The position numbers and the translations under genes were made by a program. DNA of 64,000 nucleotides from positions 5,766,001 through 5,830,000 of the forward strand of contig NZ_CP063458.1 of NCBI RefSeq assembly GCF_015169395.1. Reading direction: 5' to 3'. This DNA comes from Humisphaera borealis. GTDB taxonomy: Bacteria > Planctomycetota > Phycisphaerae > Tepidisphaerales > Tepidisphaeraceae. Below, one piece after another: positions 1-64,000 of the stretch. The first letter of the stretch is position 1. The number at the start of each line of letters is the position of its first letter. The notes below the pieces were generated by a model. The model searched no databases and had not been told where the DNA came from. It saw only the letters and a list, made by a program, of their open reading frames with translations.

Positions 1-79
1 GAGGTCGTTTCAAGGTGTGTTCGTTGAACGGACGGCGGCGTACAAGCGGGATGGAAGTTCAGCGGACTGGCGTCTCGGC

Positions 80-475
80 TCAGCTCAGTTCCGCGCCCTG
101 AAGCTCGACGCGATTGCCGTCGGGGTCGTAGACGAAGAACCGGTCGATGCCCGCGATCTTATGCTTGGTGTTCCAGAGAACCTCGAGTCCCTTACTCGTG
201 ATGTGCGTCTCGGCGGCGCGGAGGTCGTCGACCATCATGCAGAAGTGCCGGCGACCGCGGCCTTCGGATTCGTCCATGCCGAGCAGATGAAGCGTCTGAC
301 CGCCCGCCGCCGGCCCGAGCCGGAACCAGGCGCCGGGGAAGTCGAAGCTGGGCGGGCGGGCGATCTCCGTCAGGCACAGGACTTCGCGATAAAACGCCAC
401 GGCGCGGGCGACATCGGTGACGACGATCGCAACGTGATCGAGGCGGGTGGTGTTGAAGGGGCTGGTCACCCCCAT
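80..475 (-). CDS. VOC-family (glyoxalase/bleomycin-resistance fold) protein
   Basis: A 131-residue protein that spans a single VOC module. It opens with LDHVAIVVTDVARAVAFYREVL, the usual first beta-alpha of the fold, and ends with FVYDPDGNRVELQ, the usual last strand. His14 and the terminal Glu (in VELQ) are candidate metal ligands; the RRHFCMMVDDL segment supplies the second half. Known members bind a divalent metal and act as glyoxalases, dioxygenases or drug-binding proteins; nothing here fixes the substrate. It stands alone on the minus strand, divergent from the sigma factor gene. The 197 bases between them hold no clear promoter or repeat. Confidence 0.85.
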   Translation of the reverse strand: MGVTSPFNTTRLDHVAIVVTDVARAVAFYREVLCLTEIARPPSFDFPGAWFRLGPAAGGQTLHLLGMDESEGRGRRHFCMMVDDLRAAETHITSKGLEVLWNTKHKIAGIDRFFVYDPDGNRVELQGAELS

Positions 476-672
476 AATCTACGGCGAAACCCGACCGATT
501 GGGATGCCGTGCCGGGAGCACCAAATGCAGGCCCGGCCCAGCCCGAAAGACCCGAACTGGCGTCCGGCGTGCCCCGGCCCGCTATTGAGGATGACCGGCA
601 TCGACAGTCCGGATTGAAATATCAAATTGCGCAGACATTTTTTGTCAGGTTTCCCGATCGAGCGGCACCAGC

Positions 673-1245
673 ATGGCGAGGACGATGCCAGAAGACCTCA
701 AAGACCTCACCCGGCGGTTCCTGGCTCATCGCCACCAGTTGCTCGGGTTTATCCACGGGCTGGTGCGGGACTTGGACGCTGCTGAAGAGATTCTGCAGGA
801 AGTCTGGATTCGGCTGGCCGACGCGGTCGAGCGGGATGTTGATATCCGTCAGCCCGAGGCCTGGTGTCGCGGGACAGCCAAGAACCTGGTGCTGCACTAC
901 TTCCGCAGCAAGCGGACGGCTAAGGTGACCGCCGACAGCCGGTTCCTGGACCTGGCCGAGCAGGCATTCGCCGAGGCCGAGCAGGGCCCGTCGCTCTGGA
1001 CGACTCGGCGTGAGGCGGTGTTCCGGTGCGTCGAGACGCTGCCCGACAAGAGCCGGGAGATCGTCCGCATGAAGTACGTCGAAGGCTTGAAGGTCGCGGA
1101 GATCGCCCGGAGAAAGGGCCGGTCGATCGACGCGGTCATGAAAGCCCTGTCGCGGATCCGCCAGGTGCTCGGCGAATGCGTCGAGCGCCGGCGGCTCGGC
1201 GAAGACGGCCTGGGATTACTCGCCGAAGGACCGGCCGGCAGTTAA
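673..1245 (+). CDS. ECF-type RNA polymerase sigma factor
   Basis: A 190-residue sigma-70-like protein. Region 2 is at about residues 10-80 (LLGFIHGLVRDLDAAEEILQEVWIRL, then the R-x-W-type helix around EAWCRGTAKN). Region 4 is at about 115-170 (VETLPDKSREIVRMKY and VAEIARRKGRSIDAVMKALSR, a helix-turn-helix). It belongs to the ECF group expanded in planctomycetes and verrucomicrobia. The next gene, 49 bases downstream, is a membrane FecR-WD40 protein, so the pair looks like a sigma factor with its membrane regulator. Met5 (position 685) is an alternative start. Target promoters cannot be read from this window. Confidence 0.9.
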   Translation: MARTMPEDLKDLTRRFLAHRHQLLGFIHGLVRDLDAAEEILQEVWIRLADAVERDVDIRQPEAWCRGTAKNLVLHYFRSKRTAKVTADSRFLDLAEQAFAEAEQGPSLWTTRREAVFRCVETLPDKSREIVRMKYVEGLKVAEIARRKGRSIDAVMKALSRIRQVLGECVERRRLGEDGLGLLAEGPAGS

Positions 1246-1294
1246 CAGCGATCGTGCGGCAGTTGCAGATTAGCGACCTCAGAAACGGCCCGAA

Positions 1295-3199
1295 ATGTCC
1301 GACACCCCGTCCATCGACGACCTGCTTCTGGCCTGGCGTGAAGACACGCTGACGCCGGAGCAGTACGAGCAGTTGGTGGCGCGGCTTGCGTCGCCGGAGG
1401 CTCGCCGGGCGCTGGTCGAAGAGTTCACCTTCGCGGCGGTCGTACGGGAATCTGCGGCACTGTCGCCGCCCGAAGTCGACGAGCAACTCGTCGCCGTCAA
1501 TTCCGAAGAACTAGAGTCCATCCTGGCGTCGCGGGCGAGCCGGATCGAAGTCGATGGGGACTTCAGGTCCGCCCCCGCGGCCCCGATGGATTTCTTCGGC
1601 GCGGCGCGAGCTCGCCCGGTCCTCTTCTCTTTCAAGACGCTCGCTCTGCGAACAGCCGCGGTCGCGGCGATCGTGCTTGTTTCGGCGACGGCGGTCTGGC
1701 GGTTCGGGTTCGTGCCGGACGAGCCGGTGCCGGTCTCGGTTCTGGCGCCGCAGCCTGCCGCTCCGGTGGCCCGCGTGGTCTCGGTCGCCGGCGCTCTGGA
1801 AGTCCTCAGCCCCGATGGTACGGTCCGCTCGGCGATCGCCGGCGAGGGTGTCCACCGCGGCCAGACGCTCCGCACCCTCGGGATGGACAGCTACGCCACC
1901 GTCGAGTTTGACGACCGCACCCGGCTGGAACTGTCGGTCGATACGACCATGCGGTTCGGTGACAGCGATGTCGCGCTGGGCAAGCGCGTCTACTTCGCGG
2001 GAGGCGTGCTGCGGGCGGATGTGGCCAGGCAACCGGCAGGCCTGCCCATGGTCATCTCGAGCCCGCAGGCAGAAATTCGCGTCGCCGGCACGCGGTTCAG
2101 CGTTTCGTCGGCGGCTTCGCAGGCGACGCGGATCGACATGGAAACCGGCTCGGTTCAGCTCGTCCGCCAGTCCGACGGGCGGACGGTCGAAGTCACCGCC
2201 GGCTCCTACGCCGTCGCTCGGGCCGACTCAGATCCGGTCGTGGTTCAGAAGGTTCCCCGGTTCATCGCATCACCGAGAGCCACGTTCACGATCAAGAATG
2301 TGTCCGGCGTTTTCGCCGATCCGCGGGGCAACCGAATTTACGCGGCGACCGTGCGGGGTATGCAGGCGTGGGATTCGTATGCTCGCGTGGACCAACAGCT
2401 CTTCGAGCGATTCGGGGATCTGACCGCCAGCGCGTTTGCCTACGCCGGCCGGACCGTGGCGATAGCGGCGGGGCGCGAAGGGCGGATTCACCTCTGGGAT
2501 CTACAGGCAGGCCGTGACCGCTTGGTGCTCAACACGCCGCTGTCGTATAGCAGGGTGATTGCGGTGGCGCCGGACGGAAGCTGGGTCGCCGCGGTCAACC
2601 CGCGGGCCGAGAACGAATTCCACCTGTTCGATACCGTCGGTGGGGTGGATGGGATCGAACGGTTCGTCGTCAGGATCGACGAAGCCAAGGCAATTCGCGC
2701 GCTGGCGGTGTCGGCGTCGGGGACTCGGCTTGCGGTCGCGTCGCATGCGGACAAGCGCATCGGCATCCACCGGCTCTATCTCTACGATCCCCGCACGGGG
2801 CAGTCCATGGGCGCGCTCGCAGGGCACGCCAGCCCGGTGCGATCGGTCGCGTTCAGCCCCGACGGCCGCGTGCTGGCATCCGCCGCCGAGGACGGCACCC
2901 TCCGGCTCTGGAACGTCGCAAAGCGATCGCTGCTGCTGCACATCGACGGATACGAGCAGTCGCTGAATTGCCTGGCATTCTCGTCGGACGGGCACCGAAT
3001 CGCCGGCGGCGGCAACGACGGCCGTGTCTGGATCTGGGACGCCCGGACCGGCAACCTCGAAATGGTCGTCAACGGCGGCTTTCGCGCGGTCAAAAGCATC
3101 GCCCTGACGCCCGACAATCGATATCTCGCGGTCGCGGGGTTTGATACGCGGATGATGGTGTTCGAGCTGCCGGTCGAGGCAGGAACGTATCGCCGCTGA
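1295..3199 (+). CDS. FecR-domain membrane protein with WD40 repeats, probable sigma regulator
   Basis: A 634-residue protein in three parts. The N-terminal ~100 residues are acidic and helical, like the cytoplasmic anti-sigma part of FecR-type regulators, but with no visible zinc-binding HxxxCxxC. A membrane helix lies at about 112-133 (TAAVAAIVLVSATAVWRF). A FecR domain covers roughly 150-260 (VVSVAGALEVLSPDG, then strands around VAGTRFSV). The C-terminal half is a WD40-type propeller, clearest at about 508-540 (GHASPVRSVAFSPDGR... LRLWN) and again with VWIWDARTG. Family knowledge: FecR relays an outside signal to an ECF sigma factor. Inference: the propeller outside the membrane senses a ligand and the N-terminus holds the upstream sigma factor. 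Confidence 0.85.
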   Translation: MSDTPSIDDLLLAWREDTLTPEQYEQLVARLASPEARRALVEEFTFAAVVRESAALSPPEVDEQLVAVNSEELESILASRASRIEVDGDFRSAPAAPMDFFGAARARPVLFSFKTLALRTAAVAAIVLVSATAVWRFGFVPDEPVPVSVLAPQPAAPVARVVSVAGALEVLSPDGTVRSAIAGEGVHRGQTLRTLGMDSYATVEFDDRTRLELSVDTTMRFGDSDVALGKRVYFAGGVLRADVARQPAGLPMVISSPQAEIRVAGTRFSVSSAASQATRIDMETGSVQLVRQSDGRTVEVTAGSYAVARADSDPVVVQKVPRFIASPRATFTIKNVSGVFADPRGNRIYAATVRGMQAWDSYARVDQQLFERFGDLTASAFAYAGRTVAIAAGREGRIHLWDLQAGRDRLVLNTPLSYSRVIAVAPDGSWVAAVNPRAENEFHLFDTVGGVDGIERFVVRIDEAKAIRALAVSASGTRLAVASHADKRIGIHRLYLYDPRTGQSMGALAGHASPVRSVAFSPDGRVLASAAEDGTLRLWNVAKRSLLLHIDGYEQSLNCLAFSSDGHRIAGGGNDGRVWIWDARTGNLEMVVNGGFRAVKSIALTPDNRYLAVAGFDTRMMVFELPVEAGTYRR

Positions 3200-3257
3200 T
3201 TCGCCTCGGTTCGCGGGCACCATCAACACGGGGAACGGCCGCGCCAGTACGCTCCGC

Positions 3258-4718
<1,461 letters not shown>

Positions 4719-4795
4719 GTCGCAGTCTCAAGCAAGAGGCAACGGCGAAGTGAGCGAAGGTATAGCCGATGCGGGCGGCGGATGCGAGTCCTGCT

Positions 4796-4838
4796 CCCTC
4801 TCCCCTTGTACTCAAGGGGAGAGGGGTGGGGTGAGGGG
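4796..4838. repeat. Hairpin repeat, left member of an inverted pair around the next gene
   Basis: Positions 4796-4825 form a perfect 13-bp stem (CCCTCTCCCCTTG / CAAGGGGAGAGGG) with a 4-base loop. The stretch 4811-4838 reappears in inverted orientation at 5356-5383 with 27 of 28 positions matching, so the two copies bracket the gene at 4925-5320. Confidence 0.8.
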
Positions 4839-4912
4839 TCGAACGTCAGGCAGCGTGATTGCCGACTGGATCGAGAATGCACGATCTGAACGGACGCGCC
4901 CTCTGGCCGTCG

Positions 4913-4918
4913 TATAAT
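4913..4918 (+). promoter_or_regulatory. Consensus -10 box (TATAAT), possible leaderless start
   Basis: TATAAT lies with its last base 7 nt before the ATG at 4925. A transcript starting 6-8 nt after a -10 box would begin at or next to the start codon. No good -35 is seen (ACGGAC at a 17-nt spacing) and no Shine-Dalgarno is present. In GC-rich DNA a perfect TATAAT is notable but may be chance. Confidence 0.35.
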
Positions 4919-4924
4919 GACGGC

Positions 4925-5320
4925 ATGCGATGGTTGAAGGCGGTTGCGATCTGCGTACTCGTACTTTTGGCGTACCTTGTCGGCAGGATTTCCACGTTCA
5001 ACAAAGACTTGGAGGCCATTCAACAGGTCGTCGCCATCAGTTGGAGCGATGGCACCCGTGGGCAAACACCCGCCTTCTACGGGGCAGAGGTATATGCCAC
5101 ACCTGACGGGACCGAGTACGTCGTTCGTACTCGAGTCTGGATCGGCCGGAGTCCATACTACTACCACGATCCGCTGGGGGAACTCGGGCGTGTCAAGACC
5201 TGGGAAGAAGCCGTCGCGAAATGGGGAAACATTCAGTGGACGTCAACAGATCTGGTCATTGGACCAGGCGATCCGACTCCCAAATCTTTCGCCAGATCGG
5301 GGATTGAGAATCATCGATGA
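4925..5320 (+). CDS. Small membrane-anchored protein of unknown function
   Basis: A 131-residue protein. The N-terminus MRWLKAVAICVLVLLAYLVG is a single membrane anchor or signal anchor, followed by a soluble domain of about 105 residues rich in aromatic residues (YYYHDPLGELGRVKTWEEAV). I do not recognise the family. The start at 4925 was chosen because it opens directly on the hydrophobic segment; an in-frame upstream start at 4859 would add 22 polar residues. Its codon use is less GC-rich at third positions than that of its neighbours. It is bracketed by inverted 28-bp repeats (4811-4838, 5356-5383), which raises the possibility of a transposed cassette. Confidence 0.6.
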   Translation: MRWLKAVAICVLVLLAYLVGRISTFNKDLEAIQQVVAISWSDGTRGQTPAFYGAEVYATPDGTEYVVRTRVWIGRSPYYYHDPLGELGRVKTWEEAVAKWGNIQWTSTDLVIGPGDPTPKSFARSGIENHR

Positions 5321-5355
5321 GTTCTGTCGGCGGATCAGCGAAGCCGGGCATTCGG

Positions 5356-5399
5356 CCCCTCACCCCAACCCTCTCCCCTTGAGTACAAAGGGGAGAGGG
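5356..5399. repeat. Hairpin repeat, right member of the inverted pair
   Basis: Positions 5369-5399 form a hairpin (CCCTCTCCCCTT / AAGGGGAGAGGG) like the one at 4796. The part 5356-5383 is the inverse of 4811-4838 with one mismatch. It may also serve as a bidirectional terminator between the small membrane protein gene and the converging E2 gene. Confidence 0.8.
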
Positions 5400-5405
5400 A
5401 GTGAA

Positions 5406-6113
5406 TCACTCCGCCGGCCGCAGGTCGCTCGTGTCCGTCGGCAGCTTGTCGGCGTTCAGGTCGGCCCACATCGCGGCCTCGGCGTCGAGCGGGCTCTTAA
5501 TGTTGTACGCCTGAAACGCCAGCATCTCGCCGATGCGGACGGCCAGGTCCACCAGCCGTTCGCCGGCCGCCCAGTGGTCGCCGACGCAGATCGTGGTCGG
5601 ATCGATATTGGGATGGAAGATCGGCGTCAGCATCCGGCACTTGGGGCTGATGCGCGGGTACTCGCTGGTGAGCTGGATCTCCACCTCGTGCAGTTGCCGC
5701 GGCACGGGCTGGTTCGGCTTCTTGCCGCGGTCCAGGCTGTTCACCTTGTACGCCAGCCGGTATAGCTCCGGCGGACTGCCTTCGGTGGAGATCACCCGGA
5801 TGTGCGGCGAGTTGGCGAACGCCGACGCCATCTGCTCGGCGTCGGCCGTCAGTCGGCGAATGCGCATGGGGATTCGGCGGGGCTCGCTCGCGACGGCCGC
5901 TTCCGTCGGCTTCGCAGTCGTCGCCGAACCGCCGGCGACGACCGGCGCGACGGCGGCTGGGGCGAGGGCGTCACCCTCTTTCGGTGCGGGTTCGAAATCC
6001 GTCTGCGGCACGACAACGTCCGAACCGCAGGTGCGGCATTTGGCGCGACGTCCGGCGTCCTGGTCGCGGACGGTGAACGCCCGGGAACATTGGGGGCAAT
6101 TAAAGTGAATCAT
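5406..6113 (-). CDS. Ubiquitin-conjugating E2-like enzyme with N-terminal zinc ribbon
   Basis: A 235-residue protein. Residues 4-36 are a small zinc ribbon (FNCPQC ... AKCRTCG, two CxxC pairs). A Pro/Ala/Thr linker follows (38-78). Residues ~85-222 are an E2 (UBC) fold: EVEIQLTSEYPRISPKCR matches the E2 beta-meander, IFHPNI carries the H-P-N at 167-169, and TICVGDHW places the catalytic Cys at 176, seven residues after the Asn as in eukaryotic E2s; SPLDAEAA matches the conserved 'pln..aa' helix. Role by family: accept a Ub-like protein from the E1 as a thioester and pass it to a lysine. The start at 6113 (MIHFNC) is preferred because the longer reading frame would run into the upstream RING gene. 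It is the last gene of the six-gene set, 65 bases after the RING-FHA gene. Confidence 0.9.
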   Translation of the reverse strand: MIHFNCPQCSRAFTVRDQDAGRRAKCRTCGSDVVVPQTDFEPAPKEGDALAPAAVAPVVAGGSATTAKPTEAAVASEPRRIPMRIRRLTADAEQMASAFANSPHIRVISTEGSPPELYRLAYKVNSLDRGKKPNQPVPRQLHEVEIQLTSEYPRISPKCRMLTPIFHPNIDPTTICVGDHWAAGERLVDLAVRIGEMLAFQAYNIKSPLDAEAAMWADLNADKLPTDTSDLRPAE

Positions 6114-6178
6114 GCGATGGCGTTCCAAGACCTTCGGTCGATGAGCGGTCGCACCGCAGGTGCACCGGCCGATACCGG

Positions 6179-7735
6179 CTACTTTCGACCGTAGAGGAAT
6201 AGGAAATACGACACCGCCGCCCCCGCGGCAACCCCCACGGCCGACAATGCGATCGCGCCGTAGATCGGCCCGGCTTTGCGTTCCGGGTCGGCCTTGCTGC
6301 GAACGAGGTAGAGAATCGACCAGACCAGCATGCACAACGACGCCACGCCGAAGGTAAAGCCACTGACAACCGCACCCACCGCGCTGAGACCGAGCAACAC
6401 AAACTCCCATGGCGTGCGCGGGGGAGACATGTCGATCGTGGCGTCTTCGGCGGTCACTTCAGGTTCGGCCGACGGTTCGGGCTGCGGAGCAAGCGCGTTG
6501 ACCTGCGGACACCCGTACGCCGAACAACCGTAATTCTCCTGCCAGCACTCGACGTGAAACCTGAGATTGCAGGAAGGACATGCCGTAAGCGATTCGCCAG
6601 GAAGGATCGGCGAGTGGCAAACGCCGCACTTGAACTTGCCCGCGACGGCAGGCGGCTCTGTGTAGGTCGCCGGTTCGGGGGCGACGAAGGTGGTCGCGGC
6701 GTCAATGACAGGTGCGGGCGCGGTGATGCCCGATGGCGTCATCCGGGCCGATGGCGGGGCGGCGAGCGTTTGCGTTGGTGCCGGGGTCGGTGCCGGGGTC
6801 GGTGCCGGGGTCGGTGCGGGCGTCACCGGAATGGCGATCACCGGAGATTCGACGACATCTTCCGCTGCGATGACATCGTCCACCGTCGCGGGGGAGGACG
6901 CCGACACCACCGGCGCAGCCGCTTCTGGCGGCAGTGCGAGGCGGTCGGCGGTATGGGAGCTTGTCTGTGACGAACCGATCTCCGAGGGCATCGCGACGGA
7001 CGCATCCGGGGCTTCGCCGGCAGTCGCGGATGACGGCGCGGGGCGATCGGCGGGCGCTGGTTGCTCCTTTGGAGGCGTCGCTACACTCGCCACTGGCTGA
7101 ACTGGCGCGGCCGGGCGGGGCTTGTACTGCGGGATCGGTGCTGGCGGCGCTTGAGGCAGAGTTGCTGCCGTTGTTGCCGCGACGGCTTCGTTGGGCGTGA
7201 TCGCAGGCGCTACAGCTGTGGCGACGACGGCGGCGGCAGCGGAACGCGACGCCGCCGGTGCGTTCACCACCGAACGCGGGATCGTGAATCCTTCGCCACA
7301 GTAGGTGCAAATCCCGCCATGGCCCGCGTACTGCTTGGACGCCCACATCGGCGCACGGCAATGCGGGCAGTCGAAGCGGATGCCGATATCGCGGGCGAGC
7401 ATGACCGGCTCGCGCGGCAGGACCAGCGGTTGTACATCCGCCGGGACAGTGTCACCTGATTGAAACGTCAGTCGAGCCGGCCCGATTTCGATCACGTCGC
7501 CGGCAACGAGCTTGCGGCGTTTGGCGAGGGGTTGGCCGTTGACGCGGGTGCCGGTGCGGCTCCGCATGTCGGTCAGGATAAAATCCGCGCCGCGCTGGTC
7601 GATCCAGGCGTGCATCCGCGAAACGGTCGGGTCGTCGATGATCAGATGGTTCATCGACCGCCGGCCGATGAGAACCCGGGCGGGCAGCTTGGTGCCGCGA
7701 GTCCCTCCTTGATGTTCGACAAGCAGCAGGGCCAT
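6179..7735 (-). CDS. FHA - zinc ribbon - RING-like - membrane protein, candidate E3 ligase
   Basis: A 518-residue protein. Residues 1-92 are an FHA domain (VLIGRRSMNH, SRMHAW, TRVNGQPL: the Gly-Arg, Ser-Arg-x-His and Asn-Gly signature that binds phosphothreonine). Residues 119-153 are a zinc ribbon (FDCPHC ... ICTYCG). A long Ala/Pro linker follows, with PAPT units around residues 300-325. Residues 370-409 are a binuclear treble clef: Cys370, 373, 386, 389, His394, Cys397, 404 and 409, with H-V-E-C-W, matching what I know as the prokaryotic RING family (Prok-RING_1). Residues 444-516 hold two or three membrane helices of the DUF4190 kind. Between UBL/E1/JAB and E2 genes, its best guess is the E3 or scaffold. 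Ligase activity is inferred. PAPT repeats may vary between strains. Confidence 0.85.
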   Translation of the reverse strand: MALLLVEHQGGTRGTKLPARVLIGRRSMNHLIIDDPTVSRMHAWIDQRGADFILTDMRSRTGTRVNGQPLAKRRKLVAGDVIEIGPARLTFQSGDTVPADVQPLVLPREPVMLARDIGIRFDCPHCRAPMWASKQYAGHGGICTYCGEGFTIPRSVVNAPAASRSAAAAVVATAVAPAITPNEAVAATTAATLPQAPPAPIPQYKPRPAAPVQPVASVATPPKEQPAPADRPAPSSATAGEAPDASVAMPSEIGSSQTSSHTADRLALPPEAAAPVVSASSPATVDDVIAAEDVVESPVIAIPVTPAPTPAPTPAPTPAPTQTLAAPPSARMTPSGITAPAPVIDAATTFVAPEPATYTEPPAVAGKFKCGVCHSPILPGESLTACPSCNLRFHVECWQENYGCSAYGCPQVNALAPQPEPSAEPEVTAEDATIDMSPPRTPWEFVLLGLSAVGAVVSGFTFGVASLCMLVWSILYLVRSKADPERKAGPIYGAIALSAVGVAAGAAVSYFLFLYGRK

Positions 7736-7919
7736 TGGGCAAATCGTGGTGGTGTGTTCGAGCGGTGGGGTGGTGGAGTAAAGAAAAGGCTATACGCTGG
7801 CTTTGAATTCGGTGCACCAAGTCTCGGTATCTCGGACCAAGAGAGCCTTGTACGAGTGCGCGAACGCCATGGCGCTATCTTACTCGACTACCCCCGCCAC
7901 GCAGTTACAGCACCGATGC

Positions 7920-9377
7920 TCATCCTTGTTCCTTCTCCATAAACACCAGTTGCGTCGATCCCACCTGGATGCGATCGCCGTTTTTCAACCGTGTTCGGCT
8001 GACGGCTTTGCCGTTGACCAGGGTGTTTACGCCCAGGGGCATGTCTTCGATGTCGAAGCCGTTGGGGACGATGTGGATCGCCGCGTGTCGCTTGCCGACC
8101 TTGGGGTCTTTGAACAGGTAGATCTGGCAGTCGGGCGACGATCCGATGTACGTCGGGTTGCGGTAGAGGATGAACTGCTTGCCCGCGATCAGCCCCTGGC
8201 TGACCTTCAGCCAGCCACTCTTGGCGGCGTCTTCGATCAGGCCGGTGGCCAGGCCCGCGAGCAGGCCGATGGAAATCATCGCCACGAGTTCGGGGATGCG
8301 GGGGTAGTCCTTGACGAAACTCAGTTCGCTGATGGGTTCGAACAGCACGCCGCCGATCAAGCCACCGATCAAGCCGCCGGTCAGGCCGATCGCGAGTTTC
8401 TTCTTATTGCGCATGACGATGCCAGGCGCAAGGGTGAGGAAGATGCCCAGCGCACCCCAGGTCGCGATGGTGGCCAGGTATTGCTGCGTACTGCTGGCCG
8501 GTGAGTTGGCGACGAGTCCCTGGATGCGGCTGGTGACGAATGCCGCCGCGACGCCGCCGAGCAGTCCCAACGCCGCTCCGACCGAGCCATTGACGACCGT
8601 CGCCTGAATGTTGTTCTCGGTGAGCGGAACTGCAATCGCCAGGAGCATTCCCAGGACCACGCCACGCACGCCGTATGCGAGCACATTGCCGATGAACGAC
8701 CGGAGGCTCTCCCGCTCGACGACCGTTTCGGCTTCCTTCTCGCGGGTGGCCGCCATCGTATCGAGCTTCTGAATTTTGGCTTTGTCAGAGAGCGAGTCGT
8801 CGGTCATCACGGCGAAGTCGGGGTTTTCGCGCCGGCCCAGTTCCAGTTCCTTATCGCGACGCGATTTGGCTTCTTCGGGCGTGATTTCCTTGGTCCGCTC
8901 CAGGACGGTGATGCGGTCGAGCATCATTCGCCGGAACTGCGCGTCTACGGGAATGACGGTCAGGGCGAAATGCGGATTCAAACCCCGGCCGTTCTCGACG
9001 GCGTCGGTGATCGAGAGCCTCGCGGTATCGTACTTGAGCGTTCCCTCTTCGGTGAGCTTGATAAGCCTGCGAATGCCGTCGATGCGTTCGACCGAGTCCT
9101 TGCGGATGTCGGCTTTGAATTCGAGGAGGGTGCCCAATCCCCAGGCGAGCAGCCCGCCGATCAGGCCGAACAACGCCAGCGCGAAAATGCTGTTCCGCCA
9201 GAGCGCCTCGAGGGTGCTTGGCGCGGACGCTTCGGTGGGCGCGACCATCGTCTCGTCCATCGCCGCGTACACGCGGTTGCGCGCCAGCGCATCCTGTTCC
9301 TTGAGCCGCTGTTCCACTTTCCGGCTGTTCAGGTCGTCGTAGTTGACGGTGATCTTTTCTGGCGTCTGCTCAGACAT
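7920..9377 (-). CDS. Multi-pass membrane protein with C-terminal FHA domain
   Basis: A 485-residue protein. Hydrophobic segments appear at about residues 62-88 (NSIFALALFGLIGGLLAWGL), 240-300 (YGVRGVVLGMLLAIAVPL; SVGAALGLLGGVAAAFV) and 310-375 (ALGIFLTLAPGIVM; Gly-rich GLTGGLIGGLIGGVLFEP; VAMISIGLLAGLATGLI). Between the first two is a charged helical region rich in Glu/Lys/Arg. The last ~92 residues are an FHA domain (YIGSSPDCQI, VGKRHAAIHI, NTLVNGKAV). FHA domains read phosphothreonine, so the protein can recruit phosphorylated partners to the membrane. It is the fourth gene of the Ub-like set. The gap to the JAB gene (104 bases) holds a palindromic repeat; the gap to the RING gene (184 bases) could hold an internal promoter, but none is convincing. 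Confidence 0.85.
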   Translation of the reverse strand: MSEQTPEKITVNYDDLNSRKVEQRLKEQDALARNRVYAAMDETMVAPTEASAPSTLEALWRNSIFALALFGLIGGLLAWGLGTLLEFKADIRKDSVERIDGIRRLIKLTEEGTLKYDTARLSITDAVENGRGLNPHFALTVIPVDAQFRRMMLDRITVLERTKEITPEEAKSRRDKELELGRRENPDFAVMTDDSLSDKAKIQKLDTMAATREKEAETVVERESLRSFIGNVLAYGVRGVVLGMLLAIAVPLTENNIQATVVNGSVGAALGLLGGVAAAFVTSRIQGLVANSPASSTQQYLATIATWGALGIFLTLAPGIVMRNKKKLAIGLTGGLIGGLIGGVLFEPISELSFVKDYPRIPELVAMISIGLLAGLATGLIEDAAKSGWLKVSQGLIAGKQFILYRNPTYIGSSPDCQIYLFKDPKVGKRHAAIHIVPNGFDIEDMPLGVNTLVNGKAVSRTRLKNGDRIQVGSTQLVFMEKEQG

Positions 9378-9392
9378 AGGGGTCGGTTTCGC

Positions 9393-9478
9393 ATGGCACA
9401 GGCATTCAGCCCGTGCCTTGTTCGCGAGACGGTAGTCCGCGACGGTACTCTTGCGGGCAGGGCTGAACCCTGCACCGG
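9393..9478. repeat. Imperfect long palindrome between the JAB and FHA genes
   Basis: The segment GCATTCAGCCCGTGCC near 9407 is mirrored by GGGCAGGGCTGAACCCTGC near 9457, giving an imperfect hairpin with a spacer of about 35 bases. It sits inside the six-gene set and could attenuate transcription or stabilise the mRNA end. Confidence 0.5.
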
Positions 9479-9481
9479 AAC

Positions 9482-10552
9482 CTAATTCGACCGCAGGGGG
9501 AGCGTCGGGGTGGAATCCCGTGACCGCTCGCCCGAACCCGCCGCAGGCACCGCCGGGCTGGTCGTCGGCGCGTTCGCCTTGGACGGAAGGACCAGCGGCA
9601 CGACGAGCGGCCAGATGATCGCTACCGCCAGCAGGATTGCAAACCCCGCCGACAACAACTTGACTCGAGCTTCCAATACGCCGATTCGCTGGGCCAGTTC
9701 TTCGACGGCCGCCGGCACGGCCGGTGTTTTCGGATCTTCCTGAAAGTCGGTTGGGGACGACAGATACGGAAGTGTCGGGAAGACCGGTTCGGCGGACTTT
9801 CCGGACCGTTCGTCGTCGATCACATAATCAACACGGCGCACCTGGGCCTGACGCCAGGCAAACATCCCCGACTCGCGCGACTGCGGATCGACGACGAACG
9901 CCATCTGCCACGGCGAATTGAAGAAGTGCCGCTGGATGAACAGGTCCATCTCCGACAGGAAGATCCCGAACCCCGGGTGCGTGTGGTACCACGCGATGAT
10001 CTTCTTGCCGGGGTGCTTCTCCTCCATCACCTTATGAATGTGTTGCCATGTTTCGGCGGTGAAGGTGACGGCGGTGCTCCGGCCGCTCGAGGCTTCGCCT
10101 CGGATCGCGCCGTCAATATAGACGAACGACGCCTGCGGGTTCTCGTACACCGTGCCGATCAGGACCCCGCAGACTTCGACGCCCGGGTACTCGTCGCCGT
10201 GGGCGGTGACCTGTTCGAGGACCGCCTTCTTCATGATCGACTGGAACAGCGGGTGATCGGGATCGAGCTTGGGCGCATCCTTCAGCGGTTTGACGGATAT
10301 CGATGCCCGCAGCGCGGCTTCGGCCGAATCGCTGCCGGGCGAGATTGCAGGTTTCGGTCCGGCTACGGCGGGGGCATCGGACCCGACGGGATCGTTCTGC
10401 GTGGCCGCATCCAGCAGCGCCGCGACAGGATCGCCGGTACCGGTCTGGTGTTCATGGGGACGTGCCTGGGGCGCAGACGTACCTCGCGTCGCTGAGGGCT
10501 GGTCGGCCTCGTCGGCGGGTGGCAGCTTGGATGATTTCGGGTCTACGTCCAT
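9482..10552 (-). CDS. JAB/MPN (JAMM) metallo-isopeptidase with C-terminal membrane anchor
   Basis: A 356-residue protein. Residues 1-95 are a disordered-looking Pro/Ala/Gln-rich leader. Residues ~104-245 are a JAB/MPN domain with an intact JAMM motif: Glu126 (GVEVCGVLIG), His190 and His192 (WYHTHPGFGIFLSEMD), Ser200 and Asp203. Family members remove ubiquitin or trim Ub-like precursors, using one zinc. A helix at 302-322 (AGFAILLAVAIIWPLVVPLV) anchors the protein by its C-terminus. The start at 10552 (MDVDPKSS) overlaps the end of the E1 gene by 10 bases, which points to translational coupling; an earlier in-frame start at 10603 would overlap by 61. Role inferred: process the UBL at 11945-12223 or deconjugate it. 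Confidence 0.92.
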   Translation of the reverse strand: MDVDPKSSKLPPADEADQPSATRGTSAPQARPHEHQTGTGDPVAALLDAATQNDPVGSDAPAVAGPKPAISPGSDSAEAALRASISVKPLKDAPKLDPDHPLFQSIMKKAVLEQVTAHGDEYPGVEVCGVLIGTVYENPQASFVYIDGAIRGEASSGRSTAVTFTAETWQHIHKVMEEKHPGKKIIAWYHTHPGFGIFLSEMDLFIQRHFFNSPWQMAFVVDPQSRESGMFAWRQAQVRRVDYVIDDERSGKSAEPVFPTLPYLSSPTDFQEDPKTPAVPAAVEELAQRIGVLEARVKLLSAGFAILLAVAIIWPLVVPLVLPSKANAPTTSPAVPAAGSGERSRDSTPTLPLRSN

Positions 10553-11856
10553 TCCAGTGCCGGTCCGTCCCAAAGGGGTCCCAGAACGTCTTCGGCGTCC
10601 CACGACAGCTCCAATCCTATCGATCGGTTCTCCGAGGCCGTCGCCCCGGAACGCCGCCCGATCAAAATGTCGTAAGGCGGCACGCCGATCTCCGCCGGCG
10701 TCTTGCCCAGAAACGACTCATTCCCGCGAATCTTGTAGAAGGTGACCACGTCACGCCGCACATCTTTCCCGCTTTGCTTGCAATGCGGGCACCAGGCGGC
10801 GTCGGCGGCAACCCGGCCCAGCGACACGAACATCTCCACCTGCTCGCCGCAGACGGGACATGCAAGCTTGTGCAGCACGTCGCGCGGCAACTCCAGTTCG
10901 GCCGTCGGCCCCAGTGCCTTGCGGGCCTCGGCCAATAAATCGGCCAGCGTGATCTCTCCCGCCCGGGCATCCAGTTCCAACACTTCGTCAAGCGTATCGT
11001 GGCTCAGACAATCGTCTTTGCGCTGGAACTCGACGGTGTAAGCCTCGGTGGTAAAGCCATCGAACACCCAGCCCTTGCCGGCGATTGTCGGCAGGCCGTG
11101 CAGCATCTTGACGGCTTCCTGCGTCTGTACGCCGGCAATAATGCTGCTGATCGTCGGGGTGGTGGGTGTTTTGCCGGTCACCATTTCAGCCCGCGACAAA
11201 AGATTGCACGACCGCCGCATCTGCAACAGTCGCCAGTCGGTATCGGACATGGTGCATTCGTAGCACGGGCCGGCGGGGTCGAAAACGCGGGCGGTCCCCT
11301 GAATGACTTCGATCGCACCGTCGATCCAGGGCTTGTTCAACTTCATGCAGGCGCGGTTGATCGACAGCCGGGCCTCGCGGTTGTCGAGGCCGCCGATCAC
11401 CACGTCCGCCCACCGGTAGACGCCAAGCCCCAAGTCGTAAACGGCGTTGGCGACCAGTGCGTGGGTTTTCTGATCGGGATAGATGTCGCGGGCGGCCCGG
11501 GCGGCGGCGACAGACTTGGGTGAACCGTTGTCGCTGGCGCGGTACAGCACCGACCGGGAAAGATTCGAGTTCTCGACCTTGTCGAGATCGACCACCAGCA
11601 CGTTCCCAATCCCCAGCAGGGCAAGATTCTTCAGGATCTCATTACCCAGTGCCCCGGCACCGATCACCAGAACCTTGGCCGCCCGGAGCTTGTTCTGATC
11701 CCACCACCCGATGAGCTTAAAGCGATCGAAACGATCGCCGGATTCGTCGCCGACATCAATACGAATCGGAGCGACGGCCGGCGTGGCGGCGTCGATGCCC
11801 TGCGTCGGCGACGCATCGGTGGGTCCCACGAGCTTGATCTCATCCTTGAGCGACAT
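10543..11856 (-). CDS. E1-like ubiquitin-activating enzyme (ThiF/MoeB/UBA family)
   Basis: A 437-residue protein. The nucleotide-binding GAGALGNE is at 66-73. SNLSRSVLY (97-105) aligns with the E1 SNL-R-Q block that carries the catalytic Arg. GLDNREARLSINRAC (156-170) is the Asp-Asn-Arg block. CYEC at 198-201 is the CxxC found in UBA3 and MoeB, and Cys217 (RRSCNLL) sits where UBA3 has its thioester Cys. Two further pairs, Cys333/336 and Cys356/359, form a zinc ribbon, so there are more zinc-binding cysteines than a minimal MoeB needs. The C-terminal ~70 residues are specific. Family role: adenylate a Ub-like C-terminus, hold it as a thioester and hand it to the E2. ATG at 11856 is preferred to TTG at 11862. 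Confidence 0.93.
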   Translation of the reverse strand: MSLKDEIKLVGPTDASPTQGIDAATPAVAPIRIDVGDESGDRFDRFKLIGWWDQNKLRAAKVLVIGAGALGNEILKNLALLGIGNVLVVDLDKVENSNLSRSVLYRASDNGSPKSVAAARAARDIYPDQKTHALVANAVYDLGLGVYRWADVVIGGLDNREARLSINRACMKLNKPWIDGAIEVIQGTARVFDPAGPCYECTMSDTDWRLLQMRRSCNLLSRAEMVTGKTPTTPTISSIIAGVQTQEAVKMLHGLPTIAGKGWVFDGFTTEAYTVEFQRKDDCLSHDTLDEVLELDARAGEITLADLLAEARKALGPTAELELPRDVLHKLACPVCGEQVEMFVSLGRVAADAAWCPHCKQSGKDVRRDVVTFYKIRGNESFLGKTPAEIGVPPYDILIGRRSGATASENRSIGLELSWDAEDVLGPLWDGPALEWT

Positions 11857-11944
11857 GAGCAAAGAAAAACAAAGAACGCGAGAGCACCGAAGCTCGGGGG
11901 AGGCAGCGGTACGACAGCCCCGTCAGTCGCCGACCCTTGGAAGC

Positions 11945-12223
11945 CTAGACAGTACTTCCAGCTGTGATCTCCGGCTGAAGCCGCAACACATCCCCGTCTT
12001 TGACGCCGACATCCTTTAAAGTTTGATTGTCGAGCAATTGCTTGCCGCTGGCCTTGTGATGGAACTTGTAACTCAGCGGCTGTCCGTCCGGTGCGTACTG
12101 GGGGAAGTTCATTTTATCGAGCAAGACCGCCAGAATCCGGTTCACTGGCGCGTCGTCGGGCATCTCCACCTCTTGGCGCTTTGTCGCGGTGGCGTCCCAG
12201 ACTTGAACCCTGACCAGACTCAT
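11945..12223 (-). CDS. Ubiquitin-like (YukD/EsaB-type) small protein
   Basis: A 92-residue beta-grasp protein. LVRVQVWDATATKRQEVEMP gives the first hairpin, VNRILAVLLDKMNF the helix, and QTLKDVGVKDGDVLRLQP the closing strand seen in ubiquitin and in YukD/EsaB proteins of type VII secretion loci. The tail is ITAGSTV: no Gly-Gly, and only one Gly, four residues from the end. If it is conjugated it either needs trimming (after Ala-Gly) or uses another C-terminus. A GAGG ribosome-binding site lies 8 bases before the ATG. It is the promoter-proximal gene of the six, 88 bases ahead of the E1 gene. No WXG100 or EssC gene is in the window, so a type VII role is less likely here. Confidence 0.85.
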   Translation of the reverse strand: MSLVRVQVWDATATKRQEVEMPDDAPVNRILAVLLDKMNFPQYAPDGQPLSYKFHHKASGKQLLDNQTLKDVGVKDGDVLRLQPEITAGSTV

Positions 12224-12565
12224 GGATGAAACCTCGAAGTACCGGACATTGCAGCACGGCGGGAACGCGAGAAATCGCAGAACACACTTTCGCGTGACGG
12301 ACTATGTACTAAATCTTTCCTGTTTTGACCACCTCGCAGGCGTCAGGCAACGATTCTAACCGCCGGATCTTGCCGGGGATTGGACCGATCGTCCAATAAT
12401 CCGTCCCGAAGGGATTGGAAATCGAGACCGCGCGGGTTGTCCATAACGGGTCTGGCACTGAAAGCCGGAACTCTTGGTGAATGGCGCGCCAGCCGTTAGA
12501 TTGGGGAACTTGAAGGTCTCGGATGACCATCGGGCGGCAGTTTCGAACCGGCCCGCCCAAAGCCG
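12224..12565. other. Divergent intergenic region upstream of the Ub-like operon
   Basis: A 342-base gap between the UBL gene (minus) and the tyrosine kinase gene (plus). It must hold the promoters of both. I see no recognisable operator, hairpin or RNA. A small AT-richer patch near 12300-12325 (TGTACTAAATCTTTCC) could be part of a promoter, but no convincing -35/-10 pair was found. Confidence 0.4.
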
Positions 12566-14836
12566 TTGCTCCTCACAACCGATGCAGATGCATCGGGCCG
12601 CGCAGATTTAGTTGGCTCAGTTGGCGTATCGGGACGGGCCCGGTATGTGGATCTGACGCCGGCGGCCGATCTTGAACACCGGGACACAATCTTGGTTACC
12701 CCTCCCCAATATCAACTCCCCGGCCCCGGAAGCGGTGAGCCTGTCGAATCGAAGAGCCCCAGCGAATGGCTGCTTCTTCTGTTCTGGCGTCAGAAGTGGG
12801 TGCTGATCCTGGCGATGCTGGTCGCCGGCCTGGGAGCGTTTGCGTACCTGCGCGTCGCGACACCACTGTTTACAAGCACCTCCAAGCTCCTAGTGCGCCC
12901 GGCATCGACGATCGTGCTGACCCAGTCGCAGGGCGGGCCGTCGGCGTCGAACGCCGGCAACTTCACGAATACGCAGATGGAAGTGATCCGCAGCGATGCG
13001 GTGCTCTCGTTGGCCGGGGCGATGCTGACCGAAAACACGCAGACGCGTGGGAAGGTTCCGACCCGGACACAGGCGCTGCGGGAAGTGATCGACGTCGAGC
13101 TGGACCGAAACACCGACATCATCGCCGTCACCTCAAAAGACAAGTCCGCCGCCGAAGCCGCCGCCATCACCGACACGGTGGTGAATGCGTACATCAAGTT
13201 CGCCACAAGCCGTCGTGACGTCAGCAGCATGCCCGAGATGATGCAGCGGTACGAGGCGGAGCTCGCCGCCGCTGACAAGGAGCTCAAGAAGAAGCAGGAA
13301 GAGCTGCAGAAGCTCGAGAGCGAACACGGCCCGTCGATTCGTCAGGACGAGCGTAACAGCCTGGAACAGCGCCGGCTCGATTCGCTTAACTCGCAGTTGA
13401 TCACGACGGAACTGGAACTGAAGAACGCCGAGCGCGACGCCGGTGCCGCCCGAAGGGCGCTGGGTCGCATGGCATCCTCACGGCCGGCCGGAGCCGCCGA
13501 CCCGCTTGAGCAGGAAGTCGAACTGGGCATCGCTTCGCCGCAGGAACAGCAGGCCCTTCGCCTTGAGATTCTCCAGGCACAGTCCCAGCTCGGCGAACTG
13601 CAGCAGCGGTACGGGCCGGAGCATCCGTCGGTCAAGACGCTGGAGCGTCGGCTCAAGCGGCTGAACACGATCTACCTGCTCAGCATCGAGCGTCGCGAAG
13701 ATACGCTTCGACGCCAGACCGATCTTCTTCGCACCCAGTACAACGAAGCGAAGCAGGAAATCCTCAAGCTAAACACCCACGCATACGCCTACACCGTGGC
13801 CAGGTCCGAAATGGACAAGCTGCGGCAGATCCGCGACCAGTACGACGCCAAGATTCGCGAGATGAAGCTCGAGCGCGACACCGGCGGTATCTCGATCGAC
13901 GTGATCGATCAGGCCCGCCCGGCCGAGAAGCCCGCGCTTCCGGACCACCGCAAGGTCATGGTCATCGCGATCGCGATGGGCCTGGTCCTTGGCATGGTGC
14001 TGGCGGCGCTGCGGGAATGGCTCGACGACCGCATGCGGTCGGCCAACGAAATCCGCAGCAGCCTGGGCATGCCGCTGCTGGCGGTCATCCCCCAGAGCTC
14101 GACCAAGCGAAGCTTCTCCGTCAGCGGCCAGCGCGTGCTGCTCGACCCGGCGTCCGATGCGGCCGAGGCCTATCGGGCGCTGCGCTCGGCGATTCAGTTC
14201 TCCGCGCCTGCCGGGCTTCGCACGCTGATGATCTCCAGCCCCTGCAGCGGCGACGGCAAGACCACCCTGACGACCAACCTGGGCATCGCCTGGGCGCAGT
14301 CGGGCAAGAAGGTCTGCATCGTTGATTGCGACCTCCGCAAGCCTTCCGTGCATGACGTCTTCTCGATGAAAACGACCGCCGGGCTTTCCACGCTCCTGTC
14401 GGGACGATCGACGCTGGAGAACACGCTTCAGCACACGAGCGTCGGCGGACTGGACGTGCTGCCGTGCGGTCCCGTCCCGGCCAATCCGGCTGAAATCCTC
14501 AACAGCCAGGAGTTCGGCACCACCCTGGAAACCCTCGCCGACAAGTACGATATCGTGCTGCTGGACAGCTCTCCGGTCATGTCGGCGTCGGACGCCCGCG
14601 TAATCGCCGCATCCACCGATGCGACGCTGATCGTCCTGACGGCCCAGTCGGCGCATCGTCGCTCGACCGAGCAAACCCGCGACGCGCTGGAAAGCGTCGG
14701 CGCGCGGGTGATCGGCCTGGTGGTTAACGACATCCCGCGCAAGGGTGCCGGCAACTACGGCGGACCGCGCTCGATGCGCACGCTCGTGCCCGGCCTGACC
14801 AGCCAGGAGTTCGACGTGCTGCAGGCTCGCAAGTAA
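12566..14836 (+). CDS. Wzc/GumC-like polysaccharide copolymerase with tyrosine-kinase domain
   Basis: A 756-residue protein. A Wzz-type N-terminal region has a membrane helix at ~79-98; a long charged coiled coil runs from ~225 to 420 (AAADKELKKKQEELQKLESE); a second helix lies at ~463-482 (VMVIAIAMGLVLGMVLAAL). The cytoplasmic BY-kinase domain has Walker A SGDGKTT (Lys565), Walker A' VCIVDCD (Asp587, Asp589) and Walker B IVLLDSSP at about 662-669. The C-terminus lacks the Tyr cluster of E. coli Wzc (few Tyr, e.g. GNYGG). Role: control chain length and export of an exopolysaccharide. The listed start is TTG at 12566 without a clear RBS; GTG at 12647 is an alternative, so the first ~30 residues are uncertain. 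Confidence 0.9.
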   Translation: MLLTTDADASGRADLVGSVGVSGRARYVDLTPAADLEHRDTILVTPPQYQLPGPGSGEPVESKSPSEWLLLLFWRQKWVLILAMLVAGLGAFAYLRVATPLFTSTSKLLVRPASTIVLTQSQGGPSASNAGNFTNTQMEVIRSDAVLSLAGAMLTENTQTRGKVPTRTQALREVIDVELDRNTDIIAVTSKDKSAAEAAAITDTVVNAYIKFATSRRDVSSMPEMMQRYEAELAAADKELKKKQEELQKLESEHGPSIRQDERNSLEQRRLDSLNSQLITTELELKNAERDAGAARRALGRMASSRPAGAADPLEQEVELGIASPQEQQALRLEILQAQSQLGELQQRYGPEHPSVKTLERRLKRLNTIYLLSIERREDTLRRQTDLLRTQYNEAKQEILKLNTHAYAYTVARSEMDKLRQIRDQYDAKIREMKLERDTGGISIDVIDQARPAEKPALPDHRKVMVIAIAMGLVLGMVLAALREWLDDRMRSANEIRSSLGMPLLAVIPQSSTKRSFSVSGQRVLLDPASDAAEAYRALRSAIQFSAPAGLRTLMISSPCSGDGKTTLTTNLGIAWAQSGKKVCIVDCDLRKPSVHDVFSMKTTAGLSTLLSGRSTLENTLQHTSVGGLDVLPCGPVPANPAEILNSQEFGTTLETLADKYDIVLLDSSPVMSASDARVIAASTDATLIVLTAQSAHRRSTEQTRDALESVGARVIGLVVNDIPRKGAGNYGGPRSMRTLVPGLTSQEFDVLQARK

Positions 14837-14932
14837 CCACTCCATCCGATTCGAACATTCCGCGAATCAATGCCATCACGCGGCGACTTGCCGGTGCCCG
14901 AGTCAGCCGTGTGTTCATTTGGTGTCAAGATT

Positions 14933-14960
14933 GGGCGTGCCCGGATTACCGGGCACGCCC
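14933..14960. terminator. Strong hairpin after the Wzc-like gene
   Basis: GGGCGTGCCCGG and CCGGGCACGCCC pair perfectly over 12 bp around an ATTA loop. It lies about 97 bases after the stop and has no T-run, so it may be a Rho-independent-like end or an mRNA-protecting hairpin. Confidence 0.55.
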
Positions 14961-15133
14961 GAATCGATTCAGGCAACGTCATTCACCTCGATTGCAAAGG
15001 GGGTCCGCTCACCCGGGGCAACACTTCGGGGTTCTCCGGACATTTATTAGACGTGCGAGTTGAGCGAGAATCATCGGATTCGCGGCGTGTACCCCCTTCG
15101 CTGCTTCGCCGATGAAGGGAACAGCCTACGGCA

Positions 15134-16462
15134 ATGACAATGCTCGCCGAACAACCCCGAACCGTCTCGCCGCCCGCGGCGAACGGTCAACGCCTGCGCG
15201 TGCTCGTCGGCGCCTACACGCTTTCGCCGGCCCGCGGCTCTGAACCCGGGGTGGGATGGGGAATCTGCCACGCGCTGGCCCAGCACCACGATCTGACGAT
15301 CCTGTGCGCCAAGGGGATGCCCGGCGGGCAGGAGACGGCGTTCGAAACCGAGATCAACGCGTACATTGCCAAGCACGGCCCGATCCCCGGGATGACCTTC
15401 CACTATGTGCCGCGGCCGAAGCTCAGTCAGTGGTTTCAGAAGGAGCGGGAACTGTTTCGGCGTACGGTCTATTACATGGGTTACAAGCGCTGGCAGAAGT
15501 CGGCGCTTGCCGAAGCCCGGCGGCTGCACGCCGAGAAGCCGTTCGACATCGCACACCAGTTGAACATCACCGGGTTTCGCGAGCCGGGTTACCTCTGGAA
15601 ACTGCCCATCCCGTTTGTCTGGGGTCCGATCGGCGGGGGGGCGAATATACCCTTCGCTTACTTCCCGATCATGGGCTGGATGGATCGGATCTTCTACACG
15701 ATCCGCAATCTCACCAACGAAGTGCAGAAGCGCACGGTGTTCCGCTGCCGACGTGCCGCCGCCGCCGCAAGGCACCTCTGGACAGTCGGCCACCAGAGCA
15801 CGCGGATGGTGGAACAGATCTGGGGCTACCCGAGCGAAGTGCTGCTGGAGATGGGTTGCATGCCACGCCCAGACGCCCGCACGCGGGAGCGGGATCCGTC
15901 CCGGCCGCTGCGAATCGTCTGGAGCGCGCTGCACATCGGCCGCAAGGCGCTGCCGATCCTGCTGCGGGCGATGCAGACGCTCGGGCCGGACGCCCCGGTC
16001 GAACTTGCCGTCCTGGGGAGCGGGCCGCTGACGGACCAGTGGAAGGCCGAGGCCGAACGACTGGGCCTGGGTAAGAAGGTCCGATTTACCGGCGGGCTGC
16101 CGTTGCAGGGGGCACTGGACGAAGTCCGCCGGGCCGACGTCATGGCATTTACCAGCATACAGGAGGGCACGCCCGCGGCGGTGCTGGAGGCGCTGTCGCT
16201 GGGCGTTCCACTGATCTGCCACGACGCGTGCGGAATGGGCGTGGCCGTCGACCAAAGGTGCGGCATCAAGGTGCCGATGGTGAGCATAAGCGAGAGTGTC
16301 GCCGGCTTTGCCGCGGCGCTGCGCCGGCTGATAGACGAGCAGGACCTGCTCGGCCGGCTTTCGGCCGGTGCACTGGTCAGGTCGCAGGAGCTCAACTGGG
16401 AGCATATCGGGCGCAGGATCGCCCGTGTCTATCAGGAGATCGCCGCCGGCAAGTCCCGGTAG
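15134..16462 (+). CDS. Glycosyltransferase family 4 (GT-B) protein
   Basis: A 442-residue GT-B enzyme. The N-terminal half has LVGAYTLSPARGSEPGVGW, the glycine-rich acceptor loop typical of GT4. The C-terminal half has RIVWSALHIGRKALPILLRAM (start of the donor domain) and the donor-binding stretch FTSIQEGTPAAVLEALSLGVPLIC, with the Glu (EG-TPAAVLE) that binds the nucleotide sugar. It transfers a sugar from a nucleotide or lipid-linked donor to a growing glycan; the sugar is not predictable. It follows the Wzc-like gene and precedes a ligase/polymerase-like gene with a 47-base gap. Confidence 0.88.
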   Translation: MTMLAEQPRTVSPPAANGQRLRVLVGAYTLSPARGSEPGVGWGICHALAQHHDLTILCAKGMPGGQETAFETEINAYIAKHGPIPGMTFHYVPRPKLSQWFQKERELFRRTVYYMGYKRWQKSALAEARRLHAEKPFDIAHQLNITGFREPGYLWKLPIPFVWGPIGGGANIPFAYFPIMGWMDRIFYTIRNLTNEVQKRTVFRCRRAAAAARHLWTVGHQSTRMVEQIWGYPSEVLLEMGCMPRPDARTRERDPSRPLRIVWSALHIGRKALPILLRAMQTLGPDAPVELAVLGSGPLTDQWKAEAERLGLGKKVRFTGGLPLQGALDEVRRADVMAFTSIQEGTPAAVLEALSLGVPLICHDACGMGVAVDQRCGIKVPMVSISESVAGFAAALRRLIDEQDLLGRLSAGALVRSQELNWEHIGRRIARVYQEIAAGKSR

Positions 16463-16509
16463 CGTTCCCTCCCCTGGCGGAGCCCGGCCGATACGCGGGA
16501 GCCGCCGTC

Positions 16510-17931
16510 ATGAAGCCTCATGCCATTCACGCCGCACGCGGCGCCAACCTTCGGCTCGCCGCCCCCTCCTGGACCAGCCGGGAGTTTGCCGCCCGTTTCA
16601 CACGCACCCGCTTCCCCGCCCCCGAACGCCTCTATCTTTTCCTTGCGCTGATGATCAGCGGCACGGTCACGCTCCCCCAGGTGGTGGAGTTTGGCGGCAT
16701 CTCCGGGCTCGGTTTCTGGACGATCGCCGCCGCCGCCGTGACATGGGGACTTTGGTTCCTCAAGCCTCACGTGCCGACGACGCTTCTGCGGCCGTTGCTG
16801 CCGCTGGGTGTGTTCACCCTGCTGGCATGCGTGAGTCCGCTTTGGGGCAGGGGCTTTGACAGCAACGCGATTCAGCTTCTGGCCGTCATCGTCGCGTTCG
16901 CCGGGTTCATCCTGCTTTGTGCCCGCGAGACCGCCAATCAACGCGACTTTGCCGAAGCGGTGGGCGTCACGCTCGACTTTGCGGCGGTGACGGCGGGGCT
17001 GTTCTACACCTTCACGTTGCTGACGCAGGGCATCGGCGGAGAGCTGATCATCGGCGGCCGTCCGGTGTTCCTCGCCCGCCCGTTCGCGTTGTTTGCGATC
17101 ATCGCCGTCGCCCGGCAGATCGCCCGCTTCCACGCCGGCCAGAAAGCCGGACTGGCGATCGCGATCTGGCTTACCGTCCTGGTGGTCCTCAGCCACTCGC
17201 GGCTCGGCATGGTCACCCTGCTTGCGATGTACCCGGTGTCTTACGCGCTACTGGGCGGGAGAAAAAACCTGGGCTTGGCGGTCCTGATGCTCGTCGGCGG
17301 CGGACTGGCGTTCGCCGGCCTGCTGCTGTCGTCCGACGAGATGTACCAGCGTTTCTTCGGCTACGACGCTTCCCTTCAGGTGGGCGGCGTCGCGATCAAC
17401 GCCTCCGGCCGCACCGCCGCTTGGCAGGCGATGCTCAACGACATCCGCAACCCTCTGCGCCTCTGGTTCGGCGCCGGCGCCGGCGCGGGGTCGGCCTTCT
17501 GCCAGGCCAACTTCCAGAACCTGCCACATCCGCACAACGACTACCTCCGCTACCTCTACGACATCGGCATCTTCGGACTGGCGTGGTTCATGGCGTTTCT
17601 AGCCGTCGTCGTGGTCATGCTCTGGCGGCGCATCATGGCGGCCCGCTACTGCCACGATCCGGTCGCGTTCTCACTGAACTTCGGCACGCTCCTGTCCGTC
17701 GCCGGCGTGGGCATGTCGATGTTCACCGACAACTCCGCGAACTACATCTACGTGATGGCGCCGCTCGGCATCCTGATCGGCGCAACGCTGGGGAAAACCG
17801 TCTCCACCCCCAAGCCCGTCAGCGCCGTCAAATTCCAGCAACAGTTCAGGCCCGAGCCGATTCGTCCGATGCCTAGGCAGACGATCCGGCCATCGCTCCG
17901 CGCGCTGCCGGCGCCCCGTGTCGAGCAGTAA
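16510..17931 (+). CDS. O-antigen ligase/Wzy-like membrane protein
   Basis: A 473-residue polytopic protein with about ten hydrophobic segments. Two Wzy_C family marks are visible: VLSHSRLGMVTLL and, after a periplasmic loop, HPHNDYLRYLYDIGIFGLAWF, which carries the conserved His of O-antigen ligases and polymerases. Start at 16510 (MKPHAIHAARG) chosen because upstream codons overlap the preceding glycosyltransferase. Role: polymerise or ligate lipid-linked glycan outside the inner membrane. Only 3 bases separate its stop from the next glycosyltransferase ATG. Confidence 0.85.
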   Translation: MKPHAIHAARGANLRLAAPSWTSREFAARFTRTRFPAPERLYLFLALMISGTVTLPQVVEFGGISGLGFWTIAAAAVTWGLWFLKPHVPTTLLRPLLPLGVFTLLACVSPLWGRGFDSNAIQLLAVIVAFAGFILLCARETANQRDFAEAVGVTLDFAAVTAGLFYTFTLLTQGIGGELIIGGRPVFLARPFALFAIIAVARQIARFHAGQKAGLAIAIWLTVLVVLSHSRLGMVTLLAMYPVSYALLGGRKNLGLAVLMLVGGGLAFAGLLLSSDEMYQRFFGYDASLQVGGVAINASGRTAAWQAMLNDIRNPLRLWFGAGAGAGSAFCQANFQNLPHPHNDYLRYLYDIGIFGLAWFMAFLAVVVVMLWRRIMAARYCHDPVAFSLNFGTLLSVAGVGMSMFTDNSANYIYVMAPLGILIGATLGKTVSTPKPVSAVKFQQQFRPEPIRPMPRQTIRPSLRALPAPRVEQ

Positions 17932-17934
17932 CTC

Positions 17935-19026
17935 ATGCCAACGCCCCGCGTCAGCTTCGTCCTGCCCGTCTACAACGCCGGACCCTACCTGGCGGCGGCG
18001 GTCGAAAGCCTGCTGGGCCAGACCTTCGGCGACTTCGAGATTCTCGCGATCAACGACGGCAGCACCGACGGCAGCCGCGAGGTCCTCTCCCGCTACAACG
18101 ACTGCCGGCTGCGCGTACTCGACCAGACCAATGTCGGACTCGTTCAGACGCTGAACCGTGGAATTCGCGAAGCCCGCGGCGAGTGGATTGCCCGCATGGA
18201 TGCCGACGACGTCAGCCTGCCCGACCGGCTCGCAAAGCAGACGGCCTACCTGCGGACGCATTCGCAAGTCGCGCTGCTGGGTGCGTGGGTGGCGACCATC
18301 GACGAACAGAGCCAGCCCCTTTCTGACGTCGTGCCATTCCCGGTCACCCACGAAGAGCTGTGGTCCAGCATCGGCCGCCGCCCCTGGGTGATGTGCCATC
18401 CCGCGGTGATGTTCCGCCGGGACGCGGCGATTGAAGTCGGTCTCTATGACCCGGCCTTCAGGCATGCAGAGGACACCGAGTTCTTCGCCCGATTGATGAG
18501 CCGGTTCCGCGCGGCAACGCTCCCGGATGTCGTGTTGCAGTACCGATTGCGGCGTGAAGCCGTCTCCGGGGTGTTCAAGGATCACGGGTACGCCAACGCG
18601 CAGCTTGTGAGGCGCATCATGGAGCGGTGGCAGCCCGGCGAGCCGTTCGCCGCGACAGCACAGGAGCGTGCCGAGGCCGACGCGCGGATCGCCGTCAGTT
18701 CCCGTCGTCGGAGCGCGCGGCAGGCGATGGGGGCGTACTTCTGCAGGGTCGGACGCGAGTGCCTACGCGGCAGCCGATGGAGTGGGGCGGCGATCGCGTA
18801 TCTCAAGGCCGCCGCTTACGAGCCAATGAATCTGGACGGTTACCGCGGCCTGGTTGCCGCTGCGCTTCGCATGGGGTCTGCCGTGGTTCCTGCCGGCGTG
18901 TCGCCCGCGTTTGGAGCGGCGGCCGCGGCATCAGCAGGGACGCCGTTTGCGGTCGCAGGAGATGCGGCCGCCGCGACGCCGTTCTCCCAATCCTCACCCC
19001 CGACGCGGTCCAGGCCCGCCGCCTGA
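17935..19026 (+). CDS. Glycosyltransferase family 2 protein
   Basis: A 363-residue GT-A enzyme. Residues 1-110 show the fold: VSFVLPVYNAGPYLAAAVES, ILAINDGSTDGSREVL and the metal-binding DxD in IARMDADDVSLPDRLAKQ. A WVMCHPAVMFRRDA acceptor region follows. The last ~60 residues (from about 303) are Ala-rich low complexity with no domain, and they overlap the opposite-strand gene ending at 18840 by 187 bases, so the true C-terminus may be functionally unimportant. It closes the plus-strand part of the exopolysaccharide cluster. Confidence 0.87.
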   Translation: MPTPRVSFVLPVYNAGPYLAAAVESLLGQTFGDFEILAINDGSTDGSREVLSRYNDCRLRVLDQTNVGLVQTLNRGIREARGEWIARMDADDVSLPDRLAKQTAYLRTHSQVALLGAWVATIDEQSQPLSDVVPFPVTHEELWSSIGRRPWVMCHPAVMFRRDAAIEVGLYDPAFRHAEDTEFFARLMSRFRAATLPDVVLQYRLRREAVSGVFKDHGYANAQLVRRIMERWQPGEPFAATAQERAEADARIAVSSRRRSARQAMGAYFCRVGRECLRGSRWSGAAIAYLKAAAYEPMNLDGYRGLVAAALRMGSAVVPAGVSPAFGAAAAASAGTPFAVAGDAAAATPFSQSSPPTRSRPAA

Positions 19027-20375
19027 CGGTTGGCGATGCGGACTGCAGCCAGGCCTACGCCGAAGACAGACCAGAACCAGATCCCGCCGACCGGGCCTTC
19101 CAGGAAGACGTCGAAAGTCGTGTTCACCAGGAACGATGCCCAGTACGCAATCAGCACGGCAAAGACCATGACCCATTCCGCGTGCCCCTGACGCTTGGCC
19201 CGCCACCAGGCCATGAGCATGGTGATAAGCCACGACAACTGGACCGCGATCCACAGCCCCAGCGCCGGCACGCCACCTCGCGCCAGGAGCGTCAGGTGGC
19301 CGTTGTGCGGACTTCGCAGGGACTCGTCTGCGTTGACCTGAAAGCCGTCGTCGTTGGCAAGGTTGATTCCGAATCCCTTGCCCTTCCAGAAGTAGGGGCC
19401 CTGAAAGGTGTAGGTCATGATGCTGTCCCACCATTTCAGACGCCACTTCTTGGTGCCCTCGACCAGATCGCTATTGGAGTTTCCGGCGACACTCATCACA
19501 TTCGTGACCAATTGGTCGAATGAAATCTCACGGCCGCTCTGGGAATGCCGAATCGAAATGCCACTGGCCCAGAGCAACCCAACGCCGGCGATCGCCAGGC
19601 CCGTGAACAAGCCGATGGCCCGGCCGCTGGGTGCCAAAATCGAGATGATCAGTGCCGCCATGCAGAACGCGACCATCCCCGCGCGGCCGGACAGGTTGAT
19701 CGCCAGCGCCATCGCGATCATGACCACATGCCAGGGTCGCTCGGTGCGTGTCGCGGAGAGGAAGCAGAACACGCCCGCCAGGTGAACGAGGAAGTCGCCG
19801 CCCTTCACCGGGTTGACCAGCTTGTCACTGATCATGCCCGGGGCGTTTGGCGCGAGGTAGTTGCAGAAGACGAAGAAGAACAACCCGAACGTGAGAAAGT
19901 AGGGGATGTACCGCTTGTACCCCTTCACGACTCGTGCAAAGAGGGCCTCGTCGTCGCCGATCACCCGTGCGATCGCCAATGCCATCAGCCCGTAGCCCCA
20001 GATGACGCCATCGCGCAGCGCGTCAACTTTATAGGTCGAGACGTAAGGCAATGTGCGAAGGGCACCCCATGCCATAAACATCATGAGGATCGCGGCGGGG
20101 ATCGACACCAGCCTCAGTCCCATGAAGGGTGCTGACGCCCAGGCCAGCAGCCCCAGGGCGAGCACGATCTCACCAACGAACACCGGCGGAACCCCAATGT
20201 ACGCTGTCACCTTGCCCACGAGCGCGTATCCGCACAGAAGCATCAGCAGCGCCTGGGTGAACGACAGACTTAACCGCTGACGAGTCCGACGATTGCGCTC
20301 CGAACGCGATGACGGGTCCTTGCCCCGACTGGGGCCGAACGTCGCCGCGACTTCTGTAATCCAAGGGGCTGACAT
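18840..20375 (-). CDS. Second O-antigen ligase/polymerase-like membrane protein
   Basis: A 511-residue polytopic protein, about eleven hydrophobic segments. Family marks: INLSGRAGMVAFCMAALIIS, then the periplasmic loop with NADESLRSPHNGHLTLLARGGVPALGLWIAVQ, where the His of the O-antigen ligase loop appears. The start at 20375 has an AGGA box 6 bases ahead; a GTG at 20438 would add 21 residues. The last ~45 residues are Ala-rich and overlap the converging GT2 gene. It is the only minus-strand gene in the glycan cluster, so it probably has its own promoter in the gap before 20597. Confidence 0.85.
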   Translation of the reverse strand: MSAPWITEVAATFGPSRGKDPSSRSERNRRTRQRLSLSFTQALLMLLCGYALVGKVTAYIGVPPVFVGEIVLALGLLAWASAPFMGLRLVSIPAAILMMFMAWGALRTLPYVSTYKVDALRDGVIWGYGLMALAIARVIGDDEALFARVVKGYKRYIPYFLTFGLFFFVFCNYLAPNAPGMISDKLVNPVKGGDFLVHLAGVFCFLSATRTERPWHVVMIAMALAINLSGRAGMVAFCMAALIISILAPSGRAIGLFTGLAIAGVGLLWASGISIRHSQSGREISFDQLVTNVMSVAGNSNSDLVEGTKKWRLKWWDSIMTYTFQGPYFWKGKGFGINLANDDGFQVNADESLRSPHNGHLTLLARGGVPALGLWIAVQLSWLITMLMAWWRAKRQGHAEWVMVFAVLIAYWASFLVNTTFDVFLEGPVGGIWFWSVFGVGLAAVRIANRQAAGLDRVGGEDWENGVAAAASPATANGVPADAAAAAPNAGDTPAGTTADPMRSAAATRPR

Positions 20376-20596
20376 CAAGATCCTGCAAACAGTGGGCGGA
20401 ACAACTGTTGGCGAGGCTACGCAGACATCGTGATTCACACAACAAAAAAGGCGGGCTGTGTGAACGAAATCACTTGGTTCGAGTGCAAAATGGGACTCCC
20501 ATTACGGTTGGTTCGGTCAGCCGGCAGTCCTGTCGATACCAACGTCATGGCCATTGGCCCGAAGGCCAAGTGCAACGCGGGCTGAGATCCATATCG

Positions 20597-21790
20597 ATGA
20601 ACATCCTGGTCGCCCACAACTTCTACCAACGCCCCGGCGGCGAAGACCAAGTCTTCGCGGACGAGACCTCACTTCTGAAGTCCGCCGGCCACCAGGTGAC
20701 GGAGTTCACCGTCCATAACGACTCGGTCGCCGGGCAGGGGAAACTGGCGCTGGTCGGCAAAACCCTCTGGAACCGCGACACCGCCCGCCAGATCGCCGAC
20801 CTCGTTCAGCGGCACCGGGTCGACGTCGTCCACTTTCACAACACGTTCCCGCTGATCTCCCCGGCGAGCTACTACGCCGCCCGCAGCGCGGGGGCTGCGG
20901 TGGTTCAGACGCTGCACAACTACCGGCTGCTCTGCCCTGGTTCACTTTTCTTGCGCGACGGCAAAGTCTGCGAAGACTGCCTCGGCAAGACCCTCCCCTG
21001 GCCGGGCGCGGTTCATAAGTGCTATCGCGGCGACCGCGGGGCATCGACCGTCACAGCGGGCATGCTCGGCGTCCACCGCATGGTGAGGACGTATCACCAC
21101 GCCGTCGATCGCTACGTCGCCCTCACCGAGTTCGCCCGCGAGAAGTTTTCGCAAGGCGGCTTCCCGCGGCACAAGATCGTCGTCAAGCCCAACTTCATCC
21201 TCGACGACCGTGGCGCCGGAAGCGGAGCGGGCGGTTATGCGCTCTACGTCGGCCGACTCGACGAAGGCAAGGGCATCGAAGTGCTGTTGCCCGCCTGGAA
21301 GCAGGTTCGTGGCGACTTCAAACTCCGCATCCTCGGCGACGGCATGCAGGCGGACCTGGTCCGCCAGGCGATGGCCGCCGACCCGCGCATCGAATGGCTC
21401 GGCCGCCGGCCGATGGACGAGGTCTACGCCAGCATGGGCGACGCCGCGTTCATGGTGCTGTCGTCGGTCTGGTACGAAGGATTGCCCAAGACGGTGTGCG
21501 AAGCCTTCAGCAGGGGCACGCCGATCGTGGCGTCGAATCTTGGGGCGCTGTCAGAATTGATTTCGCACGAGAAGACAGGACTGCACTTCACCCCCGGCGA
21601 TCCGACCGACCTGGCCCGGCAACTGCAATGGGGCTTGGAACACCGTGAGGCACTCGGCGCAATGCGCGTGAACTGCCGCAAGACGTTCGAAGAGCGTTAC
21701 ACCGCGGCGGCGAACATCGGGATGCTCGCAGCGGTGTACGAAGGGGCGATCGCTTCCCGTAGGGTCCGCCTTGGCGGACGCGCCGGGTGA
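20597..21790 (+). CDS. Glycosyltransferase family 4 protein whose end lies in a repeat
   Basis: A 397-residue GT-B enzyme. ILVAHNFYQRPGGEDQVFADE is the N-terminal acceptor loop; ALYVGRLDEGKGIEVLLPAWKQ begins the donor domain; SSVWYEGLPKTVCEAFSRGTPIVAS is the donor-binding motif with the catalytic-region Glu. CPGSLFLRDGKVCEDC is a cysteine-containing insert common in this subgroup. Start at 20597 is chosen at MNILVAHN; the longer frame to 20408 has no coding character. The last eleven residues, SRRVRLGGRAG, and the stop come from the dispersed repeat at 21759, so the original C-terminus may have been replaced. Confidence 0.87.
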   Translation: MNILVAHNFYQRPGGEDQVFADETSLLKSAGHQVTEFTVHNDSVAGQGKLALVGKTLWNRDTARQIADLVQRHRVDVVHFHNTFPLISPASYYAARSAGAAVVQTLHNYRLLCPGSLFLRDGKVCEDCLGKTLPWPGAVHKCYRGDRGASTVTAGMLGVHRMVRTYHHAVDRYVALTEFAREKFSQGGFPRHKIVVKPNFILDDRGAGSGAGGYALYVGRLDEGKGIEVLLPAWKQVRGDFKLRILGDGMQADLVRQAMAADPRIEWLGRRPMDEVYASMGDAAFMVLSSVWYEGLPKTVCEAFSRGTPIVASNLGALSELISHEKTGLHFTPGDPTDLARQLQWGLEHREALGAMRVNCRKTFEERYTAAANIGMLAAVYEGAIASRRVRLGGRAG

Positions 21791-21827
21791 TCGTGACGGT
21801 AATCGCGTCCGCCAAGGCGGACCCTAC
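21757..21827. repeat. Inverted pair of a short dispersed palindromic element
   Basis: Two copies of a 22-bp unit built on GGTCCGCC(T)TGGCGGAC face each other at 21759-21780 and 21806-21827. Each unit is itself nearly palindromic. The right copy is part of a 38-bp stretch (21790-21827) repeated exactly at 22779-22816. Related copies lie at 34633-34684. Confidence 0.85.
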
Positions 21828-21889
21828 GCGAGCACCGGGTACTGTTGCGCGTGATAGCAGTCCGCATGTCGGCCCTCGAAACGAGCCGT

Positions 21890-22708
21890 CTACCAATCAC
21901 GCCAACGGTCTGCCAGGTTCTGGTACACGCCTAGCCCGCATGCGTGGACGATTGCGTCAAACTCTTCACATATGTCCTCTCGCTCGACAGTATCGATTGC
22001 GTGCCTTGACTGTCGATCGAGACGATTGAATGACTTGATGCAGCCCTTCAAGACCTCCATTTTCGCCTTCTTTGGCGCACTTAACCCGAGTTCAATCAGG
22101 CCCTCAACTGTCTGACGCATGATCGCGCGTGATGCCTCGACGAATCGTTCTGACGACATCTCCCAAGTTGGGAAGAAACACCTTTCGGCCAAATCTTCCA
22201 GCCGAACTGACTCAAGATATGCCCTCCGACGTTCTTCGTCTCTGTGCCGACGTTCGGCTTCCCGCGCGTCAGACGCAGCATCGTCACGAAGAAGTGCGGA
22301 TCGATCATGGTCCCACCTCCACTGTATGAGGGCGTGCTGTGTCAGCACACTCCAGTTGCCCGCAAGAGATGTGGAGTCAATGGCCTTGTCATCTGCTGAA
22401 GGCTCGAGGTGACCTACCAACTGAAATTCCGGCGGCACTGGCGACATAACCCAGAGCACATTCGGATCGCCGTCCCACGAATGATGCGTTAGGCGTAACA
22501 CTGTCCTGAGCTCTGGATCGTCAATTGAGGGCACCAAGTTGCCTAACCAAGACGAGGCGGCCGCGAGCACGCAGTTACCACCCCATCTACGTGCTTTCTC
22601 GCTCGTCGAATCGTGAATGATGCGGCACACCGAGAGTCGCCCATCACCCACCGGAAACGAGTAGACGTGACCCGCACAGGGCAGGTTACCAATCGTGTGT
22701 TCTGCCAT
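21890..22708 (-). CDS. Uncharacterised protein, weakly Imm26-like N-terminus
   Basis: A 272-residue soluble protein. The opening (AGHVYSFPVGDGRLSVCRII) resembles the start of Imm26-type immunity domains, and residues ~180-270 (FPTWEMSSERFVEASRAIM ... FNRL ... DTVEREDICEEFDAIV) look like a helical partner domain seen in similar proteins. This is recollection of pattern, not a search. A charged coil (AREAERRHRDEERRRAYLES) links the halves. Third-position GC is lower than in its neighbours. It is a lone gene placed between exact 38-bp direct repeats (21790-21827, 22779-22816). No toxin gene is adjacent. Confidence 0.6.
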   Translation of the reverse strand: MAEHTIGNLPCAGHVYSFPVGDGRLSVCRIIHDSTSEKARRWGGNCVLAAASSWLGNLVPSIDDPELRTVLRLTHHSWDGDPNVLWVMSPVPPEFQLVGHLEPSADDKAIDSTSLAGNWSVLTQHALIQWRWDHDRSALLRDDAASDAREAERRHRDEERRRAYLESVRLEDLAERCFFPTWEMSSERFVEASRAIMRQTVEGLIELGLSAPKKAKMEVLKGCIKSFNRLDRQSRHAIDTVEREDICEEFDAIVHACGLGVYQNLADRWRDW

Positions 22709-22778
22709 GCTTCGTGAATATTGTCACATCGCTGAGTTGATTTCCAATGCGATTGCCTGGCAACGGACGCGCGGGCTT

Positions 22779-22816
22779 ATCGTGACGGTAATCGCGTCCG
22801 CCAAGGCGGACCCTAC
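22779..22816. repeat. Second copy of the 38-bp direct repeat
   Basis: Identical over 38 bases to 21790-21827, same orientation. It ends in the dispersed unit CGTCCGCCAAGGCGGACC. A separate imperfect hairpin of the CCCTCTC/GAGAGGG type follows at about 22836-22865. Confidence 0.85.
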
Positions 22817-22872
22817 AGGGTGACAAGGGCTCTATCCCCTCTCACCTGTACACTGGGGAGAGGGAGTGGGAA

Positions 22873-24351
22873 TCACGCCAGCATCCCCTTCATTACATGC
22901 CCATGCACGTCCGTCAGCCGGTATTGCCGGCCCTGGTATTTGAACGTCAGTGCCTCGTGGTTGATGCCCATCAGGTGAAGGATCGTCGCCTGCATGTCGT
23001 GAATGTGGACGGGATCTTTGGTGATGTTCCAGGCGAAGTCGTCGGTCTCGCCGAAGGTGCTGCCGGGTTTCACACCGCCGCCGGCGAGCCACATGCTGTA
23101 GGCGCGGCCGAAGTGGTCTCTTCCGGCGGGTTTCGCCGGGTCGCCCTGGCCGAAGGGCGTTCGGCCGAACTCGCCGCCCCAGACGACTAACGTGTCATCG
23201 AGCAGACCGCGCTGTTTGAGGTCGGCCACCAGCGCGGCCGACGGTTGATCGGTGTCCTTGCACTGGCCTTCCAGCTGTGTGAAGAGGTTGCCGTGCTGGT
23301 CCCAGCCGGCGTGCATCAGCTGCACGAACCGCACGCCGCGCTCGATGAGCCTTCGCGCGATCAGGCAGTTGTTGGCGTACGTGCCCTTGATGAGGGCATC
23401 GGGGCCGTACATGTTGATGATGTGCTTCGGCTCGGTCGAGAAATCGAGCAGATCGGGCACGCTGCCCTGCATCTTGAACGCCATCTCATACTGGCTGATG
23501 CGGGTATCGATTTCCGGGTCGCCGTAGTCGGCCAGGTGGGCGGCGTTGAGGGCTTGCAGGTCGTCGAGCAGTTCCCGGCGTCCCTGCCGGCTGGTGCCGG
23601 GTGGATTGGCGATGTACGGAACCGGATCGCCGACGCCACGGAATCGCACGCCCTGATAGCGCGACGGCAAAAAGCCGCTGCCCCAGTAGTAGTCGAAGAA
23701 AAGCTGCCCGCAGGTTTTGCCCTTGTCGGAAGACGTCATCACGACAAAGCCGGGCAGGTCATCGGCCTCGCACCCCAGGCCGTAGGTCGCCCAGGCGCCC
23801 ATGCTCGGGCGGCCGGGGACCTGTGCGCCGGTCATGAAAAACGTGACGCCGGGCGCGTGGTTGACCGCTTCGGTGTTCATCGACCGCACAACGCAGATGT
23901 CGTCGGCGATCTGGCTCGTGTAGGGCAGCAGGGTGCTGATCTCGGTGCCGCTCTGGCCGCACTTTTTGAACGGCTTGATCGCGGGCGTGATCGGCCACTT
24001 CTTGTAGCTCGCCGACATCGTCGAGAGACGCGTCGTGCCGCGGACCGACTCGGGGATGTCCTGCCCGGCCATCTTCGTGAGCACCGGCTTGTAGTCGAAC
24101 AGATCCAGGTGCGACGGCCCGCCGCCTTGCCAAAGGCAGATCACGCTCTTGGCCTTGGCGGGATAGTGCGGGAGGTTCGGCAAGCCGCGCATCGCACCGC
24201 CGACGGGGGAGGTCATCCCCGACGTGGCGGCGGGGGCCTGGCCGACCTTCATCATCGACGCCAGCGCCGCCAGGCCGACGCCGTGCAGGCTCTTGCCGAA
24301 GAGTTGCCGGCGGGTGACGCGTTGGAGATTGGCGAGGAAGTCTGGGTGCAT
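22873..24351 (-). CDS. DUF1501 domain protein
   Basis: A 492-residue DUF1501 protein, distantly related to sulfatases/alkaline phosphatases. TRRQLFGKSLHGVGLAALAS is a twin-arginine-like export signal. Family blocks: KSVICLWQGGGPSHLDLFDYKP, the stretch VVRSMNTEAVNHAPGVTFFMTG, RGVRFVQLMHAGWDQHGN, VVWGGEFGRTPFGQG and the C-terminal QGRQYRLTDVHGHVMKGMLA. DUF1501 genes are almost always paired with a DUF1549/DUF1553 gene in planctomycetes; here that partner is 24535-27060, just upstream on the same strand. Function is not established. ATG at 24351 preferred over 24390, as it places the signal near the N-terminus. Confidence 0.92.
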   Translation of the reverse strand: MHPDFLANLQRVTRRQLFGKSLHGVGLAALASMMKVGQAPAATSGMTSPVGGAMRGLPNLPHYPAKAKSVICLWQGGGPSHLDLFDYKPVLTKMAGQDIPESVRGTTRLSTMSASYKKWPITPAIKPFKKCGQSGTEISTLLPYTSQIADDICVVRSMNTEAVNHAPGVTFFMTGAQVPGRPSMGAWATYGLGCEADDLPGFVVMTSSDKGKTCGQLFFDYYWGSGFLPSRYQGVRFRGVGDPVPYIANPPGTSRQGRRELLDDLQALNAAHLADYGDPEIDTRISQYEMAFKMQGSVPDLLDFSTEPKHIINMYGPDALIKGTYANNCLIARRLIERGVRFVQLMHAGWDQHGNLFTQLEGQCKDTDQPSAALVADLKQRGLLDDTLVVWGGEFGRTPFGQGDPAKPAGRDHFGRAYSMWLAGGGVKPGSTFGETDDFAWNITKDPVHIHDMQATILHLMGINHEALTFKYQGRQYRLTDVHGHVMKGMLA

Positions 24352-24395
24352 GGTCAAAACCTTCTCATGCGACGCACGCAGGTGAACCAAATGGA

Positions 24396-24525
24396 TGGCT
24401 CAGTCAGTGACACGGGCTTCCAGCCCGTGCGGGGTGCGTTCGATGTCGAGTTCATCTCGTACGAACAGCTTGTCTACTGCGGCGCAACCAGCACGGGCTG
24501 GAAGCCCGCGTCACTAATTGAGCCA
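24396..24525. repeat. Long palindrome with 35-nt arms between PSD1 and DUF1501 genes
   Basis: The arms 24396-24430 and 24491-24525 pair with three mismatches. Each arm also contains its own small hairpin, ACGGGCTTCCAGCCCGT. The spacer is about 60 bases. Translated, the left arm reads DTGFQPV and the right arm TGWKPA. The same layout recurs at 56015-56119. Confidence 0.9.
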
Positions 24526-24534
24526 CTCAAATCA

Positions 24535-27060
24535 CTATTCCCGCGTCAACGCCTCGTCGAGATTCAAGATCGCCAGGCACACCGCGCTCATCGCGGCGTG
24601 GTCGACGGGGTTGAGCTTTTCGTTCCGCGGCGCTTCGCCAACCTTGATCGCCTCGACCGCCGACTTGGCGTCTTTGCCGTACACCGACTGCTGCCGCTGC
24701 AACATGCGGCGGAGCACCGGCATCTCAGTGGCCGACGGCTTTCGGCTCAGCACCTGCCTGAAGGCGAAAGCGAGTTGGCCGTCGGTTGTTTCCGAAGCGC
24801 TCATCGCTTTTTCCGCCAGTACGCGGGCCGCCTCGGCCCAGGTAATGTCGTTCATCGTCGTCAGAGCGTGCAACGGCGTGCTGGTGACGCTCGACCGAAC
24901 GCGACAGGTCTGCCGGTTGGCCGAGTCGAACATATTCGCGGGGCTGACCGTCCGCCTCCAGAAGGTGTAGAGGCTCTTGCGGTACAGGTCTTCGCCTTTG
25001 CTGGCGGGATAGGTGAAGTCGCGTTCCTTGGTGATCGCGAGCGATTCCCACACCGCGTCGGGCTGGTACGGGTAAACCGGCTGCCCGCCGACGCGATCGA
25101 CCAGCAAACCGCTCGTCGCCAACGCGATATCCCGCAGGATCATGGACGGCATCCGGAACCGGCTGGCGCGGGCCATCAGGCGGTTTTCGGGGTCGCGGGC
25201 GATCAGTTCCGGCGTGGCTTTGCTGCTCTGGCGATAGGTCGCGCTGGTGACGATCAGCCGGTGCATCGCCTTGACGCGCCAGCCGCTCTCGCGGAACTCG
25301 ACCGCGAGCCAGTCGAGCAGTTCGGGGTGAATCGGCACTTCGCTCTGCACGCCAAGGTCTTCCGACGTCTTGATCAGCCCCGTGCCGAAGAAGGTCGCCC
25401 AGTAGCGATTGACCTGCACGCGGGCCGTCAGCGGATGCTCCGGGGCAAAGAGCCAGCGGGCAAAGCCCAGCCGATTTTTCGGCGCGTCGGCCGGCATGGG
25501 CGGGAGGAAGCCGGGCGTCGAAACCGATACCTTGTCCTTCGGCTTGAGGTACTCGCCGCGGTCCAGGATGAAGGTGTCCCGTGGCTGCGTCTCCTGCATC
25601 ACCATGACCCTGGGAATCTGCTCGTTCTTGTAGGAGGCGATCTTTTTCTTTAGCGCGTCGGCCTTCTTCGCCGACGGGTCTTTTGCCGCGATCGCCGGCC
25701 ACACCTTGGTCTCAAAGTGCGAACGCAAACCGGACTTGAGCTGCTTTTTGTCCTCGTCCGTGCGTTTGTCGGGCGCGAGCCGAAGCGCCGGCAGCAGGTT
25801 TCGGTTGATCTCCGGTGTGTCCGCGGTGACCTTCGGTTCCCACTCGGCCAGGGCCAGCTCGAACTTCTTCTTCGTATCGCCTGCCGACTCGGTCTTCTTC
25901 AGGTCGGCTTCCATCGCCGCCAGTTCGGCGGTGTTCTTTTCCGTTGGCAATTCAAGGAACGGTGTCGCGATTCGCATGCGGCCCGGCCCGCCGCCGGGAC
26001 GGCCGGTCTCCGGGATGTTGTTGAACGCCGCCATCAGGCTGTAGTAGTCGCGCTGCGTGATCGGGTCGTACTTGTGATCGTGGCACTGCGCGCACGCGAC
26101 CGTGAGCCCGAGCCAGTTGGTGGCCGTGGTGTCGACGCGGTCGAACAGGTTCACGAACCGCTGCTCTTCGGGGATCGCACCGCCTTCGCCGTTCTGCAGG
26201 TGATTGCGATTGAACGCGGTGGCGATCTTCTGATCGGTGGTCGCGTTGGGAAGAAGGTCGCCGGCGAGTTGTTCGATTGAGAACTGGTCGAACGGCATGT
26301 CGGCGTTCAGCGATTTAACGACCCAGTCCCGCCACATCCATTGCCAGGTGTCGCCGTCCTGCTGGAAGCCGTTGCTGTCTGCATAGCGGGCGGCATCGAG
26401 CCATGGAAGGCTCATCCGTTCGCCATACGCCGGCGACGTGAGCAATCGATCGACGAGGTTTTCGTATGCGGCGGGGGAGTTGTCGAGCAGAAACGCATCG
26501 ACCTCCGCCGACGTCGGGACGCGGCCGGTCAGGTCGAGGGCCAGCCGACGAAGGAGCGTCGTCCGGTCGGCCTCGGGCGATGGCGTCAGCCCCTCGGCCT
26601 CCAGGCGGGCCAGCACGAAGCGGTCGATCGGGTTTCGCACCCACGTCGCGTTCCTGACGCGAGGAAGTTCCGCCCGCACTGGCGGAATGAACGTCCAGTG
26701 GGGCTTATAGACTGCCCCCTCCGCGATCCAGCGCTTCAGCAGGTCCTTCTGCTTCGCCGACAACTTCCGGTTCGATTTCGGCGGCGGCATCAGCTCTTCG
26801 GCGTCGTCGGTGAAAATCCGGTCGACCAGCGACGACTTGGCGGCGTCGCCCGGCACGAACGCCTTGCCCTTGATGGCGTCGTCCCGAACATCCAGCCGCA
26901 GATCGGCCTTGCGGTGGTTGGCGTCCTGACCGTGGCAGTAAAAGCAATTCTCGGAAAGGATGGGGCGGATGTCGCGATTGAAGTCCACGTCGGCCGAGAC
27001 CGTCGGCGTCAGCCAGGCCAGCGCGACCACGAGCGTGACTAATTGCGTTGCCTGTTTCAT
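24535..27060 (-). CDS. PSD1/DUF1549-DUF1553 planctomycete cytochrome-c-like protein
   Basis: An 841-residue exported protein. MKQATQLVTLVVALAWLTPTVSA is a signal peptide. Residues ~25-100 are the PSCyt1 domain with the haem c motif CFYCH and later the MPPPKS distal-ligand region. DUF1549 (~130-340) includes NPIDRFVLARLEAEGL and the CAQCHDHKYDPI second CxxCH. The C-terminal DUF1553 (~550-830) has RVQVNRYWATFFGTGLIKT, PEHPEL-like PIHPELLDWLAVEFRESGW and NLDEALTRE at the end. Planctomycete loci pair this with DUF1501; proposed roles involve electron transfer or polysaccharide breakdown, but this is unproven. It is divergent from the AraC-type gene. Confidence 0.93.
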   Translation of the reverse strand: MKQATQLVTLVVALAWLTPTVSADVDFNRDIRPILSENCFYCHGQDANHRKADLRLDVRDDAIKGKAFVPGDAAKSSLVDRIFTDDAEELMPPPKSNRKLSAKQKDLLKRWIAEGAVYKPHWTFIPPVRAELPRVRNATWVRNPIDRFVLARLEAEGLTPSPEADRTTLLRRLALDLTGRVPTSAEVDAFLLDNSPAAYENLVDRLLTSPAYGERMSLPWLDAARYADSNGFQQDGDTWQWMWRDWVVKSLNADMPFDQFSIEQLAGDLLPNATTDQKIATAFNRNHLQNGEGGAIPEEQRFVNLFDRVDTTATNWLGLTVACAQCHDHKYDPITQRDYYSLMAAFNNIPETGRPGGGPGRMRIATPFLELPTEKNTAELAAMEADLKKTESAGDTKKKFELALAEWEPKVTADTPEINRNLLPALRLAPDKRTDEDKKQLKSGLRSHFETKVWPAIAAKDPSAKKADALKKKIASYKNEQIPRVMVMQETQPRDTFILDRGEYLKPKDKVSVSTPGFLPPMPADAPKNRLGFARWLFAPEHPLTARVQVNRYWATFFGTGLIKTSEDLGVQSEVPIHPELLDWLAVEFRESGWRVKAMHRLIVTSATYRQSSKATPELIARDPENRLMARASRFRMPSMILRDIALATSGLLVDRVGGQPVYPYQPDAVWESLAITKERDFTYPASKGEDLYRKSLYTFWRRTVSPANMFDSANRQTCRVRSSVTSTPLHALTTMNDITWAEAARVLAEKAMSASETTDGQLAFAFRQVLSRKPSATEMPVLRRMLQRQQSVYGKDAKSAVEAIKVGEAPRNEKLNPVDHAAMSAVCLAILNLDEALTRE

Positions 27061-27272
27061 CGATTCGCTTCCTCGTTGGATCGCATCGCGATCCGCGCAT
27101 CATGATTGATCTCTGTCGGACCCGACGTCGATCGAGGTGTCCGCAGCCCCCGTCGCCGCAGGGACGGACCCCAATCGGTCTGAGATGCACTTCGTCCTGA
27201 TAGATACACGTTACCTCCGCCGGCGATTAAAAGTCTTGCACGCCGGGGAAGCCTTCTTGGTATGTTTTGACC

Positions 27273-28031
27273 ATGAGCGCCTCCGCCGGCAGAGCATTCC
27301 AGAGCGCGTTCTTCTCCCGCAATCCCTTAGCCCAGAACGTTTTAGAGCTGTTCGACGCGCTGCCCAATGTCGCCTTTTATGCCAAGGATGTTGAAAGTCG
27401 CTTCGTTCGGATGAACGGGCTGTTCCTCGAGATTCATGGCTGTCATTCGGACGAGCAGATGCTCGGCAAGAGCGATCGTGACGTGAGCCCGCCCGTCATG
27501 GCCGAGGCGTACATTGAGGAAGACCAGCGGGTGATGGCAGCGCGGCAGACGCTCGCGGGGCAGGTGTGGCTCGTGTACCACCCGCGCGAACAGCCCAATT
27601 GGTATATTTCTACCAAAACGCCCCTGTTCAACGACGCCGGGGAGGTGATCGGGATCGCCGGTGCGATGTATCTGATCGAGCGATCCGACGACTTGGCGGC
27701 GCACACCCGTGAACTGTTGCCGGTTGTGAAGCACATCGAGCAGCACTACACGGAACCGGTCTCCATGACACAAATGGCCAGGCTCGCGGGCCTGTCGGCG
27801 ACGCACTTCAATCGTCGTTTCCGCCAGATCCTCCGCATGACCCCGTTGGAGTACCTCCGGACGGTGCGCGTCCAGGCGGCGAGGCGGCTTCTGGCCCGGA
27901 GCTCGGCCAAACTGGCGGATATCGCGGTGGATACTGGCTTTACAGATCAAAGCCACTTCACCCGCCGGTTCCGAGAGGCCACGGGAATGACCCCGGCGGC
28001 CTACCGCATGCGGTTCCGCAGAGCCCCGTAG
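27273..28031 (+). CDS. PAS-domain AraC-family transcriptional regulator
   Basis: A 252-residue regulator. Residues ~20-135 form a PAS domain (LFDALPNVAFYAKDVESRFVRMNGLFL ... GEVIGIAGAMYLI). Residues ~148-250 form the AraC/XylS DNA-binding domain with two helix-turn-helices (VSMTQMARLAGLSATHFNRRF and LADIAVDTGFTDQSHFTRRFRE). It can sense a ligand or redox state through PAS and bind DNA directly. It is divergent from the PSD1/DUF1501 operon with a 212-base shared upstream region, so that operon is its obvious candidate target. ATG at 27273 preferred to TTG at 27267. Confidence 0.92.
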   Translation: MSASAGRAFQSAFFSRNPLAQNVLELFDALPNVAFYAKDVESRFVRMNGLFLEIHGCHSDEQMLGKSDRDVSPPVMAEAYIEEDQRVMAARQTLAGQVWLVYHPREQPNWYISTKTPLFNDAGEVIGIAGAMYLIERSDDLAAHTRELLPVVKHIEQHYTEPVSMTQMARLAGLSATHFNRRFRQILRMTPLEYLRTVRVQAARRLLARSSAKLADIAVDTGFTDQSHFTRRFREATGMTPAAYRMRFRRAP

Positions 28032-28290
28032 CTGGGCTTGGAGCCGATATCGATCGGGCGGAGCAATCTGTCGCAACTCGCGCAGAAATTGCACAATGCT
28101 GACTGATAGGCAACAAAGCTGGTGATCTAAGTATATGTTTCTGTTGGCTTTGCCTTGTATGTTTGCAGCGTAGAGTCGATTCCAGTAGAATGGCGGCACA
28201 ATGGGCATCCGAGCCAAAGTGAGGCGTGCTACTCCGCGTCGAGGGTCGTTGGCAACGTCTACCCGATCAGGCCGAAACGGCCGATCGGGT

Positions 28291-29796
28291 ATGTCCGAGC
28301 GGACATCATCGGCGGTCAAAACGTCTCCCAATGCGCCGGGACGCAGGGTCGCCACGCGACCGTCTTCTCCGCCCCCCAACGCTTCACACGCACCGGCACC
28401 CGGAACGGCGACCGCCGTCCACGCCGTTGCGGGAGTCCCTACTATTCCCGCAACCACCAACTACGGCAAGGCTTTGCGCTTCCTTTCCTCGCTCAGCGAC
28501 TACGAGCACCTGCGCATCGTGCGCTACAACCCGCAGAACTTCGACCTCGACCGGATGCGCGCTCTACTCAAGAAGCTGGGGAATCCCCACGAGCAGTTCC
28601 GCTCCATCCATGTCGCCGGCACCAAGGGCAAGGGCAGCACCTGCGCCATGATCGCCGCGATGCTGCAGGCGAACGGTTACAAGATCGGGCTTTACACCAG
28701 CCCGCATCTAAACGACATCCGCGAGCGCATCCAGATCGACGGCGAGATGATCTCGCAGGCCGACTTTGCCCGGCTGGTGAAGCTCGTCGAACCGATCGTC
28801 CAGAAGCAAAAGCCGACGCCGACCTACTTCGACGTTCTGACCGCCGTCGCGTTCAAGTATTTTGCCGAACAGAAGGTGGAATTGGCCGTGGTTGAGACGG
28901 GCCTGGGTGGCCGCCTCGACAGCACCAACGTCATCAAGCCGGAAGTGACGGCGATCACGAGCATCAGCAAGGACCACATGGCCCAGCTCGGGCCCACGGT
29001 CGCCCGCATCGCTGAGGAAAAGGCCGGCATCTTCAAGACCGGTGTTCCGGCCGTCACCGTTCAGCAGGATCCCGACGCCGAGATCGTCCTCAAGCGCATC
29101 GCCGAGAGCCGAGGCGTGCAGCTGGCGATTGCCGGCAAGGACATCGAGTTCAGCTACCGGTTCGAAAGCAGCCGGCTGCAGGGCCCGCACAACCGCATCT
29201 GCCTCTCGACGCCGCAGAGCAAGTTCGAACACCTGGCCGTTCCCCTTCTGGGCGAACACCAGGCGATCAACTGCGGGCTGGCGTTGTCGGTGCTCGATCG
29301 GCTCAAGGGCCGGGGCATCGCCATCTCCGATTCGCGGGCAATGGAAGGCCTGGCCAAGACGGTCATCCCTGGCCGCATGGAGATGGTCAGCCAGCAGCCC
29401 CGCGTGCTGGTCGACGGCGCGCACAACGCCGCCAGTGTCGACGCGATGATGCGGGCCATCGGCCAGCACATCCCGTACGACAGCATGGTCGTCATCTTCG
29501 GTTGTTGTGCCGACAAGGACGTCAACGGCATGCTGGAACGCATCACCAGCGGCGCCGACAAGGTGATCTTCACCAAGGTCGACAACATCCGCTCGTCCGA
29601 CCCCAACGAACTGGCCGCCAAGTACATCGAGCAGTACGGCAAAATGGCGCAAGTCGCGCTAACGCTCGAAGATGCACTGGCGATTGCCAACCGGGCGGTC
29701 ACCAAGGAAGACCTGATCTGCATCACCGGCAGCTTCTACCTCGTCGGCGAAGCCCGTAAGCACTTTGCCACGATCTCGGCGGCGAAGCAGGGCTGA
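28291..29796 (+). CDS. folC: Bifunctional folylpolyglutamate/dihydrofolate synthase
   Basis: A 501-residue Mur-ligase-family enzyme. The P-loop GTKGKGSTCAMIA is at about 110-122, TSPHLNDIRERI follows, VVETGLGGRLDSTNVI and ITSISKDHMAQLG match FolC, and the C-terminal domain has GRMEMVSQQPRVLVDGAHN. It adds glutamate to dihydropteroate or folate, using ATP. An N-terminal extension of ~55 residues (Pro/Ala/Thr-rich) precedes the conserved region; typical FolC is ~430 residues. The frame is open to 28201 but codons before 28291 lack the GC-rich third positions of the gene, so 28291 was chosen. Transcription probably ends at the hairpin at 29832. Confidence 0.92.
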   Translation: MSERTSSAVKTSPNAPGRRVATRPSSPPPNASHAPAPGTATAVHAVAGVPTIPATTNYGKALRFLSSLSDYEHLRIVRYNPQNFDLDRMRALLKKLGNPHEQFRSIHVAGTKGKGSTCAMIAAMLQANGYKIGLYTSPHLNDIRERIQIDGEMISQADFARLVKLVEPIVQKQKPTPTYFDVLTAVAFKYFAEQKVELAVVETGLGGRLDSTNVIKPEVTAITSISKDHMAQLGPTVARIAEEKAGIFKTGVPAVTVQQDPDAEIVLKRIAESRGVQLAIAGKDIEFSYRFESSRLQGPHNRICLSTPQSKFEHLAVPLLGEHQAINCGLALSVLDRLKGRGIAISDSRAMEGLAKTVIPGRMEMVSQQPRVLVDGAHNAASVDAMMRAIGQHIPYDSMVVIFGCCADKDVNGMLERITSGADKVIFTKVDNIRSSDPNELAAKYIEQYGKMAQVALTLEDALAIANRAVTKEDLICITGSFYLVGEARKHFATISAAKQG

Positions 29797-29831
29797 ACCA
29801 GCCTCGGCATCGCAACGTAAGACTTCTGACG

Positions 29832-29860
29832 CGGGCGACTCGAAACTTTCGAGTCGCCCG
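29832..29860 (+). terminator. Rho-independent-type terminator after folC
   Basis: CGGGCGACTCGAAA and TTTCGAGTCGCCCG pair perfectly around one central C (a loop of seven or more in practice), followed by CTCTCGTT. It lies 36 bases after the folC stop. Confidence 0.8.
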
Positions 29861-30181
29861 CTCTCGTTAACTGGGAGTGGTCGCGACCGGATATCGGTTT
29901 ACCTCTGATTCCTCGGGTTGTCTTGAGGTCCTCCCCCGGGTAAACCCGGAGTCGATACCGCCGAGAAACCCGGATGCAAGGAAGATTTTGCGGTGCTTCG
30001 GGGACAGAAGATCATGGACCCATGTTTGTGCCGTGTGGAAGCGAGTCAGGAATCCGGGGCATGCTGATGTAGGGATTGCCAATAATCTGGCTGGGTTTTG
30101 GCGGCATCATGCCGATCAAGTTGTACTGACGCTCTGTGCGTCGTCTTTGTTCTGCGTCGACTTAGCGTGTGAGGGTAGATC
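29861..30181. other. Leader region before the first cyclophilin gene
   Basis: A 321-base gap without a convincing ORF. A GAGGG ribosome-binding site lies just before the ATG at 30182. No repeat or recognisable riboswitch was seen. The promoter of the cyclophilin pair must lie here. Confidence 0.4.
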
Positions 30182-32329
30182 ATGCCGTCTGTCATCCGAA
30201 GCCGAGCCCGTCGTTCCAGCCGGCTCTTGCCAGTGCCAGCCCCGTCGAACCCCATTGAAGCCCTCGAACGGCGTACCCTACTTTCAGTTGCTGTCGGCTC
30301 AACGATTAAGAACACCTTCGGTCTGCCCGGCGGAGCGCCGACCGACATCAATCTCGCCGGCGCATTCGACGACACCGCCGTTCAAGGCGTGGTCGCGCGG
30401 CTGAACACCAGCCTGGGCAACGTGGACATCGAGTTGTACGACAAGGCCGTCACCAAGACGGTCCAGAACTTCGTCAACTACATCGCGAACAACCTCTACA
30501 ACCAGACCGTCCTGCACCGGCTGGTATCCGGCTTCGTGCTTCAGGGCGGCGGGTACATCCAGACCGGGGCCCACATCCAGGAAGGGCCCAAGATCAAGAA
30601 CGAGTTCTCGACCGCTCGTCCCAACCTGCGTGGAACGATCTCGATGGTCACCGTGCCGGCGACCGATTCGCTGGGCAACCCGGTTCCCGGTGGCGGCCCC
30701 AACAGCGCCACCAGCGAGTGGGTCATCAACCTGGCCGACAACCCGTCCCTTGATACCTCCAACGGCGGGTTCACCGTCTTCGGACAGGTCATCAACGGCA
30801 CGCTCAGCGTGGTCGACCAGATCGCGGCGTTGCCGATCATTGACGCCTCGGCCGTTTCGCCGGTCTTTTCGGAGCTGCCCGTCCGCAATACGCCCGCCGG
30901 AAACCCGACCGCCGACGACTTCGTCTTCATCAACTCCGCCGGGATCATCGCCGACACCCAGTTCCTGACCCTGTCTGCAACGAGCGACGACCCGTCGATC
31001 GTCAACCCGACCGTTTCGGACGGCATTCTGCGGCTCAACTACGGCAGTCAGCAGGGCTCGGCCCGCATCACCGTCACCGCCCGCGACAGCAGCGGCAATG
31101 AATCGAGCCAGACATTCACAGCCGGTGTTGGCGAGTACACCGTCCAGATCGGTTCCGGCGGAATCGGCTCGAAACTCGACTTTGCCGAGTCCGACGGCGG
31201 TAAAGGCTCCATTGCACTGTCGAAGTCGGGCTCGGCCTTCGTCCGCCTGGCCGGCGAGGGATTGGGACTGACCAACGACAAGAAACCCAAGCTCACCGGG
31301 ACCGTGTCGGCGATCGACGATATCACCACCATCGACACCGGCACCGGAACTTCGCTGACGATTAAATCCGCAGGGGGCGACGGCATTGTCGATGTTCGCG
31401 GCGTCTCCGTAGACGGCCCGCTCAAGACCTTCTCCGCCAAGACCACCCGGCTAAGCGGCAACACGACCATCGGCGGGACCGTCCGCACCATGTCGCTGGG
31501 CGCGGTCAACAGCGCCAATGTCGTCCTCGGCGGTTCGCCGGCCGACGGGATTCAGCTCGGGCTCACGCTGACCACCGCGACCGACAGCAACTTCACCAGT
31601 GGGATGCCGATCAAGAGCATCAAGGCCGGTGCGTTCGTCGACACGCTCGGCACACCGGGAACCATCACCGCGCCGGCCCTCTCCAGCATCACCACGTCAG
31701 GCCTGCTGCAGGAATCCATCAACGCCCCCGGCGGGATCATCAAGACGTTCAAGGCGGGGGGTGCCCAGAAGGGTGACATCACCGCAACCGCGATGGTCAA
31801 CTTCTCGGCGCTGGACATCCAGGGCGGCGTCTGGAACTTTAGTCAGCCTTATGCCGCCGGCCGGGATACCATTAAGAAGATGATTGTCACCGGCAGCATG
31901 ACCGGCACCACGATCCGGACCGCCGGTAGTATTGGCAGCATCAGTGTTTTGAGCGTCGTGAGCGGAAGGATCTACGCCGGCGTCGATGTGACGGATGAGG
32001 AGTTCCCGCCGTTCCTGCCGACGCAGCTCTCGCAGTTTACCTCGCCGGCGCGGCTGGGCAGCCTGAAGGTTTCCTTCGGCTCCGAGCAGTTGAGCGTGGC
32101 AGCGACGAGCATGGGCCGGGTCGATCTGAGCGAGATCGGTACAGACGCCGCGATCCCGTTTGGCATCGCGGCGACGCAGATTGATCAGCTCACCGGAAAG
32201 ACCGCCGACACCGAGCTGGGTCTGGGAACGCCGTTCAGTCTCAAGGATCTTGACGATCAAGCCGCGTTTGATGCGGCCGTCGCGGCCCTTCAGTTGCCGA
32301 CCGGCAACTTCATCGTGAGCCTGTTCTGA
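30182..32329 (+). CDS. Exported cyclophilin-domain protein with LExRxL-type N-terminal motif (copy 1)
   Basis: A 715-residue protein. The N-terminus carries IEALERRTLLS, like the LEPR-xLL motif on planctomycete surface proteins. Residues ~55-245 are a cyclophilin-type peptidyl-prolyl isomerase domain (LGNVDIELYDKAVTKTVQNFVNYI, then TVLHRLVSGFVLQGGGY, NSATSEWVINLADN, GFTVFGQVINGTLSVVDQI). In human cyclophilin A the catalytic Arg lies in FHRIIPGFMCQGGD; here HRLVSGFVLQGGG keeps Arg and Gln. Residues ~250-700 are Gly/Thr/Ser-rich beta repeats, probably a beta-solenoid surface region. A GAGGG RBS precedes the start. It pairs with the paralog downstream. Confidence 0.88.
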   Translation: MPSVIRSRARRSSRLLPVPAPSNPIEALERRTLLSVAVGSTIKNTFGLPGGAPTDINLAGAFDDTAVQGVVARLNTSLGNVDIELYDKAVTKTVQNFVNYIANNLYNQTVLHRLVSGFVLQGGGYIQTGAHIQEGPKIKNEFSTARPNLRGTISMVTVPATDSLGNPVPGGGPNSATSEWVINLADNPSLDTSNGGFTVFGQVINGTLSVVDQIAALPIIDASAVSPVFSELPVRNTPAGNPTADDFVFINSAGIIADTQFLTLSATSDDPSIVNPTVSDGILRLNYGSQQGSARITVTARDSSGNESSQTFTAGVGEYTVQIGSGGIGSKLDFAESDGGKGSIALSKSGSAFVRLAGEGLGLTNDKKPKLTGTVSAIDDITTIDTGTGTSLTIKSAGGDGIVDVRGVSVDGPLKTFSAKTTRLSGNTTIGGTVRTMSLGAVNSANVVLGGSPADGIQLGLTLTTATDSNFTSGMPIKSIKAGAFVDTLGTPGTITAPALSSITTSGLLQESINAPGGIIKTFKAGGAQKGDITATAMVNFSALDIQGGVWNFSQPYAAGRDTIKKMIVTGSMTGTTIRTAGSIGSISVLSVVSGRIYAGVDVTDEEFPPFLPTQLSQFTSPARLGSLKVSFGSEQLSVAATSMGRVDLSEIGTDAAIPFGIAATQIDQLTGKTADTELGLGTPFSLKDLDDQAAFDAAVAALQLPTGNFIVSLF

Positions 32330-32506
32330 AGGATGATCGGTGCCCGCCGAAGTTTTCCGTACATCGCGGCCGGCGTGCCCCATGCACAGCGTTCGAGGAA
32401 CGATTCTTTCGTAGCGACCGAGCAGCCGAACAAACGAGCGACCGACGTAAGTCCACTAACCACCGCTCCCCGAGCAAGCGCGGAGCGAACCAGGAGAGAT
32501 TTCGAG

Positions 32507-34636
32507 ATGACCAGCCCCCGCCCCCGACCGATCGTGACCGCCGTCCGTTCCGCGATTGAAACCCTGGAAGACCGCCGCCTGTTCGCGGTCATCGGCAGTC
32601 CGCTGGCCGACATTTCCGGCAACCCCGGCGGTACCGGCACGGTCAACGCCGCCGCAGCGTTCAACGACGACACCGCGACGTTCGTTCAGGTGACGACGTC
32701 ATTGGGAAACTACCGCGTGCAGCTGTTCGACTCCCGCAAGCCGGGCACGGTTCAAAACTTTCTACGGTATGTGAACGCCGACCGCTACGACGGGCTGATC
32801 ATTCACCGCTCCGATACGCTCGGCGGCAGCACGGTGCTCCCGCCGACGATCCTTCAGGGCGGGGGATATGTGTTCCCCGGCTTCAACCACGTTGCGACCT
32901 TCCCCCCCATCGTCAACGAGTTCACCAGCAACGGCATTATCAGCAACACGCGTGGCACTCTCGCCATGGCCAAAAGCAGCAACCCGGACTCTGCCACCAG
33001 CGAGTGGTTCCTCAATCTGAGCGACAACAGCGCCGATCTCGACGACACCGGAAACTCCGGCGGGTTCACGGTGTTCGCCAAGGTGGTTGACGCCGACCTG
33101 CCGATCGTCGACGCGATCGCGGCGGTGCCGCGATTCGCCTTCGCGTCCCCGTTCAGCACGATTCCGCTTCGGAACTACACCAACACCGACTTCTCCAACT
33201 CGGTGACGCCCGGCGCCAACAACGTCATCAGCACCACGACCGACATTATCTCCGACGTGCTCACCTATTCCGTCAGCAGTTCGGATCCCTCGATTGCCGC
33301 AGCGTCGGTGGATGCCGCCGGACAGGTCGCGCTCACCTACGGCTCGACCGTGGGCACCGCGACTGTCACGGTAACCGCGACAGGGGTGGACGGAGTCACC
33401 ACCGGCCAGACGACGTTTGACGTCGGCGTCGGTCAGCTCGACGTGACCATCGGCGGCACCAGCGGCAACAAGTCGGTCAGCTTTACCGACGCCGACGGCA
33501 CCGTCTCGACCGTCTCGGTCAAGGGTGCGGGCACGGCCACCGTCCGCTTCACCGGAACCGACCTCGCACAGACCGCCAATAAGGGCAAGATCAGCGTGGC
33601 AGGTGCTGGCGGGGCGGCGCTGTCTCTGGTCAGCATCGCCGGGTCCGATGCCTCCACTGCCGTGACGATCACCGGCAAAGGCGGCGACGGCGTAACGAGC
33701 CTGCAGGTTCTCTCGGCCGACGGCGCGCTCAAGAGCCTGACCGCGAGCAAGACCAACCTGACCGGCGCCATCACCACGGTCGGCGCGGTCGGCACGATCA
33801 ACCTACTGTCGGCCAACAACGCCGCCCTGAACCTCGGCGGAACGACCAGCGACAAGGGCGTCAAGATCACCGCCGGCGACTTTGTCGATACCGACATCAT
33901 CTCCGGCGCGCCGCTGGCATCGGTCAAGCTCAGGAGCGACACCGGCACCGACGGCCTCTCGGACGTGATTTCCGCCCCGGGCATTACGTCGCTCACCATT
34001 ACCGGCAACAGCTCGGCGACCATCACCAGCGTGGGCGAACCGAACATCAATAAGATCACCATCGGCGGAGATTTCTCCGGCTCGATCAGCGGCCATCAGA
34101 TCGCCTCGCTCACCGTCAAGGGCAACCTTACCGGCGCGACAATCAATGCCATTCACGCCGCCAACGAACACGCCGACGCCCGCGAGGCCAACCTCAAGCA
34201 GAACCAGGCGATCGGCAAACTCGCGGTCGGCGGGGCGATCGTGAACTCCGTCGTCGATACCGCCGGCTCGGTCGGGTCAATCACCGCGGGCTCGGTGAGC
34301 AGCAGCCGGCTGTTCATCGGTCTGCTCGGACAGACGCTCGTGCCGACGACCGTCTCGCAACTGACGCAGGAAGCCACGCTCAACGTGCTGACCATCAAGG
34401 GCACCCTCGCAAGCACCGACATCGCCAGCCGATTCCTCGGCAAGCTAAATATCGGAAGCGTGACGACGGATAACGGCGGAGCCCCGTTCGGCTTGGCCGG
34501 CGACTCGCTGACGCTGCTCAACGCCCGCAAGGCCGACGGCACGCGCATCACGATCAAGAACGTGACCACCCAGGCCGAGTTCGACGCCTCGATCGGCGCG
34601 ATCGGTCTCGGCGACTGGAACGTTGCGATCCTGTAG
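32507..34636 (+). CDS. Exported cyclophilin-domain protein (copy 2, tandem paralog)
   Basis: A 709-residue paralog of the preceding gene. IETLEDRRLFAV is the N-terminal motif. The cyclophilin domain (~45-230) has LGNYRVQLFDSRKPGTVQNFLRYV, IHRSDTLGGSTVLPPTILQGGGYVFPG (with an insertion in the active-site loop compared with copy 1), SATSEWFLNLSDN and GFTVFAKVV. The C-terminal ~450 residues are beta-repeat sequence. The start at 32507 has AGGAGA at a 9-base spacing, so the 58 upstream in-frame codons are leader. The stop TAG lies inside a dispersed repeat (34633). Likely a tandem duplication with a 177-base spacer. Confidence 0.88.
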   Translation: MTSPRPRPIVTAVRSAIETLEDRRLFAVIGSPLADISGNPGGTGTVNAAAAFNDDTATFVQVTTSLGNYRVQLFDSRKPGTVQNFLRYVNADRYDGLIIHRSDTLGGSTVLPPTILQGGGYVFPGFNHVATFPPIVNEFTSNGIISNTRGTLAMAKSSNPDSATSEWFLNLSDNSADLDDTGNSGGFTVFAKVVDADLPIVDAIAAVPRFAFASPFSTIPLRNYTNTDFSNSVTPGANNVISTTTDIISDVLTYSVSSSDPSIAAASVDAAGQVALTYGSTVGTATVTVTATGVDGVTTGQTTFDVGVGQLDVTIGGTSGNKSVSFTDADGTVSTVSVKGAGTATVRFTGTDLAQTANKGKISVAGAGGAALSLVSIAGSDASTAVTITGKGGDGVTSLQVLSADGALKSLTASKTNLTGAITTVGAVGTINLLSANNAALNLGGTTSDKGVKITAGDFVDTDIISGAPLASVKLRSDTGTDGLSDVISAPGITSLTITGNSSATITSVGEPNINKITIGGDFSGSISGHQIASLTVKGNLTGATINAIHAANEHADAREANLKQNQAIGKLAVGGAIVNSVVDTAGSVGSITAGSVSSSRLFIGLLGQTLVPTTVSQLTQEATLNVLTIKGTLASTDIASRFLGKLNIGSVTTDNGGAPFGLAGDSLTLLNARKADGTRITIKNVTTQAEFDASIGAIGLGDWNVAIL

Positions 34637-34684
34637 GGTCCGCCTCGGCGGACGCGTGGACCGTAGGGTCCGCCTCGGCGGACG
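34633..34684. repeat. Two direct copies of the dispersed GGTCCGCC element
   Basis: Copies at 34633-34654 and 34663-34684 share GTAGGGTCCGCCTCGGCGGA; the first one contains the stop codon of the preceding gene. Same family as 21757-21827 and 22795-22816. Confidence 0.85.
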
Positions 34685-34781
34685 TAAGAACGAAGCCTGA
34701 CCAACGAGGGATGAAGCGCGGAAGGCCGAGCGTCAATTTGACGTTTGATCCTTCCGCCTTCATCCTTCGTCGTTTGATCCC

Positions 34782-35843
34782 ATGCCGCTCCTGGCCGACC
34801 ACGACCTCGCCTCTCTCGCCGCCGAGTTTACTCGGCTCGGTCTCCCGTCCGTTCATGCGCGGAAAGTCCTCCGCGAGTTCTACGCCTCGGCCGGCAATCC
34901 GACCTCGCTGAACACGGCGACGGTCGGCAAGGGGGTGGTGGCATGGCTCGCGGCGTCGCCGCTGGTGTCGTCGGTTGTCGATCGGCGCAGCGTAAGCCTC
35001 GACGGCACGACCAAGCTTCTGGTCCGCCTGGCCGACGGGGCCGCGGTCGAATGCGTGCTGATGCCCACGGAGCGTCCCGACCGCACGATGGCATGCGTGT
35101 CCTCGCAGGTCGGCTGTGCGATGGGGTGTGACTTCTGCGCCAGCACGAAGCAGGGGCTCGAGCGCAACCTGACGGCGGGGGAGATCGCCGAACAATTCAT
35201 CCACCTCAAGCTCGCCGCCGCTCGGACCAATCGCAAAATCACGTCGCTGGTGTTCATGGGCATGGGCGAGCCGATGCACAACCTAGACGCGGTCATCGGC
35301 GGGGTGCGGCGGATTGCCGACCCCGAGATGGGCAGTGTCGGCTGGCGACAGGTCACGGTCTCGACCGTCGGCATCGTGCCCGGGATCGACCGTCTGGCCG
35401 ACGCCGACCTCAACATCCATCTGGCGCTATCCCTGCACGCTCCCGACGACGCCACCCGCGGCCGGCTCGTGCCCATGAACCGAAAGTTCGCCGTCGCCGA
35501 CATCGTCGCCGCCGCCAGGCGGTTCTACGACCGAACCGGCCGGATCGTGACGATCGAGTACTGCCTGCTGGCAGGCGTCAACGACAGCGACGGGCAGGCG
35601 GCGATGCTGGCCGACCTGCTCGAAGGGTTTCGCGCCCACGTGAACATCATCCCCTATAACCCGATCGGCGCGGGTCTGACGGGCATCGCCTACCAGCGGC
35701 CGACCGCCGAACGGGTGCTGCAGTTCCTGACGATCCTCCGTGAGGCCGGCGTCGTCTCGCACGTCCGCCAGACGCGCGGCGACGATGTAGCGGCGGCATG
35801 CGGGCAGCTACGCGAGATGGCGACGCAATCGACCGTCAAGTGA
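34782..35843 (+). CDS. rlmN: 23S rRNA A2503 / tRNA A37 C2-methyltransferase
   Basis: A 353-residue radical SAM enzyme. The cluster cysteines are Cys112, Cys116 and Cys119 (GCAMGCDFCAS), the GMGEP motif follows (FMGMGEPMHNL), and the C-terminal Cys340 (AAACGQL) is where the resolving cysteine lies. It methylates C2 of adenosine 2503 in 23S rRNA and A37 in some tRNAs, through a methyl-cysteine intermediate; the other mechanistic cysteine, Cys119 in the cluster motif, aside, all key parts are seen. Length is normal for the family (350-400). It is followed by a heptanucleotide repeat tract. Confidence 0.96.
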   Translation: MPLLADHDLASLAAEFTRLGLPSVHARKVLREFYASAGNPTSLNTATVGKGVVAWLAASPLVSSVVDRRSVSLDGTTKLLVRLADGAAVECVLMPTERPDRTMACVSSQVGCAMGCDFCASTKQGLERNLTAGEIAEQFIHLKLAAARTNRKITSLVFMGMGEPMHNLDAVIGGVRRIADPEMGSVGWRQVTVSTVGIVPGIDRLADADLNIHLALSLHAPDDATRGRLVPMNRKFAVADIVAAARRFYDRTGRIVTIEYCLLAGVNDSDGQAAMLADLLEGFRAHVNIIPYNPIGAGLTGIAYQRPTAERVLQFLTILREAGVVSHVRQTRGDDVAAACGQLREMATQSTVK

Positions 35844-35887
35844 TGATTGGTTGTCATTTGTCTGTGGTCACTGGACGCTGGTCGCGG

Positions 35888-35964
35888 GACAAGTGACAAG
35901 TGACAAGTGACAAGTGACAAGTGACAAGTGACAAGTGACAAGTGACAAGTGACAAGTGACAAGT
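35888..35964. repeat. Heptanucleotide tandem repeat (GACAAGT)11
   Basis: Eleven perfect copies of GACAAGT, then GAC. It lies 44 bases after the rlmN stop and ends 49 bases before the next gene. A heptamer in noncoding DNA cannot be explained by codon repeats. Copy number may vary between strains. Confidence 0.95.
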
Positions 35965-36013
35965 GACCAATCCGCGACAAAGTCCCTTGTGCTGGCGTAT
36001 CATTCCGTCGCCC

Positions 36014-36409
36014 ATGCATGACCGGATCACCACACGCCTGACCGGGTTCCCTTTGCACGATGAGTTGCGTGCCCATGTGTCTGCGGTTTTGCTGACCATG
36101 CCCCACGAGGTCATGATCGACCTGATCGATGATCCGACCTTCCTGATGTCCGATTACGACCCGCAGGCTGGCCGAACCCACTCGGTGCCTGTCGCACTGC
36201 CAACCCGCTCGAAGGCGGCCCGGGCCGTGGTGCTCAAGCGGACGGTGCTTCGCCGGCCGGTCGAGTTCGTGCGTTGGGTGATTGCGCACGAACTGGCGCA
36301 CGCTCACCTGCGAAATGCCGGCCGTTTCCCCGGCGATGACCCCGAGCACGCCGCCGACGCGCTGGCCGCCGAATGGGGATGGCCGAAACCCGCTGGTTGG
36401 GGATGGTGA
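36014..36409 (+). CDS. Small zincin-like protein (HELAH motif)
   Basis: A 131-residue protein. VIAHELAHAHLRN matches the HExxH zinc-binding motif of zincin metallopeptidases and SprT-like proteins; PEHAADALAAEWGW could supply the third ligand (Glu or His about 20 residues on). The first ~70 residues (LHDELRAHVSAVLLTMPHEVMIDL) are a helical module I do not recognise. No signal peptide. Start at 36014 chosen because the frame upstream runs into the heptamer tract. Substrate unknown; it could be inactive as a protease. Confidence 0.7.
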   Translation: MHDRITTRLTGFPLHDELRAHVSAVLLTMPHEVMIDLIDDPTFLMSDYDPQAGRTHSVPVALPTRSKAARAVVLKRTVLRRPVEFVRWVIAHELAHAHLRNAGRFPGDDPEHAADALAAEWGWPKPAGWGW

Positions 36410-36514
36410 CCTACTCTTCCGGCTCTCGACTCTAAAGTGATGCATCGAACCGGGTGAATCTGACGGCAGTGAATCGGTGCCGAAACGGGAGTCGTCAATT
36501 CGCGCTTATTCGGA

Positions 36515-36580
36515 GCCTGGGACCGCCGAGCGCTTGCTCGGCATGTCGAAGAGCCGAGCAGGCGCTCGGCGGTCCCAGAC
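36515..36580. repeat. Palindrome with ~28-nt arms
   Basis: GGGACCGCCGAGCGCTTGCT at the left is mirrored by AGCAGGCGCTCGGCGGTCCC on the right, with two mismatches over 28 bases and a 10-base loop. Each arm contains a smaller self-complementary core (CCGAGCG...). It lies between the HELAH gene and the prepilin-like gene. Confidence 0.9.
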
Positions 36581-36754
36581 TCCTCTCCCCAGACCTGCCG
36601 TGCGACATATCTCACCGACCTTTTTGTTTGCCAACCATCCGCCTGAAGGATTACCATGCGGCCGACGTCGCCGGACAAGTGGCACCCCGCGAGGTCATTC
36701 ACGTCTTTCGAGTCTGTTACGGCCGCCGACTTCAGATCGGCCAGGAGAACTTCG

Positions 36755-37531
36755 ATGGTGTTTCCCAACCGCGCCCGCGTTACAGCTTTTCGCGCCCTCT
36801 CGCCACGCCGTTCGGCCTTCACACTCGTCGAACTGCTGGTGGTCATCGGCATCATCGCGTTGCTGATTTCCATCCTGCTGCCCTCCCTCGGCCGGGCCCG
36901 GATGGAAGGCCAGCGCGTCAAATGCCTGAGCAACCTGCGGCAGATCGGTGCCGCATTCATGATGTACACCGCCGAGAACCAGGGCAGCTTTCCCCAGCAT
37001 TCCAACTGGGGCAACTGCTACGGCAAGGCCGGGACGGACACCCGATACGACAAGAACCCCAAGACCGGCTTTCTCGGCGAGACTGGCGTGGTCGAAGAGC
37101 GACCGCTCAACAAGTACATCAAGGCACCCGAGGTCTTTGCCTGCCCGAACGACATCGGCGACACGCTTCAGACCAACGTCGTCAGTTGCTTCGAGTCCTA
37201 CGGCACGAGCTACCTCGTGCAGTGGAGTACAGCGTTTGCCGTCAAGAACGTGACCGGTGCCGGCAAAGGCGCGGCGACCAACGCACCGATGAAAGTGGGG
37301 CAGGCCAAGCAGACGTCATCGAAGATCGTAACCGGGGACTGGAACTGGCACGCAAACCGGCCCATGAGCAAGGAAGCCACGCTCTGGCACAACCGCAATC
37401 GAACCCAGCGAACGTTCAACATGCTGTTCATGGACGGCCACGCCGAGTTTTACTGGTTCCCCAGCACGTACGAGCAGCCGCCGTTCAGCACCAACGCGGC
37501 GCCGGTGAATGTCAACGGCACGTTCTGGTGA
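36755..37531 (+). CDS. Prepilin-like (type II pseudopilin) protein with H-X9-DG end
   Basis: A 258-residue protein. [26 protein letters not shown] is the class III prepilin signal: cleavage before Phe, the +5 Glu and a hydrophobic helix. After ~220 residues of globular domain it ends with NMLFMDGHAEFYWFP, the 'DGH' block found in planctomycete DUF1559/H-X9-DG proteins. It would be processed by a prepilin peptidase and inserted in the membrane. The start at 36755 has AGGAGA 7 bases ahead; an upstream ATG at 36656 would give an implausibly long leader. Confidence 0.9.
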   Translation: MVFPNRARVTAFRALSPRRSAFTLVELLVVIGIIALLISILLPSLGRARMEGQRVKCLSNLRQIGAAFMMYTAENQGSFPQHSNWGNCYGKAGTDTRYDKNPKTGFLGETGVVEERPLNKYIKAPEVFACPNDIGDTLQTNVVSCFESYGTSYLVQWSTAFAVKNVTGAGKGAATNAPMKVGQAKQTSSKIVTGDWNWHANRPMSKEATLWHNRNRTQRTFNMLFMDGHAEFYWFPSTYEQPPFSTNAAPVNVNGTFW

Positions 37532-37629
37532 TACGGCTACGACCCAATCTGGCGAGCCTGAAGAATCACCAAGGAGGCAAGGCGACGCCATTGTCGTTCG
37601 GGGGCAAGGTCGCTAGTCTCCCCCTCCCT

Positions 37630-38490
37630 ATGGCCGCGCAGATCATCGACGGAATCGCCTTTGCCAACCAGACCAAGCAGGACGTCGCCGCCCGCGCCGC
37701 CGCCTTGAAAGCCGCCGGGAAGCCGGTCCACCTGACCGCGATTCTAGTCGGCGGAGACCATGGCGCGGAGCTGTATGCCGAGCGGCAGGGGGACGGATGC
37801 CGGGCCCTGGGCATCGATTACACCCTCCTGAAGTTCCCGGTTTCCATCAGCCAGCGAGAGCTCAAGAACGAAATCCGCCGGCTTAACAAGGATGTCGGCG
37901 TGACCGGCATCATGATGCACCTGCCGCTGCCGGATCATCTGGACACCGCCCGACTTCAGTACGAGATCGACGTCGTGAAAGACGTCGAAGGCGTCAACCC
38001 CGCCAATATCGGCTACGTCGTCTACAAGCACACCCTGATCGCCCCGTGCACGGCGCTGGCGGCGGTGGAACTGGTCAAGAGCACCGGGGTACAGCTCCGC
38101 GGTGCCGAGGTGGTCGTCGTCGGGGCGAGCGTGATCGTCGGCAAGCCGGTGGCACTCCTGCTGATCGAGCAGGAAGCGACTGTCACGCTCTGTCATATCG
38201 CGACGCGCGATCTGATGGCCCATACCCGCCGTGCGGACGTCGTCGTCGTCGCCGTGGGCAAGGCCGGGCTGATCACCGGCGATCATCTGAAGGAGGGGGC
38301 CGTGGTCGTCGATGTCGGCATCAACCGAATCACGCTGCCGGACGGCACGCGCAAAACGGTCGGCGACGTCGATTTCGAATCGGCGAAGGAAAAGGCGTCC
38401 TGGCTCACCCCCGTGCCCGGCGGCGTCGGGCCGGTGACGGTGGCAATGCTTCTCCGGAACTCGGTGCGAAGCGCTGAACTACTGAAGTAA
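37630..38490 (+). CDS. folD: FolD-family methylene-THF dehydrogenase, cyclohydrolase residues altered
   Basis: A 286-residue FolD homolog. The NADP domain is intact (VVVVGASVIVGKPVALLL; TLCHIATRDL; VVVDVGINR) and the family end TPVPGGVGPVTVAMLLRNSV is present. In the catalytic domain the Y-x3-K motif reads Y49-A-E-R-Q53, so the lysine that is essential for cyclohydrolase (Lys56 in the human enzyme) is Gln. The usual VQLPLP reads MMHLPLP and KDVDG reads KDVEG. From family knowledge, K56Q-type enzymes keep dehydrogenase but lose cyclohydrolase activity. The gene lies between two prepilin-like genes with no partner. Start at 37630 chosen from family alignment; the frame upstream is open but noncoding. 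Confidence 0.9.
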   Translation: MAAQIIDGIAFANQTKQDVAARAAALKAAGKPVHLTAILVGGDHGAELYAERQGDGCRALGIDYTLLKFPVSISQRELKNEIRRLNKDVGVTGIMMHLPLPDHLDTARLQYEIDVVKDVEGVNPANIGYVVYKHTLIAPCTALAAVELVKSTGVQLRGAEVVVVGASVIVGKPVALLLIEQEATVTLCHIATRDLMAHTRRADVVVVAVGKAGLITGDHLKEGAVVVDVGINRITLPDGTRKTVGDVDFESAKEKASWLTPVPGGVGPVTVAMLLRNSVRSAELLK

Positions 38491-38556
38491 GGTTTACCGC
38501 ACAGTAAGGGCTACTGCGCAACGCTGAACCAGGCGTCCCCATCGATCACTGCGTGC

Positions 38557-39444
38557 TCACTTCTGGTCAAGCCGCCACTTGATATCGCGGTTGGAACCGA
38601 GGTTCGCGTTCGAGAACACATCCGTCCCCGACGTGTTGGGGCCCATTCCGCCCGGGAGGGTCGCGGTGTCATAGCTGGCCGCGTGTCCGTCGAAGAAAAG
38701 GATGTTCGTCGTGCGCTGGTTGTTATGGCGGGCATTGAGGCGATCGGCCTCAAAATGCAGGTGCATGAAGATGCCGTCGAACAGGAAAGGCACGCGCGAG
38801 GATTCGCGGATCTGCGCCATCTTCACGATGCGGTAGTCGGTCGTGCCGCCCGATGCCGGTACTCGCCGGACCGGGGCCTGGATGGTGTTGAAGTCGCTGA
38901 TCACCGCATTGACGCCGTACCAGGTGTCGATGACCAGGCCGCTCGATTTGCTCTTGGTCCGCAGCGGGCGGGCGCCTGTCATGTCCTTACGACCGTTCGG
39001 CGTTGGGGCGCCATTGCCCGGGTCGGTAAAGGTGTTCCACAGGAAGTCATCGGTCCCACTTGGGCAGCGAAAGATCGACGACTGGCCGCTGATACCTTCG
39101 GTCATCGTCCGCAGTTCCGGGGCGGGCAGGTAACGAAGGTTCACAAACATCGTCGCGTAGTTCTCGGCGTCGGCTTTGTGCGAGCCTGTCATCGTCGCGC
39201 CGCTGACATCGGCGTAAGTCGCGACGACATGTCCCTGAAACTCCGCCGCGTAGGACGCCAGCGCAACACCGATCTGCCGCATGTTGCTGAGGCACTGCGT
39301 GGTCTTGGCAGATTCTCTGGCACGGCTGAGTGACGGCAGCAGGATGGAAATGAGCAGGGCGATAATGCCGATCACGACCAGCAGTTCGACCAGGGTAAAA
39401 CCGCGAACACTGCCAACACGCAAGCCTGAACGTACAGCCTTCAT
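38557..39444 (-). CDS. Prepilin-like protein, second copy
   Basis: A 295-residue protein. [31 protein letters not shown] is the type IV prepilin-like signal and helix, nearly identical to that of the 36755 gene. The body diverges, and the C-terminal [11 protein letters not shown] block is kept. Exported pseudopilin of the planctomycete DUF1559 type; partner and assembly system are not in the window. It converges on folD with a 66-base gap. Confidence 0.9.
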
Positions 39445-39624
39445 GGTTCACATCTCCTCAAACCTGACACTAAGGACATGTTAGCAAACCTGACAGGTCC
39501 CTGGAGGTCAATCGCGTCCGCCGTGGCGAAATGGCCCTCTAATCTTAGTGGGCGGCTGCACCCACGCAACTGCTTTTCTGGGCAGTGGATGCACAAATGG
39601 TTACCACCAGAGGCCCACCACACC

Positions 39625-39640
39625 TGACCTGAACAGGTCA
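39625..39640. promoter_or_regulatory. Perfect 7-bp dyad (TGACCTGAACAGGTCA), possible operator
   Basis: TGACCTG and CAGGTCA are exact inverted halves with a 2-base spacer. It lies about 100 bases upstream of the small secreted-peptide gene and 180 bases upstream of the minus-strand prepilin gene. It has the form of a dimeric repressor site, but no matching regulator is known here. Confidence 0.4.
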
Positions 39641-39741
39641 CCCACTCAGTCCCAACTTGCGGCATATACCTTGTGTCTCGATGAGCATGGCCCGGATGTT
39701 CAGGGCCCGGCTCATGCAGACCTGAGGACAGGAGAGATCAA

Positions 39742-39939
39742 ATGCTGCGGATTAAGAAGACCATGAAAACCCAGACCCGGCTCGCGCTGGTGCTCTGCCT
39801 TGCCCTGTCGGCGATGGCCACCACCCGGGGCGGCCAGGCCCCCGCGACGGCTTCGACATCGGACGGCGTCGTCGCAGCGGCTTCGGCCAAGCCTGTGACG
39901 CTCACTCGCGTCAGCGTCGCACTGGCCGACAGCAAGTAA
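39742..39939 (+). CDS. Small secreted peptide (65 residues)
   Basis: Starts with a typical signal peptide (MLRIKKTMKTQTRLALVLCLALSAMA), leaving about 35 small residues (Ala, Ser, Thr, Val) and no cysteine. It has an AGGAGA ribosome-binding site 6-7 bases ahead and a strong terminator 59 bases after the stop, which is why I think it is a real gene. No family is recognised. Confidence 0.6.
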   Translation: MLRIKKTMKTQTRLALVLCLALSAMATTRGGQAPATASTSDGVVAAASAKPVTLTRVSVALADSK

Positions 39940-39997
39940 CCTACAATCCAGTTGGCTGCCCCGGCATCCCGCCTGCGTCTGGTTCACAACCCATAGC

Positions 39998-40034
39998 AAA
40001 GGCCGCCCAACCTCATACAGGCAGGGCGGCCTTT
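39998..40034 (+). terminator. Rho-independent terminator after the secreted peptide
   Basis: AAAGGCCGCCC and GGGCGGCCTTT pair perfectly over 11 bp with a 15-base loop, followed by ATCGTTT. It could also work for the converging gene ending at 40077. Confidence 0.8.
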
Positions 40035-40076
40035 ATCGTTTACGGGCTGATTTACCCCAGGGACGTCTGATGCCCC

Positions 40077-40376
40077 TCAGGCCCGCGGGCGCAGGGGTGC
40101 ACCGCTCGTCGGGGGCGACCGCCGTTCCTTTCGGACCGCCCGGATCGCGAACGGCATGGTGATCGGCCAGATAATGCTCAGCGCCATCAGCGGGAAGAAC
40201 AGGATCAGCAGTACAAGCCACGCATTGCCACTCCCGTGCCGGACGCGGGCGTTCTTCAAAAACTGGGTCAACAGCACCGTCGCCATCACCGCGGCAATCA
40301 GCAGGTAGGCTCCGATGGCCCAGCCCGGAATGGACTCCAGAAATCTTGCGACCGCTACCATCGGCAGGAGATACAT
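40077..40376 (-). CDS. Small two-helix membrane protein
   Basis: A 99-residue protein. Two hydrophobic segments are visible: IPGWAIGAYLLIAAVMATVLL (~15-36) and AWLVLLILFFPLMALSIIWPITM (~52-74). A basic C-terminus follows. No family recognised. It is the last minus-strand gene after the sigma/anti-sigma/HtrA-like set, with a 45-base gap, so it may be cotranscribed. Confidence 0.6.
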   Translation of the reverse strand: MYLLPMVAVARFLESIPGWAIGAYLLIAAVMATVLLTQFLKNARVRHGSGNAWLVLLILFFPLMALSIIWPITMPFAIRAVRKERRSPPTSGAPLRPRA

Positions 40377-40421
40377 AGGTGCGATGGTATCCCCGAGGCA
40401 CGGCGTTGTCGCAGGGCACCT

Positions 40422-41852
40422 CTACTTCTGCACCAGATCCACCCGCATGGAAATGACCTTCCCGTCGCGCAACACCTTTAGCTCGGTCAACCCCTGCCGG
40501 GCGGCGATCGCGGCGGCGAGCGTCGGAATGTTATGCACCGGATCGCCGGCGAGGGTCAGGATCAGGTCGCCCTTCACCAGGCCACCGCGCTCGGCGACGG
40601 AATCCTTCATCACCTGGTCGATCCGCACCGCCGGACGATCGCCCAGATCGGCGTTCTGCCGGGCCGGATCGTTGGCGTCAACCTGACTGATGATCACGCC
40701 CAGTGTCGCCCGCCGAACTGCGCCGTGACGGACGATCTGGTCCGCGATCAGCTTGCACGCGCCGCCGGAAAGAAACTGCCCGTGCCGCGCGATCCCGGCA
40801 ACTTGGCCGTCGATCGTCAGGACAACACCCAGATCACGCGCTCCGCTGCTCCAGACCGCTAGCCTCGCGGCACCGTCGATCGGCGACAGCATCAGTACGA
40901 CGGACCCTTCCGGCAGTGGCTTATCCGACAGGATCACCGGCTTGCCGAGGCAGGCAAAGGCGTCGGCCGCATTGGCGCCATTCTTGGCTTCGGCCTTGCT
41001 CTTGGCGTGCGCGGGGGCATTCAGTTGCAGGACCGTCAACTGGGTCTGCTGATCCGAACCCACGAACCGGGCATAGATCGGTTCCCCGTCGCCGCAGGCC
41101 AGCTTGATCGGCTGCTCTCCGACCGCTTCACGCTCCACGTAAACCGGGACCAGGACATGATGATCATTGAGTAACAGACCCAGGCTGTTGGCGGCGAAGG
41201 GTTGTTTGTTGGCTACCGCAACGTTGCTGACCGCCTGCTGCTGTGGCTGCTGTTCCATCGCCTGCTGCGGCGGGACGATGATGGTGTATCCCTGCTGACC
41301 CTTATTTTGGAGCGTGTTGTCTCCGGCACCGCCGGGAACGCCGCCGGGCGGAGCACCGACCGTGGACTGACTCGCCGACCCCGAGTTCGATCCCACATTC
41401 GACCCCGAGTTCGATCCCGGGTTCGACCCCGGCGATGTCGCCGGACCGGCGCGGTTGGCCGAGTCGGCGTCGTAATTCCCGCGCGTCGCCCGCTGCTGCA
41501 GGCTCTGGCGGACCTCGGAATTGAGGTTCCACTTCTGGAACCGGGCATCGTTGGCTACGTCGTTGTTCCAGCGCGGCGTCGGCATCTGCACCCGCAGGAC
41601 GCTCCCCTGCATCCGCTCGAACAGGCTGACGCACTCGAAGTTCAGCCGCTCCAGTTCCGGAAAAGCAGGTCGGGTTGCCGGCCTGGTCGCCGCCTCGCTG
41701 CTCTGACCGGACGATCGCGGAGCGATCGTTGCCTGTAAGACCAGGATCGCCAGCAATAGACCGGTCGGTCGGCGGCGGCGGGAATGGGCGATTGGCTGAC
41801 TCAATTCATCAACTCCGTCAGTGTCGCAGCCGATCCGGCGACGACACTTCAA
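40422..41852 (-). CDS. Degenerate HtrA-like (trypsin fold + PDZ) exported protein
   Basis: A 476-residue protein. RRRRPTGLLLAILVLQATIA is a signal or anchor. Gln/Ser-rich and SNxGSN-repeat regions fill ~90-200. The trypsin-like domain (~215-370) keeps the His in GLLLNDHHVL (HtrA: TNxHV) but the Asp site reads GSDQQTQLTVLQL (Gln for Asp) and the serine site GNSGGP is replaced by GARDLGVVL, so the triad lacks Asp and Ser. The C-terminal PDZ domain (~375-470: RIDQVMKDSVAERGGLVKGDLILTLAGDPV) is intact. A pseudoprotease that binds peptides is the likeliest reading. It follows a sigma/anti-sigma pair, as DegS follows the sigma-E logic. Confidence 0.8.
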   Translation of the reverse strand: MKCRRRIGCDTDGVDELSQPIAHSRRRRPTGLLLAILVLQATIAPRSSGQSSEAATRPATRPAFPELERLNFECVSLFERMQGSVLRVQMPTPRWNNDVANDARFQKWNLNSEVRQSLQQRATRGNYDADSANRAGPATSPGSNPGSNSGSNVGSNSGSASQSTVGAPPGGVPGGAGDNTLQNKGQQGYTIIVPPQQAMEQQPQQQAVSNVAVANKQPFAANSLGLLLNDHHVLVPVYVEREAVGEQPIKLACGDGEPIYARFVGSDQQTQLTVLQLNAPAHAKSKAEAKNGANAADAFACLGKPVILSDKPLPEGSVVLMLSPIDGAARLAVWSSGARDLGVVLTIDGQVAGIARHGQFLSGGACKLIADQIVRHGAVRRATLGVIISQVDANDPARQNADLGDRPAVRIDQVMKDSVAERGGLVKGDLILTLAGDPVHNIPTLAAAIAARQGLTELKVLRDGKVISMRVDLVQK

Positions 41853-41874
41853 CGTTCGGGGCTACGAACCGCTT

Positions 41875-42483
41875 CTAAAGTCCGGACTGCATCAGGACCG
41901 TCTGCCCATACTTCGCCTGGGCCTGTTCGGCCTCCCACTTGCTAAGTTCCGCGGCGAACGCCTTGGCGTCCTCGAGCGTGTCGAACTTTTGAATCGCGGT
42001 GATGTTGCCAGCTTCGTCGGTAAGCGCGACCTGATAAAGGAACGGGGCAGCCGAACCGCCTTCGGCAATCGCTTTGGCACCATCGGGCGACTGGCCCGGC
42101 GTCATGGCAGCCGTCGCGGTCGAACCCCGTCCGATCCATCCGGCCGAGAAACAGACCAGGCACGCTGCCACGGCAATCCCGGCGCGAACGTAGTTCCGCG
42201 AACGCTCCCAGAAACCGGCGCGACGGATCGATCGCACCACCTGCCGCGACACCGTTCGGCTCTCGGCGACCGAGCCTTCGAGCGACGTCCAGACCGCCTG
42301 ACGGACGGTGAAATCCTCGCTCAGGCGCGCCAGTGCCGACGACAGATCGGCATCAGCGGCAAGCCTCTGCTGCAACGACTGCAACTGGGCCGACGAAAGC
42401 TCGCCGTCGAGGTACGACTCCAGCAAAGCCAGGTCCGGATCGACCGGAAGGTCATCGGAGGATGGGTGGGGGTGATGATTCAC
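41875..42483 (-). CDS. Probable anti-sigma factor, single-pass membrane protein
   Basis: A 202-residue protein. The N-terminal ~95 residues are helical, LDGELSSAQLQSLQQRLAADADLSSALARL, like RsiW-type anti-sigma domains but without a zinc motif. A membrane helix lies at ~102-120 (AGIAVAACLVCFSAGWIG), and a C-terminal domain of ~70 residues (VALTDEAGNITAIQKFDTLEDAKAFAAELSKWEAEQ) is presumably outside. It sits 72 bases after the ECF sigma gene and 22 bases before the HtrA-like gene, all on one strand. The role as an anti-sigma is inferred from topology and position. Confidence 0.72.
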   Translation of the reverse strand: MNHHPHPSSDDLPVDPDLALLESYLDGELSSAQLQSLQQRLAADADLSSALARLSEDFTVRQAVWTSLEGSVAESRTVSRQVVRSIRRAGFWERSRNYVRAGIAVAACLVCFSAGWIGRGSTATAAMTPGQSPDGAKAIAEGGSAAPFLYQVALTDEAGNITAIQKFDTLEDAKAFAAELSKWEAEQAQAKYGQTVLMQSGL

Positions 42484-42555
42484 GTTTACTCCTCAAAATC
42501 GCAGCGTTCACAATCGTATCAATCCGGGTTCGAGCCGCCGATCGCACGGCAACGA

Positions 42556-43179
42556 CTACCGCTCTCGCTCGTCGGTGCCTTCCTTAAGCATCTCCGCCAG
42601 CAATCGCCGGCCGCGATGCAGCCAGGTCTTGATCTGCGGAATGCTCGCATTCAGCACCTGGGCGATCTGCACGTAGGCCATGCCTTCGTATTCACACAAC
42701 ACCAGGGCGGCGCGGAAGTTTTCGGGCAGCCGACCGATCGCCTGGCGGACCCGCGCGACAGTCTCACGGTCGATCATCGGATCGGCCGGGGACGCATCCT
42801 GACCACGGCGGCCGCGGTCGTCGGGATACTCGTCGGCAACGACCGACATCCGCGGCTGACGCAAAAGCCGCAAGGCCTCGTTGACAACCGCCCGGCGCAT
42901 CAGTGCACCGGCGGCACCCGGGTTGGCCCAATCATAGCGCGCGCGGTGTTGAAAGAGATTCGTCAGTGCCTGTTGTACAACGTCTTCGGCACTGGCCCGG
43001 TTCCCGGCAATCGCCCGGGCGATCGCCAGCAGTCGCCGTGTGTGCAGACCGACTGCCTCTTCGAAGAGACGAATCGTGTGCGGGTCAGGGCGTGCGGCCA
43101 CCTCGGCGTGACCGTCAGGGAGGCTGCCAGTCACGGCTTCAAGTGCGGATTGCGGTGTCGTCGCGCCCGAAAGATTCAT
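42556..43179 (-). CDS. ECF-type RNA polymerase sigma factor
   Basis: A 207-residue sigma factor. Region 2 is at ~30-110 (LFEEAVGLHTRRLLAIARAIAGNRASAEDVVQQALTNLF), region 4 at ~145-200 (AIGRLPENFRAALVLCEYEGMAYVQIAQVLNASIPQIKTWLHRGRRLL). Start at 43179 (MNLSGATT) is preferred; a start at 43287 would add 36 unconserved residues. It heads the four-gene set with the anti-sigma and the HtrA-like PDZ protein. Confidence 0.9.
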   Translation of the reverse strand: MNLSGATTPQSALEAVTGSLPDGHAEVAARPDPHTIRLFEEAVGLHTRRLLAIARAIAGNRASAEDVVQQALTNLFQHRARYDWANPGAAGALMRRAVVNEALRLLRQPRMSVVADEYPDDRGRRGQDASPADPMIDRETVARVRQAIGRLPENFRAALVLCEYEGMAYVQIAQVLNASIPQIKTWLHRGRRLLAEMLKEGTDERER

Positions 43180-43485
43180 GCGACGGATCTCGTCAGGGCA
43201 TTCGGCGGCGTCCGGAGACAATGTCCGGCGGCTTCCGCCACCATCCGTTTCGCCGCGGCTCACATTACACAGAACGCGCGACCCCACGAGAAGTTGCAGC
43301 GGATCGGGGAATCTCTGAATGCGGCGTAGCCTCCGATCTCCATAAATCGCGAAAATGTGGATTCCTATTCCCTCGATTCATCACCATTTGCGCGAAGCGG
43401 ATGTATATTGTTCAGATCGCATGAGCACCCAGGCTAAGGTTAGTTCGGGCGCGTCATCGCCTCTTGGCACCGGGAACACGTTGAC
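43180..43485. other. Divergent intergenic region, sigma operon and VTC operon
   Basis: A 306-base gap between the ECF sigma gene (minus) and the VTC gene (plus). If the sigma gene starts at 43287 it is shorter. An AT-richer patch at about 43330-43420 may hold promoters; no dyad or hairpin was found. Confidence 0.35.
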
Positions 43486-44331
43486 ATGATGGAAACTCGG
43501 GAAGGCATGTTTGATCCTGAGTCCCAGATCGGACTTGGCGACAAGGCAGTTCGGCTGGCGGGTCTTGATCCCACCATTGATCCCAACCCCATCACCATCC
43601 AGTCGCCAGGACTGGGCGCAGGCGCCGGAATGGGTGCCGCGTTCGAGCTGAAGTTCCACATTGACCCCGATCTGGCGAGTCGCGTCGAACATTGGGCCGC
43701 TGGGCACCTCGTCCCGGACTGCCACGGGAATGCCGGCAAATACGCCGTCACCAGCGTCTACTGCGACACCCCGACGTTCGATGTCTTTCACCGCTCGCCG
43801 GGCTATCGCCGCGTAAAGTTTCGCCTGCGTCGGTATGATGCCTCGACCGAGGCATTTCTGGAGCGCAAACGGAAGCGCGGGACGCAGGTGATCAAGCGAC
43901 GGACGTCCATAAACTTCGAAGAGTTGCCGAGGCTCTCAGACCTCGCAGCTGCCCAGCCCTGGGCCGGCAACTGGTTCCACAAGCGGGTTTGCCGTCGCAA
44001 TCTGCGACCCACCGCGTGCGTGAGCTACACCCGCACCGCATTCTTCGGAATGGCAGACGCCATGCCCGTCCGCATGACGATCGACCGCGACCTGATTGGA
44101 GTCCCAACCGATCAGTGGCACATTCCGCATCTGAGCGCCGGAACACCGTTGCTGCCCGACGGCGTCCTGGTGGAACTGAAGTTTCATGTTCAGGTACCGA
44201 CGATCTTTCGCGAGCTGATGACCATGCTGCCGCCGCAACTGGCGCGGGTATCGAAGTATCGGCGATGCATCACCGCCTGCGGCATCGGACCGGGCGCCTC
44301 CACTTCGGCCGCCAGCGGGGAGACTTCCTGA
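43486..44331 (+). CDS. VTC-domain (polyphosphate polymerase-like) protein
   Basis: A 281-residue protein. The VTC domain starts at about residue 53 (FELKFHIDPDLASRVEHWA) and contains YAVTSVYCDTPTFDVFHRS, KFRLRRYDASTEAFLERKRKRG (a basic tunnel patch), YTRTAFFGMADAMPVRMTIDRDL and VLVELKFHVQVPTIFRELM, the Glu-x-Lys pairs typical of the triphosphate tunnel fold. Eukaryotic VTC4 makes polyphosphate; bacterial members next to DUF4956 and CotH genes are less understood. The first ~50 residues are not conserved and Met49 (43630) is an alternative start. Its stop overlaps the next start (TGATG). Confidence 0.88.
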   Translation: MMETREGMFDPESQIGLGDKAVRLAGLDPTIDPNPITIQSPGLGAGAGMGAAFELKFHIDPDLASRVEHWAAGHLVPDCHGNAGKYAVTSVYCDTPTFDVFHRSPGYRRVKFRLRRYDASTEAFLERKRKRGTQVIKRRTSINFEELPRLSDLAAAQPWAGNWFHKRVCRRNLRPTACVSYTRTAFFGMADAMPVRMTIDRDLIGVPTDQWHIPHLSAGTPLLPDGVLVELKFHVQVPTIFRELMTMLPPQLARVSKYRRCITACGIGPGASTSAASGETS

Positions 44332-44996
44332 TGCCCTGGTGGCTAGAGCAGACGTTACAGGTCGAACAAGAGATCACACCGGCGGTCATCCTCAAACGAC
44401 TGGGGATCGCGTTCGTCTTCGGGTGCGTGGCGGCGGGGATCCATCGGTTCACTTGCAGACGCACCGTGGACGGCGACCAACCCGCGCTGGCGGCGACGCT
44501 GGTGCTGCTGGCCGTCCTGATCGCGTTGGTCATGCTGGTGATCGGTGAGAGTGTGGCGCGGGCCTTCAGCCTCGCCGGCGCACTGGCGATTGTGCGATTC
44601 CGAACGGTCGTTGAAGACACGCGCGACACGGCCTTTGTCATGTTCGCCGTGATCTCAGGCATGGCTGCCGGCACGGGCTACTTCATGGGGCCCATCGTAT
44701 GCACCCCGGTCGTCCTGCTGGCCGCCTGGCTGTTCAGGAAGCGCCCGCACTCGCTGAATAGTCCGCAGTCCCGGCTCACCATCCGGATGGCATCGGGCAA
44801 GACGATCCATCCCCGAATCGGCGAGATCCTGACCACCAGCGTCAGCTGGCACCGCCTGTCGGGACTCAGCACGGCCCGCGGCGGCACGGCGCTGGATGCG
44901 ACTTACGACATCGAACTCCCGCCGGCCGAAGCGGTTTTCACGCTGGTTGACGAGCTGTCAAGAATAGAGGGCGTCCAGGACGTCGAACTCAAGTAG
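44331..44996 (+). CDS. DUF4956 membrane protein
   Basis: A 221-residue protein. Helices at ~20-40 (KRLGIAFVFGCVAAGIHRF), ~55-75 (AATLVLLAVLIALVMLVIG) and ~98-130 (VMFAVISGMAAGTGYFMGPIVCTPVVLLAAWLF), then a soluble ~75-residue domain ending in EIPxxEAV-like ELPPAEAVFTLVDELSRIEGVQDVEL. FRTVVEDTRDTAFVMFAVISGMA is a clear DUF4956 mark. The 1-base overlap with the VTC gene shows translational coupling. Confidence 0.9.
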   Translation: MPWWLEQTLQVEQEITPAVILKRLGIAFVFGCVAAGIHRFTCRRTVDGDQPALAATLVLLAVLIALVMLVIGESVARAFSLAGALAIVRFRTVVEDTRDTAFVMFAVISGMAAGTGYFMGPIVCTPVVLLAAWLFRKRPHSLNSPQSRLTIRMASGKTIHPRIGEILTTSVSWHRLSGLSTARGGTALDATYDIELPPAEAVFTLVDELSRIEGVQDVELK

Positions 44997-45023
44997 AATA
45001 CGCCCCGCCCGAAGGAGCATCCC

Positions 45024-46208
45024 ATGGACCGGCAATCCCCCTCGCGTCGCGAGATCCTGACCTTCGCGGTATCGGCCGCAATCGCTTCGGTCCTCCCCGA
45101 AATCGCATCGGGCAAGAGCCTCAACGAGCAGCGCAACGAGCTCTTTGACGGCGGCAAAATTCTTACCCTCGCGATCGAGATCGACAACGACGGCATGAAG
45201 TCGCTGCGCGAAGACACCAAAAAGTACGTCAAGGCGCAGATCAAGGAAGACGGCCAGCCCAGGTACAAAAACGTCGGCGTGAAACTCAAGGGGGCAGCCG
45301 GAAGCATGCGCGGCGTGGACGACAAGCCCGGCTGGACCCTCAACATGGACAAGTTCGAGGACGGTCAGCGGTTCTGGGGAATGGACAAGCTCCACCTCAA
45401 CAACTGCGTCCAGGACCCCAGCTACATCTCAGAAGGGCTTTGCGGCGAGATGTACCGAGCCGCCGGCGTTCCCGCCTCGCGACTGACCAACGCCATCGTG
45501 AGCCTCAACGGCCGCAAGCTCGGCTTCTATGCCATTAAAGAAGGCTACGACAAGGGATTCCTTAAGAACCACTTCGGCAGCACCGACGGCAACTTCTACG
45601 ACGGCGGATTCCTCAGAGACCTCGACCAGCCACTCGAAAACAACAACGAAGGCAAGGACCCGGCCAAAGACCATGCCGACCTCAAATCGCTGATGGAAGT
45701 GTCGCAGGAAGCGGACCTGCAACGCCGGTTCGACCGGATGAGCCGCCGGCTCGATATCGATAAGTTCGTCAGCTACCTGTCCCTCCAGATGCTCACTTGG
45801 GACTGGGACGGCTATCCGATGAACCGAAATAACTATCGCATCTACCACGACCCCAAGACCAACCTCCTGACGTTCCTGCCTTCGGGCATGGACCAGATGT
45901 TCGGCGATCCGAACGGGCCTCTGTTCCCCAATGCCCAGGGCGTGATCGCGCAGCGCTTTCTGGAAACGCCCGAAGGCAAGAAGCGTTATTTCGCCCGCAC
46001 CGAACAATTGCTTGCCGATGTGTTCGTCCCCGATCGCTGGTCCAAGCGCCTCGATGAACTCCTCGCGCGCGTGCAGCCGGCTCTTAAGCAGGTCAGCGAA
46101 GGCGCGGCAAAAGACCTTCCCGGCCAATTCGATCGCATCCGCGACGGCATCAAGCAGCGGGCAAAGAAGATCAAGGAAGACCTGGCCAAGTCAAAGGCGA
46201 AGAAGTAG
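45024..46208 (+). CDS. CotH-family protein kinase-like, TAT-like exported
   Basis: A 394-residue protein. SRREILTFAVSAAIASVLP looks like a twin-arginine signal. CotH features: VGVKLKGAAGSMRG, GWTLNMDKFEDGQRFWGMDKLHLNN, YAIKEGYDKGFLKNHFGSTDGNFYDGG and LPSGMDQMFG (the D-x-D-like metal region of the kinase fold). CotH proteins phosphorylate spore-coat or extracellular proteins. Together with VTC and DUF4956 it forms a recurring three-gene set; the 27-base gap suggests cotranscription. Confidence 0.9.
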   Translation: MDRQSPSRREILTFAVSAAIASVLPEIASGKSLNEQRNELFDGGKILTLAIEIDNDGMKSLREDTKKYVKAQIKEDGQPRYKNVGVKLKGAAGSMRGVDDKPGWTLNMDKFEDGQRFWGMDKLHLNNCVQDPSYISEGLCGEMYRAAGVPASRLTNAIVSLNGRKLGFYAIKEGYDKGFLKNHFGSTDGNFYDGGFLRDLDQPLENNNEGKDPAKDHADLKSLMEVSQEADLQRRFDRMSRRLDIDKFVSYLSLQMLTWDWDGYPMNRNNYRIYHDPKTNLLTFLPSGMDQMFGDPNGPLFPNAQGVIAQRFLETPEGKKRYFARTEQLLADVFVPDRWSKRLDELLARVQPALKQVSEGAAKDLPGQFDRIRDGIKQRAKKIKEDLAKSKAKK

Positions 46209-46320
46209 GGGGACGACCGCCGGACCATCAACGCCCCAGCGCATCAGGCGTACTCTGCGATGCCGCCCGAGTTGGATCGCTTCAACTCGCGCGCCGCCGC
46301 TCCCTACAGGATGAGTTCCG

Positions 46321-47628
46321 ATGCCAACCCCACCGCTGTCGCGCCGTCAGTTCCTGTCCACGTCCGCCGCCGCTGCGGCCGTCACCGCAGTTGGCCCTTC
46401 AATCGTACCGTCGTCGGTCTTCGGTGACGCCAAGGCCGCCGCGCCCAGCGAACGGCTCACGCTCGGCTTCATTGGGATGGGTAAACAGAATGGCGGCCAT
46501 CTCAGCCGGATGCTTGGCAAGCGCGAGACGCAGGTGCTGGCCGTCTGCGATGTCGATACCACCCGCCGGGAAGACGCCCGGCTCAAATCCGTCAAGAAGT
46601 ACGACGAGCTGAAACGCGCCGGCGGCAACTCGGTCACGCCCTACGTCGATTACCACGAACTGCTCGCCCGCAAAGACATCGATGCCGTCGTCATCGCGCT
46701 GCCCGACCACTGGCACGCTGCGGTCTACATCGACGCCGCCAAGGCGAAAAAGCACATCTACGGCGAGAAGCCGCTGACGCTCACCATCAACGAAGCCAAG
46801 GCCTGCATCGACGCCGTCCGCAAGCACAAAGTCGTCTTCCAGACCGGCAGCCAACAGCGGTCGAGCAACGAGTTCCGCAAGGCGATCGAGTACGTCCGCA
46901 GCGGGCGCATCGGCAAGATCAAGCGCGTGCTCGTCGACGTCGGCGGACCGAGCAAGCCCTGCGATCTGAAGGAAGAGCCGATGGAGCCGGGGCTCGACTG
47001 GGAACGCTGGCTAGGCCCGGCACCGCTGCGGCCGTACAACTCGGTCCTGAGCCCGCGCGGCGTGCACAACCACTTCCCCGCCTGGCGTTCCTACCGCGAG
47101 TACTCCGGCGGCGGCCTGACCGACTTTGGCGCCCACCACTTCGATATCGCCCAATGGGGCCTTGGCATGGACCGCAGCGGCCCGGTCGAGATCATCCCGC
47201 CCGACGACGTCAGCAAAGGTAAAGGCGTCAAGTTCGTCTACGCCAACGGCATCGAGATGATCCACCAGACCTGCGGGTTCATCATCTTCGAAGGCGAATC
47301 CGGCAAGATCATGGTCAACCGCGGCAAGCTGCAGAGCGATCCGGAATCCATCCTCCTCGACCCGCTGACCGACAAAGACTGGCGGCTGCCCAAGACACCC
47401 GGTCATCACGAAAACTGGATGGAGTGCATCAAGACCGGCGCATTACCCGAGTGCGACATCGAGATCGGCGCCCGCAGTGTCACAATCTGCCATCTGGCCA
47501 ACCTGGCCTACTGGAACAAACAGAAGATGAAGTGGGACCCGCAGGCGTGGAAGTTCGTCGACGGCCAGGGCGACAACGCCTGGCTCGGCCGCGACCGCCG
47601 CGGACCGTACACATTGCCAGAGGCATAA
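46321..47628 (+). CDS. Gfo/Idh/MocA-family oxidoreductase with TAT signal
   Basis: A 435-residue protein. LSRRQFLSTSAAAAAVTAVG is a twin-arginine signal. The Rossmann domain runs ~43-165 (LTLGFIGMGKQNGGHL, then VAVIALPDHWHAAVYI and the catalytic-loop EKP in YGEKPLTLTINEA, with Lys). GGGLTDFGAHHFDIAQWGLG carries the conserved His of the substrate domain. Such exported members in planctomycetes probably act on sugars or cyclitols; the substrate is unknown. Confidence 0.93.
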   Translation: MPTPPLSRRQFLSTSAAAAAVTAVGPSIVPSSVFGDAKAAAPSERLTLGFIGMGKQNGGHLSRMLGKRETQVLAVCDVDTTRREDARLKSVKKYDELKRAGGNSVTPYVDYHELLARKDIDAVVIALPDHWHAAVYIDAAKAKKHIYGEKPLTLTINEAKACIDAVRKHKVVFQTGSQQRSSNEFRKAIEYVRSGRIGKIKRVLVDVGGPSKPCDLKEEPMEPGLDWERWLGPAPLRPYNSVLSPRGVHNHFPAWRSYREYSGGGLTDFGAHHFDIAQWGLGMDRSGPVEIIPPDDVSKGKGVKFVYANGIEMIHQTCGFIIFEGESGKIMVNRGKLQSDPESILLDPLTDKDWRLPKTPGHHENWMECIKTGALPECDIEIGARSVTICHLANLAYWNKQKMKWDPQAWKFVDGQGDNAWLGRDRRGPYTLPEA

Positions 47629-47644
47629 GCGCCGTTGCGGCGGC

Positions 47645-47663
47645 GGGGGGCCGTGTGCCCCCC
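47645..47663 (+). terminator. Short GC hairpin after the oxidoreductase gene
   Basis: GGGGGGC and GCCCCCC pair around CGTGT, followed by AAAGG. It is short, has no T-run, and is of moderate confidence. Confidence 0.45.
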
Positions 47664-47741
47664 AAAGGCATAAGGGCACGGGATGATCAATCTGGGCAGG
47701 CCATGCCGGTGGTGGCCGCCGTGTCGGTTCGGATGCCCACC

Positions 47742-48782
47742 CTACTTCCGTTCCAGCAATCCCAACCGCCAGGGGATCTCGCCGTACTTCTTACCTGCCT
47801 TGTCCTTGTCCAAAACACCCTGGATCAGGAACTTCAGGTTGTTCGGATCGATCTCCATCTTCTCGTCTACGCCGGCGCGGAGTAGCTCGCCGTGGCTGAC
47901 GCTGTCGGTCCAGCGGTTTCCGGCGACGGGTTCGATGTTGTCTAGGCTCGCGAAGGGGTTCTTCACGCTGTCGGCGACGGGTTTCCACTGGCCGTCCAGG
48001 CGGTCGGAGTGGTACGCCTTGTAGTATCGCCGGCCGGCGGCCTGGGCTTCGACGATCGTCAGGTACCTGGGCTCGCCTTTGATTTTGTAGGTATGACTGG
48101 CTTCGAAGATGTCGGCCTGCAGCACCACCTGCGGCTGACTCCATCCCTTGGGGAAATCGGCCAGCTTGGTATCCGATCGCCACATCCGGCCGTCGTTGGA
48201 CGTGGCAAAGAGCCGGGCGTGGGTGTCGTCGCAGATGATCCAGAAATCGATCCAACCCTTGAGGCCATCCGGGCCGGTGTCGAAGAGGTAGGTCGGCTTC
48301 GACCAGGATGCGGGGTCGGCCAGGTCCGTCGTCGTCGATAGCACCGGCTGCAACTGCGGCTTTCGGTCGGGCTCGCCGACCTGGTAGAGCAGATACCACT
48401 TCTTGTGCGGCGTGAAATAGAACACCTGCGGGGCGCAGAAGTAATTGTCGCGCACCGTCAGGATATGCCGCGGAGATTCGTTCGCCTTGCTCCAGTCGGC
48501 GAACGCCACGTACTCGATCTGGTGCGTTCGCTTTTGGCTGCGGATGGTCGAGAAGACGTGCCACTTGCCGTCGTGAAAGACGACGGTCGGGTCCTTCACA
48601 GCAACGCACGGGTCGGCGGGTCGATCCGCTGGGGCGATCAGCGGTGGCGACAGCGTCCAGCGGAACGGCGGCTGCAACGGTCCCGGGGTGGATCGCGTTG
48701 GCGCAGCCGGTGGGCCATCGGCGGCGATCAACGCGAACGGAATCAGAACCAGAACCGACGCAATGACAAAGGTTTGTCGCAA
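47742..48782 (-). CDS. GH62-type alpha-L-arabinofuranosidase, exported
   Basis: A 346-residue protein. MRQTFVIASVLVLIPFALIAAD is a signal peptide. The five-bladed propeller of GH62 shows PFRWTLSPPLIAP, VKDPTVVFHDGKWHVFSTI (catalytic Asp), NYFCAPQVFYFTPHKKWYLLYQ, IDFWIICDDTHARLF (second Asp), ADIFEASHTYKIKGEPRYLTIVEAQ (general-acid Glu) and WTDSVSHGELLRAG. It removes arabinose side chains from arabinoxylan. GH62 is commonest in fungi and actinobacteria. Confidence 0.88.
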   Translation of the reverse strand: MRQTFVIASVLVLIPFALIAADGPPAAPTRSTPGPLQPPFRWTLSPPLIAPADRPADPCVAVKDPTVVFHDGKWHVFSTIRSQKRTHQIEYVAFADWSKANESPRHILTVRDNYFCAPQVFYFTPHKKWYLLYQVGEPDRKPQLQPVLSTTTDLADPASWSKPTYLFDTGPDGLKGWIDFWIICDDTHARLFATSNDGRMWRSDTKLADFPKGWSQPQVVLQADIFEASHTYKIKGEPRYLTIVEAQAAGRRYYKAYHSDRLDGQWKPVADSVKNPFASLDNIEPVAGNRWTDSVSHGELLRAGVDEKMEIDPNNLKFLIQGVLDKDKAGKKYGEIPWRLGLLERK

Positions 48783-48934
48783 AGCTGGTCCTCCTCGGCC
48801 GCCCAGCTTACCGCCAGCGGCATAGACTGTCGCTGGCGTCCCCTTTTGACCGATAACCTTTAAAGGACCTGGCGACCCCTTCGCGCCGATGCCGCGCCAG
48901 GGGCCGCTGCGCCCGAACTAACGAGGACCCCGCG

Positions 48935-49387
48935 TTGGCCGCCACGATCACCGTCTTTCTCAAGCGTCTGCCCGGCGGCCAGGACCTGCCGTTGCCGGTG
49001 CGCATGACCGAAGAATCGGCCGGCGTCGATCTGCGCGCCGCAGTCACCCAAACCATGACGCTGCCGCCGGGCGACGTGCTGGTCGTCCCTTGCGGCTTTG
49101 CGATGGCGATTCCGAAGGGGTACGAGGCGCAGGTCCGGCCCCGAAGCGGCCTGGCGAGCAAGCACGGCATCACGCTGGTGAACTCCCCCGGCACGATCGA
49201 TTCCGACTACCGCGGCGAAGTGATGGTCCCACTGATCAACCTTGGCAAGCTGCCGTTCGTGATCGAACGGGGCATGCGCATCGCCCAGATGCTGGTGCTG
49301 CCGGTACCGCCGGTGAGCTTCGTCGAGGTCGACGCATTGGAAGCGACAGGCCGAGGCACCGGCGGATTCGGGCACACGGGACATTGA
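48935..49387 (+). CDS. dut: Deoxyuridine 5'-triphosphate nucleotidohydrolase
   Basis: A 150-residue trimeric dUTPase with all five motifs: GVDLRAAV, RPRSGLASKHGI, GTIDSDYRGEVMVPLINLG (catalytic Asp), RIAQMLVLPV and the C-terminal arm GTGGFGHTG. It hydrolyses dUTP to dUMP. The start is TTG at 48935 with GAGG 8 bases ahead. Confidence 0.95.
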   Translation: MAATITVFLKRLPGGQDLPLPVRMTEESAGVDLRAAVTQTMTLPPGDVLVVPCGFAMAIPKGYEAQVRPRSGLASKHGITLVNSPGTIDSDYRGEVMVPLINLGKLPFVIERGMRIAQMLVLPVPPVSFVEVDALEATGRGTGGFGHTGH

Positions 49388-49390
49388 AGA

Positions 49391-49586
49391 GTAGTCAGTC
49401 GTCGGTAGTCAGTCGTCGGTAGTCAGTGGTCAGTGGTCAGTGGTCAGTGGTCAGAGCCGGTGCCGAAACTCGTACCAACCATCGACCGCAGCCTCTGACT
49501 GCTGACTCCCAGCTTCCGACTACTGACTACTGACTACTGACTACTGACTACTGACTACTGACTACTGACTACCGACCACTGACCAC
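49391..49586. repeat. Paired heptamer tracts forming a long-range inverted repeat
   Basis: The left block (49391-49454) is built from heptamers such as AGTCAGT and AGTGGTC; the right block (49493-49586) from (GACTACT), six or more copies, then GACCACT. GACTACT is the reverse complement of AGTAGTC, so the blocks can pair into a long stem with a ~38-base loop. The right block ends 16 bases before the ftsK ATG. Confidence 0.9.
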
Positions 49587-49602
49587 ACTGACTCCTACGA
49601 CA

Positions 49603-52458
49603 ATGAACAGAGACAACCTCCCCAAGACGCTCGCGTTTTTCGTCGCCGTCGGCCTCTGGGCCTTCCTGGCGTTGAGCTTCTGGAGCTTCAGCCCGACGGA
49701 CTGGCCGAGCCATGCCGTCGACCCCTATCCGCCGGTGCAGAACCTCTGCGGTGCGGCGGGCGCATTCGTCGCCTACTGGGCGTTTGTCGCGGTGGGTCAG
49801 GGCGTCTTCCCGGTACTGTTGTTCACGGCGGTCATGCTGGGGTTGTCGCTGGCGCAATCGAAAGTCCGCGACTTCTGGATGCGCGTCGTCGGCCTGTCGC
49901 TGATCGCCGTCGCCTGGGCGACCGTTGTCCACCACTTTTCACCTGGCTCGAACCAGGGCCTGCCGGAAGGGCGCGGCGGCGTGCTGGGCATTGGTGCCGC
50001 GGGCTTCCTACACCAGTACTTCGGCAACGTCGGCACGATGCTGGTGTTGATGCTGTCGATCATCGTGGGCCTGCTGCTTGCAGCCGATGACATCCTGCTG
50101 GCCGCGCCCAGGGCGATCATCGGCATGCTGACCGTCGCCCGCAGCAAGACCGCACACCTGCGGTTCAACTTCGCCAACCTGCCGAAACTGCCGGCGATGC
50201 CGCGGTTCATCACCCGCGATGTCGCGTACCGCGTCGCGCCCGCCGACGAAGACGAAGAGGTCGATGCCGTCGGCACTGTCGCCCGATCGAAACTCGCCGC
50301 CCGCGCAGCGACCTTGCCGGCCGCCGGCAAAGGCGGTCAGGTCTTCAAGCCCGATCCGACCAAGGCCGCCGACCGCAACTGGATGCAGCGCATCGGTACC
50401 TGGGCAGGCTTCCGGTCCCGCGCCGCCGACGATGCCGTGATCGCCACGATCAACAACGAAGACGACGATGTCGAACTGAACTACCGCGACGACGGCACCC
50501 CCGGCGAAGGGGCCGCGCACGATGCGGCGTGGTCAGACGACGACTTTGGCCCCAGTGAAGCCGCCGTCATCCCTCCGCCCGATCAACAGAAGCCGGTCCG
50601 CGCCGCGCCGGTCATCCGCCTGCCCGGCATGGGCCGGCCGATGATCGTACCTGCCGTTCCGACGGCCGCAGGCGCAAACGGCCGTGTGCCCGCGACAGGC
50701 GGAACAGCGTCCCCAGCCAACCCGGCAAACGATGCCCGCGCACAGAGCCGTGTGCCCCAACAGGACGACGCCGACGACATCGACCAGATGTCCGACGACG
50801 ACGAGAACCTGGCCGCGCAGACGCACGCGGTCGATTCCGACGATCAGTCGCCGCTCGTCCCCGAGCCGCCGGTGGTGCGGAAGGACATCATCGTCAAGCT
50901 TCCGACGATGATTAAGCCGCGGCAGTCGTCGCCGCCGATCGCCCCGAAAGAGCTCGGCGAATACCAGTTGCCCGGCTGGGAATGCCTGGAGGACGCCGAG
51001 CAAGGCTACACCGAAAGCCAGGAGTCATTCGTCCGCGAGCAGGCGGCGATGCTGGAACAGGCGCTCAAGGAGTTCAATATCGACGCCCACGTCGTCGAGA
51101 TCGACACCGGCCCGGTCATCACCATGTACGAGCTGGCGCTGGCCCCGGGCATCAAGGTGAGCACGATCAGCGGGCTGTCCAACGACATCCAGCGGTCGCT
51201 CAAGGCCGAAACCGTGCGTATCGTCGCGCCCATTCCGGGCAAGAACACCGTCGGTATCGAAGTGCCCAACGAGCAGAAGGAGAAGGTCCGGTTCAAGGAC
51301 CTCATGCAGCTCGCCGCGCCCGAGCAACAGGGCAAGATGGACATCCCGCTGTTCCTCGGCAAAGACGCCAGCGGCGAGCCGCTCATCACTGACCTGTCGA
51401 AGATGCCGCACTGCCTGATCGCCGGCACCACCGGTTCGGGCAAGTCGGTCTGCATCAACACGATCATCATGTCGATCATGTACAAGCAGCGGCCCGACAT
51501 GGTGAAGCTGGTACTGTTCGACCCGAAGGTGGTCGAAATGGCGATGTACAAAGACATCCCGCACCTGATGTGCCCCGTCATCAACGACGCCAGCAAGGCC
51601 ACCAGCGTGCTGGAATGGGCGTGCGAGAAGATGGACGAGCGGTACGAGTTCCTGGCCGAGGCAGGCGTGCGAAACATCAAGGGGTACAACAGCCTGACGC
51701 AGGAAGAGCTGATCGAGCGCTTCCAGCCCGGCACGCCGGAGGAAGAGGCGAAGATCCCCAAGAAGATGCCGTACATCGTCATTATCATCGACGAGTTGGC
51801 CGACCTGATGATGACCAGCGGCAAGGAAGTCGAAGCGAGCATCGTGCGCATCGCGCAGAAGGCGCGAGCGGTCGGCATCCATCTGATCCTGGCGACACAG
51901 CGACCGAGTGCGAACGTCGTCACGGGCCTGATCAAGAGCAACATGCCGACGCGGATTGCGTTCCGCGTGCAGAGCAAGATGGACAGCCGGATCGTGCTTG
52001 ACCAGAACGGTGCAGACCTGCTGCTAGGCCACGGCGACATGCTGTTCCTGCCGCCGGGCGCGAGCAAACCGACGCGGGCGCAGGGCACGTTCATCGACGA
52101 CAAGGAAGTCCGCGAGAGCGTGAAGATCGTCAAGGCGATGGCCGAGGCGCAGTACGAGCCGGAACTGGTGCAGATCAAAGCGACTGGCAACGTCGACGAA
52201 GAAGCCGCGAAGGACGACCTGTTCGATGCGGCGGTCCGCGTGGTGCTGGAAACCAAGCGAGGCAGCGTGAGCCTGCTTCAGCGGCGGTTGACGATCGGCT
52301 ACGCCCGCGCCAGCCGCCTGATCGAGGCGATGGCCGCCGCTGGAATCGTCGGCGAATACAAGGGATCGCAGGCCCGTGAGGCGCAAATCACGGTCGAGGA
52401 ATGGGACGCAATGTGCGCCGCCCGCCAAGCGGATGTGGAGGATGGGATGTCGGTGTGA
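49603..52458 (+). CDS. ftsK: DNA translocase FtsK/SpoIIIE
   Basis: A 951-residue protein. About four N-terminal membrane helices lie in residues 8-170 (LAFFVAVGLWAFLALSFW; FPVLLFTAVMLGLSLAQ; TMLVLMLSIIVGLLLAADD). A disordered acidic and Pro-rich linker covers ~200-450. The alpha/beta motor carries Walker A GTTGSGKS (608-615), DPKVVEMAMYKDIPHL and the Walker B IIIDELADL. The C-terminal gamma winged helix (~870-945: GSVSLLQRRLTIGYARASRLIEAM) would read KOPS-like sites. It pumps chromosome ends at the septum during division. In the linker, GCCGTGTGCCC occurs twice within 60 bases. No ribosome-binding site is visible, because the heptamer tract lies directly upstream. Confidence 0.96.
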   Translation: MNRDNLPKTLAFFVAVGLWAFLALSFWSFSPTDWPSHAVDPYPPVQNLCGAAGAFVAYWAFVAVGQGVFPVLLFTAVMLGLSLAQSKVRDFWMRVVGLSLIAVAWATVVHHFSPGSNQGLPEGRGGVLGIGAAGFLHQYFGNVGTMLVLMLSIIVGLLLAADDILLAAPRAIIGMLTVARSKTAHLRFNFANLPKLPAMPRFITRDVAYRVAPADEDEEVDAVGTVARSKLAARAATLPAAGKGGQVFKPDPTKAADRNWMQRIGTWAGFRSRAADDAVIATINNEDDDVELNYRDDGTPGEGAAHDAAWSDDDFGPSEAAVIPPPDQQKPVRAAPVIRLPGMGRPMIVPAVPTAAGANGRVPATGGTASPANPANDARAQSRVPQQDDADDIDQMSDDDENLAAQTHAVDSDDQSPLVPEPPVVRKDIIVKLPTMIKPRQSSPPIAPKELGEYQLPGWECLEDAEQGYTESQESFVREQAAMLEQALKEFNIDAHVVEIDTGPVITMYELALAPGIKVSTISGLSNDIQRSLKAETVRIVAPIPGKNTVGIEVPNEQKEKVRFKDLMQLAAPEQQGKMDIPLFLGKDASGEPLITDLSKMPHCLIAGTTGSGKSVCINTIIMSIMYKQRPDMVKLVLFDPKVVEMAMYKDIPHLMCPVINDASKATSVLEWACEKMDERYEFLAEAGVRNIKGYNSLTQEELIERFQPGTPEEEAKIPKKMPYIVIIIDELADLMMTSGKEVEASIVRIAQKARAVGIHLILATQRPSANVVTGLIKSNMPTRIAFRVQSKMDSRIVLDQNGADLLLGHGDMLFLPPGASKPTRAQGTFIDDKEVRESVKIVKAMAEAQYEPELVQIKATGNVDEEAAKDDLFDAAVRVVLETKRGSVSLLQRRLTIGYARASRLIEAMAAAGIVGEYKGSQAREAQITVEEWDAMCAARQADVEDGMSV

Positions 52459-52493
52459 GAGAAGGGTCGGTCAGGCCGTTAGACGGCGCTTCA

Positions 52494-53201
52494 CTATCTC
52501 TCGCAGGAGGGCCAGGACACCTCCGCCGTCCGGCAGACAGTGTCAACCTGAAGAATGCCACCCAACTTCCCGGGGTGGAACACCGTTGTATCGCGATCTT
52601 CGATCCGAACGACCTGGGAAGTGCCTGCCCATGAATGCACATGACCTTGGACGACGGCGGTGGGCCGCAACTCTGCAACCAGCCCACGCACGCAGTCGTA
52701 CCAAACACCGCCATTAGGAACATCTCGCGTCAGTTCACGCATGCCTGGGAATCGAGGCGGGTAGTGCGTGAGCAGGATGAGTGAATCGCTCGGCATCAGT
52801 ATGCGATTGGCCGCCCGCAGTACCGAGTCACAAGGTCCGCGAAGGTCGCTCTCCAGCGGCAACTCGTAGTACGTCTCTCCACACCAACCGATCCCGGCGA
52901 GGACGAGACTTTCGGCGATTCTTACGACGCGACCCGTCACGTCATTGGCGTGCCGGAATGCGTGCACATCGTCGACCGTGTCGTGGTTGCCTTTCACAAC
53001 GAACACCGGAAGAGGCCTTTCCTTAAACCACCGAGCAACCGGCGCGCGGAGGAAGTCCTGCAACGGGTCCGAATCGTCGCCGACAATTTCCGGTCCCTCG
53101 ACTACATCGCCGGCATGCAGCCATGCGGTGGCGCTGGCCTCGTCAAGATTTGGTGGCACCTCGGTATGGGTGTCTGAGCAACAAAGAAGGCGATAGATCA
53201 C
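52494..53201 (-). CDS. Metallophosphoesterase
   Basis: A 235-residue calcineurin-like phosphoesterase. Metal ligands: CCSDTHTEV (D-x-H), WLHAGDVV (GD), VKGNHDTVDD (GNHD), LLTHYPPRF (H) and VQGHVHSW (GHxH). Substrate unknown (phosphoesters or nucleotides). Start GTG at 53199-53201 was chosen because the longer frame runs through a palindrome and into aroB. Third-position GC is a little lower than in the adjacent ftsK gene. Confidence 0.88.
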   Translation of the reverse strand: MIYRLLCCSDTHTEVPPNLDEASATAWLHAGDVVEGPEIVGDDSDPLQDFLRAPVARWFKERPLPVFVVKGNHDTVDDVHAFRHANDVTGRVVRIAESLVLAGIGWCGETYYELPLESDLRGPCDSVLRAANRILMPSDSLILLTHYPPRFPGMRELTRDVPNGGVWYDCVRGLVAELRPTAVVQGHVHSWAGTSQVVRIEDRDTTVFHPGKLGGILQVDTVCRTAEVSWPSCER

Positions 53202-53254
53202 GGCGGAATCATACGCACATCGACTGGGACGCTGCTTAGAGTGTGCGAAAGGAT

Positions 53255-53315
53255 CCAGGAACGCCGAGCTCCAGCTCGGCACTTTTGGGCCGAGCTGGAG
53301 CTCGGCGTTCCCAGG
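53255..53315. repeat. Palindrome with 26-nt arms upstream of aroB
   Basis: GAACGCCGAGCTCCAGCTCG at the left is mirrored by CGAGCTGGAGCTCGGCGTTC at the right with an 8-base loop and essentially no mismatch. It lies between the metallophosphoesterase and aroB starts. Confidence 0.92.
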
Positions 53316-53370
53316 GTGCTTTGATATCGCCGCGCGTGACGCCCGCCGCGCCGCCGCTACAATCCGCCGC

Positions 53371-54459
53371 GTGACTGCTGAACGAACCATTCGCGTGTCT
53401 CTGCAAGGGCATGCCTACGACATCACTGTCCGTCCGGGGCTGCACGCCGATGCCGGGGCGAAGCTGCGGGCGCTGAGCAAGGCGGCCAAGGCCGTTGTCA
53501 TTACCGATTCGAACATCCCGGCGGCGACCGTCTCGGCGATGGTGACCTCCCTCGCCGCCGCGGGGTTTGCCGCCACCGTTGCCACCGTGCCGGCGGGTGA
53601 GGAACACAAATCGGTCGAGCATGTTCTCAAGCTGTACGACCAGATCCTGCCGCTGCGGATTGACCGGCATACGCCCATCGTCGCGCTCGGCGGCGGTGTG
53701 ATCGGCGATATGACCGGCTTCGTCGCGGCGACCATCCTTCGCGGCGTGCCTTTCGTGCAGTGCCCGACGACCCTCTTGTCGATGGTCGACGCCAGCGTCG
53801 GTGGCAAGACCGGCGTCAATCACACCGTCGGCAAAAACCTCATCGGCGCGTTCCACCAGCCGATCGCGGTGCTGGTCGATCCCAACGTGCTCAAAACGCT
53901 GCCGCAGCGCGAACTTCGAGGCGGCCTGGCCGAGTGCATCAAGCATGACCTGATTCGCGACGCCGAGGGGTTCGCGAATCTCGAGAAAGATATCGGCCGG
54001 GCCCTGGCTGTCGATATCAAGTACCTGACCGAACTGGTCGCGCATAACGTGGCGATCAAGGCGCGGGTGGTGGAGGCCGACCCGTTCGAACGCGGCGAAC
54101 GTGCCCACCTCAACTTCGGCCACACCTTCGGCCACGCCATCGAGAGCATCTCGAAATACAGCTATTCCCACGGCGAATCGGTCGCACTGGGCATGGTCGC
54201 GGCCACGCGGCTTGGCGTTCTGCTCGACCTGCTTTCCGAGGCCGATGAACGGCGCATCCGCAACGTCATCACCGCCGCCGGATTGCCGATCGACGGCCTG
54301 AAGCTCGACCGGAACCAGGTCGTTGATTCGATGGCGTTCGACAAGAAGGTGGCCGGCGGGAAAATCCGCTTCGTCCTGCTCGACGGCATCGGCAAGGCGG
54401 TCGTGCGGGATGATGTACCGGTCGCCCTCGTCCGCGAAGCGGTTGAATCGCTCGTGTAG
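53371..54459 (+). CDS. aroB: 3-dehydroquinate synthase
   Basis: A 362-residue enzyme. Marks: VITDSNIPAATVSAM (NAD region), VALGGGVIGDMTGFVAATILRGVPFVQCPTTLLSMVDASVGGKTGVNH, GLAECIKHDLIRD (metal Glu and Lys), and NFGHTFGHAIESISKYSYSHGESVALGM (metal His residues). It makes 3-dehydroquinate from DAHP in the shikimate pathway, needing NAD+ and a divalent metal. GTG start at 53371. Confidence 0.96.
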   Translation: MTAERTIRVSLQGHAYDITVRPGLHADAGAKLRALSKAAKAVVITDSNIPAATVSAMVTSLAAAGFAATVATVPAGEEHKSVEHVLKLYDQILPLRIDRHTPIVALGGGVIGDMTGFVAATILRGVPFVQCPTTLLSMVDASVGGKTGVNHTVGKNLIGAFHQPIAVLVDPNVLKTLPQRELRGGLAECIKHDLIRDAEGFANLEKDIGRALAVDIKYLTELVAHNVAIKARVVEADPFERGERAHLNFGHTFGHAIESISKYSYSHGESVALGMVAATRLGVLLDLLSEADERRIRNVITAAGLPIDGLKLDRNQVVDSMAFDKKVAGGKIRFVLLDGIGKAVVRDDVPVALVREAVESLV

Positions 54460-54503
54460 GGCGGGCACCACCGCCGCTGCCCGCGATGCAGGCCCAGGGA
54501 TCA

Positions 54504-55982
54504 TTACGCCAGGATCTCCTTGATCACGTGCCCGTGCACGTCCGTCAGCCGGCGGTCGATGCCGTTCTGCCTCACCGTCAGTTTCTCGTGATCGATGCCC
54601 AGCAGGTGCAGCATCGTCGCGTGGATGTCGTAGACGAGCGTCGGGTGGTCGCGATCCAGCGGCTTGTAGCCCCACTGATCGCTCAGGCCGTGTGTGACGC
54701 CCCCCTTGATCCCGCCGCCGCAGAGCCAGTTGGTGAACACGTACGGGTTGTGATCGCGGCCTTTGCCGCCTTGCGTGCTGGGCATGCGGCCGAACTCGGT
54801 CGTCCAGAGGATGATCGTGTCGTCGAGCATGCCGCGCTGCTTGAGGTCCTGGATCAGCGCCGCCGCACCTCGGGCCATGCCTGTTGCCAACGGCCCGTGA
54901 TCGCGCTCGACGTCTTCGTGTGAATCCCAGTTACGGCGGGGGAAGCCGTTGTCGTTGCCGCTCCAGATCTGCACGAACCGCACGCCACGCTCCAGCAGTC
55001 GCCGGGCGGCCAGGCACTTCTGCGAGAAGTAGTAACTCTCCTCCTCGGCATTGATGACGGCCGGCCAGTTGGGAGGCCGGGTATCGAGGCCGTAGAGCTT
55101 CAGGATATGCGCGGGCTCGGCCTTCAGATCGAGCGCCTCGGGCGCGGCAAGCTGCATCCGCGCCGCCAACTCATAACTGCGGATCCGCGATTCCAGTCGT
55201 GGGTCGCCGGCACGACTTTCGGCATGCTGGCGGTTCAGGCTGGCCATCAGCGACTGCGCCTGGGCCTCGCTGGCGGCGTTGATGTACTTGCCCGCCGCGT
55301 GCGGGCGAAGGTCGGCGATCGGCATGTCGCTGCCGGGGTAGACGACATTGCCGCTGTGCTGCGCGGGCAGGAACGCCGCGTCCCAGTTCTTGACGCCGTT
55401 GCTCGCCATGCCGCGGTGATCAGGCAGAACGACGAACGTCGGCAGGTTCTCGTTCATCGAACCCAGTGCGTAGCTCACCCAGCATCCCGCGCCGGGAAAG
55501 CCCGGCAGTTGGAAGCCGGTCGCCTGCAATAGGGTGCCCTGGGAGTGGATTCCCGTCTTGCCGACCACATTGTGAATGAACGCCATGTCGTCCACGCACG
55601 CCCCCAGTGGCGACACGACATCGCTGATCATCTTGCCGGACTTCCCGTACGGCTTGAAGTCCCACACCGGCTTAAGCCACGGCCCCAGCCCGTTCTGAAA
55701 CGCTTCGACCTTCTCCCCGAAATCGCTCGGCTTGCCGTGGTGCTTGATCAGGTCGGGCTTGAAATCCCAGAGGTCGATATGGCTCGCCGCGCCAGCCATG
55801 AAGAGTTGGATGACCCGCTTGGCCCTGGGCGGCCGGACGACCGAAGGATGCGGCGCGGGCGCCGCGAGCGCCTCACGACCTAGGAGCGACGCCAGCGCCA
55901 GCCCGCCGAACCCACCGCCGGCATTGGCGAGAAAGTCGCGGCGGGACGGGCGGGTCTGTCCGGCTGACGATGGCATGTTCAT
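54504..55982 (-). CDS. DUF1501 domain protein
   Basis: A 492-residue DUF1501 protein. PSRRDFLANAGGGFGGLALAS is a twin-arginine signal. Core blocks: RVIQLFMAGAASHIDLWDFKP, FIHNVVGKTGIHSQGTLLQ, RGVRFVQIWSGNDNGFPRRNWDSHEDVERDH, ILWTTEFGRMPSTQG and the end RLTDVHGHVIKEILA. Its partner is the PSD1 gene at 56146-59163, upstream on the same strand, with a palindrome between. It is the same length as the copy at 22873-24351 but clearly diverged. Confidence 0.93.
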   Translation of the reverse strand: MNMPSSAGQTRPSRRDFLANAGGGFGGLALASLLGREALAAPAPHPSVVRPPRAKRVIQLFMAGAASHIDLWDFKPDLIKHHGKPSDFGEKVEAFQNGLGPWLKPVWDFKPYGKSGKMISDVVSPLGACVDDMAFIHNVVGKTGIHSQGTLLQATGFQLPGFPGAGCWVSYALGSMNENLPTFVVLPDHRGMASNGVKNWDAAFLPAQHSGNVVYPGSDMPIADLRPHAAGKYINAASEAQAQSLMASLNRQHAESRAGDPRLESRIRSYELAARMQLAAPEALDLKAEPAHILKLYGLDTRPPNWPAVINAEEESYYFSQKCLAARRLLERGVRFVQIWSGNDNGFPRRNWDSHEDVERDHGPLATGMARGAAALIQDLKQRGMLDDTIILWTTEFGRMPSTQGGKGRDHNPYVFTNWLCGGGIKGGVTHGLSDQWGYKPLDRDHPTLVYDIHATMLHLLGIDHEKLTVRQNGIDRRLTDVHGHVIKEILA

Positions 55983-56014
55983 GGTGGGTCGCCTTTACCC
56001 GAAACCGACGGCTG

Positions 56015-56119
56015 TCCGTGACACGGGTTTCCAACCCGTGCGAGCGATGTCGTCGTACATCGACTTCAAATCCTCTAACTCCGGCGCACCTTGCACGGCT
56101 TGGAAAGCCGTATCACGGA
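56015..56119. repeat. Long palindrome of the DTGFQPV type
   Basis: Arms 56015-56041 and 56093-56119 pair over 27 bases. The inner hairpins ACGGGTTTCCAACCCGT and ACGGCTTTCCAAGCCGT each keep their own pairing, which is compensatory change. Same layout and place (between PSD1 and DUF1501 genes) as 24396-24525. Confidence 0.9.
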
Positions 56120-56145
56120 ACGTCGTTGGATATCATCCACGCTGC

Positions 56146-59100
56146 TCAATCCACGAACACAAACTCGTTCAGGTTCAACAGCACCCGGCACAAATTGGGC
56201 AATCCGCTGGTGCGGACGAACGACTTCATCTGCTCACGCTCGGCGGCCGTCGGGACTCGGGCGAGGGTCAACCGGCAGGCGCGATCGATCTGGGCATCGC
56301 CGTCCGCCCCGGCGTCCTGCCACAAGCGCGCCGCCATCGCCTCGGCCTGCGTCACCATGAAGCCGTTGTTGAGCAGCGCCAGCGCCTGCGCCGGCGAAAC
56401 GCTCTCGTTCCGCTTGTCCACCCGCATCGACGGGTCGGCGCAATCGAGTGACGTCATGAACGGCTGAAGCTGTGACCGCACCGTGAAACGGTAGATCGAC
56501 CGCCGCCATGTCTTCACATCGTTCGGATCGGCCTTGTCGTAACGGTAGTGGGGCGAATGCTCCGGGTGTTCGACGATGAAGTCCTGCCAGCCGGGCCCGC
56601 CCATGGTCAGATCGAGCTTGCCACTGGCGGCGAGGACCGCATCGCGAACGGCCTCGGCCTCCAGCTTGCGGCGGTTCTGCCGCCAGAGCAGGTTGTTGTC
56701 CACGTCCACCGCAACGGCGCCGGCATTGTCGGCCGACGAAGACTGCCGGTACGCCGCGCTGGTTACGATCAACTTATGCAGCCGCTTGAGCGATCCGCCG
56801 CTGTCGCGGAAGTCGGCGGCGAGCCAGTCGAGCAGTTCCGGGTGCGTCGGCGGCGTGCCCATGCGGCCAAAGTCGTTGGGCGTCAGCACGATGCCCTTGC
56901 CGAAGTGGTACTGCCACACTCGATTGACGATGCTCCGCCAGGTCAGCGGGTTCGCCGGGTCGGTCAGCCAGCGGGCCAGCGCCGCCCGGCGGACGCCTTC
57001 GCCTTGCTGATCGGGGATCTCGAATCGCGATCGGAGCGACTTCACCGCGCTGAGCGCGCCCGGTCCGACCGGCTTGCCCGGCTGCGTCACCTGCCCGCGG
57101 GCGAGCAGGAAAATCGGCCTGGGCTTGCCGCCCTGAGGTCCGGTCCCTGCGAAAGCACCTCGCCCGGTGTGGATCGCACCGGCGAAGACGACCCTGGGCG
57201 GCGGAAGTTTCGACAGTTCCTTCGCGGCCGAGGCGATCTCGCCCGCCAACGCCGCCGACCGCGTGCGGATCGCCGCGTCGGTGACGCGGGACATCAGTTT
57301 GTCCCGGCGGTCGCGAAGCGCGGCGAGGTCCGCGCCGCCGCCCGTCTTGGCGGGGTAGACATCGTCCGTCAGGTTGCTCCGCCGCCAGCGAACGGGGGCT
57401 TCGACACTGTCGATTGATGTGACGGCCGCGCCGAGCGCGGCATTGCGATTCTCGGCGTCGAACGCCTGAAGTTCCGCCAGCGCGAAGATGAAGTCCCCCT
57501 TGCGAGGCGCGAGCTTGGTCGCGGTCACACGCACGTAGCGCGCCGACTTCCCGCCGGCGACGAACGTTCGCGGCGTTGTGCCGGGGTTGGCGTAGTCCTC
57601 CAGGTCGTGGGCGGCAATAACGGTCGGCGTACCGCCGAAAGCCGGGTCGTCGCTGGCTTCGATCCGGAACCGCACCGGAAAGCCGAACCCGGCACCGATC
57701 CCGTTGAAATCATCCCACACGCCGGCGAGCACCACGCGCTGAATCGCGACACTCTTGCCCAGATCGACCTGCACCCACTTGCGCGTTTCCTGGTCCTTGG
57801 CGATGCCGCTGTGCCAGCCATACTCGGGACGCCGCCCCTGCGGCGCGGCCGACTCGGCCGATGCAATCTGCTTGTCGAGGTCGGCCAGCTCGGCTCCGCC
57901 GGCGGTTTTGATCTTTGCTGCGAGCGCCTTCTGCTCGGCCTCCATCTCGGCTTTGCGTGCGGTCAGGCGTGACCGCGACGCGGCGACGACCGGATCAAGG
58001 TCATAGGTCTTGTCCGTCCGGTCGATCGCCGCGAAGACCGCCTGCAGCGCGTAGTAGTCTTCCTGCGAAATCGGGTCGAACTTGTGGCTGTGGCACTGGG
58101 CACACTGCACCGTCACGCTCGCCAGGGCGCCGACGGCGGTGCCGACCATGTCGTCGCGATCGAGATGGCGGGCGATCTTGCCGTCGATCTTGCTCTCCGG
58201 AACCTCGGCGTGGCCGATGAAGTCCCACGGGCCGGCGGCGAGAAAACCGAGCGCCTCGATCCCGTCCGCCGTGCCGGGGTAGAGCACGTCGCCGGCGATC
58301 TGTTCCTGGATGAACCGCGCGTAGGGTTTGTCATCGTTGAGGGCGCGAATGACGTAGTCGCGGTAAGGCCAGGCATTGGGGCGGGGCTTGTCCTTGTCGT
58401 AGCCGTGCGTGTCGCCGTAATGGACGACATCGAGCCAATGGCGTGCCCAGCGCTCGCCGTAGCGCGGCGAGGCGAGCAGGCGATCGACCAGGGCTTCGTA
58501 AGCTTTGTCGGCGTTCACCGTGAAGTCGGAAACAAACGTGTCGAGCTCTTCGGGCGTCGGCGGAAGGCCGATCAGGTCGAAGTGAACCCGCCGGGCGAGT
58601 GTCCGCGCATCGGCCGGCGGCGACATCGCCAGCGACTTCTCGGCCAGCCTGGCCACGATGAAGGTATCGATCGGATTCGCGGATTTCGCGGCGACGGTCG
58701 GGCTGGGCACGGCCGGTTTGGCCAGCGGCTTCAAGCTCCACCAGTCCAGCGGATCGGCCGCCGTGGCAGTCGCCTCGTCCGGCCAGATCGCGCCGGCGTC
58801 GATCCACTTGCGGATCGTCGATACCTGCTCCGCCGTCAGTCGCGGCTTCCCGCTTTTGGGCGGCGGCATCAGGACGTCGTCGTCGGCGGACGTGATATGA
58901 CGGACCAGCGTACTCTTGCCCGAATCGCCGGCGACGATCGCCGTCTCGCCGATGTCGCCGCCTTTCATCGCGTAGGGCCGGACGTCGAGCCGGTATCCGC
59001 TGCGCTGCTTCTTGGGGCCGTGGCAGTCGATGCAACTGGATTCAAACAGCGGTTTGATGTCCCGCCGGAAGTCGGGCGGCGTGTTGGCAACAGCCACACC

Positions 59101-59163
59101 GCAGGAAGCGAATGAGAGCGCGACCAGAAAGATGCTGATCCGGCTGCGGCGGTGATACATCAT
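56146..59163 (-). CDS. PSD1-type DUF1549/DUF1553 protein with an F5/8 discoidin insert
   Basis: A 1005-residue exported protein. ISIFLVALSFASCGVAVA is a signal peptide. PSCyt1 with haem motif CIDCH follows (~45-120), then MPPPKSG, then DUF1549 with NPIDTFIVARLAEKSL, and a second CxxCH in VQCAQCHSHKFDPI. Between the halves lies a discoidin-like F5/8 domain (~440-560: WHSGIAKDQETRKWVQVDLGKSVAIQRVVLAGVWDDF ... YVRVTATKLAP). DUF1553 closes (SIVNRVWQYHFGKGIVLTPNDFGRMG; RVDKRNESVSPAQALALLNNGF). The discoidin domain usually binds glycans. ATG at 59163 with GGAG 9 bases ahead. Confidence 0.93.
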   Translation of the reverse strand: MMYHRRSRISIFLVALSFASCGVAVANTPPDFRRDIKPLFESSCIDCHGPKKQRSGYRLDVRPYAMKGGDIGETAIVAGDSGKSTLVRHITSADDDVLMPPPKSGKPRLTAEQVSTIRKWIDAGAIWPDEATATAADPLDWWSLKPLAKPAVPSPTVAAKSANPIDTFIVARLAEKSLAMSPPADARTLARRVHFDLIGLPPTPEELDTFVSDFTVNADKAYEALVDRLLASPRYGERWARHWLDVVHYGDTHGYDKDKPRPNAWPYRDYVIRALNDDKPYARFIQEQIAGDVLYPGTADGIEALGFLAAGPWDFIGHAEVPESKIDGKIARHLDRDDMVGTAVGALASVTVQCAQCHSHKFDPISQEDYYALQAVFAAIDRTDKTYDLDPVVAASRSRLTARKAEMEAEQKALAAKIKTAGGAELADLDKQIASAESAAPQGRRPEYGWHSGIAKDQETRKWVQVDLGKSVAIQRVVLAGVWDDFNGIGAGFGFPVRFRIEASDDPAFGGTPTVIAAHDLEDYANPGTTPRTFVAGGKSARYVRVTATKLAPRKGDFIFALAELQAFDAENRNAALGAAVTSIDSVEAPVRWRRSNLTDDVYPAKTGGGADLAALRDRRDKLMSRVTDAAIRTRSAALAGEIASAAKELSKLPPPRVVFAGAIHTGRGAFAGTGPQGGKPRPIFLLARGQVTQPGKPVGPGALSAVKSLRSRFEIPDQQGEGVRRAALARWLTDPANPLTWRSIVNRVWQYHFGKGIVLTPNDFGRMGTPPTHPELLDWLAADFRDSGGSLKRLHKLIVTSAAYRQSSSADNAGAVAVDVDNNLLWRQNRRKLEAEAVRDAVLAASGKLDLTMGGPGWQDFIVEHPEHSPHYRYDKADPNDVKTWRRSIYRFTVRSQLQPFMTSLDCADPSMRVDKRNESVSPAQALALLNNGFMVTQAEAMAARLWQDAGADGDAQIDRACRLTLARVPTAAEREQMKSFVRTSGLPNLCRVLLNLNEFVFVD

Positions 59164-59267
59164 GAATCGACTCCAGTGAGGCACGTCGCCTGTTGTATCA
59201 CTGGACGCCGATACGCGTTGTCGGCGGTCCAAGCTGGACTCAAAGGGTCCTGGTGCCGTGTCACACC

Positions 59268-59391
59268 TTGATTCTGGGATAGATCAGGTGCCATGGCCTA
59301 CGGTACTCCGCTGCCCGTGGTACGACATGCGTCGCGCGAAACCACGGGCAGGCGAGTACGCCAGCCCATGGCACCCAATCCCAAGATCAAG
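59268..59391. repeat. Palindrome with ~51-54-nt arms between sulfatase and PSD1 genes
   Basis: Arms at 59268-59321 and 59341-59391 pair with scattered mismatches: AGGTGCCATGG / CCATGGCACC and GCTGCCCGTGGT / ACCACGGGCAG are exact. The loop is about 19 bases. It fills most of the 304-base gap; the remaining bases hold no other visible feature. Confidence 0.88.
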
Positions 59392-59467
59392 CATTGACGC
59401 AGCACCAGGGTCATCCGAAGTCTTCATACGACTTCGCCGAACGAACCCGGCGCGGCGTTGCCGTGGA

Positions 59468-61297
59468 CTACCGCCACTTCCGCCCGTCGAGGATGAACTT
59501 CTGGATGCGATCCGCCGGCTCGGCGAGTTTCAGGTCCTTCACCATCGCCTGCGCCCTGGCCAGGGGGACGTGGCCCGCGCCGGTCATGAAGTCGAGTGTG
59601 TTCAACGCCGCGAGACTCTCGTAGACGTTGCCGTCGCGGAGGACGCCTTGGAGCGCGGCGACGGCCTTTTCCGTTTCGCCGATGTACCCCAGCGCCTCGG
59701 CGGCGACGACGCGGACGTCGGCCATCGGGTCGGCGAGTGCGGCGAGCAGGGCGTCTTTCGCCGGCGCTGCCTTGTCCTTCAGGATGAGGCAGCCGGTCGC
59801 GGCCCAGTACCGCATGACCGGGTGCTCGTGCTTCAGAAGCTTAATGAACTCGGGCAGCGCCTCAGGCTGCGCGTCCGACGCGATGTCGGCAAGAGAGATG
59901 ATGTCGCCGATCGGGTAGGCATTGCTCTGGGCGTAATCGTAGATGGTCTTGTCGCCGGCGAGCCTGGGAACCATCCCTTCGGGGATGAAGCCGGTGTCGC
60001 GGGTTTCGGTCATCTGCCGAACCAGGTGTTGGTGCAGCTCCGCGACCTTCGGATTCTGCGGTCCCTTGCTCGCGAGGTTTGCAAGTTCGAACGGATCGGT
60101 GGTGATTGCGTAGAGCTCGGATGCGGCCTTGGGCTTCCAGTAGGCGGCCTGGGCCTCGTTGCACCGGCCCGCCTCAAAAGACGCGTACCAAGCCCGCATG
60201 CTCGGCTGCACCTGAAACGGATAGGAATAGTTCTGTCCCCATGGCCGGTGCGGGCTGTAGTTGCGAACGTAGCGGAAGTTCTGTGTCCGCACTGATCGGG
60301 AGAAGTCGTACCGCTCGTCCATCCGCCCGCGGTGCATGAAGACCTCGTCGCGCGGCGCGGTCCGGCCTTCCCCGAGGAATGGCTTGCCCTGGTAGTTCTT
60401 CGGCGTCTCGATGCCGGCCAGGTTGAAGACCGTCGGCGGCAGATCGACGAAGGTCGCCAGATCGTCCACCCACTGACCCGCGGCGACCGGCGATGCCTTG
60501 GCCCATTTGCCAGGGATGCGGACGACCAGCGGCACGCGCGTGCCGCGATCCTGGATGCTGCGCTTGCCGCCGGGCATCGCTCCGCCATGGTCGCCGTAGT
60601 AAAAGATGAAGGTGTCTTCGGCCAGGCCCGCGCGCTTCAGTTCGTCGATCACCGCGCCGACCTGCCCGTCCATGATCGTCATCTGGTCGTAGTAGTTGGC
60701 CCAGTCCCGGCGGATGTCCGGCTCGTCAGGGTGGTAGGGGGGAAGGACGATCTTTTCCGGCGGAATGCGAAACGTCGTCTTGCCCGCCTTGGGTGCGACC
60801 TGGCTTTCGTGGCTCGACGTGAAGTTGAACACGGCAAAGAACGGCTGGCCGGGTTTGCGGTTCTTGTAGTGCGCCTTGTTGCTGCTCTCGTCCCAGATCT
60901 TGTTTCGACCGACGATGTTGTAGTCCGTCTTCGAGTTGTTCGTGCAGTAATAACCGGCAGCCCGGAGGACCTCCGGATAGGTCTTGAAGCTGTCCGGGAT
61001 CGCGACCTTGCTGCGATGATTCTGGATGCCGAGCGACGACCCGTACATGCCGGCGATCAGGGTCGATCGTGCCGCCGAGCAGACCGGCGCATTGGCGAAG
61101 AAGTTGCGGAAGCGGATGCCCTCGGAAGCGAGCTTGTCGAGGTTCGGCGTTTGCGCCTGCGCATCGCCGTAGCAGCCGAGGTACGGGCTGTTGTCTTCGC
61201 TGGTAACCCAGAGAAAGTTGGGCCGGTCGGCGGCGTGGACCGCAGTGGTGAAGGCGATGGAAAGGATGAGGATGAGAATGTGGAGATGTCGCAGCAT
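59468..61297 (-). CDS. Sulfatase with C-terminal HEAT-like repeats
   Basis: A 609-residue type I sulfatase. MLRHLHILILILSIAFTTAVHA is a signal peptide. The formylglycine site is PVCSAARSTLIAG (Cys73, Arg77), a CxAxR form rather than the classic CxPxR. DRPNFLWVTSEDNSPYLGCYG supplies metal Asp residues, and FIFYYGDHGGAMPGGKRS the second metal site. After ~490 come HEAT-like repeats (LPEFIKLLKHEHPVMRYWAATGCLIL; DPMADVRVVAAEALGYIGE). It probably desulfates algal polysaccharides. ATG at 61297 chosen; the frame open to 61549 is the repeat DNA. Confidence 0.93.
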   Translation of the reverse strand: MLRHLHILILILSIAFTTAVHAADRPNFLWVTSEDNSPYLGCYGDAQAQTPNLDKLASEGIRFRNFFANAPVCSAARSTLIAGMYGSSLGIQNHRSKVAIPDSFKTYPEVLRAAGYYCTNNSKTDYNIVGRNKIWDESSNKAHYKNRKPGQPFFAVFNFTSSHESQVAPKAGKTTFRIPPEKIVLPPYHPDEPDIRRDWANYYDQMTIMDGQVGAVIDELKRAGLAEDTFIFYYGDHGGAMPGGKRSIQDRGTRVPLVVRIPGKWAKASPVAAGQWVDDLATFVDLPPTVFNLAGIETPKNYQGKPFLGEGRTAPRDEVFMHRGRMDERYDFSRSVRTQNFRYVRNYSPHRPWGQNYSYPFQVQPSMRAWYASFEAGRCNEAQAAYWKPKAASELYAITTDPFELANLASKGPQNPKVAELHQHLVRQMTETRDTGFIPEGMVPRLAGDKTIYDYAQSNAYPIGDIISLADIASDAQPEALPEFIKLLKHEHPVMRYWAATGCLILKDKAAPAKDALLAALADPMADVRVVAAEALGYIGETEKAVAALQGVLRDGNVYESLAALNTLDFMTGAGHVPLARAQAMVKDLKLAEPADRIQKFILDGRKWR

Positions 61298-61341
61298 AGG
61301 GTGAGTGTAGATCGCCGAGGTCGCGTGACTATTGCCCGAAT

Positions 61342-61524
61342 GCGTGGAGGACACACATTCTTGTCTGTCACTCGGGACCCAAGGGATGTTTCGAATTACG
61401 ACCGGCTGCTTTTGGTGGGACGGACAATCTTGTCTGCCCCGCCAGATTATCCCCGAAGAAAGAGCGGTCGTTCGAATGCCCCCTTTGGCCCCGAGTGACA
61501 GACAAGAATGTCTATCCTCCACGC
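61342..61524. repeat. Nested palindrome, 53-nt outer arms
   Basis: Outer arms 61342-61394 and 61471-61524 pair over about 53 bases (ATTCTTGTCTGTCACTCGGG mirrored by CCCCGAGTGACAGACAAGAA). Inside, CGACCG/CGGTCG pair and a further GACGGACAATCTTGTCTGCC region forms a nested stem. Translated, one arm reads DRQECLS. Confidence 0.9.
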
Positions 61525-61536
61525 CGGACGACTCAC

Positions 61537-63036
61537 TCACGCCAACCACGGCTCGATCACCTTCCCGGCGACATCGGTTAACCGGAAGTCTCGCCCCTGG
61601 TACCGGTGCGTCAGCTTTAAGTGATCCAGCCCGAACAGGTGAAGGATCGTCGCGTGGTAGTCGTTGACGTGGACGGGATCGCGGGAGATGCCCCAGCCGA
61701 TTTCATCGGTCTCGCCCCAGGTCTGGCCGCCCTTGATGCCGCCGCCGGCCATCCAGAGGGTGAACGCAAACGGGTGGTGGTCGCGGCCGGTAACGCCGGG
61801 GCGGCCCTTGCGGTTTTCGCCGAGCGGCGTCCGGCCGAACTCGCTACACCAGAGGATGAGCGTTTCATCGAGCAGGCCCCGCTGCTTGAGGTCTTTGATC
61901 ATCGCCGCGACGGGCTGATCCGCCATGCCGGCATTGAACGGCAGTTCGGAGTCGAGGTTGGAGTGGTGATCCCAGCTCGCGTGGACGATGTTGACGAACC
62001 GCACTCCACGCTCGACCAATCGGCGGGCGAGCAGGCAATTGGTGGCAAACGCGCGGTACTGGCCGGGGCCGCCACCACGCGCGGCCTTGATCGGCGGATC
62101 GTCCCGCTCCACGCCATACGCAGCCAGCATCTCCTTGCTTTCGCCGGACAGGTCGATCAGTTCGGGTGCCGCCGACTGCATGCGGAACGCGAGCTCGTAG
62201 CTTGCGATACGGCTGGCGATCTCCGGATCGTGGATCGCTTCGTACCGCCGCTGGTTCAGCCGGCGGAGGGCGTCAAGGCCGGCCCGCTGCATTTCCGGCG
62301 GCAGGCCGTCGGGGTTGGCCAGGTTCAGGATCGGCTCACCCTTGTTGCGGAAGAGGACGCCGGCGTAGGTGCTCGGCAGGAAGCCGCTCTGCCAGAGCGT
62401 CGCGCCGCCGCTGGTGCCGCGGCCGCTGTTCAGGACGACGTAACCGGGCAGGTTCTGCGACTCGCTCCCCAATCCGTAGTTGAGCCATGCGCCCATGGTG
62501 GGCAGGCCGAAGGTGGACCGGCCACAGCACATGAGCAGCTGGCCGGGGTGGTGGTTGAACTGGTCGGTGTGCATGCTGCGGACCATCAGCATGTCGTCTG
62601 CGCAGGTCGCCAGGTGGGGGAGCAGGTCGGAGAAGACCATGCCGGATTGGCCGTGCTGTTTGAAGGTGCGCTTCGAGCCCATCAGCCGGGCCGATTCCTT
62701 CTGGATGAAGGCGAAGCGGACGTTCTTGGTCATCGATTCCGGGAGAGGCTGGCCGTCGAGTTCGTTGAGCTTGGGCTTGGGGTCGAACAGGTCCATCTGC
62801 GAAGGCGCGCCTTCGAGAAAGATGCAGATGCAGTGCTTGGCCCGCGCGGGGAAGTGCGTTTGCCTGGGCGCCAGTGGATTGAGCAGACCCGGCGATGTCG
62901 CCGCTGCCGCTGTTGCCGGCGTCAGGATTCCGTCGGCCGTCAGCATCGCCCCCAGGCCCATCATGCCCAAGCCGCTGGCGGTGGTGGTCAGGTACTCGCG
63001 GCGGGTGAGATGAATCTGCTGCTGGATGGAAGTCAT
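61537..63036 (-). CDS. DUF1501 domain protein
   Basis: A 499-residue DUF1501 protein, third copy in the window. LTRREYLTTTASGLGMMGLG is the twin-arginine signal. Blocks: HCICIFLEGAPSQMDLFDPKP, MVRSMHTDQFNHHPGQLLMCCGRS, RGVRFVNIVHASWDHHSNLD, ILWCSEFGRTPLGEN, and the end RDFRLTDVAGKVIEPWLA. It follows the 63066 gene by 29 bases and precedes the sulfatase. Confidence 0.93.
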   Translation of the reverse strand: MTSIQQQIHLTRREYLTTTASGLGMMGLGAMLTADGILTPATAAAATSPGLLNPLAPRQTHFPARAKHCICIFLEGAPSQMDLFDPKPKLNELDGQPLPESMTKNVRFAFIQKESARLMGSKRTFKQHGQSGMVFSDLLPHLATCADDMLMVRSMHTDQFNHHPGQLLMCCGRSTFGLPTMGAWLNYGLGSESQNLPGYVVLNSGRGTSGGATLWQSGFLPSTYAGVLFRNKGEPILNLANPDGLPPEMQRAGLDALRRLNQRRYEAIHDPEIASRIASYELAFRMQSAAPELIDLSGESKEMLAAYGVERDDPPIKAARGGGPGQYRAFATNCLLARRLVERGVRFVNIVHASWDHHSNLDSELPFNAGMADQPVAAMIKDLKQRGLLDETLILWCSEFGRTPLGENRKGRPGVTGRDHHPFAFTLWMAGGGIKGGQTWGETDEIGWGISRDPVHVNDYHATILHLFGLDHLKLTHRYQGRDFRLTDVAGKVIEPWLA

Positions 63037-63065
63037 GCGATCCGTGCCTTCGTAGCGGCGCTACA

Positions 63066-63623
63066 TCAATCGAGCAATCCCATGATGATCAGGATCGCTT
63101 CCTGGCGCGTCGTCAAAAGCTGACGAAGCTCTTCCTGTGCGCGGAGTAGGTTTTGCTTGGCACTTTCCCGCGCCGCCCGGTAAGCCGCGACATGCTCGCG
63201 AACCCGCGACGGGCTGGTGAAGGGGTCGAACAACGCGTCGTTCAGCGCCTTGCTCTTGAGATGGACGTCCGTCGTCGCCATGTCGTCGATCTTCTCGGCG
63301 CGGGGCTCACGAACGCCCTTGGATTCGCGCCCGGCGTTCACCTCGCGGACCAGGCGAATCACCTTGTCGACGCGCGGCTTGAGCACATCCCACTCGGCCT
63401 CGGACGGCTTGATCTGCTCGTGGACGGTCTCCAGCCATCGCTCTTCCGACGACTGCTTGACCTTCGGTTCGTCCTTGCGGGCATCGACAACGTTCTTGTC
63501 CTTCGCCGGCTTTTCCTTCAGCGGCTTGTCATCCTTGGCCGCCAGGACTGGCAAACCCAATCCGGCGCAAAGCAAGAGAGCGAAAACGCGACGACGGAGC
63601 TTGGCTGGGGATTGCAGGTTCAT
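63066..63623 (-). CDS. Exported helical protein next to DUF1501/PSD1 genes
   Basis: A 185-residue protein. LRRRVFALLLCAGLGLPVLAA is a signal peptide, followed by a Lys/Glu-rich stretch and then a long helical region ending in NLLRAQEELRQLLTTRQEAILIIMGLLD. The C-terminal TTRQEAxLxxMGxL(L/D) ending is one I associate with small periplasmic proteins of planctomycete DUF1501 loci, but I cannot name the family. Same strand as PSD1 upstream (39 bases) and DUF1501 downstream. Confidence 0.72.
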   Translation of the reverse strand: MNLQSPAKLRRRVFALLLCAGLGLPVLAAKDDKPLKEKPAKDKNVVDARKDEPKVKQSSEERWLETVHEQIKPSEAEWDVLKPRVDKVIRLVREVNAGRESKGVREPRAEKIDDMATTDVHLKSKALNDALFDPFTSPSRVREHVAAYRAARESAKQNLLRAQEELRQLLTTRQEAILIIMGLLD

Positions 63624-63662
63624 CGTTCCATCTAAACGTACAACCGCGTCGATTGTTGTCGG

Positions 63663-64000
63663 CTATTCGCGGGTCAGGAACTCGTCGAGATTCAGGACGA
63701 CCCGCACCGTAGCCACCCACGCCGCCAATTCGGCCGCGTTGGATGACTTGGTCGTTCCGGCCAGTTTGACGGCTGCTTGCTCGTTCGCCGTGTAGAAGGC
63801 CCGCGCCGACGCCAGCAGGGACCGCAATTCCGCCAGTTCCGTCGCATCCGGCGAGCGAGCCAGGCACAGGCGGAACGCATGGCCGACGCGGGCGTCGTCG
63901 GCCGGGCCACCCTCGGCCAGTGTCCGCCGGGCCAGGGCCTGTGCCGCCTCGTGAAAGCTCTCGTTGTTCAACGTCGTCAGGGCCTGCAAAGGCGTATTGC
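63663..64000 (-). CDS. PSD1/DUF1553 protein, C-terminal part only (runs off the window)
   Basis: Only the last ~112 residues are in the window; the start is beyond position 64000. MQALTTLNNESFHEAAQALARR matches DUF1553 'QAL-x-LNN' and the end NLDEFLTRE matches the C-terminus of PSD1 proteins (the complete copy at 24535 ends NLDEALTRE). It heads the minus-strand run PSD1, small exported protein, DUF1501, sulfatase. Confidence 0.88.
   Translation of the reverse strand, partial: NTPLQALTTLNNESFHEAAQALARRTLAEGGPADDARVGHAFRLCLARSPDATELAELRSLLASARAFYTANEQAAVKLAGTTKSSNAAELAAWVATVRVVLNLDEFLTRE

Follow-up and report, generated by a model that had tools for sequence, protein, structure and literature searches.

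Among bacterial ubiquitin-like (UBL) conjugation systems, those with the best experimental characterization act against phages. RING-type UBL-conjugation operons were predicted by Burroughs, Iyer and Aravind in 2011, as represented in later papers that cite their work (PMC4197634, PMC7159879), the first of which names Planctomycetes, Actinobacteria and Acidobacteria as carriers. E1, JAB and RING proteins and a UBL-E2 fusion have been described in conflict systems (PMC7159879), and for the Bub (bacterial ubiquitination-like) families PMC13373217 reports associations only. The homologous archaeal ubiquitin cascade of Caldiarchaeum subterraneum works in vitro, and trimming of archaeal pro-ubiquitin by a JAMM enzyme has been demonstrated (PMC5654768, PMC6043591).

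Here, we analysed a 64,000-nucleotide stretch of Humisphaera borealis DNA (the window), for which a sequence-only reading had proposed a complete pathway of UBL, E1, E2, JAMM, RING-like and FHA membrane proteins in one operon. Pfam matches, predicted transmembrane (TM) segments and conserved gene order support this set, and we consider it likely that the operon encodes a membrane-organised UBL conjugation pathway.

Organization of the operon

The six genes are collinear on the minus strand in the order UBL, E1, JAMM, polytopic FHA protein, FHA-RING protein and E2, all open where the sequence-only reading had placed them. The UBL gene (11945..12223, minus strand) encodes a YukD-type beta-grasp protein of 92 amino acids (Pfam YukD 7e-14) with a predicted processing end at Gly89, the last residue of a PEITAG motif, and a three-residue tail (STV) after it. 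The E1 gene (10543..11862, minus strand; ThiF 6e-52) codes for a single ThiF/MoeB-type adenylation domain followed by a C-terminal zinc ribbon and a possible UFD-like region, and the next gene for a JAMM/MPN+ protease of the Rpn11-like type with one predicted C-terminal membrane segment (9482..10552, minus strand; JAB 9e-8). They are followed by a polytopic membrane protein with 5-6 predicted TM segments and a C-terminal degenerate FHA domain (7920..9377, minus strand; FHA 3e-11), an E3-like FHA-RING protein (6179..7735, minus strand; FHA 2e-16, Prok-RING_1 2e-5) and an E2 with an N-terminal zinc ribbon (5406..6113, minus strand; UQ_con 3e-9). The FHA-RING protein consists, from the N- to the C-terminus, of an intact FHA domain, a zinc ribbon, a long Pro/Ala linker, a C4HC3 RING-like domain (about residues 370-407) and two predicted TM helices.

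The profile searches suggested for UBC, ThiF, JAB and YukD returned the Pfam families UQ_con, ThiF, JAB and YukD; the UBL, E1, E2, JAB and both FHA domains pass the curated Pfam cut-offs, and the RING lies below. The E1 frame has an ATG at 11856 and also a TTG start, and the JAMM frame has an ATG at 10552 and stays open to a GTG at 10603. The 10-base overlap of the two genes (10543-10552) follows from the ATG starts and is real. Neither Pfam nor PADLOC identifies a CD-NTase among the six genes, in line with the sequence-only reading. The match is far beyond chance, since many genomes share the gene order and the catalytic residues. A fusion or frame artefact was considered and dropped, since the gene order repeats in independent genomes.

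Predicted conjugation and deconjugation enzymes

The E1 protein has one ThiF domain (residues 48-285 of 439, Pfam), and the GAGALG and CYEC motifs and the catalytic cysteine are present. Numbering from ATG 11856 makes this residue Cys217, and numbering from the TTG start makes it Cys219; it is invariant in the aligned relatives, including those from the compact systems described below. The nearest solved structures by profile are UBA7, UBA1 and UBA3 (9e-43), and the predicted model (pLDDT 88) matches MoeB with a Z of 31. At high rmsd, long alignments of the model (VIA) extend to the C-terminal portion of UBA3/SAE2/UBA1, which makes a UFD-like E2-docking region possible, although this is suggestive only.

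The E2 protein carries the HPN motif at residues 167-169 and Cys176, both invariant in 30 aligned E2 sequences; its UQ_con match scores 37 bits (cut-off 27), and its closest solved structures by profile are UBE2C and UBE2N (4e-11). The metal site of the JAMM protein (E126/H190/H192/S200/D203 from ATG 10552, or E143/H207/H209/S217/D220 in the longer frame) is present and invariant. This protein also matches Prok-JAB (4e-7), and its best PDB profile match is RPN11 (1e-19). Across the window-type systems the catalytic cysteine of E1, the HPN and cysteine of E2 and the JAMM ligands are all invariant; the sequence-only reading had made its proposal depend on conservation of the E1 and E2 cysteines in orthologs.

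Many unrelated open frames in the class begin with a match to the E2's N-terminal zinc ribbon (5999-6113), which is a common planctomycete add-on. E2-like proteins are also encoded outside the operon. A protein of 918 amino acids (L003 3844-6600, minus strand; G000:C1 about 5443843-5446599) is a dead E2, its E2-like fold having the HPN kept and a tyrosine in place of the catalytic cysteine, and its relatives in G011 (L065) and G002 (L066) likewise lack the cysteine. Three loci of one other planctomycete family (L114, L117 and L120 in G083, G245 and G190) encode E2-like proteins that carry a zinc ribbon at the C-terminus and have Tyr or His at the cysteine position, with no operon around them.

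The C-terminus of the UBL

The PEITAG motif at the C-terminus of the UBL is invariant in the 16 relatives compared. Five of these proteins (L052, L054, L055, L056 and L140) stop exactly at its glycine, and the remaining ones continue for one to many further residues that are unrelated among themselves. The window UBL has no GG and ends in the invariant AG plus its short tail. Such tails would look like those of a precursor for trimming by the JAMM enzyme, and the pattern is a strong sign, the most telling one in these sequences, that the UBL would be conjugated.

This UBL is the only YukD protein in the whole genome. Its neighbours are conjugation and polysaccharide genes with no EssC or WXG100 gene beside it, in agreement with the earlier statement that a type VII secretion gene is missing, and the identification of the UBL as a type VII secretion subunit was considered and dropped. 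The abstract of the 2011 prediction is said to raise the idea that YukD-like UBLs might be conjugated. The operon analysed here gives a UBL of the YukD type a probable part in conjugation.

FHA, RING and membrane segments

Both FHA domains of the sequence-only reading were found, but the one in the polytopic protein is degenerate, with Ser or Ala for the phosphate-site Arg and Gly for Ser in all 13 sequences compared. The FHA domain on the RING protein, by contrast, retains Ser and His in all 12 sequences compared, Gly-Arg in 11 and Asn in 10 of them. From the residues kept and lost, it can be expected that the FHA domain of the RING protein binds phosphothreonine and that of the polytopic protein does not.

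The RING of the window protein scores 24.9 bits with Prok-RING_1, under the cut-off of 29.1, and homologs from other families score above it (37.8 and 34.4 bits). Its C4HC3 zinc ligands are conserved within the bacterial family. A fold search with the RING model gave nothing at E<=1e-3, and the best rows, all weak, were PHD and RING fingers. A search of the own genome with Prok-RING_4 gave no match, and as no control responded either, this result is uninformative. The FHA-RING protein would join FHA-based phospho-recognition and a RING in one bacterial protein.

Membrane segments were called by hydropathy, with the window UBL run through the same script. Of 13 relatives of the RING protein, 11 have two predicted C-terminal helices. 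Most relatives of the polytopic FHA protein have five to six predicted helices, and a single C-terminal one was called for 17 of 19 relatives of the JAMM protein. No membrane helix was called in the UBL or E1, and none in the E2 of 18 of 19 family relatives. The two FHA proteins are therefore predicted membrane proteins, as had been read, but the membrane segment of the JAMM protein had been overlooked.

Distribution and inheritance

Among 26 genomes of the bacterial family, 18 have both E2 and UBL, one has E2 alone and seven have neither, so that E2 is present in 19 and every UBL-positive genome is E2-positive; E1 was also found in 18. The genome with E2 and no UBL found (G016) is 89% complete. 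The order UBL-E1-JAB-FHA-RING-E2 is complete in nine more family loci and partly seen in others, where contig ends or rearrangement interrupt it. Part of another, diverged copy of the system is present in G011, with UBL and E1 on one contig and RING proteins and E2 on another (L063, L278).

Other planctomycete families have the same core plus one or two more RING or zinc proteins. Their operons include a RING fused to a trypsin-like protease, and a DUF2752 protein follows the E2 (L101 7924-9237 and L109 8086-9459, both minus strand). A second, compact class of operons contains E1, UBL, E2 and JAB in varied order without FHA or RING (L096-L108), and the UBLs of these planctomycete loci mostly end in VAG or IVAG. 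With the split made by UBL E-values, the window-type UBL was found in 14 and the compact type in 15 of 392 sampled genomes, indicating that the two classes are about equally common.

In 14 genomes, distances between E2 proteins follow those between RecA proteins (Spearman 0.78, Mantel p 1e-4), which indicates that inheritance is mainly vertical. Searches for the UBL and E2 on plasmids found none, and those for E1 gave remote matches only.

Linkage to an exopolysaccharide locus

Upstream of the UBL gene, an intergenic region (12224..12565, strand not assigned), presumably with two divergent promoters, separates the operon from a gene for a Wzc-like polysaccharide co-polymerase/BY-kinase (12566..14836, plus strand; Wzz 4e-8, AAA_31 7e-12). 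Behind wzc lies an exopolysaccharide cluster (15134..21790, strand not assigned) with three glycosyltransferases and two Wzy_C proteins identified by Pfam, which is partly conserved in relatives. Among the 18 family genomes with a UBL, a wzc gene directly divergent from it is present in 15 (G000, G001, G002, G003, G006, G008, G010, G012, G015, G017, G019, G020, G021, G023 and G024). It lies 5 kb away in G018 and past E2 in G011, and in G016, the genome with E2 alone, it adjoins the JAMM gene. The operon was read as stand-alone, which fits its complete set of genes; it is not isolated, however, because it is persistently linked to the wzc exopolysaccharide locus.

On the UBL side, 82% of 91 genome pairs share a homologous ORF within 2 kb, compared to 2% on the E2 side and to 10-15% beside recA, where the flanks were shorter (1.2-1.4 kb). 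In a Wzc tree from a short search, with many open forks, the UBL-linked Wzc proteins cluster, requiring 4 changes against a mean of 12.5 after shuffling (none of 500 shuffles was as low). UBL-negative genomes contain only other Wzc lineages and none of the UBL-linked ones, a pattern that the loss of one joined locus could also give. The intergenic regions of 15 genomes contained no shared regulatory motif above shuffled sequence. No wzc was seen near the operon in other planctomycete families, and therefore an exopolysaccharide role cannot be general. The wzc data are evidence of linkage, not of mechanism, and they provide the first testable idea of the operon's role.

Proposed mechanism and alternative explanations

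From the sequences, we infer a pathway in which the tail-anchored JAMM protein would trim the UBL after Gly89 and later could strip it off targets. E1 would adenylate Gly89 and then hold the UBL as a thioester on its catalytic cysteine, from which it would be handed to Cys176 of E2. With less confidence, the FHA-RING membrane protein may act as an E3 that brings charged E2 to phosphothreonine targets recognised by its FHA domain, and the polytopic protein with the dead FHA may be a scaffold or a target. An action on membrane or phosphorylated proteins, as proposed earlier, is plausible because the RING protein joins an intact FHA domain to two membrane helices. More speculatively, the targets in this family might belong to, or control, the adjoining exopolysaccharide assembly (Wzc); given the conjugation pathway itself, we hold such a role to be possible and put it forward tentatively. 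In its most specific form, in which an FHA-RING E3 reads threonine phosphorylation, E2 tags Wzc-like proteins, JAMM reverses the tag and slime or capsule production is thereby controlled, the proposal is rather unlikely to be right in every part. As a hypothesis, a membrane ligase that is directed by phosphorylation and acts on the assembly of exopolysaccharide would be the best testable reading of the operon's role.

The same conjugation machine could instead serve general control of envelope or membrane proteins, with the wzc neighbour representing old synteny without functional meaning. This explanation has a real, if limited, chance of being correct: the system exists without wzc in other families, the operon comes without an accompanying protease or target gene, and the search for an intergenic motif found none in common. 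The wzc linkage is nevertheless far above the background synteny at the same depth, and the absence of the UBL-linked Wzc lineage from UBL-negative genomes also speaks against a meaningless neighbourhood. A function in antiphage defence, with the UBL tagging phage structural proteins as in Bil or CBASS Cap2/Cap3, is suggested by related bacterial E1-E2-JAB-UBL operons that act in defence (PMC10097602, PMC11354881), but is improbable, since the system is mainly inherited vertically and widely kept within the family. In the operon PADLOC found nothing beyond generic E1/JAB similarity and, nearby, one WD40 protein matching a repeat model, with no convincing model in either the operon or its flanks; no convincing defence gene adjoins, and neither UBL nor E2 was found on plasmids.

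It is more improbable still that the UBL acts non-covalently or as a sulphur carrier, like YukD, MoaD or ThiS, and that E1 and E2 do not conjugate it to proteins. The YukD of Bacillus subtilis, from the same Pfam family, is indeed not conjugated (PMC1779556), and the E1 is of the MoeB/ThiF type. However, of the 19 genomes with a UBL or an E2, whose cysteine and HPN are invariant, 18 contain both, the glycine-ended UBL comes with tails and an Rpn11-like JAMM, and no cofactor or sulphur genes adjoin; a sulphur-carrier role was considered and dropped. The conjugation pathway on the membrane would be a vertically kept, seemingly non-defence system with a full predicted E1-E2-E3-protease set. Its strong genomic link to a definable process makes the role of non-defence bacterial ubiquitin-like systems directly testable.

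Comparison with known systems

The operon resembles that of C. subterraneum, whose pro-ubiquitin is trimmed by an Rpn11-like JAMM and whose E1, E2 and small RING protein have been reconstituted in vitro. The archaeal system has a di-Gly ubiquitin, an E1 with two Rossmann domains and a soluble small RING, whereas the window operon encodes an AG-ended YukD-type UBL, a one-domain E1 and a predicted membrane RING with FHA. Bil (BilABCD) likewise has UBL, E2, JAB and E1 as separate bacterial genes. The Bil E1 (BilD) has an inactive and an active adenylation domain, in contrast to the one ThiF domain of the window E1. BilA contains two UBL domains (PMC11354881) and Bil has no RING, whereas the window operon has one UBL domain and a predicted RING with FHA. 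CBASS Cap2/Cap3 is also a bacterial system that combines E1/E2 chemistry with a JAB protease, but it is tied to a CD-NTase and its Cap2 is an E1-E2 fusion, whereas E1 and E2 are separate genes here.

The compact planctomycete operons have homologous E1, E2 and JAB proteins and UBLs mostly ending in AG, but differ in gene order and in lacking an FHA or RING gene. The same differences apply to the cyanobacterial Crinalium plasmid pCRI9333.03, which also has homologous E1, E2 and JAB. Its locus (L143 7992-11469) encodes E1, two small UBL-like proteins, E2 and a JAB whose C-terminus has a hydrophobic segment, and a conjugative transfer gene adjoins.

The operons predicted by Burroughs et al., as described in the papers citing them, likewise combine UBL, E1, E2 and JAB with a RING, here a RING-like domain, in one operon, with Planctomycetes among the carriers. 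The novelty that the sequence-only reading implied for the whole operon was thus too high, because complete planctomycete operons of this kind had, by the same accounts, already been predicted. The kind of system is known and an earlier description of its details may exist; what the window operon adds to it is the FHA-RING fusion with a tail-anchored JAMM, the trimming pattern at the AG end and the link to wzc.

Follow-up and report, generated by a model that had tools for sequence, protein, structure and literature searches.

What does an HtrA-like protein do in the operon of an ECF sigma factor and its anti-sigma factor once the protease active site has gone? The question is raised by three genes on the minus strand of the window (the whole stretch of 64 000 nucleotides of Humisphaera borealis DNA that was analysed; the genome is 7.19 Mb in a single contig and most of the relatives that carry a name are MAGs from the Phycisphaerae or Planctomycetota). 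Here a gene for an ECF sigma factor (42556..43179) is followed, in operon order, by genes for a membrane anti-sigma factor of 202 aa (41875..42483) and an HtrA-fold PDZ protein of 476 aa (40422..41852; TTG start as listed, start uncertain), and all features located below by coordinates lie on this same minus strand. The order of the three genes on one strand and their positions had been put forward in a first-pass annotation of this DNA and are borne out by gene calls together with Pfam and model evidence. Our answer to the question, which we give about an even chance of being correct, is that the sigma/anti-sigma pair has a dedicated exported pseudoprotease that holds the tail of the anti-sigma factor, most likely as a cap.

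The first gene product belongs to the ECF sigma factors, having regions 2 and 4 only (Pfam Sigma70_r2, 4.4e-9; Sigma70_r4_2, 1.9e-12; 17-sequence alignment), and the ATG at 43179 is preferred as its start because a longer frame, opening with GTG at 43287, would start within the predicted promoter described below. The second product has no Pfam match at E ≤ 0.01 in the window, but zf-HC2 matches were obtained for 11 of the 36 aligned anti-sigma members, the window's own not being among them. Its AF2 model has an N-terminal helical domain (helices 16–25, 31–43 and 45–68) and a helix at 72–119 that spans the predicted transmembrane segment at about residues 99–119 (42127..42189; the 19-residue stretch starting at 99 has a hydropathy of 1.85), which is the architecture of a membrane anti-sigma factor. 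Sigma and anti-sigma genes are paired at all orthologous loci whose contig extends far enough, and from this pairing we infer that the anti-sigma factor binds the neighbouring sigma factor.

That the third product has a trypsin-like double barrel followed by a PDZ domain, as HtrA proteins do, was found with Foldseek, VIA and hhalign. With an AF2 model built from 32 sequences (pLDDT 71.7 on average, 201 residues at 90 or above) DegP/DegQ came out on top in Foldseek (E 1.5e-16), and comparison with HtrA proteins by VIA gave a Z of 20.6 and an rmsd of 4.2 Å over 258 residues, the match running along residues 63–476; the pseudoprotease profile was aligned to active HtrAs with an hhalign probability of 98.96, and the best PDB sequence matches (phmmer) were DegQ/DegP-type chains. 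Matches to Pfam Trypsin_2 are weak and occur in only five of the 32 members, and the protein stays below the curated NCBIfam cut-offs for DegP/DegQ/DegS (TIGR02037, 58.8 versus 416.2 bits; TIGR02038, 33 versus 422.95). A hydrophobic N-terminal segment (residues 29–49, 41706..41768; hydropathy maximum in windows from 29–31) would act as an export signal or anchor, and a long linker of low confidence (residues 125–215, 41208..41480; pLDDT <50) comes after strand one of the protease-like domain. The PDZ domain (residues 383–473, 40434..40706) matches Pfam PDZ (5.6e-6) and PDZ_6 (2.6e-8), both above the Pfam cut-off, and PDZ models match 32 of 32 members. This domain had been described as intact, and indeed its loop TLGV (residues 383–386, 40695–40706) is kept, with Gly385 invariant in the 32 aligned members. 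We take a loop of this type to be the carboxylate binder of HtrA PDZ domains, and in this intact loop the protein has the PDZ feature of a DegS-type sensor.

The catalytic positions were assigned by phmmer, by three MAFFT modes and by hhalign, in which the 32-member profile was compared with six active, GNSGG-bearing HtrAs of the window's genome and its relatives. In the first-pass annotation the catalytic His was said to be kept, the Asp to be replaced by Gln and the GNSGG motif to be missing; the second and third of these statements are upheld, but the first is not. The catalytic position falls on Tyr238 (41139..41141; phmmer, hhalign and all three MAFFT modes), six to seven residues after His231 and His232, and the reading of a retained His was rejected because its register is wrong (phmmer against DegQ-type chains; hhalign). 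Gln271 (41040..41042) stands at the catalytic Asp position by phmmer, hhalign and MAFFT, and the serine loop is shortened and without the motif. The catalytic Ser position is taken by Asp340 (40833..40835) in both hhalign runs and one MAFFT mode, an assignment that depends on the alignment, and with the remaining two MAFFT modes the window sequence has a gap there because of the shortening of the loop. The alignment of the triad in homologues that had been proposed as a check was made with 36 sequences spanning two families: the His column holds no His in any of the 36 (it is His in six out of six active HtrAs) and the Asp column holds Asp in three. GxS[G/A]G-like strings occur in three of the 36 homologues, at residues 65, 65 and 211, all outside the serine loop. 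All 14 sequences of the window's family have Asp or Glu at the serine position in the one MAFFT mode in which that position is aligned, suggesting that the site is under constraint and is not drifting. The His-Asp-Ser triad with GNSGG that defines HtrA/DegP-type proteases is therefore absent, and the alignments make a stronger case than the first-pass annotation did for an HtrA-fold PDZ protein that has lost catalysis and is encoded with an ECF sigma factor and its anti-sigma factor. Site-1 cleavage of the anti-sigma factor by this protein is, judging from the sequence, unlikely.

The operon is not due to chance, since gene order and triad loss recur across many genomes. Within the window's family the complete three-gene operon is present, in order, in 15 of 26 genomes (G000, G004, G007–G011, G015, G017, G019–G021 and G023–G025). 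The sigma and anti-sigma genes occur without the third gene in G002, G003 and G018, where the window pseudoprotease as query matched nothing in G003 or G018 and, in G002, no more than an active HtrA, and in the eight other family genomes, some of them incomplete assemblies, a clear anti-sigma orthologue was not found. A scan of genome contigs with the sigma profile gave 44 loci and led to a second Phycisphaerae family with the same order, of which 26 genomes were obtained by a class-wide search of 397 genomes. The anti-sigma and PDZ genes are adjacent in all 26, a figure that counts matched genomes and is not a fraction of the family, its non-matches being only partly listed; the sigma gene is on the same contig in 25, and the contig of the 26th starts at the anti-sigma gene. 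In 392 genomes drawn evenly from the phylum, the sample within which wider spread was judged, the anti-sigma profile matched 30 at E ≤ 1e-10, and the matches listed, the window excepted, end by position 143 of the 182 in the profile, short of the tail. A decaying pseudogene was also considered and was rejected, as the replaced positions are under constraint and, in both families, the reading frames that were examined run open. The sole exception is the G010 copy, which its assembly breaks into two frames.

Beyond the membrane the anti-sigma factor has a beta-beta-alpha domain, predicted to be periplasmic (residues 150–192, 41908..42036; AF2 model and conserved columns), and after it a predicted flexible tail that ends in VLMQSGL-COOH (41878..41898; orthologue alignments), which we propose as the PDZ ligand. 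The conserved hydrophobic C-terminus had not been remarked on in the earlier annotation. Most orthologous anti-sigma factors terminate in [D/G]-x-F. Across 41 PDZ operons the last residue is Phe in 39 (13 of 15 in the window's family and 26 of 26 in the second) and Leu in the other two, namely the window (SGL) and G017 (AGL). Related sequences inflate such counts; when the 34 PDZ-operon rows of the tail alignment were reduced to 21 sequences at 60% identity, the last position was Phe in 20 and position −3 was Asp or Gly in 19. The entropy of the last position is 0.28 bits and that of the 29 preceding positions 1.44–3.50 bits, so that the last 30 residues of these anti-sigma factors are little conserved except at the very end. 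A C-terminal Phe is absent from every sigma factor and every complete pseudoprotease at these loci, and among the paralogous anti-sigma factors of the class (27 fetched, 26 with a known end) none ends in Phe, none in Leu and one in Ile.

The ends also differ where the PDZ gene is missing. The orthologous anti-sigma factors of PDZ-less loci end in Arg, Arg and Glu (G002, G003 and G018) and in Leu (L109). In the sigma tree, which leaves out the orthologues L108 and L110 (cut by contig ends) and L111, the PDZ-less loci L112 with L113, L109 and L166 (anti-sigma ends R, R, L and E) are nested in the PDZ-bearing clade, and the PDZ gene and the terminal Phe therefore seem to have been lost together. 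These four orthologues make up about three lineages, and the number of losses is approximate because several forks of the sigma tree within the family are weakly supported. It speaks against binding of the tail by the PDZ domain that the window's own tail ends in Leu and not in Phe, and that the PDZ-less L109 likewise ends in Leu. At L111 the sigma gene is followed by a gene for a different exported protein and no anti-sigma gene was found there.

The first-pass annotation had supposed that the sensor binds without cutting and that the relay must differ from the sigma-E pathway, which is a fair inference. The PDZ domains of DegS and AlgW take up C-terminal peptides whose last residue is Phe. 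The pseudoprotease is most simply seen as a tail binder, as it has the shape of DegS without the scissors and its operon encodes an anti-sigma factor that ends like a DegS ligand. Both partners, the anti-sigma tail and the exported HtrA-like protein, would meet in the periplasm, and it is probable from the sequence patterns that the PDZ domain there binds the free C-terminus of the anti-sigma factor. Whether such binding caps the anti-sigma factor and shields it from other envelope proteases, as RseB and MucB do, is a closer call, and by analogy with these proteins we put it at slightly short of even; protection is favoured over recruitment because of the precedents of RseB and of FoxA/FoxR. 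A protease-free PDZ receptor would then stand in place of the site-1 protease, the pseudoprotease gating the anti-sigma factor's own tail between hidden and exposed states, and this we hold to be nearly an even proposition. The proteases held at bay would be a C-terminal processing protease, an active HtrA or both, followed by an RseP-type site-2 protease, and the window's genome encodes a site-2 protease of this type, three S41 peptidases and active HtrAs. Stress would free the tail, for example if the exposed C-termini of misfolded proteins competed for the PDZ groove. Competition by the tails of OMPs is not clearly supported, since of the only two Omp85-type frames examined one, BamA, ends in ...FGFIQ and the other in ...GHSF.

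Once freed, the anti-sigma factor would be degraded and the sigma factor released to transcribe its own operon from a TGnAAC-N16-CGT promoter, so that sigma activity would remake both inhibitor and cap as a negative feedback. A candidate for this autoregulatory ECF promoter lies at 43271..43298 (−35 TGCAAC, 43298–43293; 16 bases; −10 CGTTCT, 43276–43271). Of the parts of this dyad, AACT-N13-CGC was found in 14 and AACT-N15-CGT in 10 of 18 upstream regions of the family (maximum of five shuffles, 6–7), and the window's copy has 13 of the 16 consensus letters. In the second family TGnAAC-N16-CGT lies 5' of 16 of 21 sigma genes, a count that comes from many close relatives and is without a shuffle control; the motif resembles promoters that ECF sigma factors use elsewhere among bacteria. 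Several relatives have a −10 that overlaps a GTG/ATG start and a GGAG string within the spacer, so conservation of the motif in those relatives may be partly translational; in the window, L103 and L107 the −10 and the start are at separate positions. A strict form of the pattern gave 11 matches in 26 genomes, six upstream of this operon's sigma gene and five elsewhere (reversed control, six), and thus no regulon beyond this operon's sigma gene was found with it in these genomes. The strict form misses the window's own copy, the −10 of which deviates.

The same evidence has to be weighed against other roles for the third protein. The main rival to capping is that the pseudoprotease acts as an adaptor, delivering the tail-held anti-sigma factor to an active protease, for example in a mixed HtrA oligomer, in which case it would be an activator and its loss would keep the sigma factor off. 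HtrAs form trimers, active HtrAs are present in the genome and the conservation of tail and PDZ domain fits delivery equally well, but RseB and MucB, the non-protease partners of comparable anti-sigma factors, are described in the sources as protecting and not as delivering, and we regard an adaptor as possible but rather unlikely. The Phe tail could instead be a degron for a tail-specific protease (S41) or for the PDZ domains of the site-2 protease, the pseudoprotease being a chaperone with a function of its own that is in the same operon by coincidence. Both kinds of protease are at hand, as noted above, but Phe is absent in the four PDZ-less orthologues, a loss that separate functions would not require, and it ends none of the 26 paralogous anti-sigma factors, which presumably face the same proteases; we consider this explanation unlikely.

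A periplasmic holdase under sigma control that makes no contact with the anti-sigma factor, the tail pattern being simply inherited, would agree with the inflation of the tail counts by shared ancestry and with the capacity of HtrA proteins to be chaperones (PepD, PMC3062566). Inheritance does not readily explain why the last residue is fixed while the preceding tail diverges, or why Phe has gone in each PDZ-less lineage, and a holdase of this kind is improbable. Surviving protease activity by way of some unconventional active site is more doubtful again, and we think it very improbable: the constrained Asp or Glu of the serine position (14 of 14 in one MAFFT mode) might be so read, but His is missing throughout the 36 homologues, there is no serine motif at the site and the loop is shortened.

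Capping by an HtrA pseudoprotease would combine features of several known systems. RseB probably has a fold other than that of HtrA, and the cluster of Mycobacterium tuberculosis has the order sigE-rseA-htrA. The mycobacterial cluster is alike in its order of sigma, anti-sigma and HtrA, whereas the present protein is triad-less and, in the parts of the sources available, no description of the mycobacterial HtrA as triad-less was found. In the Escherichia coli RpoE-RseA-DegS-RseP pathway there are likewise an ECF sigma factor, a membrane anti-sigma factor and an HtrA-fold protein with a PDZ domain for C-terminal ligands, but DegS is an active site-1 protease whose PDZ domain binds the C-termini of unfolded OMPs (PMC8103513); in the present operons the triad is missing from the HtrA-fold protein, and the hydrophobic tail, mostly Phe, belongs to the anti-sigma factor itself. 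RseB, encoded within the rpoE operon, binds RseA, which is not cleaved until RseB has been displaced (PMC8103513), and MucA cleavage is suppressed by MucB (PMC8545111), both being non-proteolytic periplasmic partners of anti-sigma factors; the partner predicted by our model would differ in having an HtrA and PDZ fold. In Pseudomonas aeruginosa the PDZ domain of the HtrA-type protein AlgW binds the tail of a small envelope protein ending in Phe, MucE (...RWVF; PMC8545111), although AlgW is active and MucE is no anti-sigma factor. In the same species the partner FoxA protects the anti-sigma factor FoxR, through its C-terminal domain, from proteolysis in which Prc is involved (PMC11637429), but this partner is an outer-membrane transducer and not a PDZ pseudoprotease.

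To our knowledge the envelope stress responses of this phylum have been little studied. Among the matches listed in the open-licence literature (titles and starts of abstracts) neither an HtrA pseudoprotease in a sigma operon nor an anti-sigma factor with a PDZ-binding tail was found, and the available part of PMC11266412 mentions neither sigma factors nor HtrA. The PDZ domains of HtrA sensors recognise the C-terminal tails of misfolded outer-membrane proteins; if the anti-sigma factor carries a tail of this kind itself and its receptor does not cut, competition for binding would be enough to gate envelope stress signalling, other proteases doing the cutting, and a bacterial HtrA pseudoprotease would gain a defined role. 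The single paralogous anti-sigma factor that ends in Ile (GSI, at L203) lies in a more distant operon in which sigma and anti-sigma genes are followed by a gene for an exported protein that has a PDZ domain but no HtrA domain, a hint that gating by tail and PDZ domain may occur in more than one form.

At L203 (G362, 546-2780, minus strand), a locus paralogous to the operon in the window, a sigma factor and an anti-sigma factor ending in GSI are accompanied by an exported PDZ protein that has no protease-like domain, and this arrangement may be a minimal form of the proposed scheme in which the anti-sigma tail would be bound by a PDZ domain. The pseudoprotease of G010, a genome of the window's family, is made up of two overlapping frames in the assembly (L059, 4446-5530), reflecting either genuine damage or a sequencing error. 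At L111 (4965-6568, plus strand) the sigma orthologue is followed by a different exported protein (334 aa) and no anti-sigma factor was found beside it at that locus.

Within the window, the sigma/anti-sigma/pseudoprotease operon is adjoined by divergent genes (43486-46208, plus strand) encoding a VTC-domain protein, a DUF4956 protein and a CotH-domain protein (45024-46208). A FecR-domain protein with WD40 repeats (1295-3199, plus strand) is possibly another sigma factor regulator. A minus-strand gene run (5406-11862) resembles a ubiquitin-type conjugation operon, with genes for a ThiF/E1-like protein (10543-11862), a JAB peptidase (9482-10603), two FHA proteins (7920-9377 and 6179-7735) and a protein with an E2, or ubiquitin-conjugating, domain (5406-6410). 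The FHA protein at 6179-7735 also has a RING-like match that scores below the Pfam cut-off.
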